DNA of 64,000 bases, from positions 873,001 to 937,000 of the forward strand of contig NZ_CP041982.1 of assembly GCF_014522305.1 (NCBI RefSeq), read 5' to 3'. This document shows positions 1 to 64,000 of this stretch, in pieces. Every line of letters begins with the position of its first letter. Position 1 is the stretch's first letter. Source of the DNA: Lactobacillus sp. PV034 (lineage in GTDB: Bacteria; Bacillota; Bacilli; Lactobacillales; Lactobacillaceae). A program made the position numbers and the translations under genes. The notes below the pieces were generated by a model. The model was given only the letters and a program-made list of their open reading frames with translations. It did no database searches and had not been told where the DNA came from.

Positions 1-277
1 CCCAACCTCCAAGTGGAACAAACTTAATTAATCCATTTGGTCTTACTGCTTGAGTAATAAAACCAACTGCATCAGAATGAGCATCCATTTGAATAACTGG
101 GCGATCTCCCTTATTTTCCTTCCTGGAAGCATAAACATTTAACATTCCATCAGTCTCAATATTAGCTGTACCTTTAGCATAACTTGAAAAAAGCTTAACA
201 AATTCTTCTTCAAAACCTGATGTTGAATTAGCATCAGAAAATTCTTTTAACATTTCTATTTCTTGCTCTTTTTTCAT
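1..277 (-). CDS. M42 family metallopeptidase (glutamyl/deblocking aminopeptidase), 5' part
   Basis: Only the N-terminal 92 codons are present; the gene runs off the left edge. The start is the ATG at 277-275, preceded on the minus strand by a good AGGAG site. The segment MDAHSDAVGF (residues 64-73) matches the first metal-binding motif of M42 peptidases, where the His binds the dinuclear metal site; the usual DEVGF reads DAVGF here. Family members are cytoplasmic, form large dodecameric shells and trim N-terminal residues from short peptides. No signal peptide is seen. The FrvX/PepA-like assignment is firm at family level, but the specificity cannot be read from this fragment. Confidence 0.85.
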   Translation of the reverse strand, partial: MKKEQEIEMLKEFSDANSTSGFEEEFVKLFSSYAKGTANIETDGMLNVYASRKENKGDRPVIQMDAHSDAVGFITQAVRPNGLIKFVPLGGW

Positions 278-426
278 GACGACTCCTATTACAAAATACC
301 TATTTTTACCTTTATTCTAATCATCTATTAGAAATTAATCTATAAAATAATCCCTAAAATTACCCTTAGCTAAACTAAAAAATAAGCGTAAAATAGAATT
401 CAGTTTTAAAAGAGGAAGTGGAGTAC

Positions 427-1632
427 GTGAAAAAAGAGAAGCCCATTTGGAAACGAAACCTTTTTGTACTATCAATCGCTGTCTTTATCGCAGGAATTGC
501 GTTTTCAGAAGTCATGCCTTTCTTGCCCTTATATATTAAGACTTTAGGTGAATTTTCTAAGCAGCAATTAAATTTCTGGTCTGGTTTAGTTTTTTCTGGA
601 ACCTACTTTGTTTCAGCCATTGTTTCTCCTTGGTGGGGGAAACTTGCTGATAAAAAAGGGCGTAAGTTAATGATTTTACGTGCCTCTATTGGAATGGCTA
701 TTGTTATGGCAGCCATGGGATTAGTTCAAAATGTCTGGGAATTGTTTGGTTTAAGAATGTTCCAAGGAGTATTCTCTGGCTATGTTTCTAATTCAAATGC
801 TTTAGTAGCAACTGAAACACCAAAGGAGAAATCAGGACAAGCCTTAGGTACAATGGCTTCATCATTTACTGCAGGCAACTTATTAGGACCATTTGTTGGT
901 GGTGCCTTAGCTTCTATTTTTAGTTATCGAATTACCTTCTTTATTACTGGTGGACTTTTAACGCTTATCTTTTTCCTTTCACTTTTCTTTGTTCATGAAG
1001 ATGACTTTAAGCCGATCGAAGACAAAAAACTAGAAAGCACCAAAGGTGTAATTCAGGCATTGCGCTCTCCTGCTTTGATTTTTGGTCTGCTATTAACTAC
1101 TTTAATTATTCAAGCTGCTAACAATTCTATCAACCCGATTGTCTCCCTCTACGTTGCCCAGTTGATGCAGAATCATGGTAATATTGTATTTATTTCCGGG
1201 GTAATAGCTGCATTACCAGGAATTGCTACTTTTTTAGTTGCATCTCGTTTTGGTGTTTGGGGTGACCGGATTGGGACTCATAAAATTATTGTTGGTGGTT
1301 TTATTGCTGCAACTATTTTTTTCTTTTTAACTGCTTTTGTCCAAAATACTATCCAACTAGGAGTTTTAAGATTTTTAGTAGGATTTTCTGATGCTTGTCT
1401 AATTCCACAAGTCCAAACTTTATTAACCAAAAATTCACCTGCACAAGTTACTGGAAGAATTTTTTCTTGGAACCAAAGTGCGATGTACATTGGAAATATT
1501 GTCGGACCTTTATTAGGTTCAACTGTTGCTGGTATTTCGAGTTATAGTATGGTTTTCCTTGTTACTGCAGGCATTGTGGTTCTAAATTTAAGTCTCTTCC
1601 AACTAAACGTCATTCATAATTTGGATCGTTAA
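427..1632 (+). CDS. MFS drug-efflux transporter (DHA1, 12 TM)
   Basis: Proton-coupled exporter of the major facilitator superfamily in the plasma membrane. The 401-residue protein has about twelve hydrophobic segments, and the loop between segments 2 and 3 carries the motif-A sequence GKLADKKGRKLMI typical of drug:H+ antiporters. It resembles the PmrA/NorA/TetA group, but the substrate cannot be deduced. I chose the GTG at 427 because GAGG at 412-415 then lies 11 nt upstream; the alternative GTG at 418 would sit almost on top of that site. The gene ends in a hairpin shared with a convergent second MFS gene. Confidence 0.85.
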   Translation: MKKEKPIWKRNLFVLSIAVFIAGIAFSEVMPFLPLYIKTLGEFSKQQLNFWSGLVFSGTYFVSAIVSPWWGKLADKKGRKLMILRASIGMAIVMAAMGLVQNVWELFGLRMFQGVFSGYVSNSNALVATETPKEKSGQALGTMASSFTAGNLLGPFVGGALASIFSYRITFFITGGLLTLIFFLSLFFVHEDDFKPIEDKKLESTKGVIQALRSPALIFGLLLTTLIIQAANNSINPIVSLYVAQLMQNHGNIVFISGVIAALPGIATFLVASRFGVWGDRIGTHKIIVGGFIAATIFFFLTAFVQNTIQLGVLRFLVGFSDACLIPQVQTLLTKNSPAQVTGRIFSWNQSAMYIGNIVGPLLGSTVAGISSYSMVFLVTAGIVVLNLSLFQLNVIHNLDR

Positions 1633-1647
1633 AATTTAAGCTAACTA

Positions 1648-1686
1648 AAAAATGGTATGGATAAATTGATTTGTCCATACCATTTT
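1648..1686. terminator. Bidirectional rho-independent terminator
   Basis: An inverted repeat pairs AAAATGGTATGGA (1649-1661) with TCCATACCATTTT, and the loop is about 11 nt. Flanking A and T tracts make it usable from both sides, between the convergent MFS genes. Confidence 0.85.
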
Positions 1687-1695
1687 ATTTTGTCA

Positions 1696-3162
1696 TTATT
1701 TAAAGCTACTTTTTTCTTTATTATAGTTAAAGTAAAAATTAAAGATCACTGCTAAAATCAACAAAATCAAAGATACTAACATAATTTGATGGATCCCCTT
1801 ATGAAAGATTTCACGCATCAATGGTAATAAATGTTGCGGCAATAATTTAGCAGTTTTAGCATCACTTAATTCATTCAACATTTTCATCGTAATATTATGA
1901 TGTTGCTTGATTCCATTTCCTAAAGCAAAGTTCATAATAACTCCATAAACCGCGGCCATAATCGTTTGAGCCAAGATTCTAATTAAATATGAAGTAGAAG
2001 TTGCAGTAGCCATGTTTTTGCTGCCAGCATCCATCTGTACTTTAACTTGAAGGGCAACGAAAATAAAACCTACTCCTATTCCAGAAAAAGTACCAATAAT
2101 TACCAGCATATATAAAGGCGTTTGAAGAGTTGAGAAAAATAGTCCTGCTACTGAGATTACCATTGTAATTAATCCAATCAAGACCAAAGCAAAAGTTCGC
2201 AAGTGCTCTTGAATCGTAGCCACCATCTGGGAAGCAATAATTTCAAAAATCGAGTTAGGAATTAAGGTCATTCCACCTAGCAAGGCTGACAAGCCAAGCA
2301 AAGCCTGTGCCCACATTGGTAAATAAGTATTTACTGCCAAGAAGGCACCCCAACTTAAAGCAAACAGTAAAAAGTCACCATTTAAATCTTTATTTTTAAA
2401 TAATTCTAACGGAATAATCGGGTTATCTGCCCGACTCTCATGATAAAAGAATCCAGTCAGAATTCCCAAGCTTACCACAATTAAAAGAATTACTAACCAA
2501 GTTGCAGTTAATCCCAACATTTGAACACCAAGTAAGAAAAGAATTAAGCCACAAACCAATAACAAGGCACCTGGTACGTCAAACGTTACCGGTGCTTGTG
2601 GAGTAACTGGCTTATAAAAGATTAAGCTAATAATCAACGCGATTAAGCCAATTGGAATATTAATATAGAAGACCCAATGCCAAGAGATTGCATCAATTAA
2701 CCAACCACCAACTAGGGGTCCCATAATCGCTGCTCCATTAAAGCTTGCAGTCAAATAGCCCAAAATTTGAGTTCTCTTCTTAATATTTGGAAAAATATAA
2801 CCAGCAATAATATAAGGTAGTGATCCCATACCACCTGCACCAATACCCATAACAAATCTCGCTACTAGGAAGAAGAAAATATTAGGAGCTAAACCTTCAA
2901 GAGTTGATCCCACAATGAAAAAAATTAGTGAGATTTCAAAGGCTAGCTTATTAGTAATTTTCTCACCAATTTTGGTCCAAATCGGAATTGAGATTGACAT
3001 CCCCAACAAGAAAATCGCTACAATCCATCCCATAAATTGAATCCCATGTAAGGCAGATACAATTGCTGGAATCGCAGTATTGATTATTGTGCCATCTAAA
3101 CCTGACATTACATTACCTAACATCAGGGCAACTGTAACCATTGTCACTTGCTTTTTATTCAT
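1696..3162 (-). CDS. MFS drug-efflux transporter (DHA2/EmrB-QacA, 14 TM)
   Basis: A 488-residue plasma-membrane protein with about 14 hydrophobic segments. Near the N-terminus it has LDGTIINTAIPAI, the DHA2 signature of the EmrB/QacA drug:H+ antiporters, and a later GNVMSGLDGT/WRWVF-like layout (WHWVFYINIPIG) matches the same family. It is expected to export amphipathic or toxic compounds; no dedicated regulator adjoins it. The ATG at 3162 has GGAG four bases upstream. It is convergent with the 427-1632 exporter and divergent from the aquaporin gene, so it is probably a single-gene unit. Confidence 0.88.
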   Translation of the reverse strand: MNKKQVTMVTVALMLGNVMSGLDGTIINTAIPAIVSALHGIQFMGWIVAIFLLGMSISIPIWTKIGEKITNKLAFEISLIFFIVGSTLEGLAPNIFFFLVARFVMGIGAGGMGSLPYIIAGYIFPNIKKRTQILGYLTASFNGAAIMGPLVGGWLIDAISWHWVFYINIPIGLIALIISLIFYKPVTPQAPVTFDVPGALLLVCGLILFLLGVQMLGLTATWLVILLIVVSLGILTGFFYHESRADNPIIPLELFKNKDLNGDFLLFALSWGAFLAVNTYLPMWAQALLGLSALLGGMTLIPNSIFEIIASQMVATIQEHLRTFALVLIGLITMVISVAGLFFSTLQTPLYMLVIIGTFSGIGVGFIFVALQVKVQMDAGSKNMATATSTSYLIRILAQTIMAAVYGVIMNFALGNGIKQHHNITMKMLNELSDAKTAKLLPQHLLPLMREIFHKGIHQIMLVSLILLILAVIFNFYFNYNKEKSSFK

Positions 3163-3365
3163 TCTTCTCCGCTTTCTTTGGTACTACATACAACTTTTTG
3201 CTACTTTATTATGCAAAATTTTTCTAAAAATTACCAAGACTTTTTTAAATTATTCTGACTAAAATGCAAATTACTTGAAAAAGTTCTATCTTTGTGAATG
3301 TTACTCATGTATAATTGTGTTTGCTGTTATTTTTCACTTATTTTTTCAGGAGGCATAGAAAAAAT

Positions 3366-4121
3366 ATGGCACACACTTGGTTTGCAAAATATGTTGCAGA
3401 ATTTCTAGGTACCATGATTCTTGTTATGTTTGGTAATGGTGCTGTAATGAATACCGTTTTGAAGAAAACAAATGGTAACAATGACGATAGTAAAGGCAAT
3501 GGTGGTTGGCTATTAATCGCAATCAGTTTTGGTTTTGGGGTAATGATTCCTTCAATGCTCTTTGGTTCCGTTTCTGGTTGTCATATTAACCCTGCTGCTA
3601 CGTTAGCTCAAGCTTTTGCTGGCGTCTTTCCTTGGACTCATGTAGCTCAATATATCATTGCTCAGTTCCTTGGTGCAATGGTTGGTCAGTTAATTCTTCT
3701 TGCAGTTTACTGGCCAAGTTTTAAAGAAACTACTGATGCAAATATTATCTTTGGTTGTTTCTCCACTTCTGATACCCACAACAGCAAGTTAAATGGTTTT
3801 ATTTCTGAAGTTGTTGGTACTGGTGTTTTAATGTTTGTTGCAATTGGACTTTACCATGGCTTATTCTTCCACAACGCTATGGATATAGCTAACATTGGTG
3901 TCGGATTTATGATTATGGGTGTGGTTTTAGCACTCGGTGGTGTTTCTGGTCCATCTCTTAACCCGGCACGTGATTTAGGTCCACGTATTCTTTATGCAAT
4001 CTTACCAGTACCAAACTCAGATCGAAATGCACATTGGAACTATAGTTGGGTTGCATCACTTGGCCCAATCGTTGGTGCAGCAATCGGTATTTTCCTTTAT
4101 AAAATTCCGTTTGGACTTTAA
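3366..4121 (+). CDS. Aquaporin family protein (glycerol facilitator-like)
   Basis: A 251-residue channel protein of the MIP family. The two half-helix motifs are visible as HINPAAT and SLNPARDLGPRI; the Asp after NPAR is the mark of aquaglyceroporins (GlpF type) rather than strict water channels. It probably passes glycerol and other small neutral solutes, and lactobacillus homologues are also reported to move dihydroxyacetone, lactic acid or H2O2. The start is the ATG at 3366, with a perfect AGGAGG at 3348-3353; an upstream in-frame ATG at 3315 lacks such a site. An insertion (KKTNGNNDDSKGNG) lies in the first loop. No glpK is nearby. Confidence 0.88.
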   Translation: MAHTWFAKYVAEFLGTMILVMFGNGAVMNTVLKKTNGNNDDSKGNGGWLLIAISFGFGVMIPSMLFGSVSGCHINPAATLAQAFAGVFPWTHVAQYIIAQFLGAMVGQLILLAVYWPSFKETTDANIIFGCFSTSDTHNSKLNGFISEVVGTGVLMFVAIGLYHGLFFHNAMDIANIGVGFMIMGVVLALGGVSGPSLNPARDLGPRILYAILPVPNSDRNAHWNYSWVASLGPIVGAAIGIFLYKIPFGL

Positions 4122-4130
4122 TTAAACTAA

Positions 4131-4166
4131 AAAATATGGCTCATTGAATTCAATGAGCCATATTTT
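4131..4166. terminator. Bidirectional terminator, 36-bp perfect palindrome
   Basis: A perfect palindrome centred on GAATTC (4146-4151) has A/T tracts at both ends. It serves both the aquaporin gene and the convergent hpt. Confidence 0.88.
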
Positions 4167-4178
4167 TTTACAAAATTT

Positions 4179-4718
4179 TTATGCATAAACTTCATGCTTT
4201 AAGACACCGATATATGGAAGGTTACGATACAATCCATCATAATCTAACCCATAACCAACTAAAAATTCATTTGGAGCATTAAAACCAATATAGTCACCTT
4301 GTAATTCTACTTCATGACTTTGTGGCTTATCCATCATGGCACAAATCTCCACGCTTTTAGCTCCACGCTTTAAGAATAAGTCCTTCAAAAATTTTAAAGT
4401 GCGACCAGTATCAATAATATCTTCCATGATAATCACCGGACGATTTTTTACATCATATTTAACATCTTGAATTAAGTTAACTTTTCCAGTTGAATGAGCT
4501 CCCTCATAACTTGAAGCCTTAACAACATCAAGGTTCATCATAAAGTTTAAACGTTCTAACATTTTGCCACTAAAAATCAAAGCTCCAGTCATGACTGAAA
4601 CTACTAATGGCAATTCTTCACTATTAGCATATTTTTGGTTTAATTCGTCTGCTAATTCATCGAGACGCTTATTCATCTTATCTTGGCTAATTAATACTTT
4701 TTCAATATCGTTATTCAT
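4179..4718 (-). CDS. hpt: Hypoxanthine phosphoribosyltransferase
   Basis: Cytoplasmic purine-salvage enzyme that makes IMP/GMP from hypoxanthine/guanine and PRPP. The PRPP-binding loop VIIMEDIIDTGRTL is intact, and at 179 residues the length is normal for the family. The ATG at 4718 is preferred because AAGGAA lies seven bases before it; a longer frame begins at 4745 but adds nine atypical residues and has no ribosome site. In many lactobacilli hpt sits between tilS and ftsH; here it stands alone between an aquaporin and an Rpn-type gene. Confidence 0.93.
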   Translation of the reverse strand: MNNDIEKVLISQDKMNKRLDELADELNQKYANSEELPLVVSVMTGALIFSGKMLERLNFMMNLDVVKASSYEGAHSTGKVNLIQDVKYDVKNRPVIIMEDIIDTGRTLKFLKDLFLKRGAKSVEICAMMDKPQSHEVELQGDYIGFNAPNEFLVGYGLDYDGLYRNLPYIGVLKHEVYA

Positions 4719-4912
4719 GTTTATTTCCTTACTCAAAATTGTCAACGATAAGATTTTAACACATTTTAAAGATAAATAAACTATTTTTATCTAAAAAATT
4801 ACGTAATTTACTAACTTTGTAAAAAGATTCAGTTAATATTGTTCGTATTTTAAAATATAAGTTGTTTTTGCGTAATTATTTATGGCAACAAATATCTTTT
4901 TAAGGAGTAGTA

Positions 4913-5713
4913 ATGAATAAATGGTATGGTTTTACCCAAGATTTAGTATTTGGGGAAGTAATGAAAAATAAAGAATTTTGCAAGTATATGATTCAAGCTA
5001 CAATCCCTGAGCTTGATGAAATCAAAATCATCAATATTGAAACCCAAAAAGAATTTAAGGGTACCGATACTGATGAAAAAGGCATTCGCCTTGATATTTT
5101 TGTTAAAGATAATAAAGGCAACCTATTTGATGTGGAAATGCAAAATACTAATGAGCATAATTTAGGTAAACGTATGCGCTACTATCAATCTAGAATTGAT
5201 ACTTTTGCATTAGATTCTGGCAGTACGTATAATAATCTTAAAAGGTCTTACATTGTGTTTTTATGCATGTTTGATTATTTCAATCAGGGAAAAGCCAGCT
5301 ATAGTTTTCACGAATATGAAGATTCAAACAGAAAATTACAATTAGATACTGCATCGACAAAAATAATTATTAATGGGACAGCAACTACAGCTGCACATAA
5401 TTCAAAGTTATTAAGTATTATCGACCTAATGCAAGGCAAAGTTGATTCTTCTAATAAATACATCCGCTATGCTGAAGAAAAAATCAACCAAATTAATAAC
5501 GATCCTAAGAAAAGGAGAGCAATTATGGAATACGAGACAAAACTACTTGAGAGAGAACAAAAGGGCGCGACAGATTCCTTAAATTTGTCAAAAGAAATTA
5601 AAAAGCTTAAATTAAATGGTTTCACAACTGAGGAGATTTATTCTCAACTAAAGAACCATAATTATTCTTTATCTGGAGCAGAATTAAAAGAACTTATTAA
5701 TTTAATCAATTAA
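4913..5713 (+). CDS. Rpn family recombination-promoting nuclease / putative transposase
   Basis: A 266-residue protein of the PDDEXK_2 group (TIGR01784-like), distantly related to E. coli RpnA-E. The nuclease core is visible: Asp61 in GIRLDIFVKD, then Glu75-x-Gln77 in LFDVEMQ, fitting D...ExQ. The C-terminal 60 residues are Lys/Glu-rich and probably helical (LKLNGFTTEEIYSQLKNHNYS resembles the usual end domain). RpnA-type proteins cut DNA and raise RecA-independent recombination. There are no inverted repeats around it, so it is not a mobile element by itself. AGGAG lies before the ATG, and a strong hairpin follows. Confidence 0.82.
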   Translation: MNKWYGFTQDLVFGEVMKNKEFCKYMIQATIPELDEIKIINIETQKEFKGTDTDEKGIRLDIFVKDNKGNLFDVEMQNTNEHNLGKRMRYYQSRIDTFALDSGSTYNNLKRSYIVFLCMFDYFNQGKASYSFHEYEDSNRKLQLDTASTKIIINGTATTAAHNSKLLSIIDLMQGKVDSSNKYIRYAEEKINQINNDPKKRRAIMEYETKLLEREQKGATDSLNLSKEIKKLKLNGFTTEEIYSQLKNHNYSLSGAELKELINLIN

Positions 5714-5717
5714 TTAC

Positions 5718-5762
5718 AAAAGGACATCCCTTGGATAATATGTTTTCCAAGAGATGTCCTTT
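5718..5762. terminator. Bidirectional terminator
   Basis: A stem of 16 pairs with one mismatch joins AAAGGACATC-CTTGGA with its complement at 5746-5762. It separates the Rpn-like gene from the convergent TetM-like gene and overlaps the latter's stop codon. Confidence 0.8.
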
Positions 5763-7659
5763 ATTTTAAATAAGGATATTGAGCATGTTCAGGTACTTGA
5801 TCCCAAGTAATTGTATGACCCGCACCATGATAGCAAAAGACAGAATTAGGAGTATTATCAATATCTGACAATGGATCATAGTTTTGGCTCTGGATAATTT
5901 CACTACTATTTTGGCAATCCTGATAGCCGCTTACGACACACTCTAAACTTCCCTCACCATGACTATAACTTCTTACTTCCTGTTGATAATTCTTCATTTG
6001 GGCCACCGGTGCTTGACCAACTAAAGTGTCTTCTCCTTCAATTTTAAAGTTTCCACCCATTTTCTGAATATCATTAATTGCACGACCAAGCTGGTCAGAA
6101 GGAATGGTTAAGCGAAAATCATACCATGGCTCTAAAAGCTTCACAGCTCCTTTAGCCTTTAATTCCATCAACCCCTGACGCACTCCACGCCAACTTGCCT
6201 GTCGAAAATCTCCACCAACTGTATGAACTTCACTACCTTTTCCACCAATTAAAACAATTTCAACATCAGTTAAAGGAAAACCTCCTAATACTCCTAAGTG
6301 AGTCTTTTCCCTTAATGCATGCAAAATCTGGTGTTGCCAATTACTTGGCAAAATTTCTAAACTACATTCTGATTTCACTTGAATTCCACTACCAGCTGGT
6401 AACGGCTTTAACAAAAAGTGAACTTCAGCATAATGACGCAAAGGTTCAAAATGGCCTACTGCTTCTACTTCTTGAGTAATTGTTTCTTGATATAAAACAT
6501 TACCTTGAACTAATTTAACGTTTAAATTAAATCGTTCTTGCAATAATTGTTCTAATATTTCAGCCTGCATTTGCCCCATTAATTGGACGCTAATTTCGTC
6601 TAAATCTTTACTCCACTCTACTTTTAGTAAGGGATCTTCTTGCTCTAATTCTTGCAACGCAACTAAGACTTGGTGCAAATCTTCTGCTGTTTCTACACTA
6701 TAATTAAGAACAGGTTGTAAATATGCTGTACTTAGATCTTGCTCTGCTCCTAATCCCTGACCAACAAAACTTGAAGTAAGTCCTTTAATTACGCTAATTT
6801 GTCCTGCTTGTAACTCTGAAACGGTCTTAAATTTTTCACCATTATATTGGCGAAGCTCGTCGGCTTTTTCATCTCCTAAAGACTGTTTTGCTTTTAAAAT
6901 TCCACCTGTGACTTTTACCCAAGTTAAGCGTTCATTTTGAGAAGAAGAAATCTTAAATACACGTGCACCAAATTCATCCGTAAAATTAGGCGCAAGTGTA
7001 TATTGGTCAAGACCAGTGAGAAATTCAGTAACTCCATTAAGTTTCAGTGCTGAACCAAAATATGTTGGAAAAATCTTTCTCTTCTTTATTAACTTTTTAA
7101 TTTCTCCAAGAGAAATTACCCCATTTTCTAAAAATTCTTCTAATAAGTGCTCATCGACGGTGGCCATATTTTCATCTATTTCTGCCTTTGGCGCAGTAAA
7201 ATCCACAAGGGCATCACTTAAGTCTTTTTGCAAATTTGAAAATATCTTTGCCTGATTGTCTACTTGATCAATCTTATTAACAAAAATAAACGTAGGAATT
7301 TGGAGTTTATCCAAAAGGTGCCAAATAGTCTTCGTATAAGCAGTTACCCCATCAGCAGCCGAAATCACTAAAATGGCATAGTCTAACACACTTAAACTTG
7401 ACTGCAATTGGTTCACGAAATCGATGTGTCCTGGTGTATCAACCAAGGTAAAATGAGTATCTTGCCAATCCATTTGTGCTACATGAGAAAAAATTGTAAT
7501 ACCTCTCTTTTTCTCTAAGACATCAGTATCTAAAAAGGCATCCCCATTATCCACTCTTCCTAATTTGCGTAGACTGCCAGCTTTGTATAGCATCGCTTCT
7601 GAAAGCGTAGTTTTACCAGCATCCACATGAGCTAAAATACCAATATTTATCTGTTTCAT
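5761..7659 (-). CDS. TetM/TetO-like ribosomal protection GTPase (chromosomal, divergent)
   Basis: A 632-residue translational GTPase of EF-G shape, close to the 639-residue length of TetM. The G motifs are AHVDAGKTT (10-18), RGITI (52-56), DTPGH (74-78) and NKID (128-131). The remainder follows the TetM/TetO/OtrA layout with domains II-V and the C-terminal helix (NYQQEVRSYSHGEGSLECVVSGY). It differs at many positions from mobile tet(M): the G3 region reads THFTLVDTPGHIDFVNQLQ. It is AT-rich like its neighbours, with no transposon genes nearby, so I infer an old chromosomal paralogue; whether it confers tetracycline resistance is open. A small DUF7662-like gene lies just upstream on the same strand. 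Confidence 0.8.
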   Translation of the reverse strand: MKQINIGILAHVDAGKTTLSEAMLYKAGSLRKLGRVDNGDAFLDTDVLEKKRGITIFSHVAQMDWQDTHFTLVDTPGHIDFVNQLQSSLSVLDYAILVISAADGVTAYTKTIWHLLDKLQIPTFIFVNKIDQVDNQAKIFSNLQKDLSDALVDFTAPKAEIDENMATVDEHLLEEFLENGVISLGEIKKLIKKRKIFPTYFGSALKLNGVTEFLTGLDQYTLAPNFTDEFGARVFKISSSQNERLTWVKVTGGILKAKQSLGDEKADELRQYNGEKFKTVSELQAGQISVIKGLTSSFVGQGLGAEQDLSTAYLQPVLNYSVETAEDLHQVLVALQELEQEDPLLKVEWSKDLDEISVQLMGQMQAEILEQLLQERFNLNVKLVQGNVLYQETITQEVEAVGHFEPLRHYAEVHFLLKPLPAGSGIQVKSECSLEILPSNWQHQILHALREKTHLGVLGGFPLTDVEIVLIGGKGSEVHTVGGDFRQASWRGVRQGLMELKAKGAVKLLEPWYDFRLTIPSDQLGRAINDIQKMGGNFKIEGEDTLVGQAPVAQMKNYQQEVRSYSHGEGSLECVVSGYQDCQNSSEIIQSQNYDPLSDIDNTPNSVFCYHGAGHTITWDQVPEHAQYPYLK

Positions 7660-7675
7660 AAGTATTTTCCTTTAG

Positions 7676-7888
7676 TTAATTACCCATTACTTTATTAAAA
7701 AATATTCTTTTACCCTTTAATGATATCTTTTCTACCACATAACCATAGTTTTGGGCCTCTTTTTTATAAGTCAAAAAGGCATGATCAATCTCAAAACCTA
7801 AAATTTCTTTAATTTCTTCAAAACTCAAATCATAATTTTCTTTATTATTAGTACTTAAATATTTCCAAAGTGGTTCGTATTTACTCAT
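7676..7888 (-). CDS. Small hypothetical protein (DUF7662-like)
   Basis: A 70-residue protein starting MSKYEPLWKYL, with a helical middle (LSFEEIKEILG) and a lysine-rich end. It resembles small proteins of firmicutes annotated as DUF7662, whose role is not known; an HTH-like fold is possible. AAGGA lies before the ATG. It ends 17 bases before the start of the TetM-like gene, so the two are probably cotranscribed. Confidence 0.65.
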   Translation of the reverse strand: MSKYEPLWKYLSTNNKENYDLSFEEIKEILGFEIDHAFLTYKKEAQNYGYVVEKISLKGKRIFFNKVMGN

Positions 7889-8027
7889 AAATTATCCTTT
7901 AAATTATGTTGTTTTTCTTACTTACTAACAATTTTATCACGATAACTTTGAGCCTATAGTACAGTTATTGCAATTAAACAAAAAAATATTCTAATTCAGT
8001 CACATAATTTTATAGCACTGATAATAG

Positions 8028-8085
8028 AAAAAAAGAAAGTTATAACTTATAAACACTAAGTTCTAAGTTATAACTTTCTTTTTTC
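8028..8085. terminator. Terminator, strong AT-rich hairpin
   Basis: A 20-bp stem (8028-8048 with 8065-8085) with A/T runs on both sides lies at the end of the minus-strand 82-residue gene. It could also stop readthrough from the left. Confidence 0.8.
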
Positions 8086-8334
8086 TTAAAACCACCCTAA
8101 ACATAGTCTTATCAATTGTAATACGATGTTTAATAAGAAGAATACAATTACTACTATCCAGAATACTTTATTTTTCTCTGGTCGATTAACCAAGGAATTC
8201 ATAGCAATCTCTACTAACATCAAAGACGCAATTATGCTTATAATTGAACCTGAACTATTTTTAATCCAAAAAGTGGCTACTAGCATAACAACAGCTGTTA
8301 AGTCTAGAATCAAATTCTTTATTCTTTTACTCAT
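8086..8334 (-). CDS. Small membrane protein (3 TM), unknown
   Basis: An 82-residue hydrophobic protein with three likely membrane helices (residues 8-24, 28-48 and 57-78) and a positively charged N-terminus. The ATG at 8334 has a purine-rich AAGGGGGGGAAG site upstream. It lies 92 bases downstream of the XRE regulator gene in the same direction and is probably cotranscribed. I do not recognise a family; XRE regulators with their own membrane segments are often paired with such small membrane proteins. Confidence 0.6.
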   Translation of the reverse strand: MSKRIKNLILDLTAVVMLVATFWIKNSSGSIISIIASLMLVEIAMNSLVNRPEKNKVFWIVVIVFFLLNIVLQLIRLCLGWF

Positions 8335-8426
8335 CTTTCTTCCCCCCCTTCATAATTAATTTATAATTCAGGATCGTTAGGCCACTTCTCATCTTTGAGA
8401 TGCAGATACAACATACCTTCTATTTT

Positions 8427-8891
8427 CTAATTAGCAGTCAGAGGGTATTTTTGATCTAATTTTGGATTTACTTTATTTACAATTAACCAGCGTCTTACTG
8501 GAATCATTACCATCCAGCCACCTATCCACAAAATTTCTAAAATATCATAGACATTATCCGAAATAGAAAGCATGGAAATAAGCGTATATATAAGTAACAT
8601 TATTACAATATAGATGCTACTGTAAAATAGTTTAAACGTATGAAATTCGGTATAACGTTTATCCTCTTGCTCTTGTAATTTTTCTTGCTGCTCATCTGGA
8701 TCAAGCTCGAATAATAGATCATCTACACTTACTCTCAACGCTTTTGCAACTAAATTCAAGGTAGAGCTACTTACGTCTTCTTCATTTTCTAAACGCTGAA
8801 TAGTTCTAACAGAAACATTTGCCTTTTCAGCTAATTGTTCTTGAGACAAATGTTGGGATAAACGTAGTTCTTTTACTTTATTTTTCTTCAT
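8427..8891 (-). CDS. XRE-family HTH regulator with C-terminal membrane segments
   Basis: A 154-residue protein. Residues 4-60 form a Cro/CI-type HTH (VKELRLSQHLSQEQLAEKANVSVRTIQRLENEEDV), followed by a charged linker rich in Gln/Glu (about 65-82) and two pairs of hydrophobic helices, so it is a membrane-tethered repressor or sensor. Such HTH-plus-TM proteins are common in lactobacilli; the signals they sense are unknown. GGGAGG precedes the ATG at 8891. Two inverted repeats lie 70-110 bp upstream and may be its operator. The next gene downstream encodes a small membrane protein. Confidence 0.75.
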   Translation of the reverse strand: MKKNKVKELRLSQHLSQEQLAEKANVSVRTIQRLENEEDVSSSTLNLVAKALRVSVDDLLFELDPDEQQEKLQEQEDKRYTEFHTFKLFYSSIYIVIMLLIYTLISMLSISDNVYDILEILWIGGWMVMIPVRRWLIVNKVNPKLDQKYPLTAN

Positions 8892-8961
8892 TTTATTGAC
8901 CTCCCACCATTTTTAGCTTAAGTCTAATAAAACAACCTATCATTTCCCAGGTAATGCTTAT

Positions 8962-8998
8962 GACAATTAGCCGCCAATTGTCCGCCACAAATAGTGGC
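8962..8998. promoter_or_regulatory. Tandem inverted repeats upstream of the XRE gene
   Basis: GACAATT-N7-AATTGTC (8962-8982) is followed at once by GCCAC-N5-GTGGC (8984-8998). They sit in the promoter region of the XRE gene and may be an autoregulatory operator. This is a sequence observation with no experimental basis. Confidence 0.4.
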
Positions 8999-9070
8999 CA
9001 CGTCATCAATAATATATCCTAACTAATTATATGTTTCTTTCTTAATTTCCTATCTTTATGATTGGTTTCA

Positions 9071-10417
9071 TTACTTCTTTTTCAACACACTAACTGCTTC
9101 AACATGTGGTGTTTGTGGGAACATATCCACAGGATCAATTCTATCAAAGCTATATCCAGCATCTTTAAACTGTTCTAAATCACGTACCATCGTAGCTGGA
9201 TTACATGAAATATAGACAATCTTTTCTGGACCGGTTTTGACTGCCGCTTCAATAAATTCAGGAGTTAAGCCCTTACGAGGTGGATCAACAAAAATCACGT
9301 CTGTCTTTAAGCCATCGGCTGCCCATTTAGGCATGATGTTTTCAGCTTTTCCGACTACATAATGAGCATTATCAATTCCATTTAAAGTAGCATTATTATT
9401 TGCATCTTCAACAGCAGGCTTGACTATTTCCATCCCCCGAACTTCTTTGACGTGTTTTGCCACAGATAAACCAATCGTTCCAATCCCAGAATATGCATCA
9501 ATTACAACATCATCCGGCTTTAATTCAGCCTTATCAATCGCTAATTGATATAAGCGAGGAGTTTGCAATGAATTAATCTGGAAGAAACTTTGTGGTGAAA
9601 TTTTAAATTCGACATCCCCAATTTTATCCACAATATAATCTTTTCCCGAAAGCAAATAATCCTTTTTCCCCAGAATTACATTGGTCTTTTGTGGATTATG
9701 ATTCAAAACAACGCTAGTTACACCATCAATTTTGCTAATTTCTTCAGTCACCTTGGCTAATTGTGGAAATTCTTTGTGCAAAGTTACCAAAATCACCATA
9801 ATTTCCCCAGTTGCCTTAGAACGGCGGACATCAAGATAACGCACTTCACCTTTATGATTCCTTTCATCATAAGCAGGAACCTGATTCTTACGTAAAATAT
9901 CACGAACTGCTAAAAGAGTACGGTCAATTTCAGGATCAGTAGTAAAGAAATTAGTCAAAGGCATCAAATCGTGTGAGTGACGGCGGAAAAAGCCAATCTC
10001 TAATTGACCATTTACGTTTCTTACTGGGACTTGGCCCTTATTACGGTAACCAACTTCTTCGGGACTAGCCAAAGTTTGTCCTACTTCGACATCATCCATG
10101 TGTGCTTTTTGCAAAAGATTAACTACTTGCTGACGCTTAAATTCAAGTTGCTTGTCATAATTTAGATGTGCTAAAGAAGCTAGTCCTGTTTGCACCCATT
10201 GGCGCAAACCAACCTTCATTCGATCCGGACTTTCCTTCACCATTTCTTCAATCTTAGCAAAAGCAAAATTTTTCTTTACTTTTAAAATCTTGGCTTTAAC
10301 CACTTCACCTGGTAAAGCATTATTTACAAAAACAGTGAGCCCCTCATGATGAGCTACACCCATTCCTTCATAAGAGAGATCAGTAATTTCTAATTCTACA
10401 ATTTCGTTCTTTTGCAT
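9071..10417 (-). CDS. rlmD: 23S rRNA (uracil-C5)-methyltransferase RlmD/RlmCD
   Basis: A 448-residue SAM-dependent enzyme of the TrmA/RumA family that makes m5U in 23S rRNA (U747/U1939 in Gram-positive RlmCD). An N-terminal TRAM domain (about 4-58) is followed by the methyltransferase core: DAYSGIG (307-313) binds SAM, DPPRKG is at 378-383, and Cys405 in SCNP is the nucleophile. The four Fe-S cysteines usual after SPDR are absent: residues 68-85 contain no Cys. The length is normal otherwise. The ATG at 10417 has AGAGGA upstream. In Bacillus rlmCD follows dgkB directly; here 10 kb of other genes lie between. Confidence 0.9.
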   Translation of the reverse strand: MQKNEIVELEITDLSYEGMGVAHHEGLTVFVNNALPGEVVKAKILKVKKNFAFAKIEEMVKESPDRMKVGLRQWVQTGLASLAHLNYDKQLEFKRQQVVNLLQKAHMDDVEVGQTLASPEEVGYRNKGQVPVRNVNGQLEIGFFRRHSHDLMPLTNFFTTDPEIDRTLLAVRDILRKNQVPAYDERNHKGEVRYLDVRRSKATGEIMVILVTLHKEFPQLAKVTEEISKIDGVTSVVLNHNPQKTNVILGKKDYLLSGKDYIVDKIGDVEFKISPQSFFQINSLQTPRLYQLAIDKAELKPDDVVIDAYSGIGTIGLSVAKHVKEVRGMEIVKPAVEDANNNATLNGIDNAHYVVGKAENIMPKWAADGLKTDVIFVDPPRKGLTPEFIEAAVKTGPEKIVYISCNPATMVRDLEQFKDAGYSFDRIDPVDMFPQTPHVEAVSVLKKK

Positions 10418-10494
10418 AAGTATCCTCTTTCTCTTACTTTTTTCTTTCTACGACGGTATTTTTAATAATTATACCATCAAATTTTAAAAAAATA

Positions 10495-10523
10495 TTGACA
10501 CCAAATTTCTCTCTTGCTATTAT
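10495..10523 (+). promoter_or_regulatory. Sigma-A promoter of the tyrosine T-box operon
   Basis: A consensus TTGACA (10495-10500), a 17-bp spacer and TATTAT (10518-10523) place the transcription start near 10530, just before the T-box leader. Confidence 0.75.
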
Positions 10524-10540
10524 GTTGATTAACATAAATC

Positions 10541-10750
10541 AATCGTCCTAGTAGGAGCTTTGTTAGGCGTCAGAGAGCTGGTGGGGATGTGCGAACCAGT
10601 CAGGCAAAGAATTCTGAATTACAGCGATTAAATTACATTTATCGGTACTAACAGAACCGTTATCTTCTGTAGAGATCGAGTCTTGTGCTTGAATTTGGGT
10701 GGTACCGCGATTTCAATCGTCCCGTTGATTAATTTCAACGGGACTTTTTT
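10541..10750 (+). promoter_or_regulatory. T-box riboswitch, tyrosine specifier (UAC)
   Basis: A tRNA-sensing leader. Stem I closes with AATCG (10541-10545) and CGATT (10625-10629). The specifier loop has AGTA on the 5' side and GAAT followed by TAC (10620-10622) on the 3' side, giving a Tyr codon. The T-box GGGTGGTACCGCG is at 10697-10709. The terminator pairs GTCCCGTTGA (10719-10728) with TCAACGGGAC (10735-10744) and ends in a T run. When uncharged tRNA-Tyr binds, antitermination should switch on the NhaC-family gene 17 bases downstream. Confidence 0.85.
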
Positions 10751-10767
10751 ATTAAGGAGGACTAAAA

Positions 10768-12141
10768 ATGAAAAAGAAAGTCTCTTTTGGTGAAGCTCTC
10801 ACCATTTTGGCTATTTTACTAATCATCTTAGGTTGGTCAGTAATTAAACTCGGCTTAATGCCAGAAGTACCCGTCTTATTCACTGTCTGTTTATTAATTT
10901 TCTGGGCAAAATTTAGAGGTGCCTCATGGACAGAAATCCAAGATGGAGTGAAAGAGGGAATTAGCGTCGCCATTATTCCAATCTTTATTTTTATCCTAAT
11001 TGGCGCCTTAATTGGGTTATGGATTAAAGCCGGAATTATCCCTTCAATTATGGTTGCCGGATTCAAACTAATTAACGGTCAATTCTTTGTTCCTTCAGTA
11101 TTCATCGTTTGTGCTATTGTTGGTACAGCAATCGGTAGTGGTTTTACGACTATTTCTACCGTTGGAATTGCTCTGTTTGGAATTGGCGTAAGTATGAATC
11201 TGAATCCTGCTTTAATGGCTGGTGCAATTATTTCTGGAGCAGTTTTTGGTGATAAAATGTCTCCTTTATCTGATTCTACTAACCTTTCTTCTGCGGTAGC
11301 TGAAAGTGAACTATTTGCCCATATTAAAAATATGATGTGGTCTACTATCCCTGCCTTCATTGTTTCTTTAATTCTTTTCTGGTTTTTGGGAAATAGTGGC
11401 CAGATGCATGCTTCAAAAATTCAACGTACAGTTCATATTTTACAAAGTAACTTCTCTATTAGTTGGTGGGCCATTGCACCAATCCTATTGATGATTTACT
11501 GTGCTTGGCGTAAAATCCCTGCAATTCCTACCTTATTCCTTAATATTGTTTTGAGTGTAGTTATGATTTTTATTCAAAATCCTCATCAATCTATTACTGC
11601 TTTAAACGATATTATAATGAATGGTTTTGTAGCTAAAACTTCTGATAAATCTGTTAACCTTTTATTAACTCGTGGTGGAATTTCTAGCATGATGGGCACA
11701 GTGGCCTTGATTATTTCTACTCTTTCTTTAGGTGGATTACTGATGAAATTTGAAGTGGTACAAAATGCAATGAAGCCACTTGTTGACCATTTGAAAAAGC
11801 CAGGTCGCTTGGTTATTACCACTATTCTTTCCGGGATTTGTATCAACCTTTTCGTTGGTGAGCAATACCTTTCAGTAATTTTACCAGGACGTGCTTTTAA
11901 ACAGGCTTACGACAAAATGGGCTTATCTTCCTTAGCACTAAGCCGTGTCTTAGAAGATGGTGGTAGTGTTATCAACTACCTAATTCCTTGGGGCGTTGCC
12001 GGATCATTTGCGGCATCAACTTTAGGAGTGCCCGTGCTTGACTTTATCCCATTTACCTTCTTTAGTCTACTTTCACCAGTCTTTTCTATTTTATCTGGAG
12101 TAACTGGTATTGGTTTAAAGTGGAACAAAAAAAATAAGTAA
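10768..12141 (+). CDS. nhaC: NhaC-family carrier under tyrosine T-box control (probable tyrosine transporter)
   Basis: A 457-residue polytopic membrane protein of the NhaC Na+/H+ antiporter family with about 11-12 hydrophobic segments, including GSGFTTISTVGIALFGIG and GDKMSPLSDSTNLSSAV. Family members include Na+/H+ antiporters, malate/lactate exchangers and predicted amino acid carriers. The leader carries a T-box with a UAC specifier, so expression should respond to tyrosine starvation; uptake of tyrosine is therefore the better guess than sodium export. AAGGAGG lies before the ATG. There is no strong terminator, only a weak AT hairpin near 12146-12163. Confidence 0.82.
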   Translation: MKKKVSFGEALTILAILLIILGWSVIKLGLMPEVPVLFTVCLLIFWAKFRGASWTEIQDGVKEGISVAIIPIFIFILIGALIGLWIKAGIIPSIMVAGFKLINGQFFVPSVFIVCAIVGTAIGSGFTTISTVGIALFGIGVSMNLNPALMAGAIISGAVFGDKMSPLSDSTNLSSAVAESELFAHIKNMMWSTIPAFIVSLILFWFLGNSGQMHASKIQRTVHILQSNFSISWWAIAPILLMIYCAWRKIPAIPTLFLNIVLSVVMIFIQNPHQSITALNDIIMNGFVAKTSDKSVNLLLTRGGISSMMGTVALIISTLSLGGLLMKFEVVQNAMKPLVDHLKKPGRLVITTILSGICINLFVGEQYLSVILPGRAFKQAYDKMGLSSLALSRVLEDGGSVINYLIPWGVAGSFAASTLGVPVLDFIPFTFFSLLSPVFSILSGVTGIGLKWNKKNK

Positions 12142-12246
12142 GGTTTAATAAGATAGCTTTATTACTTCTTTTTCCTTATACTAGTAATATGTAAAAGTTT
12201 AATATTCTCTTGTATAAAATAATTGTATTTAGAAAGAGGTTGTAAA

Positions 12247-12957
12247 ATGGATAATTTTTCCAATCAATCTGAGCACCGTCAAATCGTTGACAATGCTGCT
12301 CTAAATAAGTTTTTAAGTAAAATGTACGGTATTATGACCTTAGCAGTCTTTGTTTCTGCTCTCACTGCTTACTTAACAATGACTGTATTTGCTGTACCAA
12401 TGAGTCGCTTTTTATCCCATTCTTGGAGTGTGTGGCTTCTATTATTATTACCTTTTGCTTTAACTATTGGAATAAGCTTTAAAGCTACTCGTAATCCCGT
12501 TGCTAGTTTTGTCATGCTTATGATAACAGCAATTGCTTATGGCATTACCTTTGCCGTTATTGCTTCAGCTTATACTGGTGCCGACATTGCAGCTGCCTTT
12601 CTTTCATCAGCTGCTGTCTTTATCACAATGGCAGTTATTGGTACTGTGACTAAAAAGAATCTCTCAAACCTAGGTTCTTATGCTTCAGCAGCTTTAATTG
12701 GTTTAATCGTAGCTTGGATCATTAATATGTTCCTCAGAAACCCAATGGTTGACTACGTCTTTTCATTTATTGCAGTAATTATCTTTACCATTTTAACTGC
12801 TTGGGATGCTCAACAAATGAAAAAGCTTTACCTCCAATATGGTAATGAAGTTTCTACTACTGGATTGGCCGTTCAAGGTGCTTTAATGTTATATCTAGAT
12901 TTCATTAACTTGTTCCTCCAATTCTTAGAAATTTTCGGTTTTAGTGACCGCAACTAA
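12247..12957 (+). CDS. Bax inhibitor-1/YccA family membrane protein
   Basis: A 236-residue protein with seven hydrophobic segments, ending FLQFLEIFG-FSDRN, the usual BI-1 C-terminus. Bacterial members (YetJ/YccA type) are pH-sensitive calcium leak channels or modulators of FtsH. The N-terminal stretch NALNKFLSKMYGIMTLAVFVSAL is typical. The start is the ATG at 12247, with AGAGG eight bases upstream; an earlier in-frame TTG at 12223 would lie before that site. It is monocistronic, between the NhaC gene and a strong terminator. Confidence 0.85.
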   Translation: MDNFSNQSEHRQIVDNAALNKFLSKMYGIMTLAVFVSALTAYLTMTVFAVPMSRFLSHSWSVWLLLLLPFALTIGISFKATRNPVASFVMLMITAIAYGITFAVIASAYTGADIAAAFLSSAAVFITMAVIGTVTKKNLSNLGSYASAALIGLIVAWIINMFLRNPMVDYVFSFIAVIIFTILTAWDAQQMKKLYLQYGNEVSTTGLAVQGALMLYLDFINLFLQFLEIFGFSDRN

Positions 12958-12972
12958 ACTTAAATACTAATA

Positions 12973-13007
12973 AAACCTCGAGATTTGTATTTTGAATCTC
13001 GAGGTTT
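12973..13007 (+). terminator. Rho-independent terminator
   Basis: AAACCTCGAGATT pairs with AATCTCGAGGTTT across a 9-nt loop and is followed by T residues. It ends the BI-1 gene. Confidence 0.85.
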
Positions 13008-13169
13008 TTCTTATCGTAATTTATTATTGTAATTTACGTATTAAATTTTTTACAAAAATATCTTAACTCTGCAAATAAATTAAATAATCCTGGTTTATAC
13101 AAAACTGCATTACTATTTCTCTTACAGTCAATAATAAACCAAAACTTTTTAATTAAACTTTGACAAAAG

Positions 13170-13215
13170 AAAAATCACTTACCAATTTTTAAATATTAAT
13201 TAGTAAGTGATTTTT
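13170..13215 (-). terminator. Terminator of the ABC exporter operon
   Basis: AAAATCACTTAC (13171-13182) pairs with GTAAGTGATTTT (13203-13214). It lies just past the stop of the FtsX-type permease gene, with an A-rich stretch that becomes a U tract on the minus strand. Confidence 0.7.
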
Positions 13216-13217
13216 AG

Positions 13218-15470
13218 TTACTCCACACCTTTTAAAGCTTGTACCATATCAATGTTCTTAATTCTACGACTAATAAATAAAGTGGTTGATAACGAACAAA
13301 TCCATACGAATAAAGATGCAATTACAATAGTTTCCCAGTTATAATATCTTGTATATTCCAAATTAATAGTTGAAAATGTTTTAACGTACTGTCCTAAGAA
13401 CCATATTCCAGCCGGTATACCTATTAGCCAACCAATAAAAGTAGTAATCAAATTCTCAATAAGTGTTAATCTACGTAATTCTCTCTTATGTATTCCCAGT
13501 ACACGCAAAGTTGCATAGTCTCTCATTTTTTCGACAAAACTTAATGATCCTAAATTATAAAGAACGATAATAATTAATAATGCACCAAATATAATAATTA
13601 AAGCGAAAATACTCATTAGGCTATTTACAAAATTATATGCATTCTTTTTTTGTTCATTAATGGAAATTGTTGAATTAATATCTTGTTTATGATATTTATA
13701 ATTCTTACCAACTAGTAATGTTGTTGGCTGGTAAAATCCTTTAGCTTTCTGCCAAGTATGGGCAGTTATATAGGCACCTTGATTAGTTTCTGTAGTGATA
13801 ATACCTTTAACTTTGAAAGAATATTGCTTATTACTTCCAAAAGTTCTAACCTTTAAATTGTCGCCTTTTTTAATATTTGCCCTCTTTGCAAATCCTTGAG
13901 TCACATACAAGCCACCATTCTTAATACCCATGCCATTTGTTGTTTTCATATTAACGTAATCACCCTTATCAACTATAATTAATAATCTATTATAGCCATC
14001 ATCGGGTGAAAAATGAGCCTGACTAATTTGTACCCATTGCTTAGCTTGAGGATGTGTCCTTGAATATGATTCATAATTATTAACATACAGTCGTTTATTA
14101 TACGAAAAGTCTGTATTATATGCTTTATCCACAAGATGTGTCATCGACTGTGGCATACCAATTCCAGCAATTGTTAACATCATGCCACCAGCTACACCAA
14201 TAATTCCCATTAATGTTCTTGTACGATTGATAAAAGCATCTCTAATAGCCCAGCGTCCAGAATATGGTAAGTGTTTCCACAGATTTTTCCAGTGCTCAAG
14301 CCATATTTTTTTTGCTTTTGTTTCTTCATTTCCCCTCAGATAAAGAGCAGGTACTCCTTTTGATCCACTCCTAGCTGCTAAATATGCAGAGAAAACGCAA
14401 ATTAAAATGACCAATATCATTACCATCCAGGCAGAAAAACTATATGAAACCTGCCAACTAGGAAGAGAAAACATATTCTTTTGTGATGATAAAACATACC
14501 AAGAAATTAGTGGAGCCACTAAAGCACCAACAATTGTTCCAAGACTACCCACTAGCAAGCCAAAACTTGCATAATGAATTTGAATTCTAAAATTTGAAAA
14601 TCCTAAGGCCTTCAAAGTAGCTATTTCCTCTGTTTGGCTAGTAATCAGGCGTCTAATTGTAGTATACATTGCCAAAATTGCCAACAAAAGGAAAATAAAG
14701 GAGAACATATACGAAAGGTTCTTAATTTCTCCAACTCTTTCTATTGCCGTAGAAACATCTGGTAAAGTGTGTCGATTATAATATGTTAATAATCTAGCAC
14801 CAAATATTTTCTCTATTTCTTTTCTAAAATTTTTATGCTTTCCATCAATCTCAACAATATTTTGAGGTCCTTTATAATTAAATACTTTTCTTAGAGCTTT
14901 AGGTGAAACATAAGCATAACCATAATTAGAATAGTTAGGAGCAATAAACTCCTGCGTTCCAGTGAAATATATTCGACTAGGACTTTGGACAATACCTCTT
15001 ACTTTTAAATGTAAGTTTTGATTGGTATAGGTTAATGATAAATTATCTCCAACTTTTAAAGAATGAGCTCTAGCATATTCTTTATTAATCCATATTCCAT
15101 TCTCACTCTGGCTATTGTATTTTTCGCCTTTTACCCGGTATAACTTAATTAGCGGTTTTTGAAATGAATCGATAATTAGATAATGGTTATCCTGCTTAAC
15201 TTGTAACCTAGTTCCAAAACTTAATTTTTTTATACCTGAAATATCTTTTAACTTACTTTTGTCATCTTTAGTAATATAACTTCCCTGAATCCAATAATTA
15301 GGTAAATTATTTTTTGTTAAGTAACTATTTAAGCTTTCCTGTAATCCATGCCACGCCCCTTGTAAACCGACAAATACAATAATAGACAGTGCAGCCATTA
15401 AAAAGACCGACATAAATTGAGCCCAATTATGGCTTATATCTCGAAATAATTTACGATTTAATAATTTCAT
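13218..15470 (-). CDS. ABC transporter permease, FtsX/MacB-like (two FtsX domains)
   Basis: A 750-residue permease with the duplicated plan of large FtsX-family transporters. There is one N-terminal helix, an extracellular domain (about 45-250), three helices (about 250-380), another helix near 415, a second extracellular domain (about 440-610) and three C-terminal helices. It pairs with the ATPase gene just upstream (3-bp gap). Such systems export peptides, lipids or act in bacteriocin/antibiotic response. The linked MarR regulator suggests the pump is induced by a toxic compound. The C-terminal end reads IKNIDMVQALKGVE, a frequent FtsX-family end. Confidence 0.85.
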   Translation of the reverse strand: MKLLNRKLFRDISHNWAQFMSVFLMAALSIIVFVGLQGAWHGLQESLNSYLTKNNLPNYWIQGSYITKDDKSKLKDISGIKKLSFGTRLQVKQDNHYLIIDSFQKPLIKLYRVKGEKYNSQSENGIWINKEYARAHSLKVGDNLSLTYTNQNLHLKVRGIVQSPSRIYFTGTQEFIAPNYSNYGYAYVSPKALRKVFNYKGPQNIVEIDGKHKNFRKEIEKIFGARLLTYYNRHTLPDVSTAIERVGEIKNLSYMFSFIFLLLAILAMYTTIRRLITSQTEEIATLKALGFSNFRIQIHYASFGLLVGSLGTIVGALVAPLISWYVLSSQKNMFSLPSWQVSYSFSAWMVMILVILICVFSAYLAARSGSKGVPALYLRGNEETKAKKIWLEHWKNLWKHLPYSGRWAIRDAFINRTRTLMGIIGVAGGMMLTIAGIGMPQSMTHLVDKAYNTDFSYNKRLYVNNYESYSRTHPQAKQWVQISQAHFSPDDGYNRLLIIVDKGDYVNMKTTNGMGIKNGGLYVTQGFAKRANIKKGDNLKVRTFGSNKQYSFKVKGIITTETNQGAYITAHTWQKAKGFYQPTTLLVGKNYKYHKQDINSTISINEQKKNAYNFVNSLMSIFALIIIFGALLIIIVLYNLGSLSFVEKMRDYATLRVLGIHKRELRRLTLIENLITTFIGWLIGIPAGIWFLGQYVKTFSTINLEYTRYYNWETIVIASLFVWICSLSTTLFISRRIKNIDMVQALKGVE

Positions 15471-15473
15471 TTG

Positions 15474-16163
15474 TTAAACTTTCTCCACAATTTTCGGACT
15501 TTTATTACCATATATCTTTTCTATTTGACCATCTTTTAGTCTAATAACATGATCTGCATACTGTTCAAATTTTGGATTATGGGTCACCATTACTACAGCA
15601 GTCTCACTTGATTTAGAAATATCCTGCAGTATTTTCATAATTTTTATGCTCGTTTTTGAATCTAAAGCTCCCGTAGGTTCATCACATAATAATAATTTTG
15701 GCTTTTTTGATAAAGCTCTTGCAATCGAAACTCTCTGCATTTCACCGCCAGACATTTGGTTAGGAAAATTATTGAGCCGCTCAGACAATCCAACTTGACT
15801 TAAGTAATCTTCTGCCTGATGATCGTTATTATTTAATTGTGCCGCAATTGCAACATTTTCTAGTGCAGTTAAACTCGGAATCAAATTATAAAATTGAAAA
15901 ACAAAGCCAACTACTTTTCTTCTATAATCCGTTAATTCATGATCATTTAACTTAGAAACTAATTGATCATTAAACTTAACTGCCCCTCTAGTTGGTCTGT
16001 CCATACCACCTAAAATATTTAACAACGTACTTTTTCCTGAACCAGACGGTCCTAAAATTATCGTTAATTTTCCTTGTTCTATCTTAAAACTCACTTCATG
16101 AAGAGCCTTCACTACTTGGTCACCAACGTGATATTCTTTATCAATTTTTTCAAATTCAATCAT
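15474..16163 (-). CDS. ABC transporter ATP-binding protein (MacB/LolD type)
   Basis: A 229-residue ATPase. Walker A GPSGSGKST is at 38-46, the signature MSGGE at 137-141, Walker B LLLCDEP at 157-163 and the switch His in VTHNP. It drives the FtsX-type permease encoded immediately downstream. I start it at the ATG at 16163 (MIEFEKIDKEY), with GAGGAAAG upstream; a longer frame from 16211 would cover the operator region. Transcription should begin near the inverted repeats at 16208-16251. Confidence 0.88.
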   Translation of the reverse strand: MIEFEKIDKEYHVGDQVVKALHEVSFKIEQGKLTIILGPSGSGKSTLLNILGGMDRPTRGAVKFNDQLVSKLNDHELTDYRRKVVGFVFQFYNLIPSLTALENVAIAAQLNNNDHQAEDYLSQVGLSERLNNFPNQMSGGEMQRVSIARALSKKPKLLLCDEPTGALDSKTSIKIMKILQDISKSSETAVVMVTHNPKFEQYADHVIRLKDGQIEKIYGNKSPKIVEKV

Positions 16164-16207
16164 TAGATCAACTTTCCTCTTCTTAATTAGATAGTTATTT
16201 TTAAAAT

Positions 16208-16251
16208 ACATGACATATCATGTATTTTATGTAATGTATGATATGCCATGT
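16208..16251. promoter_or_regulatory. Inverted-repeat operator between ABC exporter and marR
   Basis: ACATGACATATCATGTA (16208-16224) and TGTATGATATGCCATGT (16235-16251) are inverted copies with 14 of 17 matching bases, and each is itself a partial palindrome. The site lies between the divergent exporter operon and the MarR gene and is probably the MarR binding site. Confidence 0.6.
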
Positions 16252-16350
16252 ATTTTATGATGTCAATAGATTTTAGTCTAGAATTGCATCAACTAAATTA
16301 GTAATATAAAATTATTCCTACAAGAAATACGTTTAGAGAGTGTGTGATAA

Positions 16351-16815
16351 ATGGATAAAAAAATTGAAATTTTAAGATTTTTAATCAAAAGTTGTGAACG
16401 TGAATCATTATATGTTTTTAATAATTTACTTAAAGATTTAGAATTAACATCAAATCAAGTTGAAGTAATAACTATACTAAACTCATACGGTGCAATGTCT
16501 TTAAAAGAATTAGGTAATTTACTAATTTGTGAAAAAAAATCTCCTAGTAGATTAGTACAATCTTTAATTAAAAAGAAACTATTGATTAAAAAAATTGACG
16601 AAACAGATAAAAGAGTTAGTTTAATTGATTTAACTTCCCAAGGAAAAAAATTAATTCCTAAAATAAATGCTGCTAATGAAAAGTTTAATAGGATTATTGA
16701 AAAAAAAATCAATGATTCAACTCAAGTCGATGAATTAATAGCCATTCTCAGTGAATACCTAAAGGGCACAGATAGTCTTTCTAAAATACAGAGAAGATAT
16801 TACAAAGAAAAATAG
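16351..16815 (+). CDS. MarR-family transcriptional regulator
   Basis: A 154-residue winged-helix regulator. The recognition region reads SLKELGNLLICEKKSPSRLVQSLIKKKLL, followed by the wing KIDETDKRVSLIDLTSQGKKL, a standard MarR arrangement. MarR proteins repress neighbouring transport genes until a phenolic or other ligand binds. It is divergent from the ABC exporter with a long inverted-repeat operator between them, so I infer that it represses the exporter and perhaps itself. The ribosome site is weak (GAGAG, about 10 bases before the ATG). Confidence 0.85.
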   Translation: MDKKIEILRFLIKSCERESLYVFNNLLKDLELTSNQVEVITILNSYGAMSLKELGNLLICEKKSPSRLVQSLIKKKLLIKKIDETDKRVSLIDLTSQGKKLIPKINAANEKFNRIIEKKINDSTQVDELIAILSEYLKGTDSLSKIQRRYYKEK

Positions 16816-16937
16816 ATATCCTTTATTTTAGTAAGTCCCGTTAATGTCATTACTTTAAAATTAGAATGAACTAAAGAATGAAAAATTGAAACTAGAATAA
16901 TTAATATACTTAATAATTAAATGTTAATTTTAAGAAC

Positions 16938-16976
16938 AAAAAGACGATGAATAAAATTTAAATTCATCGCCTTTTT
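16938..16976 (+). terminator. Terminator downstream of marR
   Basis: AAAAAGACGATGAAT pairs with ATTCATCGCCTTTTT (one G-T pair), followed by T residues. It is 120 bp past the marR stop; the stretch between holds nothing recognisable. Confidence 0.7.
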
Positions 16977-17087
16977 AAACTGGCATTATAAATTAAAATA
17001 TTTCCGTAACTTGATTCATAATAGAATATAAAGAGTTCAAGTTAATTTTACAATCAACCAAGAAATTATTTTTAATTAATAATAGCA

Positions 17088-17118
17088 AAAAAAGCCGACC
17101 TTTATTGGTCGGCTTTTT
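17088..17118 (-). terminator. Terminator overlapping the end of the 17102 gene
   Basis: AAAAAAGCCGACC (17088-17100) pairs with GGTCGGCTTTTT (17107-17118). The right arm lies inside the last codons of the minus-strand gene. Confidence 0.85.
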
Positions 17119-17539
17119 CAGTGGCTGTCATGCATTGTTTTAAGGTATCTAAAATATGATTATATTTTTTAATATATTCTTTTGCTTGTGTTTCTTGATC
17201 AGAAGTTAGGTTTGGCTTAACTTCTAAAGGAAGGTAAATTTCTTCACCTTCAGAATTTTTACCAATTTTTTCTTCAATATAATTTTCTACACCACTTTGT
17301 TTCAACTTAGCCAATTCTTGACACTGTGGACGTAAAGAATCTACTTTTTCATTAATCTCTTGTTTTATTTTTTCATCATCTAGTTCATCAACTATTATAT
17401 AGAGCATATCGACAGTATCGAATAGTCTATCTGATACTTTAAACTCTGCAAAACGTTTCTTACTTTTCTGTGCATCAATTAAAACAGAAATTACTATCAA
17501 AGCAATAACTATAGCAATTATAAAAATTAAAAATTTCAC
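17102..17539 (-). CDS. Hypothetical protein with N-terminal membrane anchor
   Basis: A 145-residue protein starting with GTG (17539-17537) after AAAGGG. Residues 2-23 form one hydrophobic helix (FLIFIIAIVIALIVISVLI); the remainder is acidic and lysine-rich, mostly helical and cytoplasmic or extracytoplasmic. A short loop, KNSEGEEIYLPLEVKP, sits in the middle. I recognise no family. It has its own terminator and lies between marR and brnQ. Confidence 0.6.
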   Translation of the reverse strand: MKFLIFIIAIVIALIVISVLIDAQKSKKRFAEFKVSDRLFDTVDMLYIIVDELDDEKIKQEINEKVDSLRPQCQELAKLKQSGVENYIEEKIGKNSEGEEIYLPLEVKPNLTSDQETQAKEYIKKYNHILDTLKQCMTATEKADQ

Positions 17540-17654
17540 TTACTTATACCCTTTCTTTCGCTTATAACATACTTACTTATTTTAAAAGTATACCTAAGTC
17601 AACTGGGCAAATCTACTATATTTTTAATTTATTACTGATTGATAAAGCTAAAAT

Positions 17655-19031
17655 TTATTCTTCTACAACAAAGCTTGAAACTCTTTTTCTTCTTACATAG
17701 TGTACGGCTAGTCCAATTACTGCTCCAACCAAAGCTGGAACTAACCAGGATAATCCCATATTAGCTAATGGTAAACTACTTCTTAAATGTGCTACAGTTA
17801 AGCCAAAAGCGCTTTGACTTACTACACTTGGAAATGCGACTACCATATCTCCTAATGCTGGTACAACAGTAAAGACGATTACGAAGAAATATACAACACC
17901 ATCTTTATTAAATAATGGTGAAAAGACAGATAAAAGGATCAAAACCATTGATAATGGATATAAGAACATTAACATTGGAGTAGACCAAGCGATGATTTGA
18001 TCTAACCCAAAGTTTGCAGTTAAGAATGAAGCACCACAGCTAAGTGCAAGCCAGGCATGATAGCTAACCTTTGGAAAATGTTTGTGAAAATCTTGAGCAA
18101 ACGCTGCAACCAATCCTACGGCAGTAGTTAAACAAGTAATTGTTAATAAAACAGCAAGTAAAGCTTGTCCGAAGATGCCAGCGTATTGGTTAACGATTTG
18201 ACTAAAGGCTACTCCACCATTATCTGAGACTTTAAAATGACCTAAAGACATTGCACCCATCAAGATTAATAATAAGTAGATTAATCCGATTGCACTAACT
18301 GCAAGAACACCAGATTTGGCAACAACTTTAGATACGCTCTTAGCACTCTTTTGTCCCATTGAACGAACAGCAGTAACAACGGTAACGCCAAAGGCTAGAC
18401 CAGCTAAGGCATCCATTGTGTTATATCCTTCTAAGAAACCATTCACTAAAGCTGAATGCTTATAGGCAGCAGTTACAGGAGCCACTTGCGGGTTACCTAA
18501 GGGATTGGCAAAAGCAACAACAAATACTAAAAATAAAAGGGCTAAAAATAGAGGGTTTAACACTTTACCGACATTAGATAAAATGTCATTTTCATGATAA
18601 GAAAAGGCAAAGGCTGCTAAAAAGAATAAAGCAGAAAATACTAATAAGGCAACAGTTTGCATATTTTTAGGAACGAATGGGGCCACTCCAACTGTAAATG
18701 AAACAGTTGCGGTTCTTGGAGTACCAAATAAAGGCCCGATTGTTGCGTGAATTAAAACCATAAATACTACTGCAAAAGTGGCTCCTAGTGGTTTACCAAT
18801 ATCATAGACACCATTTGCACGTGTGATTGCCACCGCTAAAACAGATAGTAATGGTAACAAGACACCAGTGATCAAAAATCCAACAGCTGCTGTTCCCCAA
18901 TTTGAACCTGCTAATTGACCCAAATGAAGTGGAAAAATTAAGTTTCCGGCTCCAAAAAATAGTCCAAATAATAGGGACGCAACAACTAGATATTGCTTCC
19001 AAGATAACTTACGAGATTTTTGGTCTTTCAT
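17655..19031 (-). CDS. brnQ: Branched-chain amino acid carrier BrnQ
   Basis: A 458-residue Na+- or H+-coupled carrier of the LIVCS family for Leu, Ile and Val, with about 12 membrane segments. The segment LFGLFFGAGNLIFPLHLGQLAG near the start is diagnostic. The start is the ATG at 19031 with AGGA nearby; a longer frame from 19046 includes the ribosome site itself. A T-box with an Ile (AUC) specifier precedes it, agreeing with the substrate. No clear terminator follows. Confidence 0.92.
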   Translation of the reverse strand: MKDQKSRKLSWKQYLVVASLLFGLFFGAGNLIFPLHLGQLAGSNWGTAAVGFLITGVLLPLLSVLAVAITRANGVYDIGKPLGATFAVVFMVLIHATIGPLFGTPRTATVSFTVGVAPFVPKNMQTVALLVFSALFFLAAFAFSYHENDILSNVGKVLNPLFLALLFLVFVVAFANPLGNPQVAPVTAAYKHSALVNGFLEGYNTMDALAGLAFGVTVVTAVRSMGQKSAKSVSKVVAKSGVLAVSAIGLIYLLLILMGAMSLGHFKVSDNGGVAFSQIVNQYAGIFGQALLAVLLTITCLTTAVGLVAAFAQDFHKHFPKVSYHAWLALSCGASFLTANFGLDQIIAWSTPMLMFLYPLSMVLILLSVFSPLFNKDGVVYFFVIVFTVVPALGDMVVAFPSVVSQSAFGLTVAHLRSSLPLANMGLSWLVPALVGAVIGLAVHYVRRKRVSSFVVEE

Positions 19032-19069
19032 TTTTCTTCCTCCCAAAAATATTTACGAGAACAAAAAAA

Positions 19070-19345
19070 GTCCCTCAACCAACCTAAGTTGATTGAGGGA
19101 CGCTCGAGCGTGGTACCACCCTTTATTTATATTGCTATTACTAACAATACCTTCCACGTACGGCTACACAATAGCGATACGCTGACACTGTAATGGGTGC
19201 TCCCACTATTTCTTACTAACCTATTAAGAAATAGAACTCGAAAGTGATTTTCACTTAAACTTAAAATTTATCTTCTTCCACCTAACAAGACTCGCTGTTA
19301 ATTAAGAATAAGTTACTCTTCTTTCTCTTTGTTTTCATATTAATT
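19070..19345 (-). promoter_or_regulatory. T-box riboswitch, isoleucine specifier (AUC)
   Basis: Read on the minus strand. Stem I closes with GAAAG/CTTTC; the specifier loop has AGTA opposite GAAA followed by ATC (plus positions 19248-19246), an Ile codon, with ACTTA/TAAGT above it. The T-box AGGGTGGTACCACG is near 19109-19123. The terminator stem GTCCCTCAATC/GGTTGAGGGAC occupies 19070-19102 with a U tract. A TTGACA-like -35 (plus 19385-19390) lies upstream. It should raise brnQ expression when isoleucyl-tRNA is uncharged. Confidence 0.85.
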
Positions 19346-19430
19346 TAACTTTGTTAATAATTATTTTAATTATTTCTATAGTAATGTCAAGACAAAATTT
19401 AATTTTTTATTTTTAAATTTTTAAGTATAC

Positions 19431-19461
19431 AGAAAAGACGCCAAAAGATCTTTTGAAGTGC
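19431..19461 (+). repeat. Left terminal inverted repeat of the IS3 element
   Basis: Begins AGAAAAGACGCC and ends GAAGTGC; 23 of 31 bases match the inverted right end. Confidence 0.7.
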
Positions 19462-19489
19462 TACAAAAAAGTTAGACATTTATAAAAAT

Positions 19490-20359
19490 TTAAATATTAT
19501 TTGCTAATACACGATTTCTGTATTTTACAGGAGTCGTGTATTTTAGTTTGTTTGAACGTCTGATATTGTTGAACCAATATATATAATCCTTTAAGATTTC
19601 TTTCATTTCTTCTAAGGTGCTAATCTTTTCTCTATTAAGTCGCTCACGTTTTAAAAGATTGAAAATGGTCTCTCCAGGTGCATTATCATGACAATTTCCT
19701 TTTCTAGACATGCTTTGAGTAATATTCATTTCTTTAAGACGGGCTTGATAACCAGCATTTTGATATTGAAAACCTTGATCTGAATGTAGGATTGGATTGG
19801 CATCTTTGGGTAATTTTTCTTCCAGTTCATCAAGCATTTGATAAATAGTTTTCATTTCAGGTGAGTAGCTAGTGCAACAAGCTAATATTTCTAAGGAAGC
19901 TTCATCTACTACTGGGGAGATATATACTTTTTTACCTGTGGTCAACTTAACTTCTGTTACATCAGTATGGAGAACGCGATATGGAATTTTTTCATCAAAT
20001 TTTTGCTTTAAGATATTGGGTGCCTTCTTACCCACACTACCTTTATAAGAACTATATTTACCAGTATTTTTATGATATAGAGTAGTTTTGATACCTAACA
20101 TACGCATTAATTTGCGTACTGTTTCTTGAGCAAGATAAATACCTTCATCTCGTAATGCTCCCCACATTGGGCGATAGCCATATGTTTCGCGCCCTTCATC
20201 GCCATAATAAATAGCCTTAATTCTTTCTTTTACCTTTGCATATTTATCAGGCTTATTAAGACGATTATTTTTATTGTCATAGTAAGTTTTTCTATTTAAA
20301 TTAAGTAAGCTTAATAGTATTTGAAGCTTTACTTGTGGTTGTTCAGCCCGAATATCCAA
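19490..20359 (-). CDS. IS3-family transposase OrfB (DDE integrase)
   Basis: A 289-residue catalytic half of the transposase. HTH_21-like residues lie at the start, then the rve integrase core: LHTDVTEVK (first Asp), LHSDQGFQYQ (second Asp) and a C-terminal ETIFNLLKRE with the Glu, ending in the usual YIYWFNNIRRSNKLKYTTPVKYR. It has a TTG at 20359 in frame but is normally made by -1 frameshifting from orfA at an A7G site; its frame is open back through that site. Confidence 0.9.
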   Translation of the reverse strand: MDIRAEQPQVKLQILLSLLNLNRKTYYDNKNNRLNKPDKYAKVKERIKAIYYGDEGRETYGYRPMWGALRDEGIYLAQETVRKLMRMLGIKTTLYHKNTGKYSSYKGSVGKKAPNILKQKFDEKIPYRVLHTDVTEVKLTTGKKVYISPVVDEASLEILACCTSYSPEMKTIYQMLDELEEKLPKDANPILHSDQGFQYQNAGYQARLKEMNITQSMSRKGNCHDNAPGETIFNLLKRERLNREKISTLEEMKEILKDYIYWFNNIRRSNKLKYTTPVKYRNRVLANNI

Positions 20360-20361
20360 GA

Positions 20362-20940
20362 TTAATCTTGTTTTTTCTTTGTTGGATAACGAGGATATCG
20401 GGCAGCCACTTTTTTTAAGACAAGATTCTCCAGTTTTAATTTTTCTATCTCAGCTTCTTGCTTAATAATCTTTTCTTCATATTTTTGTTTTTCGCTAAGT
20501 TTTATCTTTTGAGCTTGTTTCTTTTTAGTTTTCTTAGGCATTTTAGATGGACGTCCTTTCTGCTTAGGAAGTAATCCAGCCATACCTTCTTTTTTAAATT
20601 TTTTAACCCAAGTGTAAACCTGAGAAACGTTTATATTGAACTTGGTAGCTACTGGAATTTTTCCTAAATTAGGATTATTTAAGTAGTAGCGTATCACATT
20701 TAACTTAAACTCAGGAGAATAGATCATTTTCTTATGTTTAACTTTAAGAGAGTCAAGGCCATTTTCTTCAGTTTGATGAATCCAGGTACGCACCATAGAT
20801 AAAGGAACATTGTATTTTTTACTTAATCCTGTCATTGAATTTTGATGATCAAAGAATTCAGAAACAATCTGTATTTTAAATTCATTAGAATATTTAGTCA
20901 TAAAAAAATACCTCATAATCGTTAGATTTATGTCTAACAA
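20362..20940 (-). CDS. IS3-family transposase OrfA (HTH)
   Basis: A 192-residue DNA-binding half with two helix-turn-helix repeats (YNVPLSMVRTWIHQ and FNINVSQVYTWVKKF), as in IS150-type OrfA, and a C-terminal leucine-zipper coil (KYEEKIIKQEAEIEKLKLENLVLKK). Near its end the minus strand reads TTA-AAA-AAA-G (A7G, plus 20409-20416), the slippery site A AAA AAG for a -1 shift into orfB. Confidence 0.88.
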   Translation of the reverse strand: MLDINLTIMRYFFMTKYSNEFKIQIVSEFFDHQNSMTGLSKKYNVPLSMVRTWIHQTEENGLDSLKVKHKKMIYSPEFKLNVIRYYLNNPNLGKIPVATKFNINVSQVYTWVKKFKKEGMAGLLPKQKGRPSKMPKKTKKKQAQKIKLSEKQKYEEKIIKQEAEIEKLKLENLVLKKVAARYPRYPTKKKQD

Positions 20941-20947
20941 TTATGAG

Positions 20948-20978
20948 GCACTTCACTTTTACTTTCAGCGTCTTTTCT
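20948..20978 (-). repeat. Right terminal inverted repeat of the IS3 element
   Basis: Minus strand begins AGAAAAGACGCTG. Just inside it, 20911-20950 forms a strong hairpin around GTTAGA that may block transcription entering the element. Confidence 0.7.
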
Positions 20979-20996
20979 AGTTTTTATTAAACAAGA

Positions 20997-21905
20997 TTAT
21001 TCTCCAATATAGAATTCAATGTGTTGCTTTAAATTCTTAAAGTCCATTGGCAAATAACCACCAATTTCACCATCTAAATTGATTGGTACCTTGGCATTCT
21101 TGTCTTCATCAAGTAATTCTACTTTTAGAGACTTGGTTTTGGTATAAATAATTCTCGGATCATTAACATGCTTACCACTTAAGGCCATAGCCATTAATTT
21201 GACCATTTCAGTTGTTCGATCGGTCTTCACAACAATTAATTGGAATAAACCATCTGACAATTGAGCATTTGGCATAATCCGCTCAAATCCTCCGATGGAA
21301 TTAGTCATCCCCAATAAGAAAAGAGATAGATTACCCTCATATACACCATCATCATAGGTTAAACGCATTTTTTGATTGCTAATCTTAGGTAACATTTCTG
21401 CACCTTTAACAATATATGCAGTATATCCTAAAACAGATTTAGCTTCAGAAGGTACAGAATAAGTAATTTCACTCAATGAACCACTAGCGGCAATATTCAT
21501 AAAATATTTATCGCCAGCTTTACCAATATCCATTTTTTGTGTTTTACCATTCAAAATAACCTTAGCTGACTCCACTAAATCATCACGGGGAATTTTTAAT
21601 GCCCGTGCAAAATCGTTAGTAGTCCCAGCTGGAATAACTGCCATTTTAGGACGTTTTTCTAGGGGTGCAATACCATTAACAACTTCATTAATTGTCCCAT
21701 CCCCACCAGCACCAACTATTAAGTCAAAGCCTTCTAAAGCAGCACGCTTAGCCTCGTTTTGTGCAGATAAGGGCGCCGGACTGGTTCGGAAGGCACTAGC
21801 TTCATAGCCTGCTTGTTCCATAATATTTAAAATATCTGCAACACTATTAGTCATTTGTTCATGACCAGCTACAGGATTATAAATCAATCGCGCCTTCTTT
21901 ACCAT
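20997..21905 (-). CDS. dagK: Diacylglycerol kinase family lipid kinase
   Basis: A 302-residue DgkB/YegS-type kinase with the nucleotide-binding motif GGDGT at 67-71 (GAGGDGTINEVVNGI) and the second conserved region PAGTTNDFARAL. It phosphorylates the diacylglycerol released during lipoteichoic acid synthesis and returns it to phospholipid. It is the last gene of the pcrA-ligA-camS-gatCAB-dagK series, 19 bp after gatB. Its stop lies only 18 bp from the IS3 element, so its native terminator may have been separated from it. Confidence 0.9.
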   Translation of the reverse strand: MVKKARLIYNPVAGHEQMTNSVADILNIMEQAGYEASAFRTSPAPLSAQNEAKRAALEGFDLIVGAGGDGTINEVVNGIAPLEKRPKMAVIPAGTTNDFARALKIPRDDLVESAKVILNGKTQKMDIGKAGDKYFMNIAASGSLSEITYSVPSEAKSVLGYTAYIVKGAEMLPKISNQKMRLTYDDGVYEGNLSLFLLGMTNSIGGFERIMPNAQLSDGLFQLIVVKTDRTTEMVKLMAMALSGKHVNDPRIIYTKTKSLKVELLDEDKNAKVPINLDGEIGGYLPMDFKNLKQHIEFYIGE

Positions 21906-21924
21906 AGCCTACACCTTTCTCCCA

Positions 21925-23355
21925 CTAGCGACTTTGTAATTCCTTATTTAATAATTCATTAACAACTTTAGGGTTAGCCTTACCACGAGTTTCTTTCATA
22001 ATTTGTCCAACTAAGAAACCAATAGCACGATCCTTACCATTCTTAAAGTCTTCAACAGATTGTGGGTTGTTATCAACAACTTTCTTAACCATTGGTTCAA
22101 GAACAGAAAGATCTGATAATTGAACCATACCCTTATCTTCAACGTACTTCTTAGGTTCAGTACCATTTTCAATACTTTCCTTGAAGACTTTCTTAGCAAT
22201 CTTAGATGAAATAGTTCCATCTTTAATCATTTTAATGATTTGAGCTAAGTTTTCTGGTGTTAACTTAATATCTTGGATTTCTACTTGTTCTTCGTTCAAG
22301 TATCCATTTACTTGCGTATTTAGCCAGTTAGCAGCAAGCTTAGGATCCGCACCAGCAGCTACTGTTGCATCATAAAAGTCACTTGATTCTTTAGTTTGCA
22401 AAATAACGTCAGCATCATATTCTTTGATACCATATTCTTCAACATAGCGTTTACGACGTGCAAAAGGTGATTCTGGTAAACTTGCCTCAATTTCATCAAT
22501 CCATTCTTGACTGATGTGGTCTGGAGCAATATCAGGTTCTGGGAAGTAACGATAGTCAGCGTCCCCTTCCTTAATACGTTCCAAAACAGTCTTACCAGTA
22601 GCATCATCAAAACGACGAGTTGATACTTGAACACGACCACCAGAAAGTAAAACTTGTTGTTGACGTTGTTCTTCATATGCAAGTGAACGACGTACGTGAT
22701 CAAATGAGTTCAAGTTCTTCATTTCAACCTTGTTACCCAATTCTTTTTGACCAGCAGGACGGATAGAAATGTTAGTATCAACACGCATTGATCCTTCTTC
22801 CATCTTAACGTCAGAAGCACCAGTAAATTGAACAATTTGACGTAACTTAGTTAAATATGCGTAAGCTTCTTCTGGATCTTCCATATCAGGTTCAGAAACA
22901 ACTTCAAGAAGTGGTACCCCTTGACGGTTTAAGTCAACATAAGAATAACCATTGGTTCCGTGAGTGTTTTTACCGGCATCTTCTTCAATGTGCATTTCAT
23001 GAATACCGATACGTTTCTTTTTACCACGAACTTCAACTTCAATATAACCATCACGAGCTAATGGTTGGAAGAACTGCGTAATCTGATATGCCTTTGGGTT
23101 ATCAGGGTAAAAGTAGTTCTTACGATCAAAATGAGTAGTTGGAAGGATGTGTGAGTGGGTTGCTAAAGCAACCATGATTCCTAAACGGTAAACATCCTTA
23201 TTTAACTTAGGTAATACCCCAGGCATTGCCCAGTCAATAACATTAGTTTTGGTATTAGCAGGTGCTCCATAACTTACTGGTGATGGAGAGAAGATTTTAC
23301 TTTTAGTCTTTAATTCAAAGTGAACTTCAAGACCGATAGTTGATTTAAAATTCAT
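21925..23355 (-). CDS. gatB: Asp-tRNA(Asn)/Glu-tRNA(Gln) amidotransferase subunit B
   Basis: A 476-residue tRNA-binding subunit that activates Glu-tRNA(Gln) or Asp-tRNA(Asn) for transamidation. The N-terminal [28 protein letters not shown] and the C-terminal YqeY-like domain with [12 protein letters not shown] are both present. It lies three bases after gatA and acts as one complex with GatA and GatC. A normal full-length copy. Confidence 0.96.
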
Positions 23356-23358
23356 TAA

Positions 23359-24798
23359 TTAGTCCTCCAATCCAGTTGGTATTTTTTCATAGAATTTATT
23401 TTGACGTTCAATAAAATCAGCTACTTGGAAAATGCTTGATTCATCAAAACGCTTAGCCATAATTTGGAATCCAACAGGCATGCCATCTACCAAACCAGCA
23501 GGAACACTGGCTGCAGGAATACCAGCCATATTAGCAGAAATAGTTAAAATATCATTTGCATACATCTTAAGTGGATCTTTAATTGAAGAACCAATCTTAA
23601 ATGCTGGAGTTGGTGTAGTTGGTCCAACAATTACGTCATTTTCTGCAAAAATCTTATCAAAGTCTTCGCAAATTAAAGTTCTTACTTTAGCTGCTTGTCT
23701 AAAGAAACGATCATATGAACCTGCAGATAAAGCAAAAGTACCTAACATAATACGACGCTTAACTTCATCACCAAAAGCTTCACTTCTTGACTTTACATAA
23801 ACATCTAGTAAGTTCTTAGCATCTTTAGCACGGTAACCATAGCGGATACCATCATATCTTTGTAAGTTTGATGAAGCTTCACTAGAAGCAATGATGTAGT
23901 AATCCGGAACAACATATTTAGTATGTGGCAATTGTACCTTGTTAATAATTGCACCATTATCTTCTAAGATTTTGATTTGTTCATTAATTAAATCTTTAAC
24001 TGCTGGTTCAACACCTTCGCCAAAGTATTCTTCAGGAACTGCTACGCGTAAGCCCTTTACATCTTTACCAATAGCTGCAGTAAAATCAGGTACTTCTTTT
24101 TCTGAAACAGTTGAATCATGTTCATCGCTACCTGCAATTACATTTAAAATCTTAGCTGAATCAGCAGCACGCTTAGTCATCACACCAATTTGATCAAGTG
24201 AGGAAGCAAAGGCAATTAATCCCCAACGAGAAACACGACCATAAGTTGGTTTAATACCAAAAATACCATTAAATGCAGCTGGTTGTCTTACTGAACCACC
24301 AGTATCTGAACCAAGAGCGGCTACAACTTCACCACTGGCAACAGCAGCAGCTGAACCACCAGATGAACCACCAGTAACTCTAGTTAAGTCCCATGGGTTC
24401 TTTGGGGCACCATAGTAAGAATTTTCACTTGATGAACCCATTGCAAATTCATCCATGTTAGCCTTACCAACAATAGTCATTTGCGCATCTTTTAACTTTG
24501 AAATAACTGTTGCATCATAAACTGGCATGTAATTGTAAAGAATATGACTTGCCGCAGTAGTCTTAATACCATTAGTAATGATGTTGTCCTTGATAGCAAT
24601 TGGAATCCCAGCTAATTCATTTGATAAATCTAAATCTTCTGCTGGCTTGGCATCATCAACAACAGTAATCATTGCATTAAGCTTTGGTTCTAACTCTTTA
24701 ATACCTTTGAGAGTATCTTGAGTTAATTGATCTGCAGTTATCTCGCCATCTTTTAGTTTTTTATGTAATGAGTCAATATTTTCATTTAAGTAATTCAT
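23359..24798 (-). CDS. gatA: Asp-tRNA(Asn)/Glu-tRNA(Gln) amidotransferase subunit A
   Basis: A 479-residue amidase-family subunit that frees ammonia from glutamine. The catalytic Ser-cisSer-Lys triad is visible as Lys70 (IAIKDN), Ser145 in GGSSGGS (143-149) and Ser169 in TGGSVRQ. The ATG overlaps the gatC stop by one base (TAATG), so translation is coupled. Confidence 0.97.
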
Positions 24799-25103
24799 TA
24801 GGCATTATCATCCTTATCAATAATCACAGGAACTTTAATGTAACCGTCAGCCTTTTCAGGAACATTTTCCATTAATTCTTCTCTAGTTTCCCAAAGTTCT
24901 GGCTTATCTTCTCTAAAGACAGTATCACGATCAACAACTTGGACTGTTTCTGGTACATCCTTAGTATCAACTTCAGCTAATTGGTCAGCCATGTTGATAA
25001 TATCTCCCATTTGTTCAGTGAATTTTTCAAGTTCATCTTCACTAAATTCAAGTCTTGATAAGCCCGCAACGTGCTTAATATCTTCTTTTGTAATCTTCAC
25101 CAT
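24798..25103 (-). CDS. gatC: Asp-tRNA(Asn)/Glu-tRNA(Gln) amidotransferase subunit C
   Basis: A 101-residue stabilising subunit with the typical [23 protein letters not shown] start. The ATG at 25103 has AGGAGG seven bases before it; a longer frame from 25166 overlaps the end of camS and is not convincing. Confidence 0.95.
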
Positions 25104-25110
25104 TTGCCTC

Positions 25111-26250
25111 CTATTCTCCGCCAAAGATGTGGATTGTGTAACCATCATCTGCTGAATTCTTCGCAATTAATGCCTGAACATCATTTACCGACGTGATTTT
25201 TATTTCAATTGGTGCATTCGTAGGTAAATACTTTTTAGCTGAGGATGCAACTAAACGAGTAAAACTTTCAACTTGTGCATAACCATAAAATTGAGTAGTT
25301 ACTGTAATGTTCATCTGACTTAATTTATCATTTTGGTACTGAACATTAGCTGTTACTCCACTAATATTAGGGAAGTAATCTTGAATGGCCGCTTTAAAAT
25401 CACTGAATGCTGTAGCATCAGATGAATTAATTGCTTTTTCATTACCAACAACTGGTAATATTTGACTGCGATAATTAACAGTCTTCCATTGATTTATTTT
25501 ACTACTATTTGCATTCGCAATGCCATAAGCAAAATAATTTCCTCCGACAAGTGAATCTTTTGAAGTTTTACTAAATAAACCAATTAAGATTGGGATGTTT
25601 TTCATCCCTTTTTGTTTACGAATTCGTTTAACTATTTTATCAGCCGCTTCTTTACCAAAACTCTCCTGCCTATCGCGAGAAATTTTCGCTTGGTATTCCG
25701 CACCACCATCTTTTTTATTGTAGTAATCAACTGAATTCAATGCTAGTCCTAGACTCATACCACCAAGCTTATAACCTGAACCACTTTTTGTAAGATAATC
25801 TTGTTCTAAAACCTGATCCAAAATTATAGGAGAATAAGCTTTTCCCTTTTTGCTTTTTTCTGGATTTAATCCTTGCTTATTACTTTTTGAATATCTACCT
25901 AACCAATCTGTCACGGTAGCTTGATTTAACTCTTGTCCTTCTTGGAAAACATATTTACCAGTTGAAAACTGATTATGAGATAAATTCATAAGTTGAGATT
26001 CTAGTGACCGTTCATCTACATTATTGTCATTATCATTTGCCGTCAGGCCAGCGATAGGACTAGTTAAATATCTACCATTTTTTAATAAGACATTATAACT
26101 ATTATCATTGGTACTTGTGGTTTGGTACTTCTTCTTTTGGCTTGTTGAAGTGGTCGGGTTATTGGCTAAGTCTGAATCTTTTAAATTACCACAGGCACTT
26201 AACGTGATTAAAGCACCTAAGATAGCCGAAATTTTTAAAAATTTTTTCAA
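25111..26250 (-). CDS. CamS family lipoprotein (sex pheromone precursor-like)
   Basis: A 379-residue lipoprotein. The signal peptide ends in the lipobox LSAC with Cys20. The CamS domain fills the remainder ([31 protein letters not shown]). In Enterococcus and Staphylococcus the signal peptide of CamS gives a pheromone (cAM373 type); the function of the protein body is unknown. It lies between ligA and gatC, the position of Bacillus yerH. Confidence 0.92.
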
Positions 26251-26265
26251 CTTATTGTGTCCTTC

Positions 26266-28290
<2,025 letters not shown>

Positions 28291-28311
28291 CTAAAACTAC
28301 TTTCTTCTTAA

Positions 28312-30558
28312 TTATAGCTTTTTAATAGGAGCAAATGCAGCTAAAAGGCGTTTTATCCCTTTTCCAGAAAAAGCAATATCTAATTCCATATCTTCACCGC
28401 TACCATTTACTTTTACAACTACACCTTTTCCCCAGGCTTTATGTTCTACTTGATCCCCAACTTGCCAGCTTTCTTTATCAGCGCCAACTGCTCCTGCTGG
28501 CTTTTTAGCCGTATAGACTTTAGCATGTGCTCGCTCATTTTGTCTGGCAAAAGGAATGGTTTTAGAGTACGAGCGTGCAGAAACATCAATAATTGTATCT
28601 GTATCCTTATTTAACTTCTCAAGATCCTCATCATCAATTTCATCTAAAAAACGTGAAGGTGGATTATTTTGTGGACGACCATAAAGCATGCGTGAATAGG
28701 CATTAGTTAAGTAAAGCTCTTTTTCTGCCCGAGTAATACCAACATATGCTAAACGACGTTCTTCTTCTAATTCACTATCATCAGTTAAGGCTCGGGATAA
28801 TGGGAAAATTCCCTCTTCCATGCCAATTAAAAAGACAACAGGAAATTCTAGCCCTTTAGCAGCATGCAAGGTCATTAAAGTTACTTGATTATCAGCATTT
28901 TCTAAATCATCTTGATCACTTAATAACGTAACATCAGCCAAAAAATCTTCTAATACTGAAGAATCTTCATCTTCAGGTTCATACTGATCATCGAAGCGCT
29001 TAGTCACCGTTAAAAATTCATCTAAGTTTTCTAAACGACTATCACCTTCAATTGTATGTTCGTTTTTTAAGGCATCAACATAACCAAAATCGTTTAATAT
29101 CTTCTCGGTTAACCCTGTAACGCTATGCTCTTTAGCAAATTTGAATGCTTCTTCAAAATTACTGCCAAATTCTTTCAACGTTGTTCGTGCCCGTCCAGTT
29201 ATTGGTGCTAAATCCAAATTTTGAAATGCTTCTAACATACTAAAATTGTGTTCTTGCGCAAAACTCATAAACTTAGCAATCGTTGTTGGTCCAATTCCGC
29301 GTTTAGGTGTATTAATGATTCTATTTAAACTCATTGAATCAGCTGGATTCGCAATAATTTTTAAATAAGCTAAAATATCACGAATTTCCTTACGGTCATA
29401 AAACTTATGACCACCAACGATTTTATAAGGAATATTTGATTTAACAAGCATTTCTTCAATATTACGAGATTGTGAGTTTGTACGATATAACACCGCAAAG
29501 TCTTTATACTGGAGCTTATTATCTTTTATCTTTTCTTTAATTTTGGAAACAATAAAGTAACCCTCATCGTTACCGCTTTGAGCACGATAATAATTTACCT
29601 TTTTTCCTTCTCCTCTATCAGTCCAAAGCTTTTTAGGTTTACGGTTAAGGTTATTTTTAATAACCGCATTAGCTGCATTTAAAATATGTCCAGTTGAACG
29701 ATAATTTTGCTCTAACATTATTGTTTGAACTTCATCATCTTGATAATCTTGTTCAAAATTCAAAATATTTTCCATGTTGGCACCACGCCAACCATAAATT
29801 GATTGATCAGCATCCCCAACAACACAAATATTTTTATACTGTGCAGCTAATTCATGACACAACTCATATTGCGCTTGATTAGTATCCTGATATTCATCAA
29901 CCATAATATATTGAAATTTATTTTGATAATAATGTAATGTTGCCTTATCTTTTTTAAACAAGACCAATGTCTGCATGATTAAATCATCAAAATCCATAAT
30001 TTGATCACGCTTTAAACTCTTTTGATATTCATGATAAATTTGTGCAGTTATTTTTTCAAAAGGACTTTTTGCTAACTCATCATAAGCTGCCGGAGTAAGT
30101 AAATCATTCTTTGCATTTGAAATTGTGCTTAAAATAGCTCGCGGATCATACATTTTAGGATTTATGTTTAAATCTTTTTCAATTCTCTTAACTAAAGTTA
30201 ATTGTTCACTTGAATCAGCAATTGAAAAATTAGATGAATATCCTATTTTATCTGCATCTCGTCTCAAAATTCGTACACATAAGGCATGAAAGGTTGACAT
30301 CCAAACACTTTCTGCAACTGGTCCAAGTAAATTTTGGACACGCTCTCTCATTTCAGTTGCGGCCTTATTTGTAAACGTAATTGCTAAGATATTCCATGGA
30401 GCTACTCCTTGCTCTTCAATCAAATATGCTATGCGTCGTGTTAAAACGGATGTCTTACCACTTCCGGCACCAGCAACAACTAATAAAGGGCCATTGGTAG
30501 TTTGGACCGCCTTAATTTGTTGTTCATTTAAGTTTTCTAAAATTGAATTTTCACTCAT
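28312..30558 (-). CDS. pcrA: ATP-dependent DNA helicase PcrA (UvrD/Rep)
   Basis: A 748-residue SF1A 3'-5' helicase for repair and rolling-circle replication. Walker A is AGAGSGKTSVLTRRI (30-44), and DEYQDTN, QNYRSTG and VTLMTLHAAKGLEFPVVFLIGMEEGIFP follow. The last 60 residues form the Tudor-like RNA-polymerase-binding end (WQVGDQVEHKAWGKGVVVKVNG). I use the ATG at 30558 with GGAG six bases before; a GTG four codons earlier lies in the ribosome site. It is the first gene of the seven-gene series. Confidence 0.96.
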   Translation of the reverse strand: MSENSILENLNEQQIKAVQTTNGPLLVVAGAGSGKTSVLTRRIAYLIEEQGVAPWNILAITFTNKAATEMRERVQNLLGPVAESVWMSTFHALCVRILRRDADKIGYSSNFSIADSSEQLTLVKRIEKDLNINPKMYDPRAILSTISNAKNDLLTPAAYDELAKSPFEKITAQIYHEYQKSLKRDQIMDFDDLIMQTLVLFKKDKATLHYYQNKFQYIMVDEYQDTNQAQYELCHELAAQYKNICVVGDADQSIYGWRGANMENILNFEQDYQDDEVQTIMLEQNYRSTGHILNAANAVIKNNLNRKPKKLWTDRGEGKKVNYYRAQSGNDEGYFIVSKIKEKIKDNKLQYKDFAVLYRTNSQSRNIEEMLVKSNIPYKIVGGHKFYDRKEIRDILAYLKIIANPADSMSLNRIINTPKRGIGPTTIAKFMSFAQEHNFSMLEAFQNLDLAPITGRARTTLKEFGSNFEEAFKFAKEHSVTGLTEKILNDFGYVDALKNEHTIEGDSRLENLDEFLTVTKRFDDQYEPEDEDSSVLEDFLADVTLLSDQDDLENADNQVTLMTLHAAKGLEFPVVFLIGMEEGIFPLSRALTDDSELEEERRLAYVGITRAEKELYLTNAYSRMLYGRPQNNPPSRFLDEIDDEDLEKLNKDTDTIIDVSARSYSKTIPFARQNERAHAKVYTAKKPAGAVGADKESWQVGDQVEHKAWGKGVVVKVNGSGEDMELDIAFSGKGIKRLLAAFAPIKKL

Positions 30559-30616
30559 TTCGCTCTCCACTAGTTAATAATTCCAGCAATTTTGACTTAT
30601 TAATTATAGCAAAAAA

Positions 30617-30640
30617 GGAGCTAGCTTTTTAGCTAACTCC
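30617..30640 (-). terminator. Terminator of the GH73 operon
   Basis: On the minus strand GGAGTTAGCT pairs with AGCTAGCTCC and is followed by a U tract, just beyond the stop of the GH73 gene. Confidence 0.85.
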
Positions 30641-30641
30641 T

Positions 30642-31241
30642 CTAATTATCATAGTGAGTTAAATTATATTGCTTAATAAGACTAATTAATTTTGTAGCAT
30701 AGGTGGGATCTGTTGCATAACCATCAGCCTGAAGCGCCTTAGCCTGTTCTTCATAATTTTTTGCAGCTAAAACATCTGCATATTGATTCTTATTCCAATT
30801 TGTTCCATTTACAATCAACATCGTATGAGCTTGAATTGAAGCCTCATAAGAATCATATACTTGAAACCTGCCGTGAATAGTTTTCCACCGTCCATTGACA
30901 AATTCTTGTGTTGTTAACACCTTAGATGTAGCTTTATTCACACCCTTAACGCCAAATAAATTATTATATTCCCGCGCTAAAGTACTTTGACCGAAATTAC
31001 TTTCTAAACATGCCTGAGCAATAGTAACACTTGGAAAAAGCCCATATGGTTTATCCTGAGCTTGCGCAATCGGACCAACTATAGAAATAAATTCATCCTT
31101 TGATACATTTTGACCAAGATGTTTAGTATTCTGACTACTATACATTTTCAAGCCAACAAAAAGAATAAATATAATTAAAAAAATTCCAAAAATTTTGAAA
31201 AGTAGAAAATTAAATTTCTTTTTGTAAGATTTTTTTCCCAT
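30642..31241 (-). CDS. Membrane-anchored GH73 endo-beta-N-acetylglucosaminidase
   Basis: A 199-residue protein. After KKSYKKKF, one membrane helix (about 11-33) acts as signal anchor, then a Glucosaminidase (LYZ2/GH73) domain with catalytic Glu80 in ACLESNFGQS and the conserved EYNNLFGVKG and NPTYATKLISLI regions (here DPTYATKL). It should cut peptidoglycan glycan strands. There are no SH3 or LysM repeats, so it is a minimal autolysin. The ATG at 31241 follows the upstream ECF gene stop by two bases, so translation is coupled. Confidence 0.88.
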   Translation of the reverse strand: MGKKSYKKKFNFLLFKIFGIFLIIFILFVGLKMYSSQNTKHLGQNVSKDEFISIVGPIAQAQDKPYGLFPSVTIAQACLESNFGQSTLAREYNNLFGVKGVNKATSKVLTTQEFVNGRWKTIHGRFQVYDSYEASIQAHTMLIVNGTNWNKNQYADVLAAKNYEEQAKALQADGYATDPTYATKLISLIKQYNLTHYDN

Positions 31242-31243
31242 TA

Positions 31244-31861
31244 TCAATTAATTCTCTTGAGTAAATATTTTTTTACTGGTAAGGCAATAAAAGGTGTTAC
31301 AAATCCAGTAAAAATTGCTTCAGTAATCCCATTCATTCCTAAGACGGTTAGTAAAATTCCAATTAATGGAGTTTGATTCTGGTCTTGACCTAAATTATGT
31401 AAAAGAATTCTAGGATCGCGCATAAAGAATAAACTAGTCAATCCAATCACTAGTAAAGTGTTAACAGCCGAAGTAACTAATCCTGCCATCACATAAACAA
31501 AAATTGTTTGACCTCTTTTTTGTAAATTGGCTGCTTGTCCAATCATTCCACCGGCAAATCCAGCAGCTGCCCTAGGAATAATCGCAATAATGGGATTTTG
31601 AAAAAGCATTAAGCTAACTAAATCACCAGGTTGAGTATAAGCTAAAATTAAACTCAAAATACCCCAGACTAATCCCATAGCAGCACCAAATCCTGTTCCT
31701 AGCAATACCCCAGCCAATGCAACGGTTAATGGGATAATTGTTATCGAAGGTAAGCCCGGCAAAATTCGAATATACCCCAAATAGGGTACAAAAGATTGGA
31801 TAATTAATATCGCAATAAAAATAGCCCCAATAGTGATCGTCTGCACTCTTTTTTGTCGCAT
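31244..31861 (-). CDS. ECF transporter S component
   Basis: A 205-residue membrane protein with six hydrophobic segments. RVQTITIGAIFIAILIIQSFVPYLG and the following ITIIPLTVALAGVLLGTGFGAAMGLVWG are typical of substrate-specific ECF subunits of the COG4684 type, some of which are assigned to pantothenate; I cannot fix the substrate. It must borrow the shared EcfAAT module encoded elsewhere. The link to a peptidoglycan hydrolase is unusual and unexplained. Confidence 0.8.
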   Translation of the reverse strand: MRQKRVQTITIGAIFIAILIIQSFVPYLGYIRILPGLPSITIIPLTVALAGVLLGTGFGAAMGLVWGILSLILAYTQPGDLVSLMLFQNPIIAIIPRAAAGFAGGMIGQAANLQKRGQTIFVYVMAGLVTSAVNTLLVIGLTSLFFMRDPRILLHNLGQDQNQTPLIGILLTVLGMNGITEAIFTGFVTPFIALPVKKYLLKRIN

Positions 31862-31895
31862 ATTTTACTCCTTATGTACATTTCTAACAAAAAAA

Positions 31896-31916
31896 GGAAG
31901 CCGTATTTACGACTCC
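31896..31916 (-). terminator. Terminator of tRNA-Leu
   Basis: On the minus strand GGAGTCGT pairs with ACGGCTTCC (with a wobble and a bulge), followed by seven T residues. Confidence 0.65.
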
Positions 31917-31925
31917 CTTAAGTAA

Positions 31926-32011
31926 TGCGGGCGAGAAGACTCGAACTTCCACGATCAAAAAGCGATCACAAGATCCTTAGTCTTGCGCGTCTGCCATTCC
32001 GCCACGCCCGC
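31926..32011 (-). tRNA. tRNA-Leu (anticodon AAG)
   Basis: 86 nt with acceptor GCGGGCG/CGCCCGC and discriminator A. The anticodon loop CTAAGGA gives AAG, the stem is CAAGA/TCTTG, the variable arm is long as in class II tRNA, and CCA is not encoded. Confidence 0.92.
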
Positions 32012-32021
32012 GTTCCTTAAT

Positions 32022-32050
32022 AATATATCAAAGATTCAACTAATTCGCAA
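32022..32050 (-). promoter_or_regulatory. Promoter of tRNA-Leu
   Basis: TTGCGA (plus 32045-32050), a 17-bp spacer and TATATT (plus 32022-32027), ten bases before the tRNA. Confidence 0.5.
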
Positions 32051-32066
32051 ATACAATAATACTTTT

Positions 32067-32525
32067 TTAGTAGCTTTTTTCAATTAAGTTTAATGGTCCA
32101 TGACATTTTCCACACCGATAACGTCTTGTATCAATTCGCCTAACTCTAGGATAAAGTAGATGACAATCCTGACACTGATAAAGATATTTGATCTTTGGTC
32201 TTCTTCGCAAACCAATATCGGGAGTATAACGTGAGCCACCAACTTGTTTTAGTAAGTTTTTAAAATCTGCATCACGATGTCGATATCCTTTGCCGGCTAA
32301 GTGCAAATGATAATGTGTAAGTTCATGCTTAATTATTCCTATTAAATCCTCATGATACTTTTCATCTAAAAAATGTTCATTAACTTCGATATGATGATCT
32401 TGTAAAAAATATCTTCCTCCAGTAGTCCGCATTCGCTTATTAATTTTTACCTTATGAGAAAAGGGACGATGAAAATTCTTAAGTGAAATTTGTTCTACTA
32501 AAATCTGTAAATCATTTTCATTCAT
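32067..32525 (-). CDS. SprT family zinc metalloprotein
   Basis: A 152-residue protein with the metal site HELTHYH (His67, Glu68, His71) and a C-terminal zinc ribbon with Cys118, Cys121, Cys138 and Cys141. Bacterial SprT-like proteins are poorly characterised; the eukaryotic relative Spartan removes DNA-protein crosslinks. I start at the ATG at 32525 because the alignment with family members begins at MNENDLQ and because a longer frame would read through the terminator of the upstream ATPase gene. The ribosome site is weak (GGAA). Confidence 0.88.
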   Translation of the reverse strand: MNENDLQILVEQISLKNFHRPFSHKVKINKRMRTTGGRYFLQDHHIEVNEHFLDEKYHEDLIGIIKHELTHYHLHLAGKGYRHRDADFKNLLKQVGGSRYTPDIGLRRRPKIKYLYQCQDCHLLYPRVRRIDTRRYRCGKCHGPLNLIEKSY

Positions 32526-32550
32526 GTTCCATATTTTAACGCAAAATAAA

Positions 32551-32581
32551 AGAGAGACAAGACAAATTTTCTTATCTCTCT
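32551..32581 (-). terminator. Terminator of the P-type ATPase gene
   Basis: AGAGAGATAAG pairs with CTTGTCTCTCT on the minus strand (one G-T), followed by a T-rich tail. Confidence 0.75.
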
Positions 32582-32587
32582 TCAAAA

Positions 32588-35263
32588 CTATTTATTAGCT
32601 AATTTACGTTGGAAAAACTTAATAATTTCAACAATGAAAATCATCAAGAAACCAGCTACAATTACGACTAACCATTGCATGCCGTCTAATTCATTTACAT
32701 CGAATAATTTGTTTAAGAATGGTAATTCAACGGCTGCCATTACAATAGCTGCACCTAAAATAGCCCAATTAAACCATTTATTCTTTAAAGTTTCCTTACG
32801 GAAAATTGATTGATGAATGTATTTAGAGTTAATAGCATGGAACAATTGAATTAAACCTAAGGTTAAGAAGGCCATTGTTAAAGCATCAGCATGTTGCATA
32901 GTTGGATTATCCACATGCGGTCCAACGTGCAAGCCGAATTGATATGCTCCTAATACTAAAATACCTTCCAAAATACCTTGATAGATAATTGAACTTGCAA
33001 CTCCACCACTAAAGAAGTTTGAATTCTTACCACGTGGTTTACGCTTCATTAAGCCCTTTTCTGCCGGTTCTAAACCAAGCGCAATGGCAGGAAAAGTATC
33101 AGTAACTAAGTTAATCCACAATAATTGAACTGGTTCTAAAATATCCCAGCCAAGCATTGTCATCATAAAGACTGTTAATACTTCACCTACGTTACAACTC
33201 ATTAAATAAAGAATTGCTTTTTGAATATTAGAGAAAACTTTTCTCCCTTGCTTGACGGCTTCAACAATTGTTGCAAAGTTATCATCAGCTAAAACCATAT
33301 CACTAGCACCCTTAGAAACTTCAGTACCAGTAATACCCATACCAATTCCGATATCAGCTTGTTTTAAACTTGGAGCATCATTAACCCCATCACCGGTCAT
33401 TGCAACTATCTTATCATTTGCTTGCCATGCCTTCACAATTCTAACCTTATTTTCAGGTGAAACACGAGCATAAACACTGTAGTCCTTAACGTGCTCAATA
33501 AAGTAATCATCCGATAACTTATCTAATTCAGCTCCAGTTAACACAGCATGACTTTGATCTGGACTTTCTTCTAAAATCCCTAAGCGAGAAGCAATAGCTG
33601 CGGCTGTGATTTGGTGGTCACCAGTAATCATAACTGTTCTAATACCCGCCTTTTTAGCTTCAGCAACGGCGGCTTTTGCTTCTGGACGTTCAGGGTCGAT
33701 CATCCCCACCAAACCAGCAAAGATGAGATCTGATTCAACATTTTCGCTTGTTGGATCGGCATAAGGCTCTGCCACATACTTATAGGCTAGACCTAATACA
33801 CGTAAAGCGCCTTCGGCTAAATCCTTGTTAGTATCAAGAATATTTTGCTTTTGAGCTTCAGTGATTGGACTTACCTGACCATCCTTATCAATTTTTGTAA
33901 CTCGCTTTAATAATTCATCCGGAGCACCTTTAACAGCAACGTAGTATTTGTCCCCAAATTTATTCACAGTGGACATTAATTTACGAATTGAATCAAAAGG
34001 TACTTCTTGAACACGCTTGTATTCATTCAATAAATTCTCTACCTTAATATTTTGATGAAAAGCATATTGAATTAAAGCTGTTTCAGTTGGATCACCTAAA
34101 AGTGCTCCACCATCTTGAATTTGAGTATCATTGGCTAACACCATTGAAAGTAAGGCAGGATTAGTAGCACTAATTTCTTCACTATTATTGTGTAAGGAAG
34201 CATTATAGAAAACTTTTTCAACGGTCATTTGATTTTGGGTCAAAGTACCAGTCTTGTCAGAACAAATGATATCAGTTGCTCCTAAAGTTTCTACAGCAGG
34301 TAACTTTCTTACAATTGCTTTATGCTTAGCCATAGTTTGGGTACCTAAAGCTAAGATAATTGTCACAATTGCCGGTAATCCTTCTGGAATTGCAGCTACC
34401 GCTAATGAAACAGCTACTAAGAACATATCAATCATCAACTTAGAGTTACGTTGAGCAGGATCAGCCTTTAACACTCCGACCACAAATACAATCACACAGA
34501 TTGCCAAAATCATGATGGTAAGAGTTTTACCCAACTGGTTCAAGTTCTTTTGTAATGGGGTAGTTGTTTCATCGGCATTATTAAGCATAGTAGCAATTTT
34601 TCCGACTTCTGTATTCATCCCCGTTTCGGTAACAATACCTTCACCACGCCCATAAGTCACACTTGTATTAGCATAACCCATATTTACACGGTCACCTAAG
34701 GCAACATCATCTTCAGGCAGAGTTTCATTACTCTTTTCTACCGGTACTGATTCACCAGTTAAGGCAGATTCTTCAATCTTCAAACTTTCTGCCACGGTCC
34801 AACGCAAATCAGCCGGAACAATATCCCCAGCCTCTAATAACACAACATCTCCTGGTACAATTTCTGTACTTGAAATTTCTAAAATAACTCCATCTCTACG
34901 TACATGAGCATTAGGAGTAGACATTTCTTTCAAGGCATCAATTGCTGCTTCTGATCTACTTTCTTGGAAAACACCCAAAACAGCATTCAATAAAACAACT
35001 ATTAAAATAATTGCTGCATCTGTCCACTCATTAGCAACAAATCCTGAAAGTAATGCTGCTACGATCAAGACGATAATCATGAAGTCTTTAAACTGATCCA
35101 AAAAGCGAGCTACTAAACTCTTCTTCTTACCTGCAGCTAATTCATTCAGGCCATCTTTTGCTAGTCGCTGTTCAGCTTCTTGCTTAGATAGACCAGTTGC
35201 CGTCGAAGTATGTAACTCCTTTTCTACTTCAGGAATAGATTTATCATAAAATTTCACTAACAT
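32588..35263 (-). CDS. P2-type cation ATPase (Ca2+/Mn2+ exporter, YoaB-like)
   Basis: An 891-residue P-type ATPase. TGESVPVEK marks the actuator domain, PEGLPA (293-298) the ion-binding helix M4 of Ca2+-ATPases, and CSDKTGTLT carries the phosphorylated Asp336. MITGDH and TGDGVNDAPSL follow, then the C-terminal helices. It is like SERCA/PMR1. A yybP-ykoY leader upstream senses Mn2+ in related operons, and the lactococcal YoaB ATPase has the same arrangement, so I infer Mn2+ (or Ca2+) export. The start is the ATG at 35263 with GGAGG; a 19-residue longer frame reads into the leader. Confidence 0.9.
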   Translation of the reverse strand: MLVKFYDKSIPEVEKELHTSTATGLSKQEAEQRLAKDGLNELAAGKKKSLVARFLDQFKDFMIIVLIVAALLSGFVANEWTDAAIILIVVLLNAVLGVFQESRSEAAIDALKEMSTPNAHVRRDGVILEISSTEIVPGDVVLLEAGDIVPADLRWTVAESLKIEESALTGESVPVEKSNETLPEDDVALGDRVNMGYANTSVTYGRGEGIVTETGMNTEVGKIATMLNNADETTTPLQKNLNQLGKTLTIMILAICVIVFVVGVLKADPAQRNSKLMIDMFLVAVSLAVAAIPEGLPAIVTIILALGTQTMAKHKAIVRKLPAVETLGATDIICSDKTGTLTQNQMTVEKVFYNASLHNNSEEISATNPALLSMVLANDTQIQDGGALLGDPTETALIQYAFHQNIKVENLLNEYKRVQEVPFDSIRKLMSTVNKFGDKYYVAVKGAPDELLKRVTKIDKDGQVSPITEAQKQNILDTNKDLAEGALRVLGLAYKYVAEPYADPTSENVESDLIFAGLVGMIDPERPEAKAAVAEAKKAGIRTVMITGDHQITAAAIASRLGILEESPDQSHAVLTGAELDKLSDDYFIEHVKDYSVYARVSPENKVRIVKAWQANDKIVAMTGDGVNDAPSLKQADIGIGMGITGTEVSKGASDMVLADDNFATIVEAVKQGRKVFSNIQKAILYLMSCNVGEVLTVFMMTMLGWDILEPVQLLWINLVTDTFPAIALGLEPAEKGLMKRKPRGKNSNFFSGGVASSIIYQGILEGILVLGAYQFGLHVGPHVDNPTMQHADALTMAFLTLGLIQLFHAINSKYIHQSIFRKETLKNKWFNWAILGAAIVMAAVELPFLNKLFDVNELDGMQWLVVIVAGFLMIFIVEIIKFFQRKLANK

Positions 35264-35282
35264 TTCCTCCGTAACAAAAAAA

Positions 35283-35396
35283 AGACTTATGTCCATCTCT
35301 GGTACATAAGTCTCACTCATTAAGACAAGTCCAGAGAGATAATGCTCTCGGTTGTTGGGCTTGTCGCAATCGCTTGCCGTTACTCCCTTATTACAA
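35283..35396 (-). promoter_or_regulatory. yybP-ykoY (manganese) riboswitch and terminator
   Basis: On the minus strand AAGGGAGTAA begins the aptamer. A long arm GACAAG/CTTGTC encloses the internal loop CCCAACAACC and GAGAG/CTCTC, and GAGTGAGACTT resembles the second conserved loop (GCAAGACCT) of the yybP-ykoY family. An intrinsic terminator, AGACTTATGT (35283-35292) with ACATAAGTCT (35304-35313) plus a U run, is next to the start codon. Mn2+ should relieve termination. The Rfam match (RF00080) is my recognition, not a search result. Confidence 0.8.
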
Positions 35397-35400
35397 TACT

Positions 35401-35430
35401 ATTATATTAAAAATCTAATAAGAGATGCAA
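35401..35430 (-). promoter_or_regulatory. Promoter of the Mn riboswitch/P-type ATPase transcript
   Basis: TTGCAT (plus 35425-35430), an 18-bp spacer and TATAAT (plus 35401-35406), directly after nadE. Confidence 0.65.
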
Positions 35431-35433
35431 GGT

Positions 35434-36264
35434 CTAATTTTTATAAAAATCATCAAAAATAGTTACTGGCAAATGGCGCTTGTGTTCACTCTTTTTCCAC
35501 AATTTTTCAATTTGTTCTGCAGCTTCATCGCTTACTTCACGACCTTCAAGGTAATCATCTACGTCCTGATAAGAAACACCCAAAGCTACTTCATCTGGTA
35601 AAGCAGGACGATCTTCTTCCAAGTCTGCAGTTGGTGCCTTCAAGTAAAGGTGTTCAGGTGCACCAAGTTCTTTAAGCATTGCTTTGCCTTGACGCTTATC
35701 TAAGCGGAATAATGGGGTAATGTCAGCTGCACCATCACCATATTTAGTATAAAAACCAGAGAAGTTTTCGGCAGCATGATCTGTTCCAATTACCGCACCC
35801 TTGTTAGCTCCCGCAATTGCGTATTGAACCACCATTCTTTGGCGCGCTTTGATATTACCTTTATTAAAATCAGTAATCTTTTGACCACTTGCTTCTACAA
35901 CCTTAACCATAGCATCAACTGGTTCTTTAATATTAACAATTAAATCTTGGTCAGGCTTTTGAAAAGCAACCGCATCTGCAGCATCACTAGCATCAGCTTG
36001 AACTCCATACGGAAGACGAACAGCGATAAATTGATAAGAATCATCGCCAGTTTCTTCACGCATTTCTTCAATTGCCATTTGGGCTAATTTTCCAGTTAAA
36101 GTGGAATCTTGTCCGCCTGAAATTCCTAAAACATAGGATTTTAAAAAGGGATTTGCCTTTAAATAATCCTTTAAAAAGTCAATCGACTTTCTAATTTCTT
36201 CTTTAGGATCAATTTCAGGTTTTACTTTTTCATATTCAACGATCTTTTTTTGTAAGGGTCTCAT
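35434..36264 (-). CDS. nadE: Ammonia-dependent NAD+ synthetase
   Basis: A 276-residue enzyme that amidates nicotinate adenine dinucleotide to NAD+. The PP-loop motif SGGQDST is at 49-55, and the later [24 protein letters not shown] is typical. There is no glutaminase domain, so free NH3 is used. It lies 12 bp after pncB, giving a two-gene nicotinate salvage operon (nadD elsewhere). Confidence 0.95.
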
Positions 36265-36276
36265 TTTTTACCTTCT

Positions 36277-37737
36277 TTAATTAATATGGGAACGAATTTC
36301 ATTAATTAGATTCATCTTGTGATCATACAATTTTTGTGATAAATCAACCGGATAATCTTGGGGATTTAAGCTCCGTTTATACTCATCCCACAAGCTATCA
36401 AGATTATTAGCCGCAAATTGCTTAATTTCTTGCAAGCTTGGTTCCTTATAAACCTGTTTTCCTTTTTCAAAGATAGGTTGGAGCAATGGACGCGCAGTAA
36501 AGTCAGTAACAACTTTATTAATATAAGTATATTGTGGGTGGAACATAAAGAGTGAATCAAAATTACGTGGATCTTCATCTACTCTTGATACCCAGTCACC
36601 TTCATTTTTCTTTACTTGGTTAGCAGAAATGCGCCAAACTTGCTTCTTACCAGGGGTCGACACCTTCTCAGCATTAGATGAAATCTTTAAGGTATCACGC
36701 ATATTACCATTTTCATCTTCCATTGAAACTAACTTATAGACACCACCCAAAGCTGGTTGATCAAAAGCAGTAATAAGCTTTGTTCCTACGCCCCAAACAT
36801 CAATCCGGGCATGTTGCATTTTTAAGTTTTGGATAGTTTTTTCATCCAAATCATTTGAAGCAAAAATCTTAGCATCTTTAAAGCCGGCATCATCCAATTG
36901 TTTACGAACTTTCTTAGAGATATATGCCATATCGCCAGAATCAATTCGAACGCCTAAGAAATTAATCTTATCACCCATTTCCTTAGCGACTTTAATTGCA
37001 GTAGGAACTCCACTACGCAAAGTATCATAAGTGTCAACCAAGAAAACACAGTCTTTATGAGTTTCAGCATATGCTTTAAACGCTTCATATTCATTGCCAA
37101 AAGCTTGAACTAAAGCGTGGGCATGTGTCCCTGAAACTGGAATACCAAATAATTTACCTGCGCGCACATTACTTGTCGCATCAAAACCACCAATATAGGC
37201 TGCACGCGTACCCCAAATAGCAGCATCTGTTTCTTGAGCTCGACGAGATCCAAATTCCATCAACTTATCGTTGCCAACTGCAACCTTAATTCTAGCAGCC
37301 TTAGTGGCAATCAAGGTTTGGAAATTAATAATATTCAAAAGTGCGGTTTCAACTAATTGTGCTTGTGCTAATGGTCCTTCAATTTGCATAATTGGTTCAT
37401 TAGCAAAGACCAACTCTCCTTCAACAGCCGCTTTAACACTTAGCTTAAGTTTTAAGTTTCTTAAATAATCGATGAAGTCATCATCATAATTTTCTTGTTC
37501 TTTTAAATATTTTAGATCGCTTTCCTTAAAATGTAAGTTATTTAAGTAGTCAATTGCTCGACTCAGACCGGCATTAACCGCATAGCCATTACCAAACGGT
37601 TCTTTTCTAAAAAACAACTCAAAAACAGCATTTCTTTCACTAATGCCCTTTTTAAAATATGTGTACATCATATTAATTTCATACAAATCTGTATGTAAGA
37701 TCAAGGAATCGTCTTGATCGAGTTCTTTGTTTAACAT
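36277..37737 (-). CDS. pncB: Nicotinate phosphoribosyltransferase
   Basis: A 486-residue enzyme that converts nicotinate and PRPP to NaMN, the first step of salvage. LHTDLYEINMMYTYFKKG at the start, FGSRRAQETDAAIWGTRAAYIGG and GTHAHALVQAF are characteristic. The ATG at 37737 has GAGG six bases upstream; a longer frame from 37785 lacks a site. Confidence 0.94.
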   Translation of the reverse strand: MLNKELDQDDSLILHTDLYEINMMYTYFKKGISERNAVFELFFRKEPFGNGYAVNAGLSRAIDYLNNLHFKESDLKYLKEQENYDDDFIDYLRNLKLKLSVKAAVEGELVFANEPIMQIEGPLAQAQLVETALLNIINFQTLIATKAARIKVAVGNDKLMEFGSRRAQETDAAIWGTRAAYIGGFDATSNVRAGKLFGIPVSGTHAHALVQAFGNEYEAFKAYAETHKDCVFLVDTYDTLRSGVPTAIKVAKEMGDKINFLGVRIDSGDMAYISKKVRKQLDDAGFKDAKIFASNDLDEKTIQNLKMQHARIDVWGVGTKLITAFDQPALGGVYKLVSMEDENGNMRDTLKISSNAEKVSTPGKKQVWRISANQVKKNEGDWVSRVDEDPRNFDSLFMFHPQYTYINKVVTDFTARPLLQPIFEKGKQVYKEPSLQEIKQFAANNLDSLWDEYKRSLNPQDYPVDLSQKLYDHKMNLINEIRSHIN

Positions 37738-37803
37738 TTTTTCCTCACATAAATCTAAATTATTCTTGTGTTTAATTATAATCATTTAATCAAATATAGC
37801 AAA

Positions 37804-37831
37804 AAAGCATCGCTAATTTGCGATACTTTTA
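37804..37831 (-). terminator. Terminator at the end of the glycopolymer cluster
   Basis: AAAGTATCGC pairs with GCGATGCTTT on the minus strand, followed by T residues. It overlaps the stop codon of the GT32 gene. Confidence 0.8.
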
Positions 37832-38527
37832 ACGAAAAATTTTTGCATATAATCCTGCTTGACGCGGAGTTTTAATCTGTAACTTTAATCCGGTAACGAT
37901 TTTGCGCTTCAGAGGTTTAGCACCCTCCATCCATGTACCAGTAAATACATGGATGGTCTTAGAATCTGACGATGGATTACACAATACCCCATCTGGATAA
38001 ACATGAATTCCATAATTTAACCATTGTTCTTGATTATTAGGCTTAGCATGATATTTATCCTTCAAAATATCTGAAACTGAGACAGTATTTACGCCTGCCA
38101 TTTGATTCTGACTATCAAATTCGAAATTTCGGTCATTATAGTAATCAAGCATGTCTTTTATTAACGGATGACCTGCTTCAGCTCCAAATACTGCAGTGAA
38201 AGGATTTTCCTTATTTTCAAATCCTACAAATGCACGATTATTCAGTAAACTGTGCAAATCATCTAAAACTAAAACATCAGTATCAAGATAAATTCCACCT
38301 TGCTCATAAATTGCTTTAGCTCGAATATAATCAGAAACAAAAGCCCACTTTTTTGCCTTATATGCTTGCTCAACATACTTATTTTCATGAATATCGAAAT
38401 TATTTTCATTCCATTCGATAATTTCATAATCAGTTAAGTGTTTCTTCCATGTCTCCATGCACTTTTGAATTTTTTTAGGTTTTGGATTACCGCCAACCCA
38501 AACATAATGAATTTTTTTAGGAATCAT
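37829..38527 (-). CDS. GT32-type glycosyltransferase (capsular/EPS)
   Basis: A 232-residue enzyme starting MIPKKIHYVWVGGNPKP. The segment FVSDYIRAKAIYEQGGIYLDTDVLVLDDL contains the DxD metal/nucleotide-sugar motif of the Gly_transf_sug family (OCH1-like). It adds one sugar to a lipid-linked repeat unit. It overlaps the preceding GT2 gene by 11 bases and is last in the cluster. Confidence 0.85.
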   Translation of the reverse strand: MIPKKIHYVWVGGNPKPKKIQKCMETWKKHLTDYEIIEWNENNFDIHENKYVEQAYKAKKWAFVSDYIRAKAIYEQGGIYLDTDVLVLDDLHSLLNNRAFVGFENKENPFTAVFGAEAGHPLIKDMLDYYNDRNFEFDSQNQMAGVNTVSVSDILKDKYHAKPNNQEQWLNYGIHVYPDGVLCNPSSDSKTIHVFTGTWMEGAKPLKRKIVTGLKLQIKTPRQAGLYAKIFR

Positions 38528-40499
38528 TTTTTACCTCTATATTTACAAAATCTTTAATTGTAAAAAATTCTAAGATTTCTTCTAATTTTCTTTTGTTTTT
38601 ATTTGCCACAATCATTGTTGCAGCTCCATCACCGATAATTTTCATTAGTTTCCAATAAAAATCATCTAATTTATTCTCTTTAATATATTTATTATAGAGC
38701 CTAATATCGGCACCAGTAAAAATCTTTAATTCTATAGGAATATCAATTTTAACTTTTTTAGTCAAATCATAATTTTGGGTAAAGTTAACAATCGCTTTTA
38801 AATAGGGGCTATCTAGACTCCTTACTCGACGACTGACAACATTTGGCGTAATGGCTCTAAGTTCTGTTTTTCCATGCCAAAATATTACCGGACAAATGCT
38901 AGATAAATGAAGTTTATTCATAATTCGATAGTAAAGCGACTGATATTTAAATACGGGAATTTTCAAATTACCAAGTATATGGTGTAATGTACGCAATTCG
39001 CCCGATAGGACATTAACACTACCATCGCTTGAATTTAAATAATTTCCTTCGAATACGCGATACTTTAACCCAATAAAATTAGAATTAATTACTTTTAATC
39101 CACTATTAGTTTGTGCATTATACCAGGCCGGTAAATTATTAGTTAAGTAATTTTCTTTTACTACAGTTTCAAATATTTCTCTACGCCAATAAGTAAAATC
39201 AACATATGGATTTCTTCCCAAGCCTAGGGCAGTCTTAGCTATGACTGTTTGACTATCATAATATGATTTAGTACGAATTATTTTTCCAGGGTGACCTTGC
39301 CCATCAATAGTTTGAATACCGATAAAAATACCATCACATTTTTCTCCCATTAAAGCCGCTGTGGCCCGATAAAAAACATTATTATCATATAACACATCAT
39401 CCGAATGGAGTATATAGCAAATGTTTCCAGTAATATACTTTAAGCCATTTTTTACTGCATTTAATTGGTCTTGGTTACTTTGCTTAATATACCGTACTGG
39501 TAACTTATTATATTTCAAATAGCGCCTTATTACTTCCTCTGTATTATCAGTTGAGCCATCATCAACAATGACTACCTCCCAATCTCGGAAAGTTTGCTTC
39601 TTGACTGATTCTAGTGTCTCTACAATCGTAGACGCTCCATTATAAGTTGGAATGATAACAGAAATCTTTTTACTTTTAGTATTTAAATTAATATTTCCAA
39701 AAAAATTTATAAATGCAAGATAAATCAAGAAAAATATTACTAAAAGTGCAACATTAAAAATTTTAGGAGAAACGATGATAATGCTACTTTCAGCAATAAA
39801 TAGATAAGCAAGACTTGTAATAATTACATGAATATTAAAAGTAAAAAGTTCTTTATCCGCAACAAGCAATTTTGCCAAGGGTACGACAATGATAATTCCA
39901 ATTGCTTCAACTCTCCATGCTAGTTCAGAAGCATCAAAATCAGGTAATTGCGGCGTAAACCATATCAATCCTACAAGTAAAGTAATTACATAAACAATTA
40001 AAAGAGCTAATCGCAACTGTTGTGTATGCGTAATTACTACTTGAACTAAATAGAAAATAATTGCAAATAGTGAAATAAATATAATCAGCCAATCTCCTGC
40101 AGGTTCCATATTATTAGCAAGAATATTGAGGTTAAGTAGAACTAGTAAGATATTTTTAACTGTGAAATGTTTATTTAGAAAATAAAGACTAGCTGCAAAA
40201 CATCCAATTCCTAAGCTGTAAACAAATGAAGACTCATTTAACGGATACCATTGGAAGAATTTAAAAACATTTAATATGCCAAGAGATACACTTAAAACCG
40301 TTATTGTTCTTTCGGTAAACCATTGATCTAAGCTACTTATATCACAAAAAAACAAAACAATTAACAGTAATAATGAGAGACTAGTTTCTAAAAGAAATTC
40401 AGTAAAAGTTGTCGTAAATGGCTCTAAAAATTGTAAAACTAAAGGAATTAAAAATAAAATTCCAATTAATATATTTTGTCTTCGTTTTTCTATAACCAT
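38517..40499 (-). CDS. Membrane protein fused to GT2 glycosyltransferase
   Basis: A 660-residue protein. Residues 10-270 are about eight to nine membrane helices. A GT2 domain follows (ISVIIPTYNGASTIVETLESVKKQTF, then VVIVDDGSTDNTEE and LHSDDVLYD as the DxD-like site). The last 200 residues are of unknown type. Most GT2 enzymes have helices after the catalytic domain; here they precede it. The start overlaps the GT4 stop by one base (TAATG). Confidence 0.82.
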   Translation of the reverse strand: MVIEKRRQNILIGILFLIPLVLQFLEPFTTTFTEFLLETSLSLLLLIVLFFCDISSLDQWFTERTITVLSVSLGILNVFKFFQWYPLNESSFVYSLGIGCFAASLYFLNKHFTVKNILLVLLNLNILANNMEPAGDWLIIFISLFAIIFYLVQVVITHTQQLRLALLIVYVITLLVGLIWFTPQLPDFDASELAWRVEAIGIIIVVPLAKLLVADKELFTFNIHVIITSLAYLFIAESSIIIVSPKIFNVALLVIFFLIYLAFINFFGNINLNTKSKKISVIIPTYNGASTIVETLESVKKQTFRDWEVVIVDDGSTDNTEEVIRRYLKYNKLPVRYIKQSNQDQLNAVKNGLKYITGNICYILHSDDVLYDNNVFYRATAALMGEKCDGIFIGIQTIDGQGHPGKIIRTKSYYDSQTVIAKTALGLGRNPYVDFTYWRREIFETVVKENYLTNNLPAWYNAQTNSGLKVINSNFIGLKYRVFEGNYLNSSDGSVNVLSGELRTLHHILGNLKIPVFKYQSLYYRIMNKLHLSSICPVIFWHGKTELRAITPNVVSRRVRSLDSPYLKAIVNFTQNYDLTKKVKIDIPIELKIFTGADIRLYNKYIKENKLDDFYWKLMKIIGDGAATMIVANKNKRKLEEILEFFTIKDFVNIEVKNDS

Positions 40500-41593
40500 T
40501 AAATCTCACCTAATAAAATTTTATAGTAATTTTCAATTGCTGCTAGTTGATTCTTCATAGAAAAAGTATTTGCAACATATTCTTTTTCACGTTTAGCAAT
40601 CGCTTGTAAATCCTGGTTACTCATCTTATAAGCCTGTAAGATTTTATTTTCTATTCCTATTTGATCACCAATCTTAACTACAAAACCATGTTGATCATCA
40701 GGAATCATTTTTTTAATATCACCAACACTAGTAGATAAGATTGGAACTAAATTATCACTTGCTTCTAAAAGTACTAAAGGAAAGCTTTCAGAATAAGAAG
40801 TTAATACTGCTAAATCCATTTTTCGGTAAAGTTCGATTATTTGTTTATGGGTCAAAAAGCCATGGAATGTAACTTGATCTGATATACCCAAATCTCTAGT
40901 TAAAGCCCGTAAATTATTTAGTTCATTGCCATCGCCAACTATATGCAAATGGATCTCTTTATTATTAGTTTCTTTAAGAGCTTTTAATAAAAGGTCTTGT
41001 CCCTTAATTTTTTCTGCTCGTGCAACATTAATAATATTAAAAAAGGGGTGATCATATTTAGGTAAGATATGATCGTGGAAAAATATGCCATTGTAAATTA
41101 CACAAATATTAGTTCTCAAAACATGAATTTTATTAACTAACAAATCTGCAAAATTCTGTGTTATTGCAAAAATTCCGTCCGCATTTTTTAGAGCATGAAT
41201 ATTTAATTTGGTAAATATATCCCCCATAATGCCTCGTCCTGCAAAATCTTTTAAAGGATCTGAATGAACAGTTATAACCCATTTGGCATTAATTTTTTTA
41301 TGAATCATATTCAAAAATAAATTTGCTCGTGCTCCATGAGTATGGACAACATCAAATTCATTCCGATTAATATAATTAATCAGCCGTTTTAACACGGCTA
41401 AATCATAACGATTTTTTGCTCCTAAAATTGTAGTTTTTATACCAGCTTTTTTTGCTGCTTCAGCAACAGGGCCTCTGCTTAATGTTAGTAACTCAAAATC
41501 TTTATTTTCTAATTTAGCTTCAGTTAAAAGATTGACAAGATGATAGAGTCCGCCACCCTTTTCTAAACCTGCATTAATATGTAAAACTTTCAT
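40499..41593 (-). CDS. GT4-family glycosyltransferase
   Basis: A 364-residue GT-B enzyme. The N-terminal half begins HINAGLEKGGGLYHLVNLLTEA; the C-terminal half has VARAEKIKGQDLLLKAL and the ESFPLVLLEASDNLVPILST donor-site motif (E-x7-E type). It uses a nucleotide sugar with retention of configuration; sugar and acceptor are unknown. The ribosome site is weak. Confidence 0.88.
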   Translation of the reverse strand: MKVLHINAGLEKGGGLYHLVNLLTEAKLENKDFELLTLSRGPVAEAAKKAGIKTTILGAKNRYDLAVLKRLINYINRNEFDVVHTHGARANLFLNMIHKKINAKWVITVHSDPLKDFAGRGIMGDIFTKLNIHALKNADGIFAITQNFADLLVNKIHVLRTNICVIYNGIFFHDHILPKYDHPFFNIINVARAEKIKGQDLLLKALKETNNKEIHLHIVGDGNELNNLRALTRDLGISDQVTFHGFLTHKQIIELYRKMDLAVLTSYSESFPLVLLEASDNLVPILSTSVGDIKKMIPDDQHGFVVKIGDQIGIENKILQAYKMSNQDLQAIAKREKEYVANTFSMKNQLAAIENYYKILLGEI

Positions 41594-41633
41594 TAAAGTA
41601 AAATCTTTCTAATAATTATCAGTACAAAGATAC

Positions 41634-42362
41634 TTATTTTTGCTTTTTGTTTCTTCGAACTTCTAAAACAAACTGTGGCAAAACTAACATCCTCTTGAAT
41701 CGCGTAGGTTCTTTTAAAAGACGGTAAAACCATTCAAGATGAGCTTTTTGAAAAATTAGCGGAGCTCTTTTGGTTTTACCCGAAAAGACATCAAAACTTC
41801 CACCAACTCCCATCATTATTGCAGGCAAGTTATTTTTCCGTAAGATTGATAATAACTGCTCTTGCCGCGGAAAGCCAATTGCAGCAAAAACCATATCAGG
41901 CTTTTTTGCTGCAATTCTATTAGCTACTTTATCTAAATCATCAGTAAAATATCCATCTTCGTATCCAACGAGTTCAATATTTGAATACTCAGAGTCAATC
42001 TTATTTTTTACAGCTTGGATAACTTCGGGTTTTGCCCCAATTAAATAAACTTTTAACTTGCGCAAATTAGCTACATGGAGTAACCAGACAAACAGATCAT
42101 ATCCTGTTACTCTTTCATTAATTGGCGTTTTTTGCATCTTACCTGCTAAAACTATTCCAATTCCATCCGCAGTTACAATATCAGCTTTAGAATTGATAAT
42201 TTTTAAAAATCTTTTATCCTTTTGAGCTAACATTACAATTTCAGGATTAGCAGTCACGATAAAAGTTGATAATCGTGAATCAATTCGTGAGATCAATTTA
42301 TTTTTAAATTGTTCTAGAGAATAATTATCAAAATTAATCCCTAATACTTCCACTTTACTCAT
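41634..42362 (-). CDS. WecG/TagA/CpsF glycosyltransferase (GT26)
   Basis: A 242-residue enzyme. The Thr37 and Asn39 of VTANPE and Asp66 of TADGIGI match the active-site residues known from TagA (Thr37, Asp65 in T. italicus). TagA adds ManNAc to undecaprenyl-PP-GlcNAc, the linkage-unit step of wall teichoic acid. The C-terminal amphipathic segment (LEWFYRLLKEPTRFKRMLVLPQF) anchors it to the membrane. Together with tagD and a TagF-like enzyme this points to a teichoic-acid-type polymer. Confidence 0.88.
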   Translation of the reverse strand: MSKVEVLGINFDNYSLEQFKNKLISRIDSRLSTFIVTANPEIVMLAQKDKRFLKIINSKADIVTADGIGIVLAGKMQKTPINERVTGYDLFVWLLHVANLRKLKVYLIGAKPEVIQAVKNKIDSEYSNIELVGYEDGYFTDDLDKVANRIAAKKPDMVFAAIGFPRQEQLLSILRKNNLPAIMMGVGGSFDVFSGKTKRAPLIFQKAHLEWFYRLLKEPTRFKRMLVLPQFVLEVRRNKKQK

Positions 42363-42380
42363 AAATACTTCTTTCTATTT

Positions 42381-43811
42381 TTAAGCCCTTTTTAGCATTT
42401 TCTTAATCATAAAGGCAATATCCTTATTAAGATCTAGCTTAAACAAAATCATCAATAAAGCATACAAAACCATTATTAGAATAGACTTCACTGCCATATT
42501 AATAAAAGCTGATGGAATTATATTGGGTAGTATCAACCCCACAACCAAGCAAAGTAAAGCTATTCCACCATATTTTGGAATATCTTTAAATACATAGGTA
42601 AATGAATAATCATCGCGGACAATCCAAACACGAAGGATACAAACAACTAATTCAACAATTAAAATTGCAATTAATGCTCCAGTTGCTCCATAGTGTTTAT
42701 CTAAAAAGTAAGTTAAGATCAACTCACAAATAGCACCAATTACTACTGGAAGAGCATACTCTTTATCTCTTTGATTTGCTAAAGCAAATTGATTAGCAAA
42801 AACACCTCCAAGTGGAATGATAATAATCGTTAAAGTAAACCAAAACATCAAATTTGTCATTGGAATATATTGCTGACCAAAGAAAAATGGTACAAATTGT
42901 TTAGTATTAATCATAACAACTACTGCAAAAATACAGCCTAACATTACTGTAACTTCCAATGATTTTTTCAAAACTACCTTCTGTTTTTCTTTACCCTCAG
43001 CGGCCATTTTGGGCATCATCACTAAAGTAATACTAGTTATAACACCCAGGATCATATTTGAAATTCTTTGCGAGTTGTCATAAAAAGAAACTTGAGTTGA
43101 ATTTTGGTACCAACCCAGAATCGGTTTATCTAATGAAGTATAAACCTGAGTCGCAATTTGAGGAATTAAGAGTGTAACAATTGCAATAGCAGATTCTTTA
43201 AACTTATAGAAATGTGGCCTAGGTTTTCCAACATAATTTTTGATATTTATCCAAAATACAAATGAACCTAGTAAGGTTGATAAAGACATGATCAACATAT
43301 ATTTCCAAAGATCACTTGGATTTTTGACTAGCATAAATATTAATCCAACTGATAATAATTTTACAGTTGTATTTCTTAAAACGACTTTGCCAAATTCTTG
43401 TAATCCCTGAAAAAACCAAGCAATATCCAACTGAGCTGATATCATAAAAGGAATCATTAATAAGATATAGTTCCAATACTGAACCTTAGCAAAATAGACT
43501 ATTACTATGGTTGCCACAATCATTATGACGCTTGCTAAAGCCTGGAAATACCATAATCCCCAAAATGCTCTTCCCAATTCTTCTTTAGTACTTTTGGCTC
43601 TAATTCTGGAAACAGTACGCATTCCAATATATGATACAGATATAGAACAAAATACCATTAAGAACTGAATTGTATTATTGACACTACTATAGATACCATA
43701 AGTACTAGGTCCTAAATTTCGTGACAAATATGGTACTGTGACCAATGGCACAAGTACTAAAAAAATCTGATAAATCGCATTATAAAAAATATTTAATAAT
43801 GTTCGTTTCAA
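42381..43811 (-). CDS. Polysaccharide flippase (Wzx/MATE-like)
   Basis: A 476-residue membrane protein with about 14 helices (LVPLVTVPYLSRNLGPSTYGIYS at the start, typical of PST-family flippases). It moves undecaprenyl-linked oligosaccharide across the membrane. It begins with TTG (43811-43809) with AAGGTG upstream. Its presence next to a TagF-like enzyme suggests export of a repeat unit by flipping rather than by the TagGH ABC pump. Confidence 0.88.
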   Translation of the reverse strand: MKRTLLNIFYNAIYQIFLVLVPLVTVPYLSRNLGPSTYGIYSSVNNTIQFLMVFCSISVSYIGMRTVSRIRAKSTKEELGRAFWGLWYFQALASVIMIVATIVIVYFAKVQYWNYILLMIPFMISAQLDIAWFFQGLQEFGKVVLRNTTVKLLSVGLIFMLVKNPSDLWKYMLIMSLSTLLGSFVFWINIKNYVGKPRPHFYKFKESAIAIVTLLIPQIATQVYTSLDKPILGWYQNSTQVSFYDNSQRISNMILGVITSITLVMMPKMAAEGKEKQKVVLKKSLEVTVMLGCIFAVVVMINTKQFVPFFFGQQYIPMTNLMFWFTLTIIIIPLGGVFANQFALANQRDKEYALPVVIGAICELILTYFLDKHYGATGALIAILIVELVVCILRVWIVRDDYSFTYVFKDIPKYGGIALLCLVVGLILPNIIPSAFINMAVKSILIMVLYALLMILFKLDLNKDIAFMIKKMLKRA

Positions 43812-43827
43812 AACAATTTCACCTTAA

Positions 43828-44964
43828 CTAAAGATTATCAAAATTACGTTTACAATTATTTTGCAAAGGTGCAGTATAGGAAAGTTTTAGCCAGTATTTT
43901 CGTTTTTCTTCAAAACTTTCATTACTTAAGGTTGCAATCTGACTAACCAATTCTCTTTGATTATTAACGGTTGGACCCGGAACCACATCTTCATATGGAT
44001 CAATTAATAATCCACGAGTTTTTTCGTATTGCTCTAAATAATTAGTAATGAAAATTATTGGTTTATTTAAATGTAGATAATCAAAATATATTGAAGAAAA
44101 ATCAGTCATTAAATAATCAGTTAATCCTAATAATTCGTAAAGATCATAATTATTTTCTTCCAAATAACTGTTATTTAAAAATACAATATTCGAATAATTC
44201 TTTCCCTTATTCTCGAACAATTTCATTTCATATGGATGTAATTTGATAATAAGGTAATGATGAAGTTTTCGTAACTCTTGATTTAACTTTTCTCCATCAA
44301 AATCAGCAAAAGCAAAAAAATTACCCATTTTAATTTTATTCATTACTTCTTTATCATCCAATTCAAAACGAAAAGTTGGCATATAAATTCCGACTTTGCC
44401 ATCTTTATCATTAGTATTAAAAAGTGAATTTAAAAGCTCTTTTTTTGAAACTACAGGTGCATATAAGGCATCGATTCTTGGAAAACCATTATTAATATAT
44501 TTTTTACCCTCAATTCCTACGCACGCACTCATCAAAGTATCATATAAAGCACTACTGGAGATTACTCGATCAGCTATATTTTGCCAAATTTTCATATTAT
44601 GCAGGTCATTTTTATAACTATCGTTAGCAGCCATGAAACCCATCCGTTTTAAAGGAATTCCATGCCAAAAATTTGTACATATTTGTTTTTTCTTTATCTT
44701 AAAAGGTTGATGGGTAGTAAAAAGGTACTTGGCTGCTGCAATTTTCTTCCATGTTTGCCAAGATAAATGGGAACTTGGCCATGGTTCCACTAAAACTGTT
44801 TCAACTTCGGAATGGTTAACTTTTAGATATTTATAAAAAATATAACCATTCGAACCTGAGCGACCACTACCGTTCAATATTACATATAAATTATCATCTG
44901 TTGGAGTCCAACGTAAAATAAACTTAATAAAATTCAAATATATCTTAAATAAAAAATTTTTCAT
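43828..44964 (-). CDS. CDP-glycerol glycerophosphotransferase family protein (TagB/TagF-like)
   Basis: A 378-residue enzyme that transfers glycerol-phosphate (or ribitol-phosphate) from CDP-glycerol to a lipid-linked acceptor at the inner membrane face. FWHGIPLKRMG contains the catalytic His; TDFSSIYFDYLHLNKPIIF and the end EKTRGLLIDPYEDVVPGPTV are the other signature pieces. At this length it matches TagB-like primases more than the 700-residue TagF polymerases. It is the first gene of the minus-strand cluster, divergent from tagD which makes its donor. AGGAG precedes the ATG. Confidence 0.88.
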   Translation of the reverse strand: MKNFLFKIYLNFIKFILRWTPTDDNLYVILNGSGRSGSNGYIFYKYLKVNHSEVETVLVEPWPSSHLSWQTWKKIAAAKYLFTTHQPFKIKKKQICTNFWHGIPLKRMGFMAANDSYKNDLHNMKIWQNIADRVISSSALYDTLMSACVGIEGKKYINNGFPRIDALYAPVVSKKELLNSLFNTNDKDGKVGIYMPTFRFELDDKEVMNKIKMGNFFAFADFDGEKLNQELRKLHHYLIIKLHPYEMKLFENKGKNYSNIVFLNNSYLEENNYDLYELLGLTDYLMTDFSSIYFDYLHLNKPIIFITNYLEQYEKTRGLLIDPYEDVVPGPTVNNQRELVSQIATLSNESFEEKRKYWLKLSYTAPLQNNCKRNFDNL

Positions 44965-45087
44965 GTTTTCTCCTATAATATAGTTATTTTAACAAACTAC
45001 ATCAGGATAAAATAAAAAAAATTTAAACTTTTACTATTTCTTCACTTATATGTTTTGTTAAAATTGAATTATTATAAGGAGACAACA

Positions 45088-45474
45088 ATGAAAAAAATTA
45101 TTACTTACGGTACTTTTGACCTCTTACATTATGGACATGTACGTTTGCTTAAGCGCGCTAAAGAATTGGGAGATTATTTAATTGTAGGCTTATCGACCGA
45201 TGAATTTAATGAATTTAAGAAACATAAGCAAGCTTATAATGATTATGCAGAAAGAAAATATATTCTTGAAGCTATCCGCTATGTAGATGAAGTAATTCCT
45301 GAAGAGGATTGGGATCAAAAAATCAAAGATGTCCAAAAATATGATATCGATACATTTGTAATGGGTGATGATTGGAAGGGGCAATTCGACTTTCTTAAGC
45401 CATATACCAATGTTGTTTATTTACCCCGTACTCCCGGCATCTCTACCACTAAAATAAAAGAAGATCTTAAATAA
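45088..45474 (+). CDS. tagD: Glycerol-3-phosphate cytidylyltransferase
   Basis: A 128-residue enzyme that makes CDP-glycerol from CTP and glycerol-3-phosphate. GTFDLLHYGHVRLLKRA holds the HxGH CTP-binding motif, and RTPGISTTKIK near the end is the second signature (RTEGISTT in many relatives). The start is the ATG at 45088 with AAGGAG; an upstream in-frame ATG at 45055 precedes that site. It supplies the divergent TagB/F-like transferase. Confidence 0.94.
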   Translation: MKKIITYGTFDLLHYGHVRLLKRAKELGDYLIVGLSTDEFNEFKKHKQAYNDYAERKYILEAIRYVDEVIPEEDWDQKIKDVQKYDIDTFVMGDDWKGQFDFLKPYTNVVYLPRTPGISTTKIKEDLK

Positions 45475-45504
45475 AAAGTGCATTACTTAAGTAATGCACT
45501 TTTT
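45473..45504. terminator. Bidirectional terminator tagD / gntR
   Basis: A perfect palindrome centred on CTTAAG (45486-45491), AAAAAGTGCATTACTT plus its complement, lies between convergent genes. Confidence 0.9.
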
Positions 45505-45505
45505 A

Positions 45506-46216
45506 TTAGTTATTATTTTTGGAAAAAGTAAATTCAAACCTATCAGCTACATAAGAGGCAAGAACATACTCAAAAGGTTGTCCATTACTTAACTCCGTTA
45601 TTTGCCGACGTGTAACTAAGGGATCACCTTTATTAATCGATAAAAGTTTAGCATCATTCTCATTTGCAACTGCAGCTCCGATATTTTCAATAACATTTCC
45701 GATCTTATAACCTCCAGCATTTTCTAAAGTTTTATATAAACTAGAAGCGATCTCATCTTTGGAAAACTCAGCAATCAAAGGAGAAGGAATTGCTGCCACT
45801 TCGTAACAAATAGGAATATTATCAGCTGATCTAACCCGTTCCATCCGCAGTACTGAAGTATCATCATCAATTTTAAGTTTTTCTTTTTCAGATAGAGATG
45901 GTTTTGTTATTCGATAAGAAATTAATTTATTAGTTGGTATTTGACCATTAGCACGCATAATTTCTGTAAATGACATGATACCTGACATTTTTTCTTGAAC
46001 TTTTTGACTCGCTACATAAGTTCCACTGCCAAGTCGTCTTTCTAAAATACCTTCATCTTCAAGTGTCTTAATGGCTTGTCTTAATGTCATGCGTGAAACA
46101 TTAAATTGCTGCGCCAAATGTCGCTCAGCAGGTATTCTTTCTCCAACTTTATATTTTTTATTTTCAATATCACGTTTTATTTGATTATGAATTTTTATAT
46201 AAATAGGTTCTTGCAT
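45506..46216 (-). CDS. GntR/HutC-family regulator (NagR/DasR-like)
   Basis: A 236-residue regulator. The N-terminal winged helix (YKVGERIPAERHLAQQFNVSRMTLRQAIKTLEDEGILERRLGSGTYVAS) is followed by a UTRA ligand domain (about 95-230). The plan is that of NagR/YvoA/DasR, which bind GlcN-6-P or GlcNAc-6-P and repress amino-sugar genes. A dre-like half site (GTGGTCTAGA) lies 35-45 bp upstream, and nagA is 5 kb away. I infer control of GlcNAc use. GGAG precedes the ATG by seven bases. Confidence 0.85.
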   Translation of the reverse strand: MQEPIYIKIHNQIKRDIENKKYKVGERIPAERHLAQQFNVSRMTLRQAIKTLEDEGILERRLGSGTYVASQKVQEKMSGIMSFTEIMRANGQIPTNKLISYRITKPSLSEKEKLKIDDDTSVLRMERVRSADNIPICYEVAAIPSPLIAEFSKDEIASSLYKTLENAGGYKIGNVIENIGAAVANENDAKLLSINKGDPLVTRRQITELSNGQPFEYVLASYVADRFEFTFSKNNN

Positions 46217-46246
46217 AAAAAATCTCCAGGTCTTTACTAAATTTTA

Positions 46247-46262
46247 TTCTCTAGACCACAAG
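46247..46262 (-). promoter_or_regulatory. dre-like operator upstream of gntR
   Basis: The minus strand reads TTGTGGTCTAGAGAAT. The left half matches the DasR/NagR consensus TGGTCTAGACCA; the right half is degenerate. Confidence 0.5.
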
Positions 46263-46276
46263 TTTTATTTTTAAAA

Positions 46277-47395
46277 CTAATCGTTCTTTTTTATTTTCCA
46301 TTTCAAACCAATTATATCAATATTTGATTCACTAAGTCCTTCAATATCTATACTTTCTTGACTGGCAGAAAGTACTTTTAGTTTTATTCTTGAATTATCA
46401 TGCACTGCCATAAGTGAACCATTAGGATTTAAAATTAGATCTTTTCCTTTTAAAATAGCATTTTTATTAAGAGCTAAAAAGTATTCAAAATGATTTCCTC
46501 CCGAAAAAGCTGTTCTTGTTGCATCAGCCTTCACTTGATCCTGAAAATCTGCATGACTGAGAATTGTACAATTGTTCAAAGTTATTTGCGCTTGATCACA
46601 TACAATTAAGCGATCCATTCGGCAATTTTGCATGATAAGTTTTACTTTTTTATCAACAAAAACTCCCCCGGCAAATGTGCATCTAATTATATTAGCCCAG
46701 CTTTCATCTGATAAATAAAGTGCTGTATCATCGCGCGCTAAAATACTAGAATTAATCATATTCATCCAGGTTGAACCATGAACTAATAATTTATCAATTT
46801 GACTATTATTAATATCCAATTCACTGTTAGAGCCAGGATAAGTACTGACACTGCCATTTATTTTTGAACTAGAAATAATGGCTGTCCCTTTTCCTTGAAT
46901 ACCTATAGCGGCATATTTATCCGATGGATAATCAATTAAGCTATCATTCATTGTTATTCTAAAATCAGCACTTTCAAACAGAGACAAACTTGCTCCAACA
47001 ATTTTCGTTGAAAAAAGCTCAAGAGTACATTTTCCATTAATTGCAATTCCAGCAGTATCATCATTGCCACCATGAATCACTGCGTTTCTCATTGTTAGAT
47101 ATGTATTTGCTGCGTATTCTACAAAGATAGCATTATTTTTAGTTTTAGTATTAAGAGCAATATTTTCTAAAGTAAAAAAACTACAATCTTCGCCTAACAC
47201 AAAATATCCTTCTATTACAGTATCTTCAGGACTAGAACCCGTTCCCTTAATAGTTAGATCAACTACATTAAATCCTGGTTCTATTTGATAATAGCCCGGT
47301 TCTAACAATAAAACGTCATCAGGTTGAATATTCTTAAGTGCTTCTTTCCACTCTACTTCATCTCCAGCAGATCCTACCTTAACCAACCTTGTCAT
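46277..47395 (-). CDS. Right-handed beta-helix (pectin-lyase-like) protein, cytosolic
   Basis: A 372-residue protein made of about 14 irregular beta-helix coils with the repeating pattern of short hydrophobic strands and Asn/Ser turns (LTMRNAVIHGG, IISSSKING, INNSQIDKLLV, LNNCTILSHADF). There is no signal peptide, membrane helix or anchor. No catalytic set of pectate lyases is visible. It may be a structural or carbohydrate-binding protein; I do not recognise an exact family. The ATG at 47395 has AAAGGA upstream. It stands alone between gntR and a divergent rhodanese gene. Confidence 0.65.
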   Translation of the reverse strand: MTRLVKVGSAGDEVEWKEALKNIQPDDVLLLEPGYYQIEPGFNVVDLTIKGTGSSPEDTVIEGYFVLGEDCSFFTLENIALNTKTKNNAIFVEYAANTYLTMRNAVIHGGNDDTAGIAINGKCTLELFSTKIVGASLSLFESADFRITMNDSLIDYPSDKYAAIGIQGKGTAIISSSKINGSVSTYPGSNSELDINNSQIDKLLVHGSTWMNMINSSILARDDTALYLSDESWANIIRCTFAGGVFVDKKVKLIMQNCRMDRLIVCDQAQITLNNCTILSHADFQDQVKADATRTAFSGGNHFEYFLALNKNAILKGKDLILNPNGSLMAVHDNSRIKLKVLSASQESIDIEGLSESNIDIIGLKWKIKKND

Positions 47396-47486
47396 GACTT
47401 GTTTCCTTTCTTCCAAAATTATTCATAATTAATTCCACTTTCCTCCAAAAAATATCTATAAAATTTAACTTATGGAGGTATAAAAT

Positions 47487-47789
47487 ATGACTGTGATTTC
47501 AATTAAAAGTATTAATCAACATCTAAAAAACAATCCTAATAGCTATTTGATTGACGTCAGATCTTCAATCGAGTTTGCCACTGGTCATATTCCAGTAAGT
47601 ATTAATTTTCCTCTTGATGAATTAATTCATTTTAATTTTCCAAAACATCATTCATATCTTCTAATTTGTAATACTGGTCGACGCGCAAAAGAAGCTTATG
47701 ATTATTTAAAAGAAAAAGGATATGGGAATATTTTTCATATAAAAGAAAACATATTTTCTTGGCACGGCAAACTCGCACATGATTTTTAA
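47487..47789 (+). CDS. Rhodanese-like domain protein
   Basis: A 100-residue single rhodanese domain with DVRSSIEFATGHIPVSINFPLDEL and the active-site loop CNTGRRA, whose Cys carries persulfide. Such small proteins take part in sulfur transfer or redox reactions. GGAGG lies nine bases before the ATG. It is monocistronic with a strong terminator. Confidence 0.88.
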   Translation: MTVISIKSINQHLKNNPNSYLIDVRSSIEFATGHIPVSINFPLDELIHFNFPKHHSYLLICNTGRRAKEAYDYLKEKGYGNIFHIKENIFSWHGKLAHDF

Positions 47790-47800
47790 ATAAAGAAATA

Positions 47801-47830
47801 AAAAAAGACCATCAGAGATGGTCTTTTTTT
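47801..47830. terminator. Bidirectional terminator (rhodanese gene / tRNA-Gln)
   Basis: AAAAAAGACCATC pairs with GATGGTCTTTTTT around a 4-nt loop, with T runs on both strands. Confidence 0.88.
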
Positions 47831-47855
47831 CGGGTTGGGTGTTCTTTAAGAACAA

Positions 47856-47927
47856 TTGGGTTAGCTGGATTCGAACCAGCGCATGATGGTACCAAAAACC
47901 ATTGCCTTACCACTTGGCTATAACCCA
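47856..47927 (-). tRNA. tRNA-Gln (anticodon TTG), copy 1
   Basis: 72 nt with acceptor TGGGTTA/TAACCCA, anticodon stem ATGGT/ACCAT and loop TTTTGGT giving TTG. It is identical to the copy at 50243-50314 and is cotranscribed behind tRNA-Tyr. Confidence 0.93.
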
Positions 47928-47934
47928 ATAACGA

Positions 47935-48016
47935 TGGAGGCCAGTGGATTCGAACCACCGAACTCAGAGAGAGCGGTTTTACAGACCGCCGCGTTTAGCC
48001 ACTTCGCTAGGCCTCC
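47935..48016 (-). tRNA. tRNA-Tyr (anticodon GTA)
   Basis: 82 nt with acceptor GGAGGCC/GGCCTCC, loop CTGTAAA giving GTA and a long variable arm as expected for bacterial tRNA-Tyr. It lies 7 bases before tRNA-Gln. Confidence 0.94.
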
Positions 48017-48032
48017 TTAACGTTACTCAACT

Positions 48033-48061
48033 ATAATACAAAAATTAATTGAGTAATGCAA
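48033..48061 (-). promoter_or_regulatory. Promoter of the tRNA-Tyr/tRNA-Gln pair
   Basis: TTGCAT (plus 48056-48061), 17 bases, TATTAT (plus 48033-48038). Confidence 0.7.
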
Positions 48062-48067
48062 GAAAAA

Positions 48068-48763
48068 TTATAACTTTTCTTCTACTTTTTTACTAAAGCC
48101 CAATATACTTATTAAAGTTAGCATCATCCCTATTATCGATCCAATAAGTTGACTATTTTCTTTAACACCAGTTTGAGGAAGCTGTCCTTTTTTACCATCA
48201 GCAGCAGTTACGACAGCATTTTCACTTTTTTGGTTAGTATTAGATTCAGCTCCACTTGAATTATTATTTGAGGTATTACTCATTTCAGCCCTCTCTTCAA
48301 GTGGTGTATAAATAACTGTAAATATTAGATTTTGACTATCAGGATTTATAGTTTGAGGATCAACGATATTCATATTAGCTTTATAACCTGAAATTTCTGG
48401 TGAAGGCACAGCATCAAAGGTTTGGCTTCGAGTATTCCAACCACCACCTGGATTTACAATCATCCTATTTGCTTTGTTTTCAATATCCACTCTTGAAAAA
48501 GAACGAGTAACAGTTTTAGTAGGGGCAGCTTGGCTTCCATCCTCATATACATAATTAATAGTTTCAGTAACATTATGTATTTGCGTTACATCTTCGTCTG
48601 CTCTATTAACTTTTATATTTTCTGAATGTAAATTATTACTACTATTAATAGTATCGGCATGAGCAGTAGAACCTAAAAACAGCGTCCCCATTAACATTCC
48701 CAGGGTAATTGTAGGTAAACTAACTTTTTTTAAAATATTATTTTTCTTTATCATAAGTATCAT
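48068..48763 (-). CDS. LPxTG surface protein with one MucB2-like domain
   Basis: A 231-residue sortase substrate. The signal peptide ends near STAHA-D (about residue 36). One repeat follows (VTETINYVYEDGSQAAPTKTVTRSF ... AVPSPEISGYKANMNIV), similar to the Muc_B2 repeats of mucus-binding proteins, then an Asn/Ser-rich linker and the sorting signal LPQTG, a hydrophobic stretch and KKVEEK. Mub proteins usually hold many repeats; this one has a single copy, so it may be a minimal adhesin or a remnant. The ATG at 48763 has GAGGG six bases upstream; the ATG at 48754 is possible. Terminator not seen. Confidence 0.82.
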   Translation of the reverse strand: MILMIKKNNILKKVSLPTITLGMLMGTLFLGSTAHADTINSSNNLHSENIKVNRADEDVTQIHNVTETINYVYEDGSQAAPTKTVTRSFSRVDIENKANRMIVNPGGGWNTRSQTFDAVPSPEISGYKANMNIVDPQTINPDSQNLIFTVIYTPLEERAEMSNTSNNNSSGAESNTNQKSENAVVTAADGKKGQLPQTGVKENSQLIGSIIGMMLTLISILGFSKKVEEKL

Positions 48764-48819
48764 CCTAATCCCTCTAATTCACTTTACCTACATTGTAGAC
48801 CCTAATTTAATAGAAACAA

Positions 48820-48845
48820 AAAAAGAGGTATTAATACCTCTTTTT
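48820..48845 (-). terminator. Terminator of the hydroxyacid dehydrogenase gene
   Basis: A 26-bp perfect palindrome, AAAAAGAGGTATT and its complement, overlaps the last codons and has T tracts. Confidence 0.85.
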
Positions 48846-49752
48846 ATTTTAATTGAGCAATATGTTTTTTGATAATTGATGCTGAATCTTGTAATTTTTG
48901 TTCTTCAGCTTCAGTCAACTCAAGTGCTGGAACTTCTTCAATCCCATCTTTTCCAATAATTGCAGGATAGCCAATATAGGTACCTACTTCATCTAAGAAT
49001 ACTGATGTCGGTGCAAATAAACGCGCATTTGCAAAGACAGCCTGCATTAATCTAACTCCGCAGGTAGCTATAGCATAAGAAGTATATCCCTTTCCAGCTG
49101 CGACTCTCATCGAGTTCTTATTGGGCTGCGCACCCAAAGTTTCTTCTTCAGATTTAGAAAAAAGCTCATTTGCACTTTTACCATTTACTCGTACAGTTGA
49201 CCAAGCAGTAAACTGTGAGGCGCCGTGTTCTCCTAACACAAATCCTTCTACACTTCTTGGGTCTTCGTTTAACTTTTCACCCACAATTCGTTGCATCCGT
49301 GCTGTATCTAAAAAAGTTCCGGTGCCAAATACTTGGTTCTTAGATAATCCTGTACTCTCTTGTAAAAGAGTAGAAATTGCATCACAAGGATTTGAAATAT
49401 TAATTATTACACCATTAAATCCACTTGCTTTAATTTGTTGACCGACTTCTTGAGTATTCTTAGCATTAATGTCAAATTCTCCAAAACGATCACCAGTTTT
49501 TACTGTAGCAGCAATATCACCGAAAGCTGTAATAATTACATCAGTATCTTTTAATTCTTTCCAATCTTGCCTTACAACATTTACATAATAATTATTGCGT
49601 GCCAAAGTATCGCGTAAATCGTTATACTCGGCTTCTACTTTAGCTTGATTTTTATCCAATAATACTAAGGTATCAGCATAACCATGAGTAAAAATTGTAT
49701 AAGCTACTGTTGCACCAACATGTCCTAATCCAATAATTGCTACTTTTCTCAT
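48844..49752 (-). CDS. L-2-hydroxyisocaproate/L-lactate dehydrogenase family protein
   Basis: A 302-residue NAD-dependent dehydrogenase with GLGHVGATVAYTIF for NAD, NISNPCDAI, DTARM with the substrate Arg, and LGEHGASQFTAWSTVRVNG with the catalytic His. Where true L-LDH has GEHGDSE, this protein has GEHGASQF, as in L-HicDH of lactobacilli, so it probably reduces branched 2-oxoacids such as 2-oxoisocaproate. It may regenerate NAD+ or make hydroxy acids from amino acid breakdown. AGGAG precedes the ATG. Confidence 0.85.
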   Translation of the reverse strand: MRKVAIIGLGHVGATVAYTIFTHGYADTLVLLDKNQAKVEAEYNDLRDTLARNNYYVNVVRQDWKELKDTDVIITAFGDIAATVKTGDRFGEFDINAKNTQEVGQQIKASGFNGVIINISNPCDAISTLLQESTGLSKNQVFGTGTFLDTARMQRIVGEKLNEDPRSVEGFVLGEHGASQFTAWSTVRVNGKSANELFSKSEEETLGAQPNKNSMRVAAGKGYTSYAIATCGVRLMQAVFANARLFAPTSVFLDEVGTYIGYPAIIGKDGIEEVPALELTEAEEQKLQDSASIIKKHIAQLK

Positions 49753-49837
49753 TTCTCCTCACACTCTCTCGTTCCAACAAATGATTGACTATTCTCTTTC
49801 CTAATAGTATAAGACTAAAAACTCCTAAATAATGCTA

Positions 49838-50164
49838 TTAGCTAACAAATATAGTATTCTTAGCCTTCCAATCACGTAGTTTTATTCCTACCCAAAAACT
49901 ATAAATCCCTACGGTAATAATTGATAGAACTAGCCATTTAATCCAATTACCAAATAAACCTACTGCACTACCTACAAATTTCATTCGATGTCCTTCAATG
50001 ACTGTGTGGTTAGTTTCCCAACCATATATTAAACATAAAGCCCAAGGAAAACAGATCCCAAATGTACATACTGTTAAAATAAAGCCTAATATTCTCCAGC
50101 CAATATAAGCAAATAGGCCACCATCAAAAAAAGAATCTCTACCATGTCTAGTTTCCACTATCAT
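49838..50164 (-). CDS. DUF898-like small membrane protein
   Basis: A 108-residue protein with two or three hydrophobic segments and the repeating pattern DSFFDGGLFAYIGWRILGFILTVCTFGICFPWA ... IKWLVLSIITVGIYSFWVGIKLRDWKAKNT of the YjgN/DUF898 family. The function is unknown. The start is uncertain: GGAGG lies only two bases before the ATG at 50164, and another ATG is at 50173. Confidence 0.65.
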   Translation of the reverse strand: MIVETRHGRDSFFDGGLFAYIGWRILGFILTVCTFGICFPWALCLIYGWETNHTVIEGHRMKFVGSAVGLFGNWIKWLVLSIITVGIYSFWVGIKLRDWKAKNTIFVS

Positions 50165-50206
50165 AACCTCCATTTTTTATATCCATAATTATCGTACTTT
50201 TTAAGT

Positions 50207-50237
50207 AAAAAAAAGCTAGGTCCTTCTGACCTAGCTT
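50207..50237 (-). terminator. Terminator of tRNA-Gln copy 2
   Basis: AAGCTAGGTC pairs with GACCTAGCTT on the minus strand, followed by eight T residues. Confidence 0.85.
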
Positions 50238-50242
50238 AAATA

Positions 50243-50314
50243 TTGGGTTAGCTGGATTCGAACCAGCGCATGATGGTACCAAAAACCATTGCCTTACCAC
50301 TTGGCTATAACCCA
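50243..50314 (-). tRNA. tRNA-Gln (anticodon TTG), copy 2
   Basis: 72 nt, same sequence as 47856-47927, with its own promoter and terminator. Confidence 0.93.
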
Positions 50315-50354
50315 TTGTCCAGTTAAACTTTTTACTTGTCGTTCAACATATATA

Positions 50355-50383
50355 AATATAAGGGAATTTATTTCACAAGTCAA
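50355..50383 (-). promoter_or_regulatory. Promoter of tRNA-Gln copy 2
   Basis: TTGACT (plus 50378-50383), 17 bases, TATATT (plus 50355-50360), 40 bp before the tRNA. Confidence 0.6.
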
Positions 50384-50503
50384 TATTAAAATATAAATTT
50401 TTTCCTAACTCCATGTTTTTAGTGTTTTCTACCTTCATAAACTTACTTTTTTTACAATTTTATCTATTATTTTTACCTGATTATAATATTTCCGTCCCTA
50501 TTC

Positions 50504-50520
50504 TGTAATAACTCTGCAAT
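50504..50520 (+). promoter_or_regulatory. WalR-like box upstream of apf (plus strand copy)
   Basis: TGTAAT-N5-TGCAAT, one mismatch from the WalR/YycF direct repeat TGTWAH-N5-TGTWAH. A -10-like TATTAT follows at 50531-50536. Confidence 0.5.
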
Positions 50521-50598
50521 ATTAAGCTTGTATTATTAAAACCATCAGATAAAAACAAATAACTAATATTTTTGATTAACATAAAAGGAGAATTTAGT

Positions 50599-51168
50599 TT
50601 GAATAAGTTCAAATCTACTTTAGTAAAATTATCTGCAGGTGTCGCAATTGCATTTTCTGGTTTAGTTGCTGTTAATACTGTTAACCCAACTACACAAGTA
50701 CAAGCTGCTACTCAATCAGTTACAATCAATTATGTACCAGGATACGGAATTGCTGTTTGGAGCAACTACCAAGGTGGACACACAACTGGTCAATACTTGA
50801 AGCATGGCGATAGCTACAAGGTAATCGCAACTGCAACAGATTCTCAAGGTAATACTTGGTATGATTTGGGTCTTAATCAATGGATTATGGCTAAATATAC
50901 TATCGATTCTGCCAAAGTAACTACTTCTACTCAAGCTACTTCTTCTGCTGAACAAGCTGCTAAGAACTGGATTGCAAATCGTGAATCAGGCGGTTCTTAT
51001 ACTGCTCGTAATGGCCAATATGTTGGTAAGTATCAATTATCAGCATCATATTTACACGGTGACTACTCACCAGCTAATCAAGAACGAGTTGCTAATAATT
51101 ACGTAAAAAGTCGTTATGGTTCATGGGTTAATGCCAAAAACTTTTGGATCCGTCACGGCTGGTACTAA
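50599..51168 (+). CDS. apf: Aggregation-promoting factor (Apf-like), short copy
   Basis: A 189-residue secreted protein starting with TTG (50599-50601), eight bases after AAGGAG. The signal peptide ends about VQA-ATQ. Then comes an SLAP-like domain (VTINYVPGYGIAVWSN...WIMAKYTIDS), a short Thr/Ser linker and the C-terminal Apf domain (WIANRESGGSYTARNGQYVGKYQLS), which resembles the resuscitation-promoting/lysozyme fold with Glu in NRESGG. It is non-covalently wall-bound and linked to aggregation, shape and stress survival. It has a shorter linker than its paralogue at 52566-53279. Confidence 0.9.
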   Translation: MNKFKSTLVKLSAGVAIAFSGLVAVNTVNPTTQVQAATQSVTINYVPGYGIAVWSNYQGGHTTGQYLKHGDSYKVIATATDSQGNTWYDLGLNQWIMAKYTIDSAKVTTSTQATSSAEQAAKNWIANRESGGSYTARNGQYVGKYQLSASYLHGDYSPANQERVANNYVKSRYGSWVNAKNFWIRHGWY

Positions 51169-51184
51169 AATTTAGATAGTTAGA

Positions 51185-51217
51185 CAAAAAAGACTAGGAA
51201 TAATTCCTAGTCTTTTT
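51185..51217 (+). terminator. Terminator of apf (plus strand copy)
   Basis: AAGACTAGGAAT pairs with ATTCCTAGTCTT, followed by a T run. The A run on the other side could also serve nagA, which ends at 51227. Confidence 0.9.
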
Positions 51218-51226
51218 TTGCATTTA

Positions 51227-52399
51227 CTACTCGTAACTTTTATGTTTTTTAAATCTAGAAACACCATTTAAGTAAGTTTCTTCTACTTCTAAGTTATGAT
51301 CTAAAACAATAAAATCTGCATCATGATCTGGCTTGATAACTCCACACTTCTTGGCCATATTTACGCTATTAGCCGGTACATAAGAAGCCATCATAATTGC
51401 ATCTTCTGGTGTTACTACATTCCAATTAACCAGATTTTTTACTGCATCTTTTAACAATAAAATACTTCCAGCTAAATTATTATTTTCTTTTAAGCGAGCC
51501 ATTCCATCTTTTACATAAACTGGCAATTCTCCTAACATGTAGTCACCATCTGGCATTAAACCCGCTTCCATACAATCAGTGATTAAAGCAATATGTTCTG
51601 GGCCCTTTGCATTAATTAACGCACGGACCGCTGGTTCTTCAACATGGTGACCATCACAAATCAATTCATCTGTAACTAAGCGTGCTGAATATGCTGCACC
51701 AATTATATTAGGTTCATGCTGAGATAATTGATTCATCCCATTATACGTATGGCAAAACATTGAGGCACCTGCTTCAATACATGCAATTGCCTTTTCAAAA
51801 TTAGAACTAGAATGTCCTAAAGCAATCGTTATTCCATCTTTTACAGCTTCTCTAACAAATTCACGTGCTCCTTGTCTTTCAGGTGCTAGCGACATTTTAA
51901 CCAGCATCCCTGCAGAAGCTTCTTCATATTCATGTAACTCTTTAATTGATGGATCTCGCATGTATTTTGGATTTTCTGCTCCACCATGTTCTGGAGTAAA
52001 ATATGGACCCTCAAAATGAATTCCTTGGATTTTAGCACCGGTCTCTTTTCCCTTATTAGCCGCAAACATCTGACAAATTTTAATTAATTGATCATGACCA
52101 GCAGTAATAGTGGTTGGTAACCAACTTGTTACCCCAGCACGTAATAAACCTTCAGAAATTTTATTAATTCCTTCCCAGTTGCTCTTCATTACATCCTCTT
52201 CCAAAAGACCATGAATATGCGTATCAAAATAGCCTGGTGCAATCCATTTATCATTGTATTCTTTAATTTTTCCATCTACTGGCTTTTCATTTTCTGGATA
52301 GTAAAGACTAAACTTACCGTTATCTTCTACCTTTAAATAGCCACCGATTTCAGTTCTATTTTCTAAGAAGAATTTACTTGCATGAATATAATAAGACAT
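51227..52399 (-). CDS. nagA: N-acetylglucosamine-6-phosphate deacetylase
   Basis: A 390-residue amidohydrolase that makes GlcN-6-P and acetate from GlcNAc-6-P for glycolysis or wall precursor supply. DTHIHG binds metal; GHSSSNFEKA, CHTYNGM and TDCMEAGLMPDG hold the remaining metal and catalytic residues. GGAG lies before the ATG at 52399. A degenerate dre-like site is about 75 bp upstream. It sits between two apf genes in opposite orientation. Confidence 0.93.
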   Translation of the reverse strand: MSYYIHASKFFLENRTEIGGYLKVEDNGKFSLYYPENEKPVDGKIKEYNDKWIAPGYFDTHIHGLLEEDVMKSNWEGINKISEGLLRAGVTSWLPTTITAGHDQLIKICQMFAANKGKETGAKIQGIHFEGPYFTPEHGGAENPKYMRDPSIKELHEYEEASAGMLVKMSLAPERQGAREFVREAVKDGITIALGHSSSNFEKAIACIEAGASMFCHTYNGMNQLSQHEPNIIGAAYSARLVTDELICDGHHVEEPAVRALINAKGPEHIALITDCMEAGLMPDGDYMLGELPVYVKDGMARLKENNNLAGSILLLKDAVKNLVNWNVVTPEDAIMMASYVPANSVNMAKKCGVIKPDHDADFIVLDHNLEVEETYLNGVSRFKKHKSYE

Positions 52400-52468
52400 T
52401 TTATTTTCTCCTCTTTAAGAATCCAGCTATTACATTTTACAGTTTAACTTTTTTTAGCAAAAAACAAT

Positions 52469-52481
52469 ATATCTAGAACAC
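52469..52481 (-). promoter_or_regulatory. Degenerate dre-like site upstream of nagA
   Basis: The minus strand reads GTGTTCTAGATAT, sharing the TCTAGA core with the site in front of gntR. Weak on its own. Confidence 0.3.
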
Positions 52482-52484
52482 AAA

Positions 52485-52509
52485 AAAGGATATCTTTGGG
52501 ATATCCTTT
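52485..52509 (-). terminator. Terminator of apf (minus strand copy)
   Basis: AAAGGATATC pairs with GATATCCTTT, followed by T residues on the minus strand, 56 bp after the stop. Confidence 0.8.
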
Positions 52510-52565
52510 CTGTGTTTGTTTGAAGTATATTATTAAAGTGTTAGAACTAAATATTCTATTTAATT

Positions 52566-53279
52566 TTAGTACCAACCGTTAGCTTGCCAGAAACTTTGAG
52601 CAGCAGTCCATGAACCGTAACGACTCTTTACGTAGTTGTCAGCAACACGTTCTTGGTTAGCTGCTGAGTAGTCACCATTTAAGTATGCTGCTGATAATTG
52701 GTACTTACCTACATATTGACCATTACGAGCAGTGTAAGAACCGCCTGATTCACGACCAGCAATCCATGCTTTAGCAGCAGCTTCAGAACCACTTACACTT
52801 GAAGTGTAGCTTGAGTTGTTACTTGATGAACTAGTTGTAGCTTGACTACTGTAAGTATTATTAGTAGTTTGAGCTACTGGAGCTTGAGTTTGTGGAGCAA
52901 CGTAATCATAGGCAACATCTGGATCTACAGAATTAAGTCCAGCACGTACCCATTTTGCCATTACCCATTGATTCTTACCAAGGTCATACCATTTATTACC
53001 TTGAGCATCATATGCTGAATCAATCACTTTCCATGAAGTTGCGTGTGGTAAATATTGACCAGTTGTATGTGATAAAGTATTTGCATGATTCCAAACCGCA
53101 ATTCCGTAATCTGGAACATAGTTTACAGTCACAACTTCTGGGTCATTTGCAGTGGTTGCTGCGTGTACATCTTTATTTGTAGTAGTAGTTAATGCAACAA
53201 GACTTGCAAAAGCAACGCCTGCTGCCATAAGTGATTTAGTTAGAACAGATTTAATATTGATGGATTTAAAATTCTTCAA
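52566..53279 (-). CDS. apf: Aggregation-promoting factor (Apf-like), long copy
   Basis: A 237-residue secreted protein starting with TTG (53279-53277), 11 bases after AAGGAG. The signal peptide ends near VHA-ATT, followed by an SLAP-like domain (VTVNYVPDYGIAVWNHANTLSHTTGQYLPH), a long Gln/Thr/Ser linker (about 125-165) and the Apf C-terminal domain (WIAGRESGGSYTARNGQYVGKYQLSAAYLNGDYS). It is close to the copy at 50599-51168, most so in the last 70 residues. The upstream 390 bp include WalR-like boxes and a long leader. Confidence 0.92.
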   Translation of the reverse strand: MKNFKSINIKSVLTKSLMAAGVAFASLVALTTTTNKDVHAATTANDPEVVTVNYVPDYGIAVWNHANTLSHTTGQYLPHATSWKVIDSAYDAQGNKWYDLGKNQWVMAKWVRAGLNSVDPDVAYDYVAPQTQAPVAQTTNNTYSSQATTSSSSNNSSYTSSVSGSEAAAKAWIAGRESGGSYTARNGQYVGKYQLSAAYLNGDYSAANQERVADNYVKSRYGSWTAAQSFWQANGWY

Positions 53280-53414
53280 AATTAATTTTTCTCCTTCTAA
53301 TTAATAAAATAAATATAATTTATTTCTCTCAATCGACAGTATCTATAGTACAAGGTTTATATTGCAGGTCTGTTTCATAAGTAATGGATTTAGATTAAGA
53401 AAATGCGCCATTCT

Positions 53415-53431
53415 GTTACATTGCTGTAATA
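53415..53431 (-). promoter_or_regulatory. WalR-like box, imperfect
   Basis: The minus strand reads TATTAC-N5-TGTAAC, one mismatch from TGTWAH-N5-TGTWAH. It lies 29 bp (centre to centre) from the better box. Confidence 0.45.
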
Positions 53432-53443
53432 AAGAGTACTTAT

Positions 53444-53460
53444 GTTACATTGGCTTAACA
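53444..53460 (-). promoter_or_regulatory. WalR-like box, full match
   Basis: The minus strand reads TGTTAA-N5-TGTAAC, matching the WalR consensus at all defined positions. It is upstream of the minus-strand apf. The rest of 53280-53580 shows no gene. Confidence 0.55.
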
Positions 53461-53581
53461 TTGTAACTTTGTCGTGATAAAAAGTTCCGTAAAGCTATCC
53501 TCATCTGAATAACTTCTTATAACTAACTTGATACGTAATTAATCAAGGCTCAGTATAAATGATACAAATACAAGAAATAAT

Positions 53582-53620
53582 AAAACCGTTACCCATTTTC
53601 ATTTACAGGGTAGCGGTTTT
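53582..53620 (-). terminator. Hairpin after the DUF6176 gene
   Basis: AAAACCGTTACCC pairs with GGGTAGCGGTTTT (one G-T) around a 13-nt loop; a T-rich tail lies on the minus strand. Confidence 0.65.
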
Positions 53621-53673
53621 TATTCAGACATTTATAGATCTTTTATTTATCCAGCCAAGTATAGCCTAGATAG

Positions 53674-54030
53674 CTAGTTTTTATGAATAATTTTATTGAT
53701 GCTTGGAGTAATTAGACTCTCTTCTAAGTTCATATCAACAGGTTTATAGGTTTCATCGATGCATTCGTCCCAGTATTCATTATGCTTTTTATCGATATAA
53801 TTTTCTGATTCTTCTACAGGTTGCCCACCTTCACCTTGAATAGAATACCAGTAGAAATACATATATCCATCTTTAGACTTTTCAGCAAAAACTGTTTCAA
53901 TAAACATTTTCTCAGCAGCCATAGTGCCTATTGTATCCTCATGATGATTATTGAGAAAGTCCATCCATTCCTGTGCCCTTTCCTCTTTTCCTTTTTTAAT
54001 TCTAAAACGTGTTAACTCAATTTTTACCAT
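53674..54030 (-). CDS. DUF6176 family protein
   Basis: A 118-residue cytoplasmic protein: VKIELTRFRIKKGKEERAQEWMDFLNN, then a strand-rich middle and WDECIDETYKPVDMNLEESLI. It looks like a dimeric ferredoxin-like alpha/beta-barrel (heme/monooxygenase-type fold), but the function is unknown. AAGGAGG is six bases before the ATG. It stands alone. Confidence 0.72.
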   Translation of the reverse strand: MVKIELTRFRIKKGKEERAQEWMDFLNNHHEDTIGTMAAEKMFIETVFAEKSKDGYMYFYWYSIQGEGGQPVEESENYIDKKHNEYWDECIDETYKPVDMNLEESLITPSINKIIHKN

Positions 54031-54274
54031 TATTCCTCCTTATTATTTTTTCTTTTATAAATTTACGGTTTTAAACCCACTATTCAGGCATTAGTTTGAT
54101 ATTGTCAGTCTAAAACCATAATATTTTTCCATTATTTAGCTTAAATTACTAAAATTAACTATATCACTTCATATAATTAATCATTTACCTATTGTTTTTA
54201 TAAAAAAAGCATAATCATAGATATTTTTAACTATATCTACAACTATACTGCAACTAAGTTTATAACCTCCCCAA

Positions 54275-54316
54275 CACACTGCAGATACACAGATTTTTTT
54301 GTGTGTCTGTAGTGTG
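54275..54316. repeat. Long imperfect hairpin in a gene-free stretch
   Basis: CACACTGCAGATACAC (54275-54290) pairs with GTGTGTCTGTAGTGTG (54301-54316), 16 pairs including two G-T. The stretch 54031-54443 holds no gene that I can support. A partial direct repeat (about 54204-54231 and 54382-54409, AAAAAAGC..T..TCATAGA) flanks it. Confidence 0.5.
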
Positions 54317-54383
54317 TCTATTTCATTTAATTTCAATTTAAATCAATATTTTTCAAAACATTTCAAATTATTACAAATCAAAT

Positions 54384-54409
54384 AAAAAAGCCTTATCATA
54401 GACTTTTTT
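54384..54409 (-). terminator. Probable terminator of tRNA-Thr
   Basis: On the minus strand AAAAGTCT pairs with AGGCTTTT, followed by T residues. Weak stem. Confidence 0.45.
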
Positions 54410-54443
54410 ATTGCCCTAGATAAGACCACAATTATATAAAAAA

Positions 54444-54516
54444 TGCTGAATGCCAGGATCGAACTGGCGACCTCTTCTTTACGAGGGAAGCGCTCTACCA
54501 ACTGAGCTAATTCAGC
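54444..54516 (-). tRNA. tRNA-Thr (anticodon CGT)
   Basis: 73 nt with acceptor GCTGAAT/ATTCAGC, discriminator A, loop CTCGTAA giving CGT, and T-arm GCCAG/CTGGC. The last pair of the anticodon stem is a C-A mismatch. CCA is not encoded. Confidence 0.88.
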
Positions 54517-54533
54517 TACTTTTAACAATCAAA

Positions 54534-54563
54534 ATTATAGCAAAAAAGCTCAGTTAAATTCAA
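54534..54563 (-). promoter_or_regulatory. Promoter of tRNA-Thr
   Basis: TTGAAT (plus 54558-54563), 18 bases, TATAAT (plus 54534-54539). Confidence 0.5.
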
Positions 54564-54567
54564 ATTT

Positions 54568-55353
54568 CTATTTTAACAAACCATGTTTAATTAAATCTTG
54601 CTTCAAATTATTGAAGTGCTTTGTATCATTAAACTTCATTTTAGTGTAGCTTCGTAATAAACGTCTTTGGTTCCAAGTTAAATGTTCTTTAGGACGAATT
54701 TCATCAATATGCTTAATCATATCTTCACGCCAATTTTCCATTTGTTTTCTAACTTTCCAATTTTCAGTTACATGGTCAATCTCAGCATGCATCTTGTCTA
54801 AGCGAGCATTGATTCTTTCGTTCCACTTCTGAGTAGTATTGTGGAATTTTTCTACACTGATAATGGTACATACAAGGTCGGTCCCCATTACAATGACAAT
54901 AATAAGAGCCAATGCCCCATGGGTTTTCATTTCTTCCCAGTTAATTACTCTTTGAACAACTGGCTGAACAAATTTTACTAAGAGAACCACTCCAATTCCC
55001 CAAAACAAGGAAATAATTGGAGCTACACGACCTTGGATATTTCCCCATAGATGAGAATAATCCCAAAGCACTAGATGGAATACTTTTTCTAAAAATAAAC
55101 TAGCAATGAATTCGAATATCGTAGCCACGACCATCCCTACAATAAATAGAAGTAAAATATTATCTTGTACTTTATAAGTACATACTAAAATTGTAGTTAC
55201 TGCAAATCCATACACAGGACAATATGGTCCAAATAAAAAGCCACGATACTCATAGTGTCCGTCTTTAATGGAACAATAGAACGTTTCCCAAATCCAGCCG
55301 ATAACTGAATAGGTAAAAAATAAGACAATAATTTCCGAAAGTGAATATGGCAT
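54568..55353 (-). CDS. CmpB-family membrane protein (putative ABC transporter permease)
   Basis: A 261-residue protein of the PF06541 type. Five or so helices span the first 160 residues, including YSVIGWIWETFYCSIKDGHYEYRGFLFGPYCPVYGFG-like sequence (conserved WE and GPxCPxYG). A charged helical tail of about 90 residues is likely cytoplasmic. Despite the database name, the function is unknown and no ATPase is nearby. The ATG at 55353 follows a perfect AGGAGG; the longer frame begins before it. Confidence 0.8.
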   Translation of the reverse strand: MPYSLSEIIVLFFTYSVIGWIWETFYCSIKDGHYEYRGFLFGPYCPVYGFAVTTILVCTYKVQDNILLLFIVGMVVATIFEFIASLFLEKVFHLVLWDYSHLWGNIQGRVAPIISLFWGIGVVLLVKFVQPVVQRVINWEEMKTHGALALIIVIVMGTDLVCTIISVEKFHNTTQKWNERINARLDKMHAEIDHVTENWKVRKQMENWREDMIKHIDEIRPKEHLTWNQRRLLRSYTKMKFNDTKHFNNLKQDLIKHGLLK

Positions 55354-55389
55354 AAAAACCTCCTGCAATTATTGTCTCATATACTTTAT

Positions 55390-55410
55390 AAAATTATTAG
55401 CTATAATTTT
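55390..55410 (-). terminator. Weak AT hairpin after the nitroreductase gene
   Basis: AAAATTAT pairs with ATAATTTT around AGCTA; all A/T. Confidence 0.4.
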
Positions 55411-55413
55411 GCT

Positions 55414-56172
55414 TTACTTCCAATCTAAGCAAAGTTCTTGTTCATGTAAAAGCTCAGGCAATTCATCACGATCAGTTTCATGATTATCTAGCTTTGCTCC
55501 AGAAATTTGTTTAGTGAAAGAATCAATTCTGCGATTAGCATCACGTAAATCATAATAAGTAGTAACAATTTGATCATAATCAGCTAAATCTTTTACATCA
55601 AAGTCCTTCTTATACTCATTTTCAAAGCAAGAAAATTCAAGTGGTAATCTAGGTTTTAATTGTGGCTCTTGATCAGGCACTCCTACTTGCATCCCTAAAA
55701 CAGGAAAAGTAAGTTTAGGCAAATCTAGTTCTTTTAACATCGCTTTAGGGTGATCATTCACTGTACCAAGAGCAACATAACCTAAACCCATACTTTCAAC
55801 GGCATTAGCAACATTTTGAAAAGCTAACAGCGTATCTTCCATTGCTTGGAAGAAAATATCAGTTGTATGAACTCTGCCATCATCGTGACCTAATTGTTTA
55901 CGAATTTGCTGATTACGGTACAAATCAACTACAAAGATAAACAAATCTCCTTCTGCACCTACATATTTTTGATTACAAAGTTCCTGAATTTTCTTCTTTT
56001 TAGCAGGATCGGTTATATGTATTAAGGAAGCATTTTGCATAAACATACTTGTAGAAGTATGCTGAAAAACCTTATACAAAGTAGTTAACTGCTCTTCACT
56101 TAAAGTTTGATTTTTATATTTTCGAATTGAGCGGTGATTAACCTGAGCATCAGTAGTTAAATTATGGATCAT
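55414..56172 (-). CDS. NADPH-dependent nitroreductase/flavin reductase (NfsA/FRP-like)
   Basis: A 252-residue FMN enzyme. HRSIRKYKNQTLSEEQL near the start binds FMN phosphate, followed by GLGYVALGTVNDHPKAMLKELDLP and GMQVGVPDQEPQLKPRLPLEF, the usual NfsA/FRP pattern. It probably reduces nitro compounds, quinones or flavins with NADPH. It follows the RclA-like gene on the same strand after a terminator. The ribosome site is weak. Confidence 0.85.
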   Translation of the reverse strand: MIHNLTTDAQVNHRSIRKYKNQTLSEEQLTTLYKVFQHTSTSMFMQNASLIHITDPAKKKKIQELCNQKYVGAEGDLFIFVVDLYRNQQIRKQLGHDDGRVHTTDIFFQAMEDTLLAFQNVANAVESMGLGYVALGTVNDHPKAMLKELDLPKLTFPVLGMQVGVPDQEPQLKPRLPLEFSCFENEYKKDFDVKDLADYDQIVTTYYDLRDANRRIDSFTKQISGAKLDNHETDRDELPELLHEQELCLDWK

Positions 56173-56221
56173 CGGGATTCTTCTTTCTTTAATTTACTTA
56201 CTAAAAGTATATAACATAAAA

Positions 56222-56250
56222 AAAGTACTTGGCAAAATTCCAAATACTTT
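56222..56250 (-). terminator. Terminator of the RclA-like gene
   Basis: AAAGTATTTGG pairs with CCAAGTACTTT on the minus strand, with a U tract. Confidence 0.8.
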
Positions 56251-56266
56251 TCTTCTTATATTTTCT

Positions 56267-57598
56267 TTATTTGAAAAGGTCGTTGAACGCTTCACTCATT
56301 GTTGGATGAGTGTAAATTTGATCTCTTAAAACAGTGGCTGGAATATTCTGATTAATAGCTAAAGAAATGGTATTAATTAGCTCATACGATTCAATTCCAT
56401 ATAAGGTTGCACCTAAAATTTGATTATTTTTAGGATTTACCAACGCCTTAAATAATCCGCGAGTATCCTTAGCTACACGAGCTTTAGGAATAGCAGCCAC
56501 TGGCAATTTGTGTATTTCATATTCAATTCCTTGAGCCTTTGCTTCTTTTTCAGTTAGACCAACTTCTGAGAGAGCTGGATCAATAAAGACACTATAAGGA
56601 ATATTCTTTCTACTTTCTAATGTATATTCACCATTACCGAATAATTGACTTTTAATAATACGATAATCATCCAAAGAAATATAAGTAAATTGGAGACCAC
56701 CCTTTACATCACCAATTGCCCAAACATCCTTTACACTTGTCTCTAAATGTTTATTTACTTCGATTGCTCCACGACTATTAACTTTGATATTAGTATTTTC
56801 CAAGCCAAGATGAGCAGTATTTGGCTTACGACCCGTAGCAGCTAAAATACGATTTCCAATAGCTTGTTTTTCTTCCCCACTTTTAGTTTTATAAATAACG
56901 CTAGTGTAGTCATCATGATCAACTACTTTTTCGATTTCCACGCCTAATTCAAACTTAACTCCTAGATCTTCTAGATCCTTTTTTACCACCTCACTAATAT
57001 CATCATCTTCACGAGGAATAAAGTCAGAATTATGATCCAAAACCGTAACTATTGAACCATATTTAGCAAACATTGCCGCAAACTCTAAGCCAATGTACCC
57101 TGCTCCAATAATTACTAATTCTTTTGGTAAAGAGGTTTGTTCCATTGCTGCCGTAGAATCTAATAGGAACTTACTTTCCTTTAAACCTGAAATTGGAAGC
57201 ATTACTGGAACTGCTCCCGTATTAATAAAGATTCTTTTACCCCGATATTTATCGACTCCACTCGCAGTTTTTACTTCTATTTCGTGATCATTAATAAATC
57301 TAGCTTCTCCATCTAAGACAGTTATCATCTTTTCATCAGCTAACATGTGATAATTTTTATTTCTTAGAAGCGTGGTCATTTCATTTTTTCCACTAACCGC
57401 ATCGACAAAATCCATGCCATTACCAGCCTCAATAATAAGACGCTTAGAAGGCAAACATGCGATATTGATACAAGTTCCTCCGTACATCTGATTAGATTTT
57501 TCCACAACTAAGACTTCTTCGCCCTTTTGAGCTAAAAATTTGGCTAAAGTTTTTCCACCTTTACCAAAACCGATAATAATATTTTCAATAGTTTTCAA
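56267..57598 (-). CDS. RclA-like FAD/NAD(P)-dependent oxidoreductase
   Basis: A 443-residue class I pyridine nucleotide-disulfide oxidoreductase. The redox motif is CINIAC in YGGTCINIACLPSK. The fold order is FAD domain (IIGFGKGGKTLAKFLAQKGEEVLVVEKS), NAD(P) domain (IIGAGYIGLEFAAMFAKYG) and dimer domain ending YTHPTMSEAFNDLF. GGLQFTYISLDDYRI and LPVAAIPKARV match E. coli RclA, which reduces Cu(II) and protects against hypochlorous acid. I start at the TTG at 57598, with GAGG eight bases before; a GTG at 57607 lies within that site. Confidence 0.85.
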   Translation of the reverse strand: MKTIENIIIGFGKGGKTLAKFLAQKGEEVLVVEKSNQMYGGTCINIACLPSKRLIIEAGNGMDFVDAVSGKNEMTTLLRNKNYHMLADEKMITVLDGEARFINDHEIEVKTASGVDKYRGKRIFINTGAVPVMLPISGLKESKFLLDSTAAMEQTSLPKELVIIGAGYIGLEFAAMFAKYGSIVTVLDHNSDFIPREDDDISEVVKKDLEDLGVKFELGVEIEKVVDHDDYTSVIYKTKSGEEKQAIGNRILAATGRKPNTAHLGLENTNIKVNSRGAIEVNKHLETSVKDVWAIGDVKGGLQFTYISLDDYRIIKSQLFGNGEYTLESRKNIPYSVFIDPALSEVGLTEKEAKAQGIEYEIHKLPVAAIPKARVAKDTRGLFKALVNPKNNQILGATLYGIESYELINTISLAINQNIPATVLRDQIYTHPTMSEAFNDLFK

Positions 57599-57785
57599 TA
57601 TTAGCACCTCGCTTTTAAATAGTAACCTACTTAATTGTTACTATCATAATACTTTGCCTAACCACTGTCATCATTCCTGCTTAATTCTTCTTTACTTTAT
57701 GATCTTTCATGATCTTTTAAGTTTAAGTTGTTCTTCATATGATATGATTAACATAACAATTCAATAATTTTAAGGAGTTATGTTT

Positions 57786-58778
57786 ATGAAAGTATTAGTT
57801 ATCGGTGGAGCCGGTTATATTGGTTCGCATGCAGTTAAAGGCTTACTTGAAGATGGCAACGAAGTTGTTGTTCTTGATTCTCTTTACACTGGTCACAGAA
57901 AAGCTGTTGATAAAAGAGCTAAGTTCTACCAAGGTGATATTGAAGATAAATTTTTAGTAAGTAAAATCCTTCGTGATGAAAATATTGATGCAGTTATGCA
58001 CTTTGCTGCTTATTCTCTTGTTCCAGAATCTGTTAAAAAGCCTTTGAAATATTACGATAACAATGTTTCTGGCATGATTTCTTTATTACAAGCTATGAAT
58101 GATGCTAACGTAAAATACTTAGTATTTTCTTCCTCTGCTGCAACTTATGGTATTCCTAAGTCATTACCAATTACTGAAGATAGTCCACTTGATCCAATCA
58201 ATCCATATGGTGAAACCAAGATGATGATGGAAAAAATTATGCACTGGGCTGATAAGGCTGATGGCATCAAGTCTGTTGCCTTACGTTATTTCAATGTTGC
58301 TGGTGCTTCTAGCGATGGTTCAATTGGTGAAGACCATGGTCCTGAAACTCACTTAATTCCAAATATTTTAAAGAGTGCTATTGCGGGTGATGGTAACTTT
58401 ACTATTTTTGGTGACGACTATGATACTAAAGACGGTACTAACGTACGTGATTACGTTCAAGTTGAAGATTTAAGTGATGCTCATATTCTTGCTTTAAAGC
58501 ACTTAATGAAAACCAATAAATCCGATGTCTTTAACTTAGGTACTGCTCATGGTTACTCTAACTTAGAAATTCTTGAAGCAGCCAAAAAAGTTACTGGAAT
58601 TGATATTCCTTATACTATTGGGCCACGTCGTGGTGGTGATCCAGATAGTCTAGTTGCCAATTCAACTAAAGCTAGAACTGTTTTAGGGTGGCAACCTAAA
58701 CATGAAAATGTTGAAGAAGTAATTGCCTCTGCTTGGAAATGGCACCAAAACCATCCTAACGGTTACGAAGATAAATAA
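57786..58778 (+). CDS. galE: UDP-glucose 4-epimerase
   Basis: A 330-residue short-chain dehydrogenase-type epimerase interconverting UDP-glucose and UDP-galactose. GGAGYIGSH (7-15) binds NAD, and Tyr141-x3-Lys145 in NPYGETK is catalytic. DHGPETHLIPNI and GDDYDTKDGTNVRDYVQVEDL are standard. The ATG at 57786 has AAGGAG eight bases upstream; the ATG at 57780 is too close. No other Leloir genes adjoin, so a role in surface glycan supply is likely. Confidence 0.95.
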   Translation: MKVLVIGGAGYIGSHAVKGLLEDGNEVVVLDSLYTGHRKAVDKRAKFYQGDIEDKFLVSKILRDENIDAVMHFAAYSLVPESVKKPLKYYDNNVSGMISLLQAMNDANVKYLVFSSSAATYGIPKSLPITEDSPLDPINPYGETKMMMEKIMHWADKADGIKSVALRYFNVAGASSDGSIGEDHGPETHLIPNILKSAIAGDGNFTIFGDDYDTKDGTNVRDYVQVEDLSDAHILALKHLMKTNKSDVFNLGTAHGYSNLEILEAAKKVTGIDIPYTIGPRRGGDPDSLVANSTKARTVLGWQPKHENVEEVIASAWKWHQNHPNGYEDK

Positions 58779-58794
58779 GCTAATTTATTCAAAC

Positions 58795-58828
58795 AAAAAC
58801 GGAAAGTTCAATTGAACTTTCCGTTTTT
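58795..58828. terminator. Bidirectional terminator galE / helicase operon
   Basis: A 34-bp perfect palindrome centred on CAATTG (58809-58814) has T runs on both sides. It lies three bases beyond the stop at 58831 that would be used by an unshifted helicase frame. Confidence 0.9.
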
Positions 58829-58871
58829 TATTATGCCATTGATTCTACACATTTACGCATTTCTGAAACAT

Positions 58872-61049
58872 CTAATACACCATTAGCAAATTCTTTTTGA
58901 CAAGCTCATCAGGTAAAAATTCATCGTATTTATCAAATACTGGAACTTCATTTGGAAATACTAGCTCTAAGGGATCAAATTTTTCTCTTGCTTCTCTGCG
59001 TAACACTTCAAAGAACTGATCTTCATTTGCATCCATTGTAAAGGTCATAAAATAAGGCCTAGTTGATTCGAAATTTTTAAGCTTTAATTGATCCTTACAT
59101 TTGATTCTTAATAATCTCTCTAAAGCTAAAAATGCATAGCTGCCTGTCCAAGGGAAAAATGCCCACATTTTTCCACCTAGATTAATTAAAGAATGCCGAT
59201 CCAAACCGGCTTGTTGTGCGGTTTCGCGCAATTGTGCTAATCGTGCTTGCGCATTTTTCATCAGATATGGATACTGCTTATCTTCAAAAAGAATCTGCTT
59301 CATTCTTTGTAAAATTTTAGGATGAATGTCTCCTGCTACATCCCCAAAATATGCTCCAATATGTCCTTTTACGCCGTGACAATATACTTGATGCCGTTTA
59401 CGATCGATCTCATCTACTACCCATACACGTCCAGCAATGGCAATCTTATCTCCTACCGGCGGTGGCTTAACAATTGTCCCTAATTCTTCATTTGCAGCAT
59501 GAACACTAAACTCTTCATTTTCCATAAATACTGCATAGAACTTAAAGTTATTAACAATCTTTTCCCCAGCTAAGCCTAGAATCAGACCACCATTTTCAGT
59601 CTTTTGGATATGATCGATTTTTAGGAGGTACCGTAATAAAACTTGATAATCCTTTTGGCTGACATTATGAAAGTAAGCTAATGACAAAACCCGACTTGCT
59701 AATTCAGCCGGACTCATTTCACCACTTGCTGCTAAAGTAGACATAGTTTGATGATAAAGCAAACTGTAAGGCAGTCGATTCGGCTGAGGCGGCTCAACCC
59801 AATGTTCTTCTGCATAAAGTTGAATTAAGGCAATCCCTTGTAATAAGCTCCAAGGAATAAGTTCTGGTAACATTGCTCTTGATTCTGGATGTTCTTCACG
59901 CATAATAAAATGCATTTCAGGCGGTGTTCCTCTACGCCCAGTGCGTCCCATCCTCTGTAAAAAGCCAGAAACTGTGAAGGGTGCATCTATTTGATATGCA
60001 CTTTCTAATTTTCCTACATCTATTCCCAGCTCTAATGTCGCCGTAGCACAGGTAGACACATAGGCATCCGGATCTTTCATAGCATCTTCAGCTGTTTGGC
60101 GCAATGCGGGAGATAAGTTACCATGATGAATCAAAAAACGATCAGGTTCATGGCTATAGCTACAATATTCTCGCAATTCTTGGCAAACTGATTCACATTC
60201 CTCGCGACTATTAGTAAAGATTAAACTTTTCTTTCCACGAGTATGCTCAAAAATGTAGCCAATTCCTGGATCAGCTAAAGCAGGCGCAATGTCAGTTTTA
60301 GGTTCAACAATTTCTGCCGGATCAAAATTATCACTTGTTGCTTGAGGATCAGTTTGGTAAAAGTGTTCCATTGATAGTCGCCAAACTTGTTTACCATTTT
60401 GAACCTTCGGTGCACTAGTTTTACGCCCACTACCAGCACCTAAAAATTTGGCGGCAGCCGTCATATCTCCAATAGTAGCCGATAAACCCACTCTCCGAGG
60501 TTTAACTTGTGCTAATTTAGATAATCTTTCAAGCAAACAGAAAGTTTGTCCACCTCGATCACTCCGCAAAAATGAATGCAGCTCGTCAATTACAATATAT
60601 TTTAAACCATGGAATAAATCAGGAATGGCCATATGTTTGTTAATCATCAAACTTTCCAAAGATTCTGGCGTAATTTGTAATATTCCTGATGGCTTTTTTA
60701 ATAATTTACGTTTCTGCGTCTGGGCTACATCACCATGCCAACGCCAAATCTTGATCTCGGAATCCCTAGTTAAATCATTTAACCGATCAAATTGATCATT
60801 AATCAAAGCTTTAAGAGGGGCAATATAAAGCACCTGAGCTGAATCAGCTGGATTTTCACTTATATCTGAAAGAATGGGGAAAAAAGCTGCTTCTGTCTTA
60901 CCGGAAGCAGTCGAAGCAGCTAATAAAACATTATTTTCGGTATTAAAAAGCTCTTGCGCAGCTGCTACTTGAATGGGACGCAAACTTTGCCAACCTTGTT
61001 CATAAATATAATCCTGAATAAATGGAGCATATTGCTCAAATACATTCAT
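58872..61049 (-). CDS. Lhr/BrxHI-like DEAD/DEAH helicase, C-terminus frameshifted
   Basis: A 725-residue SF2 helicase. Walker A is in ASTASGKTEA (45-54), DELH at 155-158, SAT at 190-192 and QRMGRTGRRG in motif VI; then an Lhr-like winged helix and C-terminal domain. It is close in plan to BrxHI helicases that accompany BrxD. The start is the ATG at 61049 with GGGAGG about ten bases before; the ATG at 61058 touches that site. At 58894-58898 a run of five A (minus strand) leads to NLLMVY and a stop; with one extra A the frame continues EFANGVLDVSEMRK... to a stop at 58831. Third gene of the TerB-BrxD-like operon. Confidence 0.85.
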   Translation of the reverse strand: MNVFEQYAPFIQDYIYEQGWQSLRPIQVAAAQELFNTENNVLLAASTASGKTEAAFFPILSDISENPADSAQVLYIAPLKALINDQFDRLNDLTRDSEIKIWRWHGDVAQTQKRKLLKKPSGILQITPESLESLMINKHMAIPDLFHGLKYIVIDELHSFLRSDRGGQTFCLLERLSKLAQVKPRRVGLSATIGDMTAAAKFLGAGSGRKTSAPKVQNGKQVWRLSMEHFYQTDPQATSDNFDPAEIVEPKTDIAPALADPGIGYIFEHTRGKKSLIFTNSREECESVCQELREYCSYSHEPDRFLIHHGNLSPALRQTAEDAMKDPDAYVSTCATATLELGIDVGKLESAYQIDAPFTVSGFLQRMGRTGRRGTPPEMHFIMREEHPESRAMLPELIPWSLLQGIALIQLYAEEHWVEPPQPNRLPYSLLYHQTMSTLAASGEMSPAELASRVLSLAYFHNVSQKDYQVLLRYLLKIDHIQKTENGGLILGLAGEKIVNNFKFYAVFMENEEFSVHAANEELGTIVKPPPVGDKIAIAGRVWVVDEIDRKRHQVYCHGVKGHIGAYFGDVAGDIHPKILQRMKQILFEDKQYPYLMKNAQARLAQLRETAQQAGLDRHSLINLGGKMWAFFPWTGSYAFLALERLLRIKCKDQLKLKNFESTRPYFMTFTMDANEDQFFEVLRREAREKFDPLELVFPNEVPVFDKYDEFLPDELVKKNLLMVY

Positions 61050-61088
61050 CTGCTTCATCCCTCCCTTTATTAAAAAATAAACTCACAA

Positions 61089-62420
61089 CTAAATTGTAAA
61101 TTCAGTGTAATCTGCTCCTTTTTCATCGGACACTGCTTCCGACTTAGTGTAGCTAAACTCATCTGAATTGAGCAAGTCGCTAATTTGTTTGTCTGGATGT
61201 TGTAAGGTAATATCCAACAACTCAATAAAATCACGAATTACTTCACGCGGTGTAATATTACTATCTGCACCAACACGCCCATATTCAATCTTAATAAAAG
61301 TAGCTAGATCTTCGTCACTAATTGTCATTTCATAGCCATAAAGTGAAGCATGCATCTGGGCTAATTTCTCAGTTAAAACCAACATTTCTTCTGCATTTAA
61401 AGGTTCTAACTTAATCACAGGTGCATACATATCACTGGCACCTGCTTTTGAAAATTTTCCATTTGCTAAACGTGATCGCAAGGCTTCATAACTGTAAACT
61501 CCTCGTCTTCTATCTTCCACAGCTTGTGGCGTTGCACCCATAATAATTCCGAGGTACTTTGCTTTTCCTTGTAAAGCATCATTATACATCGTTAACATTT
61601 TTTCATAATTATATTGACGACTAATGCTATTAGGAATCTTATAGATATTTACAAGTTCATCAACCATTACCATTAATCCCGTATAGCCTGCTTGTCTAAA
61701 GAACATTGCAAATAGCTTAATATATTCATACCAATCATCATCTGAAATAATGATGTTAACTCCTAATTCGTTTTTAGCCTCTGTTTTGCGCGTGTATTCA
61801 CCTCTAAACCATTTAATTACTTTTGCCCTAGTCTCTTCATCATTATTTATATAGGCCTCATAGTACATCTTTAAAAGCTGCGCAAAATCAAAACCATGCA
61901 CTAGTTCGTTCAGACTTGAAATTACCTCATAGATTTTTTTGTCTACTAACTCAGAAAATCTACTATTTTCCTGACTCAAGCCGGATTCTTCCGCCACTTG
62001 TGCTTGAACTGAATTAATCCAGCGATCTAAAATTAACGGTAAAGCTCCACCTTCAGGACGAGTCTTAGTGGCTAAATTTTGAATTAACTCACGATAAGTT
62101 GCAAGGCCCTGTCCCTTAGTGCCCTGCAATCTTCTTTCAGGAGAAAGATCGCCATCTACTACAACAAAATTCTTATCCATTACATAGTTACGAATCGCTT
62201 GTAGTAAAAAGCTTTTTCCCGAACCATATCGGCCCACAACAAAACGGAAAGAAGCTCCACCTTCACTAATAATATCAACATCATGAAGTAACGCTTCTAT
62301 TTCTGCCTTTCTTCCAACCGTAATATATGGCAAACCGATTCGTGGCACTACGCCACCCTTTAAAGAATTTAAAACAGTTTGAGCAATTCTTTTAGGGATT
62401 CTACGCTTTTGTTCAGTCAT
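61089..62420 (-). CDS. BrxD-like ATP-binding protein (DUF2791)
   Basis: A 443-residue AAA-type ATPase. The P-loop GRYGSGKS is at 63-70, with a Walker B-like LMVMVDEL about residue 250 and the R-finger region YSYEALRSRL. The start KRIPKRIAQTVLNSLKGGVVPRIGLPYITVGR and GASDMYAPVIKLEPLNAEEML are typical of the BrxD/BREX-associated DUF2791 group. BrxD in type 2 and related BREX loci is paired with BrxHI, as here. The ATG at 62420 lies two bases after the TerB stop, with GAGGAG inside the end of the TerB gene; the helicase starts 40 bases after its stop. Confidence 0.85.
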   Translation of the reverse strand: MTEQKRRIPKRIAQTVLNSLKGGVVPRIGLPYITVGRKAEIEALLHDVDIISEGGASFRFVVGRYGSGKSFLLQAIRNYVMDKNFVVVDGDLSPERRLQGTKGQGLATYRELIQNLATKTRPEGGALPLILDRWINSVQAQVAEESGLSQENSRFSELVDKKIYEVISSLNELVHGFDFAQLLKMYYEAYINNDEETRAKVIKWFRGEYTRKTEAKNELGVNIIISDDDWYEYIKLFAMFFRQAGYTGLMVMVDELVNIYKIPNSISRQYNYEKMLTMYNDALQGKAKYLGIIMGATPQAVEDRRRGVYSYEALRSRLANGKFSKAGASDMYAPVIKLEPLNAEEMLVLTEKLAQMHASLYGYEMTISDEDLATFIKIEYGRVGADSNITPREVIRDFIELLDITLQHPDKQISDLLNSDEFSYTKSEAVSDEKGADYTEFTI

Positions 62421-62422
62421 AA

Positions 62423-64000
62423 TTACTCCTCACTAAATAAATCTGCTAAATCTGGGAGATAGTCTGAAATAATTTGAGGCTCTTCTCCATCAAATTCGAT
62501 TATGCTATCCCCAATTTCATCAAATAATTTTTCATTAATAGCATCTGCCAAAATAGATGGCATTAAATGTTTTTGCTGCAAGTTTTCTTTCCATGAGGTT
62601 TGATGCCACAAAGACATTAAGAAAAAATACTCATCTGCAGTTAAACCATAAGGTAACGCTTTACTTGTTATTCCTTCAACAGTTTGTTCTTTTTCACTAA
62701 CCTTTTCTTGTTTTTCTTCTGTTTCTAATTCATTTTTAGCCTGACGCTCTAGCTCTTTTTCTTCCTGAGTTAATAAGCTTTCTCGAGTCTCAGAGGCATC
62801 ACTACGAATTTTATTTAGATGTTCAAAATTAATCCTAATTTTTGGTCGCTGAGCTTCAATTTCAGCTTGATGAAAGTCTTTTACAGCTTGTTCTATTACC
62901 AATACCATGGCTTGATTTAAAGTATTAGCTTTTAGCTTTCTTCCTCTCTGGTACTCTAAGCGACTTAAGCGATCAATTTCATGAAGTACTGCGTTTAATT
63001 TTGTTTTTTGACGCGTAACTGGAGAAAGGTATTGATAATAAGTCCGCCCATCCTTTTGATAAAATTTTCTATTTTCTGTAATTGAAAAAACTTCAAATTT
63101 TGGTTTTCTCTTGTAAAGAAGCGCACGTGAGAAAAAATAATATTCTCTTGTCGTCGTTACAAATAATACTTCTCTAGCAAAATCAAAATATTCTTTATGG
63201 GATAAAAGTTTATTCCAAACAAAAAAGATTAAATCTTGGTATTTATCTTTATCAAGTGGACTTTTACCATGATAAGTAGATATTTTCTCAAGATTTGCTA
63301 TTAGCTCAGTTGAATCCTTAGGAGTTAGTAATTCTTTTGTTAATTTATCTTCCTCTATTTCGGTAGATAATACCTTACTTTTATAATCTGTCAAATTATA
63401 AAAGACCACATAATCTTTAATCCAACGCTTGAGATAAGAGGCAATTTCAGGGTCAAACTGTAAGACATAATTGTTATATAAATCAGTTAATAATTTATAT
63501 CCTTCCTCAGGTTGTTTAATACCTATTTGGTTGAGTAATTCATAAATATAAATAAAGACATAGGATCGACTAGTTGCATCATAAACTCCCTTTCTTACTT
63601 TAGTACGCCAAGTAAAATAAGTTCTGAGTTGATGAACTGTCATATCATGATAAGTCGGATAAAAACGATTAAACACGTAATTCTGTTCATAATTATCCTC
63701 ATAGCCAGCCATTAATTGACCTTGATAATAAAAATTCTTTTGGCGACCTAAAGCAGGTAAAATCGTATAGTCGTAGCTTTGCAGCATTTTTTCAATTTCC
63801 GGGGGAATATTATTTATACTATTTTTACCTTTAATTGGCTCACTTGTTTTATGAGTCTTACGTGGTGGAATTCTTTCAGCATGATAAGTTTCTGATGCTG
63901 AACTTTTTTCTTCTTCTGGAATTAAGAGATACTGGCCTGTAGTTTTAACTTCACCATTAAGAGCTAATTTATAAGCATAATCTACTGTCTTTTTAACTTC
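62423..64000 (-). CDS. TerB-N/TerB-C domain protein, 3' part
   Basis: The frame is open to the right edge: 71 codons precede the internal ATG at 63787, so at least 525 residues are coded here and the true start is outside. TerB-N is visible as FYYQGQLMAGYEDNYEQNYVFNRFYPTYHDMTVHQLRTYFTWRTKVRKG. The C-terminal part (from about PYGLTADEYFFLMSLWHQTSWKENL) matches TerB-C. A charged coil (LLTQEEKELERQAKNELETEEKQEKVSEKEQ) joins them. TerB-N/TerB-C proteins occur with helicases and ATPases in predicted DNA-processing or defence systems. First visible gene of the operon. Confidence 0.85.
   Translation of the reverse strand, partial: EVKKTVDYAYKLALNGEVKTTGQYLLIPEEEKSSASETYHAERIPPRKTHKTSEPIKGKNSINNIPPEIEKMLQSYDYTILPALGRQKNFYYQGQLMAGYEDNYEQNYVFNRFYPTYHDMTVHQLRTYFTWRTKVRKGVYDATSRSYVFIYIYELLNQIGIKQPEEGYKLLTDLYNNYVLQFDPEIASYLKRWIKDYVVFYNLTDYKSKVLSTEIEEDKLTKELLTPKDSTELIANLEKISTYHGKSPLDKDKYQDLIFFVWNKLLSHKEYFDFAREVLFVTTTREYYFFSRALLYKRKPKFEVFSITENRKFYQKDGRTYYQYLSPVTRQKTKLNAVLHEIDRLSRLEYQRGRKLKANTLNQAMVLVIEQAVKDFHQAEIEAQRPKIRINFEHLNKIRSDASETRESLLTQEEKELERQAKNELETEEKQEKVSEKEQTVEGITSKALPYGLTADEYFFLMSLWHQTSWKENLQQKHLMPSILADAINEKLFDEIGDSIIEFDGEEPQIISDYLPDLADLFSEE

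Follow-up and report, generated by a model that had tools for sequence, protein, structure and literature searches.

Shango is an already named kind of anti-phage system, and its original E. coli report is said to be that of Millman et al. in 2022. As found in Pseudomonas aeruginosa PA14 and Escherichia coli, it associates a TerB-type protein with an ATPase of the PF10923 family and a DEAD/DEAH helicase. The Pseudomonas operon lowers the plating of many of the phages tried, and the E. coli system shows a modest inhibition of two phages (PMC10250203). A possibly separate clade, characterized by antiphage functions, has been described for the Shango helicase and those of BREX, Druantia, and Dpd (PMC12278908). 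A 2026 review lists the mechanism of Shango as unknown (PMC12926258), and no mechanistic study of it was found among the matches listed in the open-licence literature. A related ATPase and a related helicase, also encoded by adjacent genes, make up the BREX helper pair BrxD and BrxHI, represented here by the Streptomyces BREX-2 locus (L249) and by a BREX-like locus, L101.

The window (the whole stretch of 64,000 nucleotides of Lactobacillus sp. PV034 that was analysed) ends with 5.1 kb containing three genes on the minus strand (Table 1), which almost certainly constitute a Shango operon, sngA-sngB-sngC. The first-pass annotation had described a tight operon coding for a TerB_N/TerB_C protein, a PF10923 ATPase, and an Lhr-like helicase; all three are present, in this order, and profile searches confirm the names (TerB_N 3e-31, TerB_C 2.7e-25, PF10923 1.3e-169, DEAD 7e-32). 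Of the gaps given there as 2 and about 40 bases, the first is exact (62421-62422) and the second is in fact 30 bases long (61059-61088). What had been missed is the name of the system, the published anti-phage tests of its relatives, and the additional domain at the N-terminus of SngA.

Table 1. Features of the sng locus (window coordinates)
Feature	Position	Strand	Description
sngA	62423..64000 in window, 5′ end beyond it to 64303	-	First gene; protein of 626 aa
sngB	61089..62420	-	P-loop ATPase of the BrxC/BrxD family (PF10923), 443 aa
sngC	58872..61058	-	Lhr/BrxHI-like superfamily 2 helicase, 728 aa
Palindrome	58800..58823	.	24-base, perfect, including one run of A and one of T; between the convergent ends of sngC and galE

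The left border is the palindrome on which sngC and galE converge, likely a terminator serving both directions (it was read directly and is absent from the list of the pattern scan). On the right, the window truncates sngA, of which 525 of 626 residues are inside; in the parent genome the gene runs 303 bases further, up to a start codon at L002:6304 (window coordinate 64303). The genes beyond position 64000, left for inspection by the first-pass annotation, begin with a Gfo/Idh/MocA oxidoreductase gene on the same strand (L002:6408-7376), which lies upstream of sngA and forms the right border. Between the two genes, one can read directly a stem-loop with its T run, a TATAAT located 46 bases ahead of the sngA ATG, and an AGGTGA resembling a ribosome-binding site. 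These signals are not in the list of the pattern scan, and the promoter and terminator scans gave fewer sites than in shuffled sequence. From the oxidoreductase onward, the upstream genes are three tandem paralogues of 133-138 aa, an aldehyde dehydrogenase, an amino-acid permease, a tRNA-Asn, and an rRNA operon. Among the eight neighbouring proteins scanned there is no methylase or phosphatase.

The assignment to Shango relies on profiles, on a tree, and on gene content. Each of the three proteins has a match among the PADLOC models of Shango (SngC 5e-273, SngB 1.3e-193, and full-length SngA 7.6e-72, the last with 241.6 bits over profile positions 32-526 of 528). The ATPase and the helicase also match the BREX models, as one would expect if the locus were a partial BREX system having lost PglX and PglZ, but they do so at lower scores: 161 bits for BrxD against 642 for SngB, and 417 bits for BrxHI against 906 for SngC. 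As a control, the BREX-like locus L101, which came up in the same search and has a PglZ-like gene, scores the opposite way (BrxD 384 bits, SngB 222 bits). In a tree of 46 SngB and BrxD proteins, 40 Shango rows are separated from six BREX or BrxD-like rows with support 100/100, and the window SngB is placed within Shango, among rows of Lactobacillaceae and Lachnospiraceae (the branching order among the BREX rows is unsure because several of them have long branches). Furthermore, PglZ (PF08665) was not found in the genome of the window (G000), and among the 27 Lactobacillus genomes with SngB it is present in only two, hundreds of kilobases away from sngB. Given the tree, the profile scores, and the missing PglZ, a BREX remnant is rejected as extremely improbable. 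The first-pass annotation had reserved the name of ordinary BREX locus for the case of PglX and PglZ genes just upstream, and had suggested instead a compact stand-alone defence system lacking both; this matches what Shango is. The window SngB is only 38.7% identical to that of the E. coli plasmid copy examined. Judging from these sequence comparisons, a defence reading of this copy is supported, and the locus is a putative chromosomal anti-phage operon.

A housekeeping role had been considered more likely should the trio be syntenic core in every strain. It is not core: of 61 Lactobacillus genomes, in a collection with one per species, 27 have SngB (23 among the 49 of high quality), and in 26 of these 27 the trio is complete, the remaining one, G044, being broken. 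The 34 genomes with no SngB match include 26 with a completeness of 90% or more and a contamination of 5% or less. An operon for DNA processing, acting in repair or in replication restart, would be in line with the position of galE directly after sngC in 12 of the 27 loci, with the dehydrogenase of one family found upstream in many of them, and with the purifying selection acting on the trio. However, the patchy distribution, the broken loci, and the sites without the trio make such a function very unlikely, and a relative restricts phages (PMC10250203). SngB-like genes, some of them of BREX (e.g., in a Streptomyces record), are also carried by 691 of 72,556 plasmid records, each with less than 60% identity, and 542 of these are predicted to be conjugative. 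None of 50,697 phage records matches at 1e-5; six viral contigs encode a relative.

The sites without the trio come from a search for galE that covered 26 of the 34 genomes negative for Shango (the eight at 87% completeness or less were omitted) and from 20 galE neighbourhoods taken from 16 of these 26. Four of them (G007, G024, G035, and G043) have the dehydrogenase, a gene of family F7, and galE, with no sng gene; these are not exact before-and-after pairs because galE does not follow sngC in the loci that have both F7 and sng genes. G030 retains a shortened sngA beside an insertion-sequence transposase-like gene (recognized by eye on the protein) and has neither sngB nor sngC, whereas in G013 the oxidoreductase and galE are separated by other genes. 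The remaining 14 neighbourhoods have different neighbours or correspond to second galE copies, and among the 20 there is no clean empty site for the arrangement of the window itself. At the level of the phylum, 50 genomes in a sample of 398 match SngB at E 0.001, and 23 of them, including that of the window, do so at better than 1e-100; two of the weaker matches were scored (L101 and L102), and both have BrxD above SngB. A further set of named loci consists of the best 80 of 563 relatives ranked against the window SngB and is hence not a fair sample. Its first-ranked member is Lactobacillus kefiranofaciens (82% identity in SngB), a kinship from which the genus of the window was deduced, records very near the window having possibly been excluded.

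The major peculiarity of the locus is in SngA. The full-length protein contains TerB_N (167-320) and TerB_C (479-619), both above their Pfam cut-offs, preceded by an MmcQ/YjbR-like domain at about positions 1-115, mostly beyond the window. A profile of 49 SngA N-termini matches the PDB entry 2kfp (E 1.5e-20, positions 1-114), and 34 of the 49 match Pfam YjbR at E 0.1, while the single-sequence score of the window SngA alone is below cut-off. The double-wing fold is seen in the SngA relative of L. kefiranofaciens. The SngA N-terminus shares the profile and, in this relative, the fold of MmcQ/YjbR proteins such as PSPTO_3016 (PDB 3h9x/2kfp) and E. coli YjbR (2fki), but in SngA the domain is fused to TerB_N and TerB_C and belongs to an operon with SngB and SngC. 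The family has a double-wing fold and predicted DNA binding (PMC7641849); the domain of SngA has a near-neutral charge. An MmcQ/YjbR-TerB fusion is mentioned in the consulted sections of PMC7641849, which do not mention Shango, and no link between YjbR and Shango was found among the matches listed in the open-licence literature.

The TerB core (PF05099), which is tabulated for Shango in PMC10952713, is missing from the window SngA and from all SngA scanned in two sets of relatives (0/42 and 0/23), and E. coli plasmid SngA (L246) differs from the window SngA in having TerB_N, the TerB core, and TerB_C, with the MmcQ/YjbR module being the mark of the latter. The same three domains are found in all five plasmid SngA analysed (E. 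coli, Mesorhizobium, Paracoccus, Cetobacterium, and the archaeon Halocatena, whose PF05099 match is just under the cut-off, at 24.3 vs. 24.4 bits). A hidden core in the middle of the window SngA was searched for and rejected (profile-profile probability of 0.3%). A purpose-built TerB-core HMM matched its five source proteins and none of 121 others; as it is small and partly circular, the Pfam counts were relied on instead. As forms lacking PF05099 fall within both the SngA profile and the SngB tree, this domain is treated as usual in Shango and not as defining it, and the label of TerB protein refers, for the window SngA, only to the flanking TerB_N and TerB_C. In conclusion, the system is known, and the Lactobacillus form is a variant of it with a YjbR front domain and without the TerB core. 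TerB_N itself is found in SngA in 74 of the 80 named loci (the exceptions are L113, L135, L144, L161, L175, and L181) and in 20 of 29 phylum loci, with L097, among the other nine, having SngA according to PADLOC. At most 45 SngA in the N-terminal census lack YjbR. This is an upper figure, since at least L147, L148, L154, L165, and L172 start right at the edge of a contig and two others cannot be trusted: L138, whose long extension is, like that of L128, an artefact of ORF calling, and L185, which contains masked bases.

The partners of SngA have the features of an ATPase and a helicase. SngB has a Walker A motif (GRYGSGKS, at residue 63) and the pair D253-E254, invariant across 16 aligned SngB; the Walker B pattern was too strict, matching 0/26, and the window SngB reads VMVDE. 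The SngB profile matched no solved structure at E 0.01. Helicase motifs I, Ia, II, III, IV, V, and VI are all recognized by pattern in the window SngC (of 26 proteins, 23 matched for motif I, 22 for motif VI, and 3 for motif IV). SngC has a DEAD helicase match and a weak Lhr winged-helix match, below cut-off, and its best solved-structure match is the ATP-dependent DNA helicase 5v9x (1.2e-27), which we take to be Lhr. The window SngC (728 aa) diverges after about residue 724, whereas the 25 other aligned Lactobacillus SngC have 738-745 aa and a conserved tail (compared by eye, as the tail pattern matched 0/100). This may be a true late frame change or a sequencing slip. One could regard the window operon as a once-active Shango copy impaired by the loss of this tail, all the more since decay does occur in the genus, as in G044 with its broken genes and in G030 with its sngA remnant. 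Yet all other parts are open, the motifs are present, and a minor sequencing mistake close to the 3′ end would look alike, so that a decayed or weak copy seems distinctly improbable.

Taken as a whole, the locus is probably, though with moderate confidence, a Shango operon in which SngA is the specificity subunit. How it would work can be proposed tentatively. SngA would be the recognition subunit, its MmcQ/YjbR module and its C-terminal winged-helix-like end engaging DNA of the invader or a structure of phage DNA and protein. Loaded in turn by SngA, the SngB ATPase and the SngC helicase might spend ATP in unwinding or stripping phage DNA, thereby blocking replication. No nuclease or toxin domain was found above Pfam cut-off in SngA, SngB, and SngC, hence blocking, and not cutting, as a first guess. 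Such a recognition-plus-engine mechanism remains somewhat short of an even bet. In the converse arrangement, SngB and SngC would sense phage DNA and release SngA, a killing effector or signal-binding switch leading to abortive infection. TerB-family proteins do recur in defence systems, in Shango and Bunzi (PMC10952713) and in Dionysus (PMC12926258), and some SngA have suggestive domains: two from other Bacillota (L095 and L099) have an N-terminal TM2 domain, and one from a plasmid (L244) has a peptidoglycan-binding domain. However, no such membrane domain was matched in Lactobacillus SngA, and no nuclease, NADase, or pore domain is above Pfam cut-off in the SngA scanned, which leaves a role as effector or switch unlikely but worth keeping in mind.

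The proposed specificity role of SngA can also be considered in the light of its evolution. SngA changes much faster than SngB and SngC: for the same 26 Lactobacillus loci (among them the near-identical pairs L037/L038 and L025/L026), the mean pairwise identity is 0.466 for SngA, 0.847 for SngB, and 0.803 for SngC, with GalE (0.927, 12 loci) and the dehydrogenase (0.798, 14 loci) as comparison. Constraint is weaker on sngA, where Nei-Gojobori dN/dS is 0.06-0.30, than on sngB (0.02-0.07) and sngC (0.02-0.09); these values come from 12 hand-picked pairs, of which 11 were computable per gene, with dS saturated in many. The ratio is never above 1, and the genes are under purifying selection among relatives.

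The comparison sets a conserved engine, SngB and SngC, apart from a fast-changing and domain-swapping SngA. In type I restriction, HsdS is the specificity subunit, and one may speculate that Shango is modular in a similar way, with SngA as an exchangeable specificity subunit on the SngB-SngC engine and with the form of Lactobacillus and Lachnospiraceae (YjbR, no TerB core) as a distinct subtype. Lineages would swap the N-terminal sensor of SngA (YjbR, TM2, an unknown module of 300 aa, or none), and the TerB core would be gained or lost among them. Within the genus, sngA, with roughly threefold the divergence of its partners, could be replaced alone by recombination. This generalization is rather doubtful as a whole, although the data are consistent with the exchangeable-specificity reading of SngA. 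Because one genus offers natural sngA alleles with similar partners, the question of which protein sets the targets of Shango is directly testable by allele exchange. The distances of SngA and SngB have a correlation of 0.90, indicating that the genes are mostly inherited together. A single mosaic was found among 325 pairs (G042/G058): an identity of about 98% in the upstream gene and in sngA falls to 85-87% in sngB and sngC, the break point being near the start of sngB.

Some Shango loci of Lactobacillus show traces of recombination or decay. In the loci L029 and L036 (genomes G042 and G058), the upstream gene and sngA are ~98% identical, a similarity that ends near the start of sngB, and this stretch is a recombination tract. 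In a third genome, G030, a shortened sngA lies next to a transposase-like gene and both sngB and sngC are absent (L223:9401-12038); this is a Shango locus in decay. In the window, the SngC protein lacks a conserved C-terminal stretch that is common to the 25 other Lactobacillus SngC aligned, and the late frame change at the 3′ end of the gene (58872-58890) is either real or a sequencing slip.

Genes upstream of sngA in L002, the region of the parent genome that spans sngA and its upstream neighbors (L002:6304 is window position 64303)
Feature	Coordinates	Strand	Length
Three tandem paralogous genes	L002:7550-9036	opposite to sngA	133-138 aa each
Dehydrogenase gene	L002:9122-10507		461 aa

The two tandem paralogs that were scanned gave no Pfam match over the cut-off; such genes adjoin Shango in some related species, in one to three copies. 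The dehydrogenase is short in L002 and in L041 (473 aa), whereas many of the other loci in Lactobacillus encode a form of ~870 aa, and one half of a two-domain enzyme has apparently been lost in these two loci.

Six SngA proteins (L084, L085, L087, L088, L091, and L096) have in common a region of ~300 aa preceding TerB_N, for which the three scanned had no Pfam match. A 387-aa open frame (L188, at G013:C5), from a Lactobacillus genome that has no SngB match, contains a YjbR domain whose score exceeds the cut-off of Pfam.

SngB-like genes, some of which belong to BREX, are present in 691 of 72,556 plasmid records (e.g., L246 of E. coli and L245 of Paracoccus), including 449 from Klebsiella and 144 from Salmonella, and 542 of the 691 are predicted to be conjugative.
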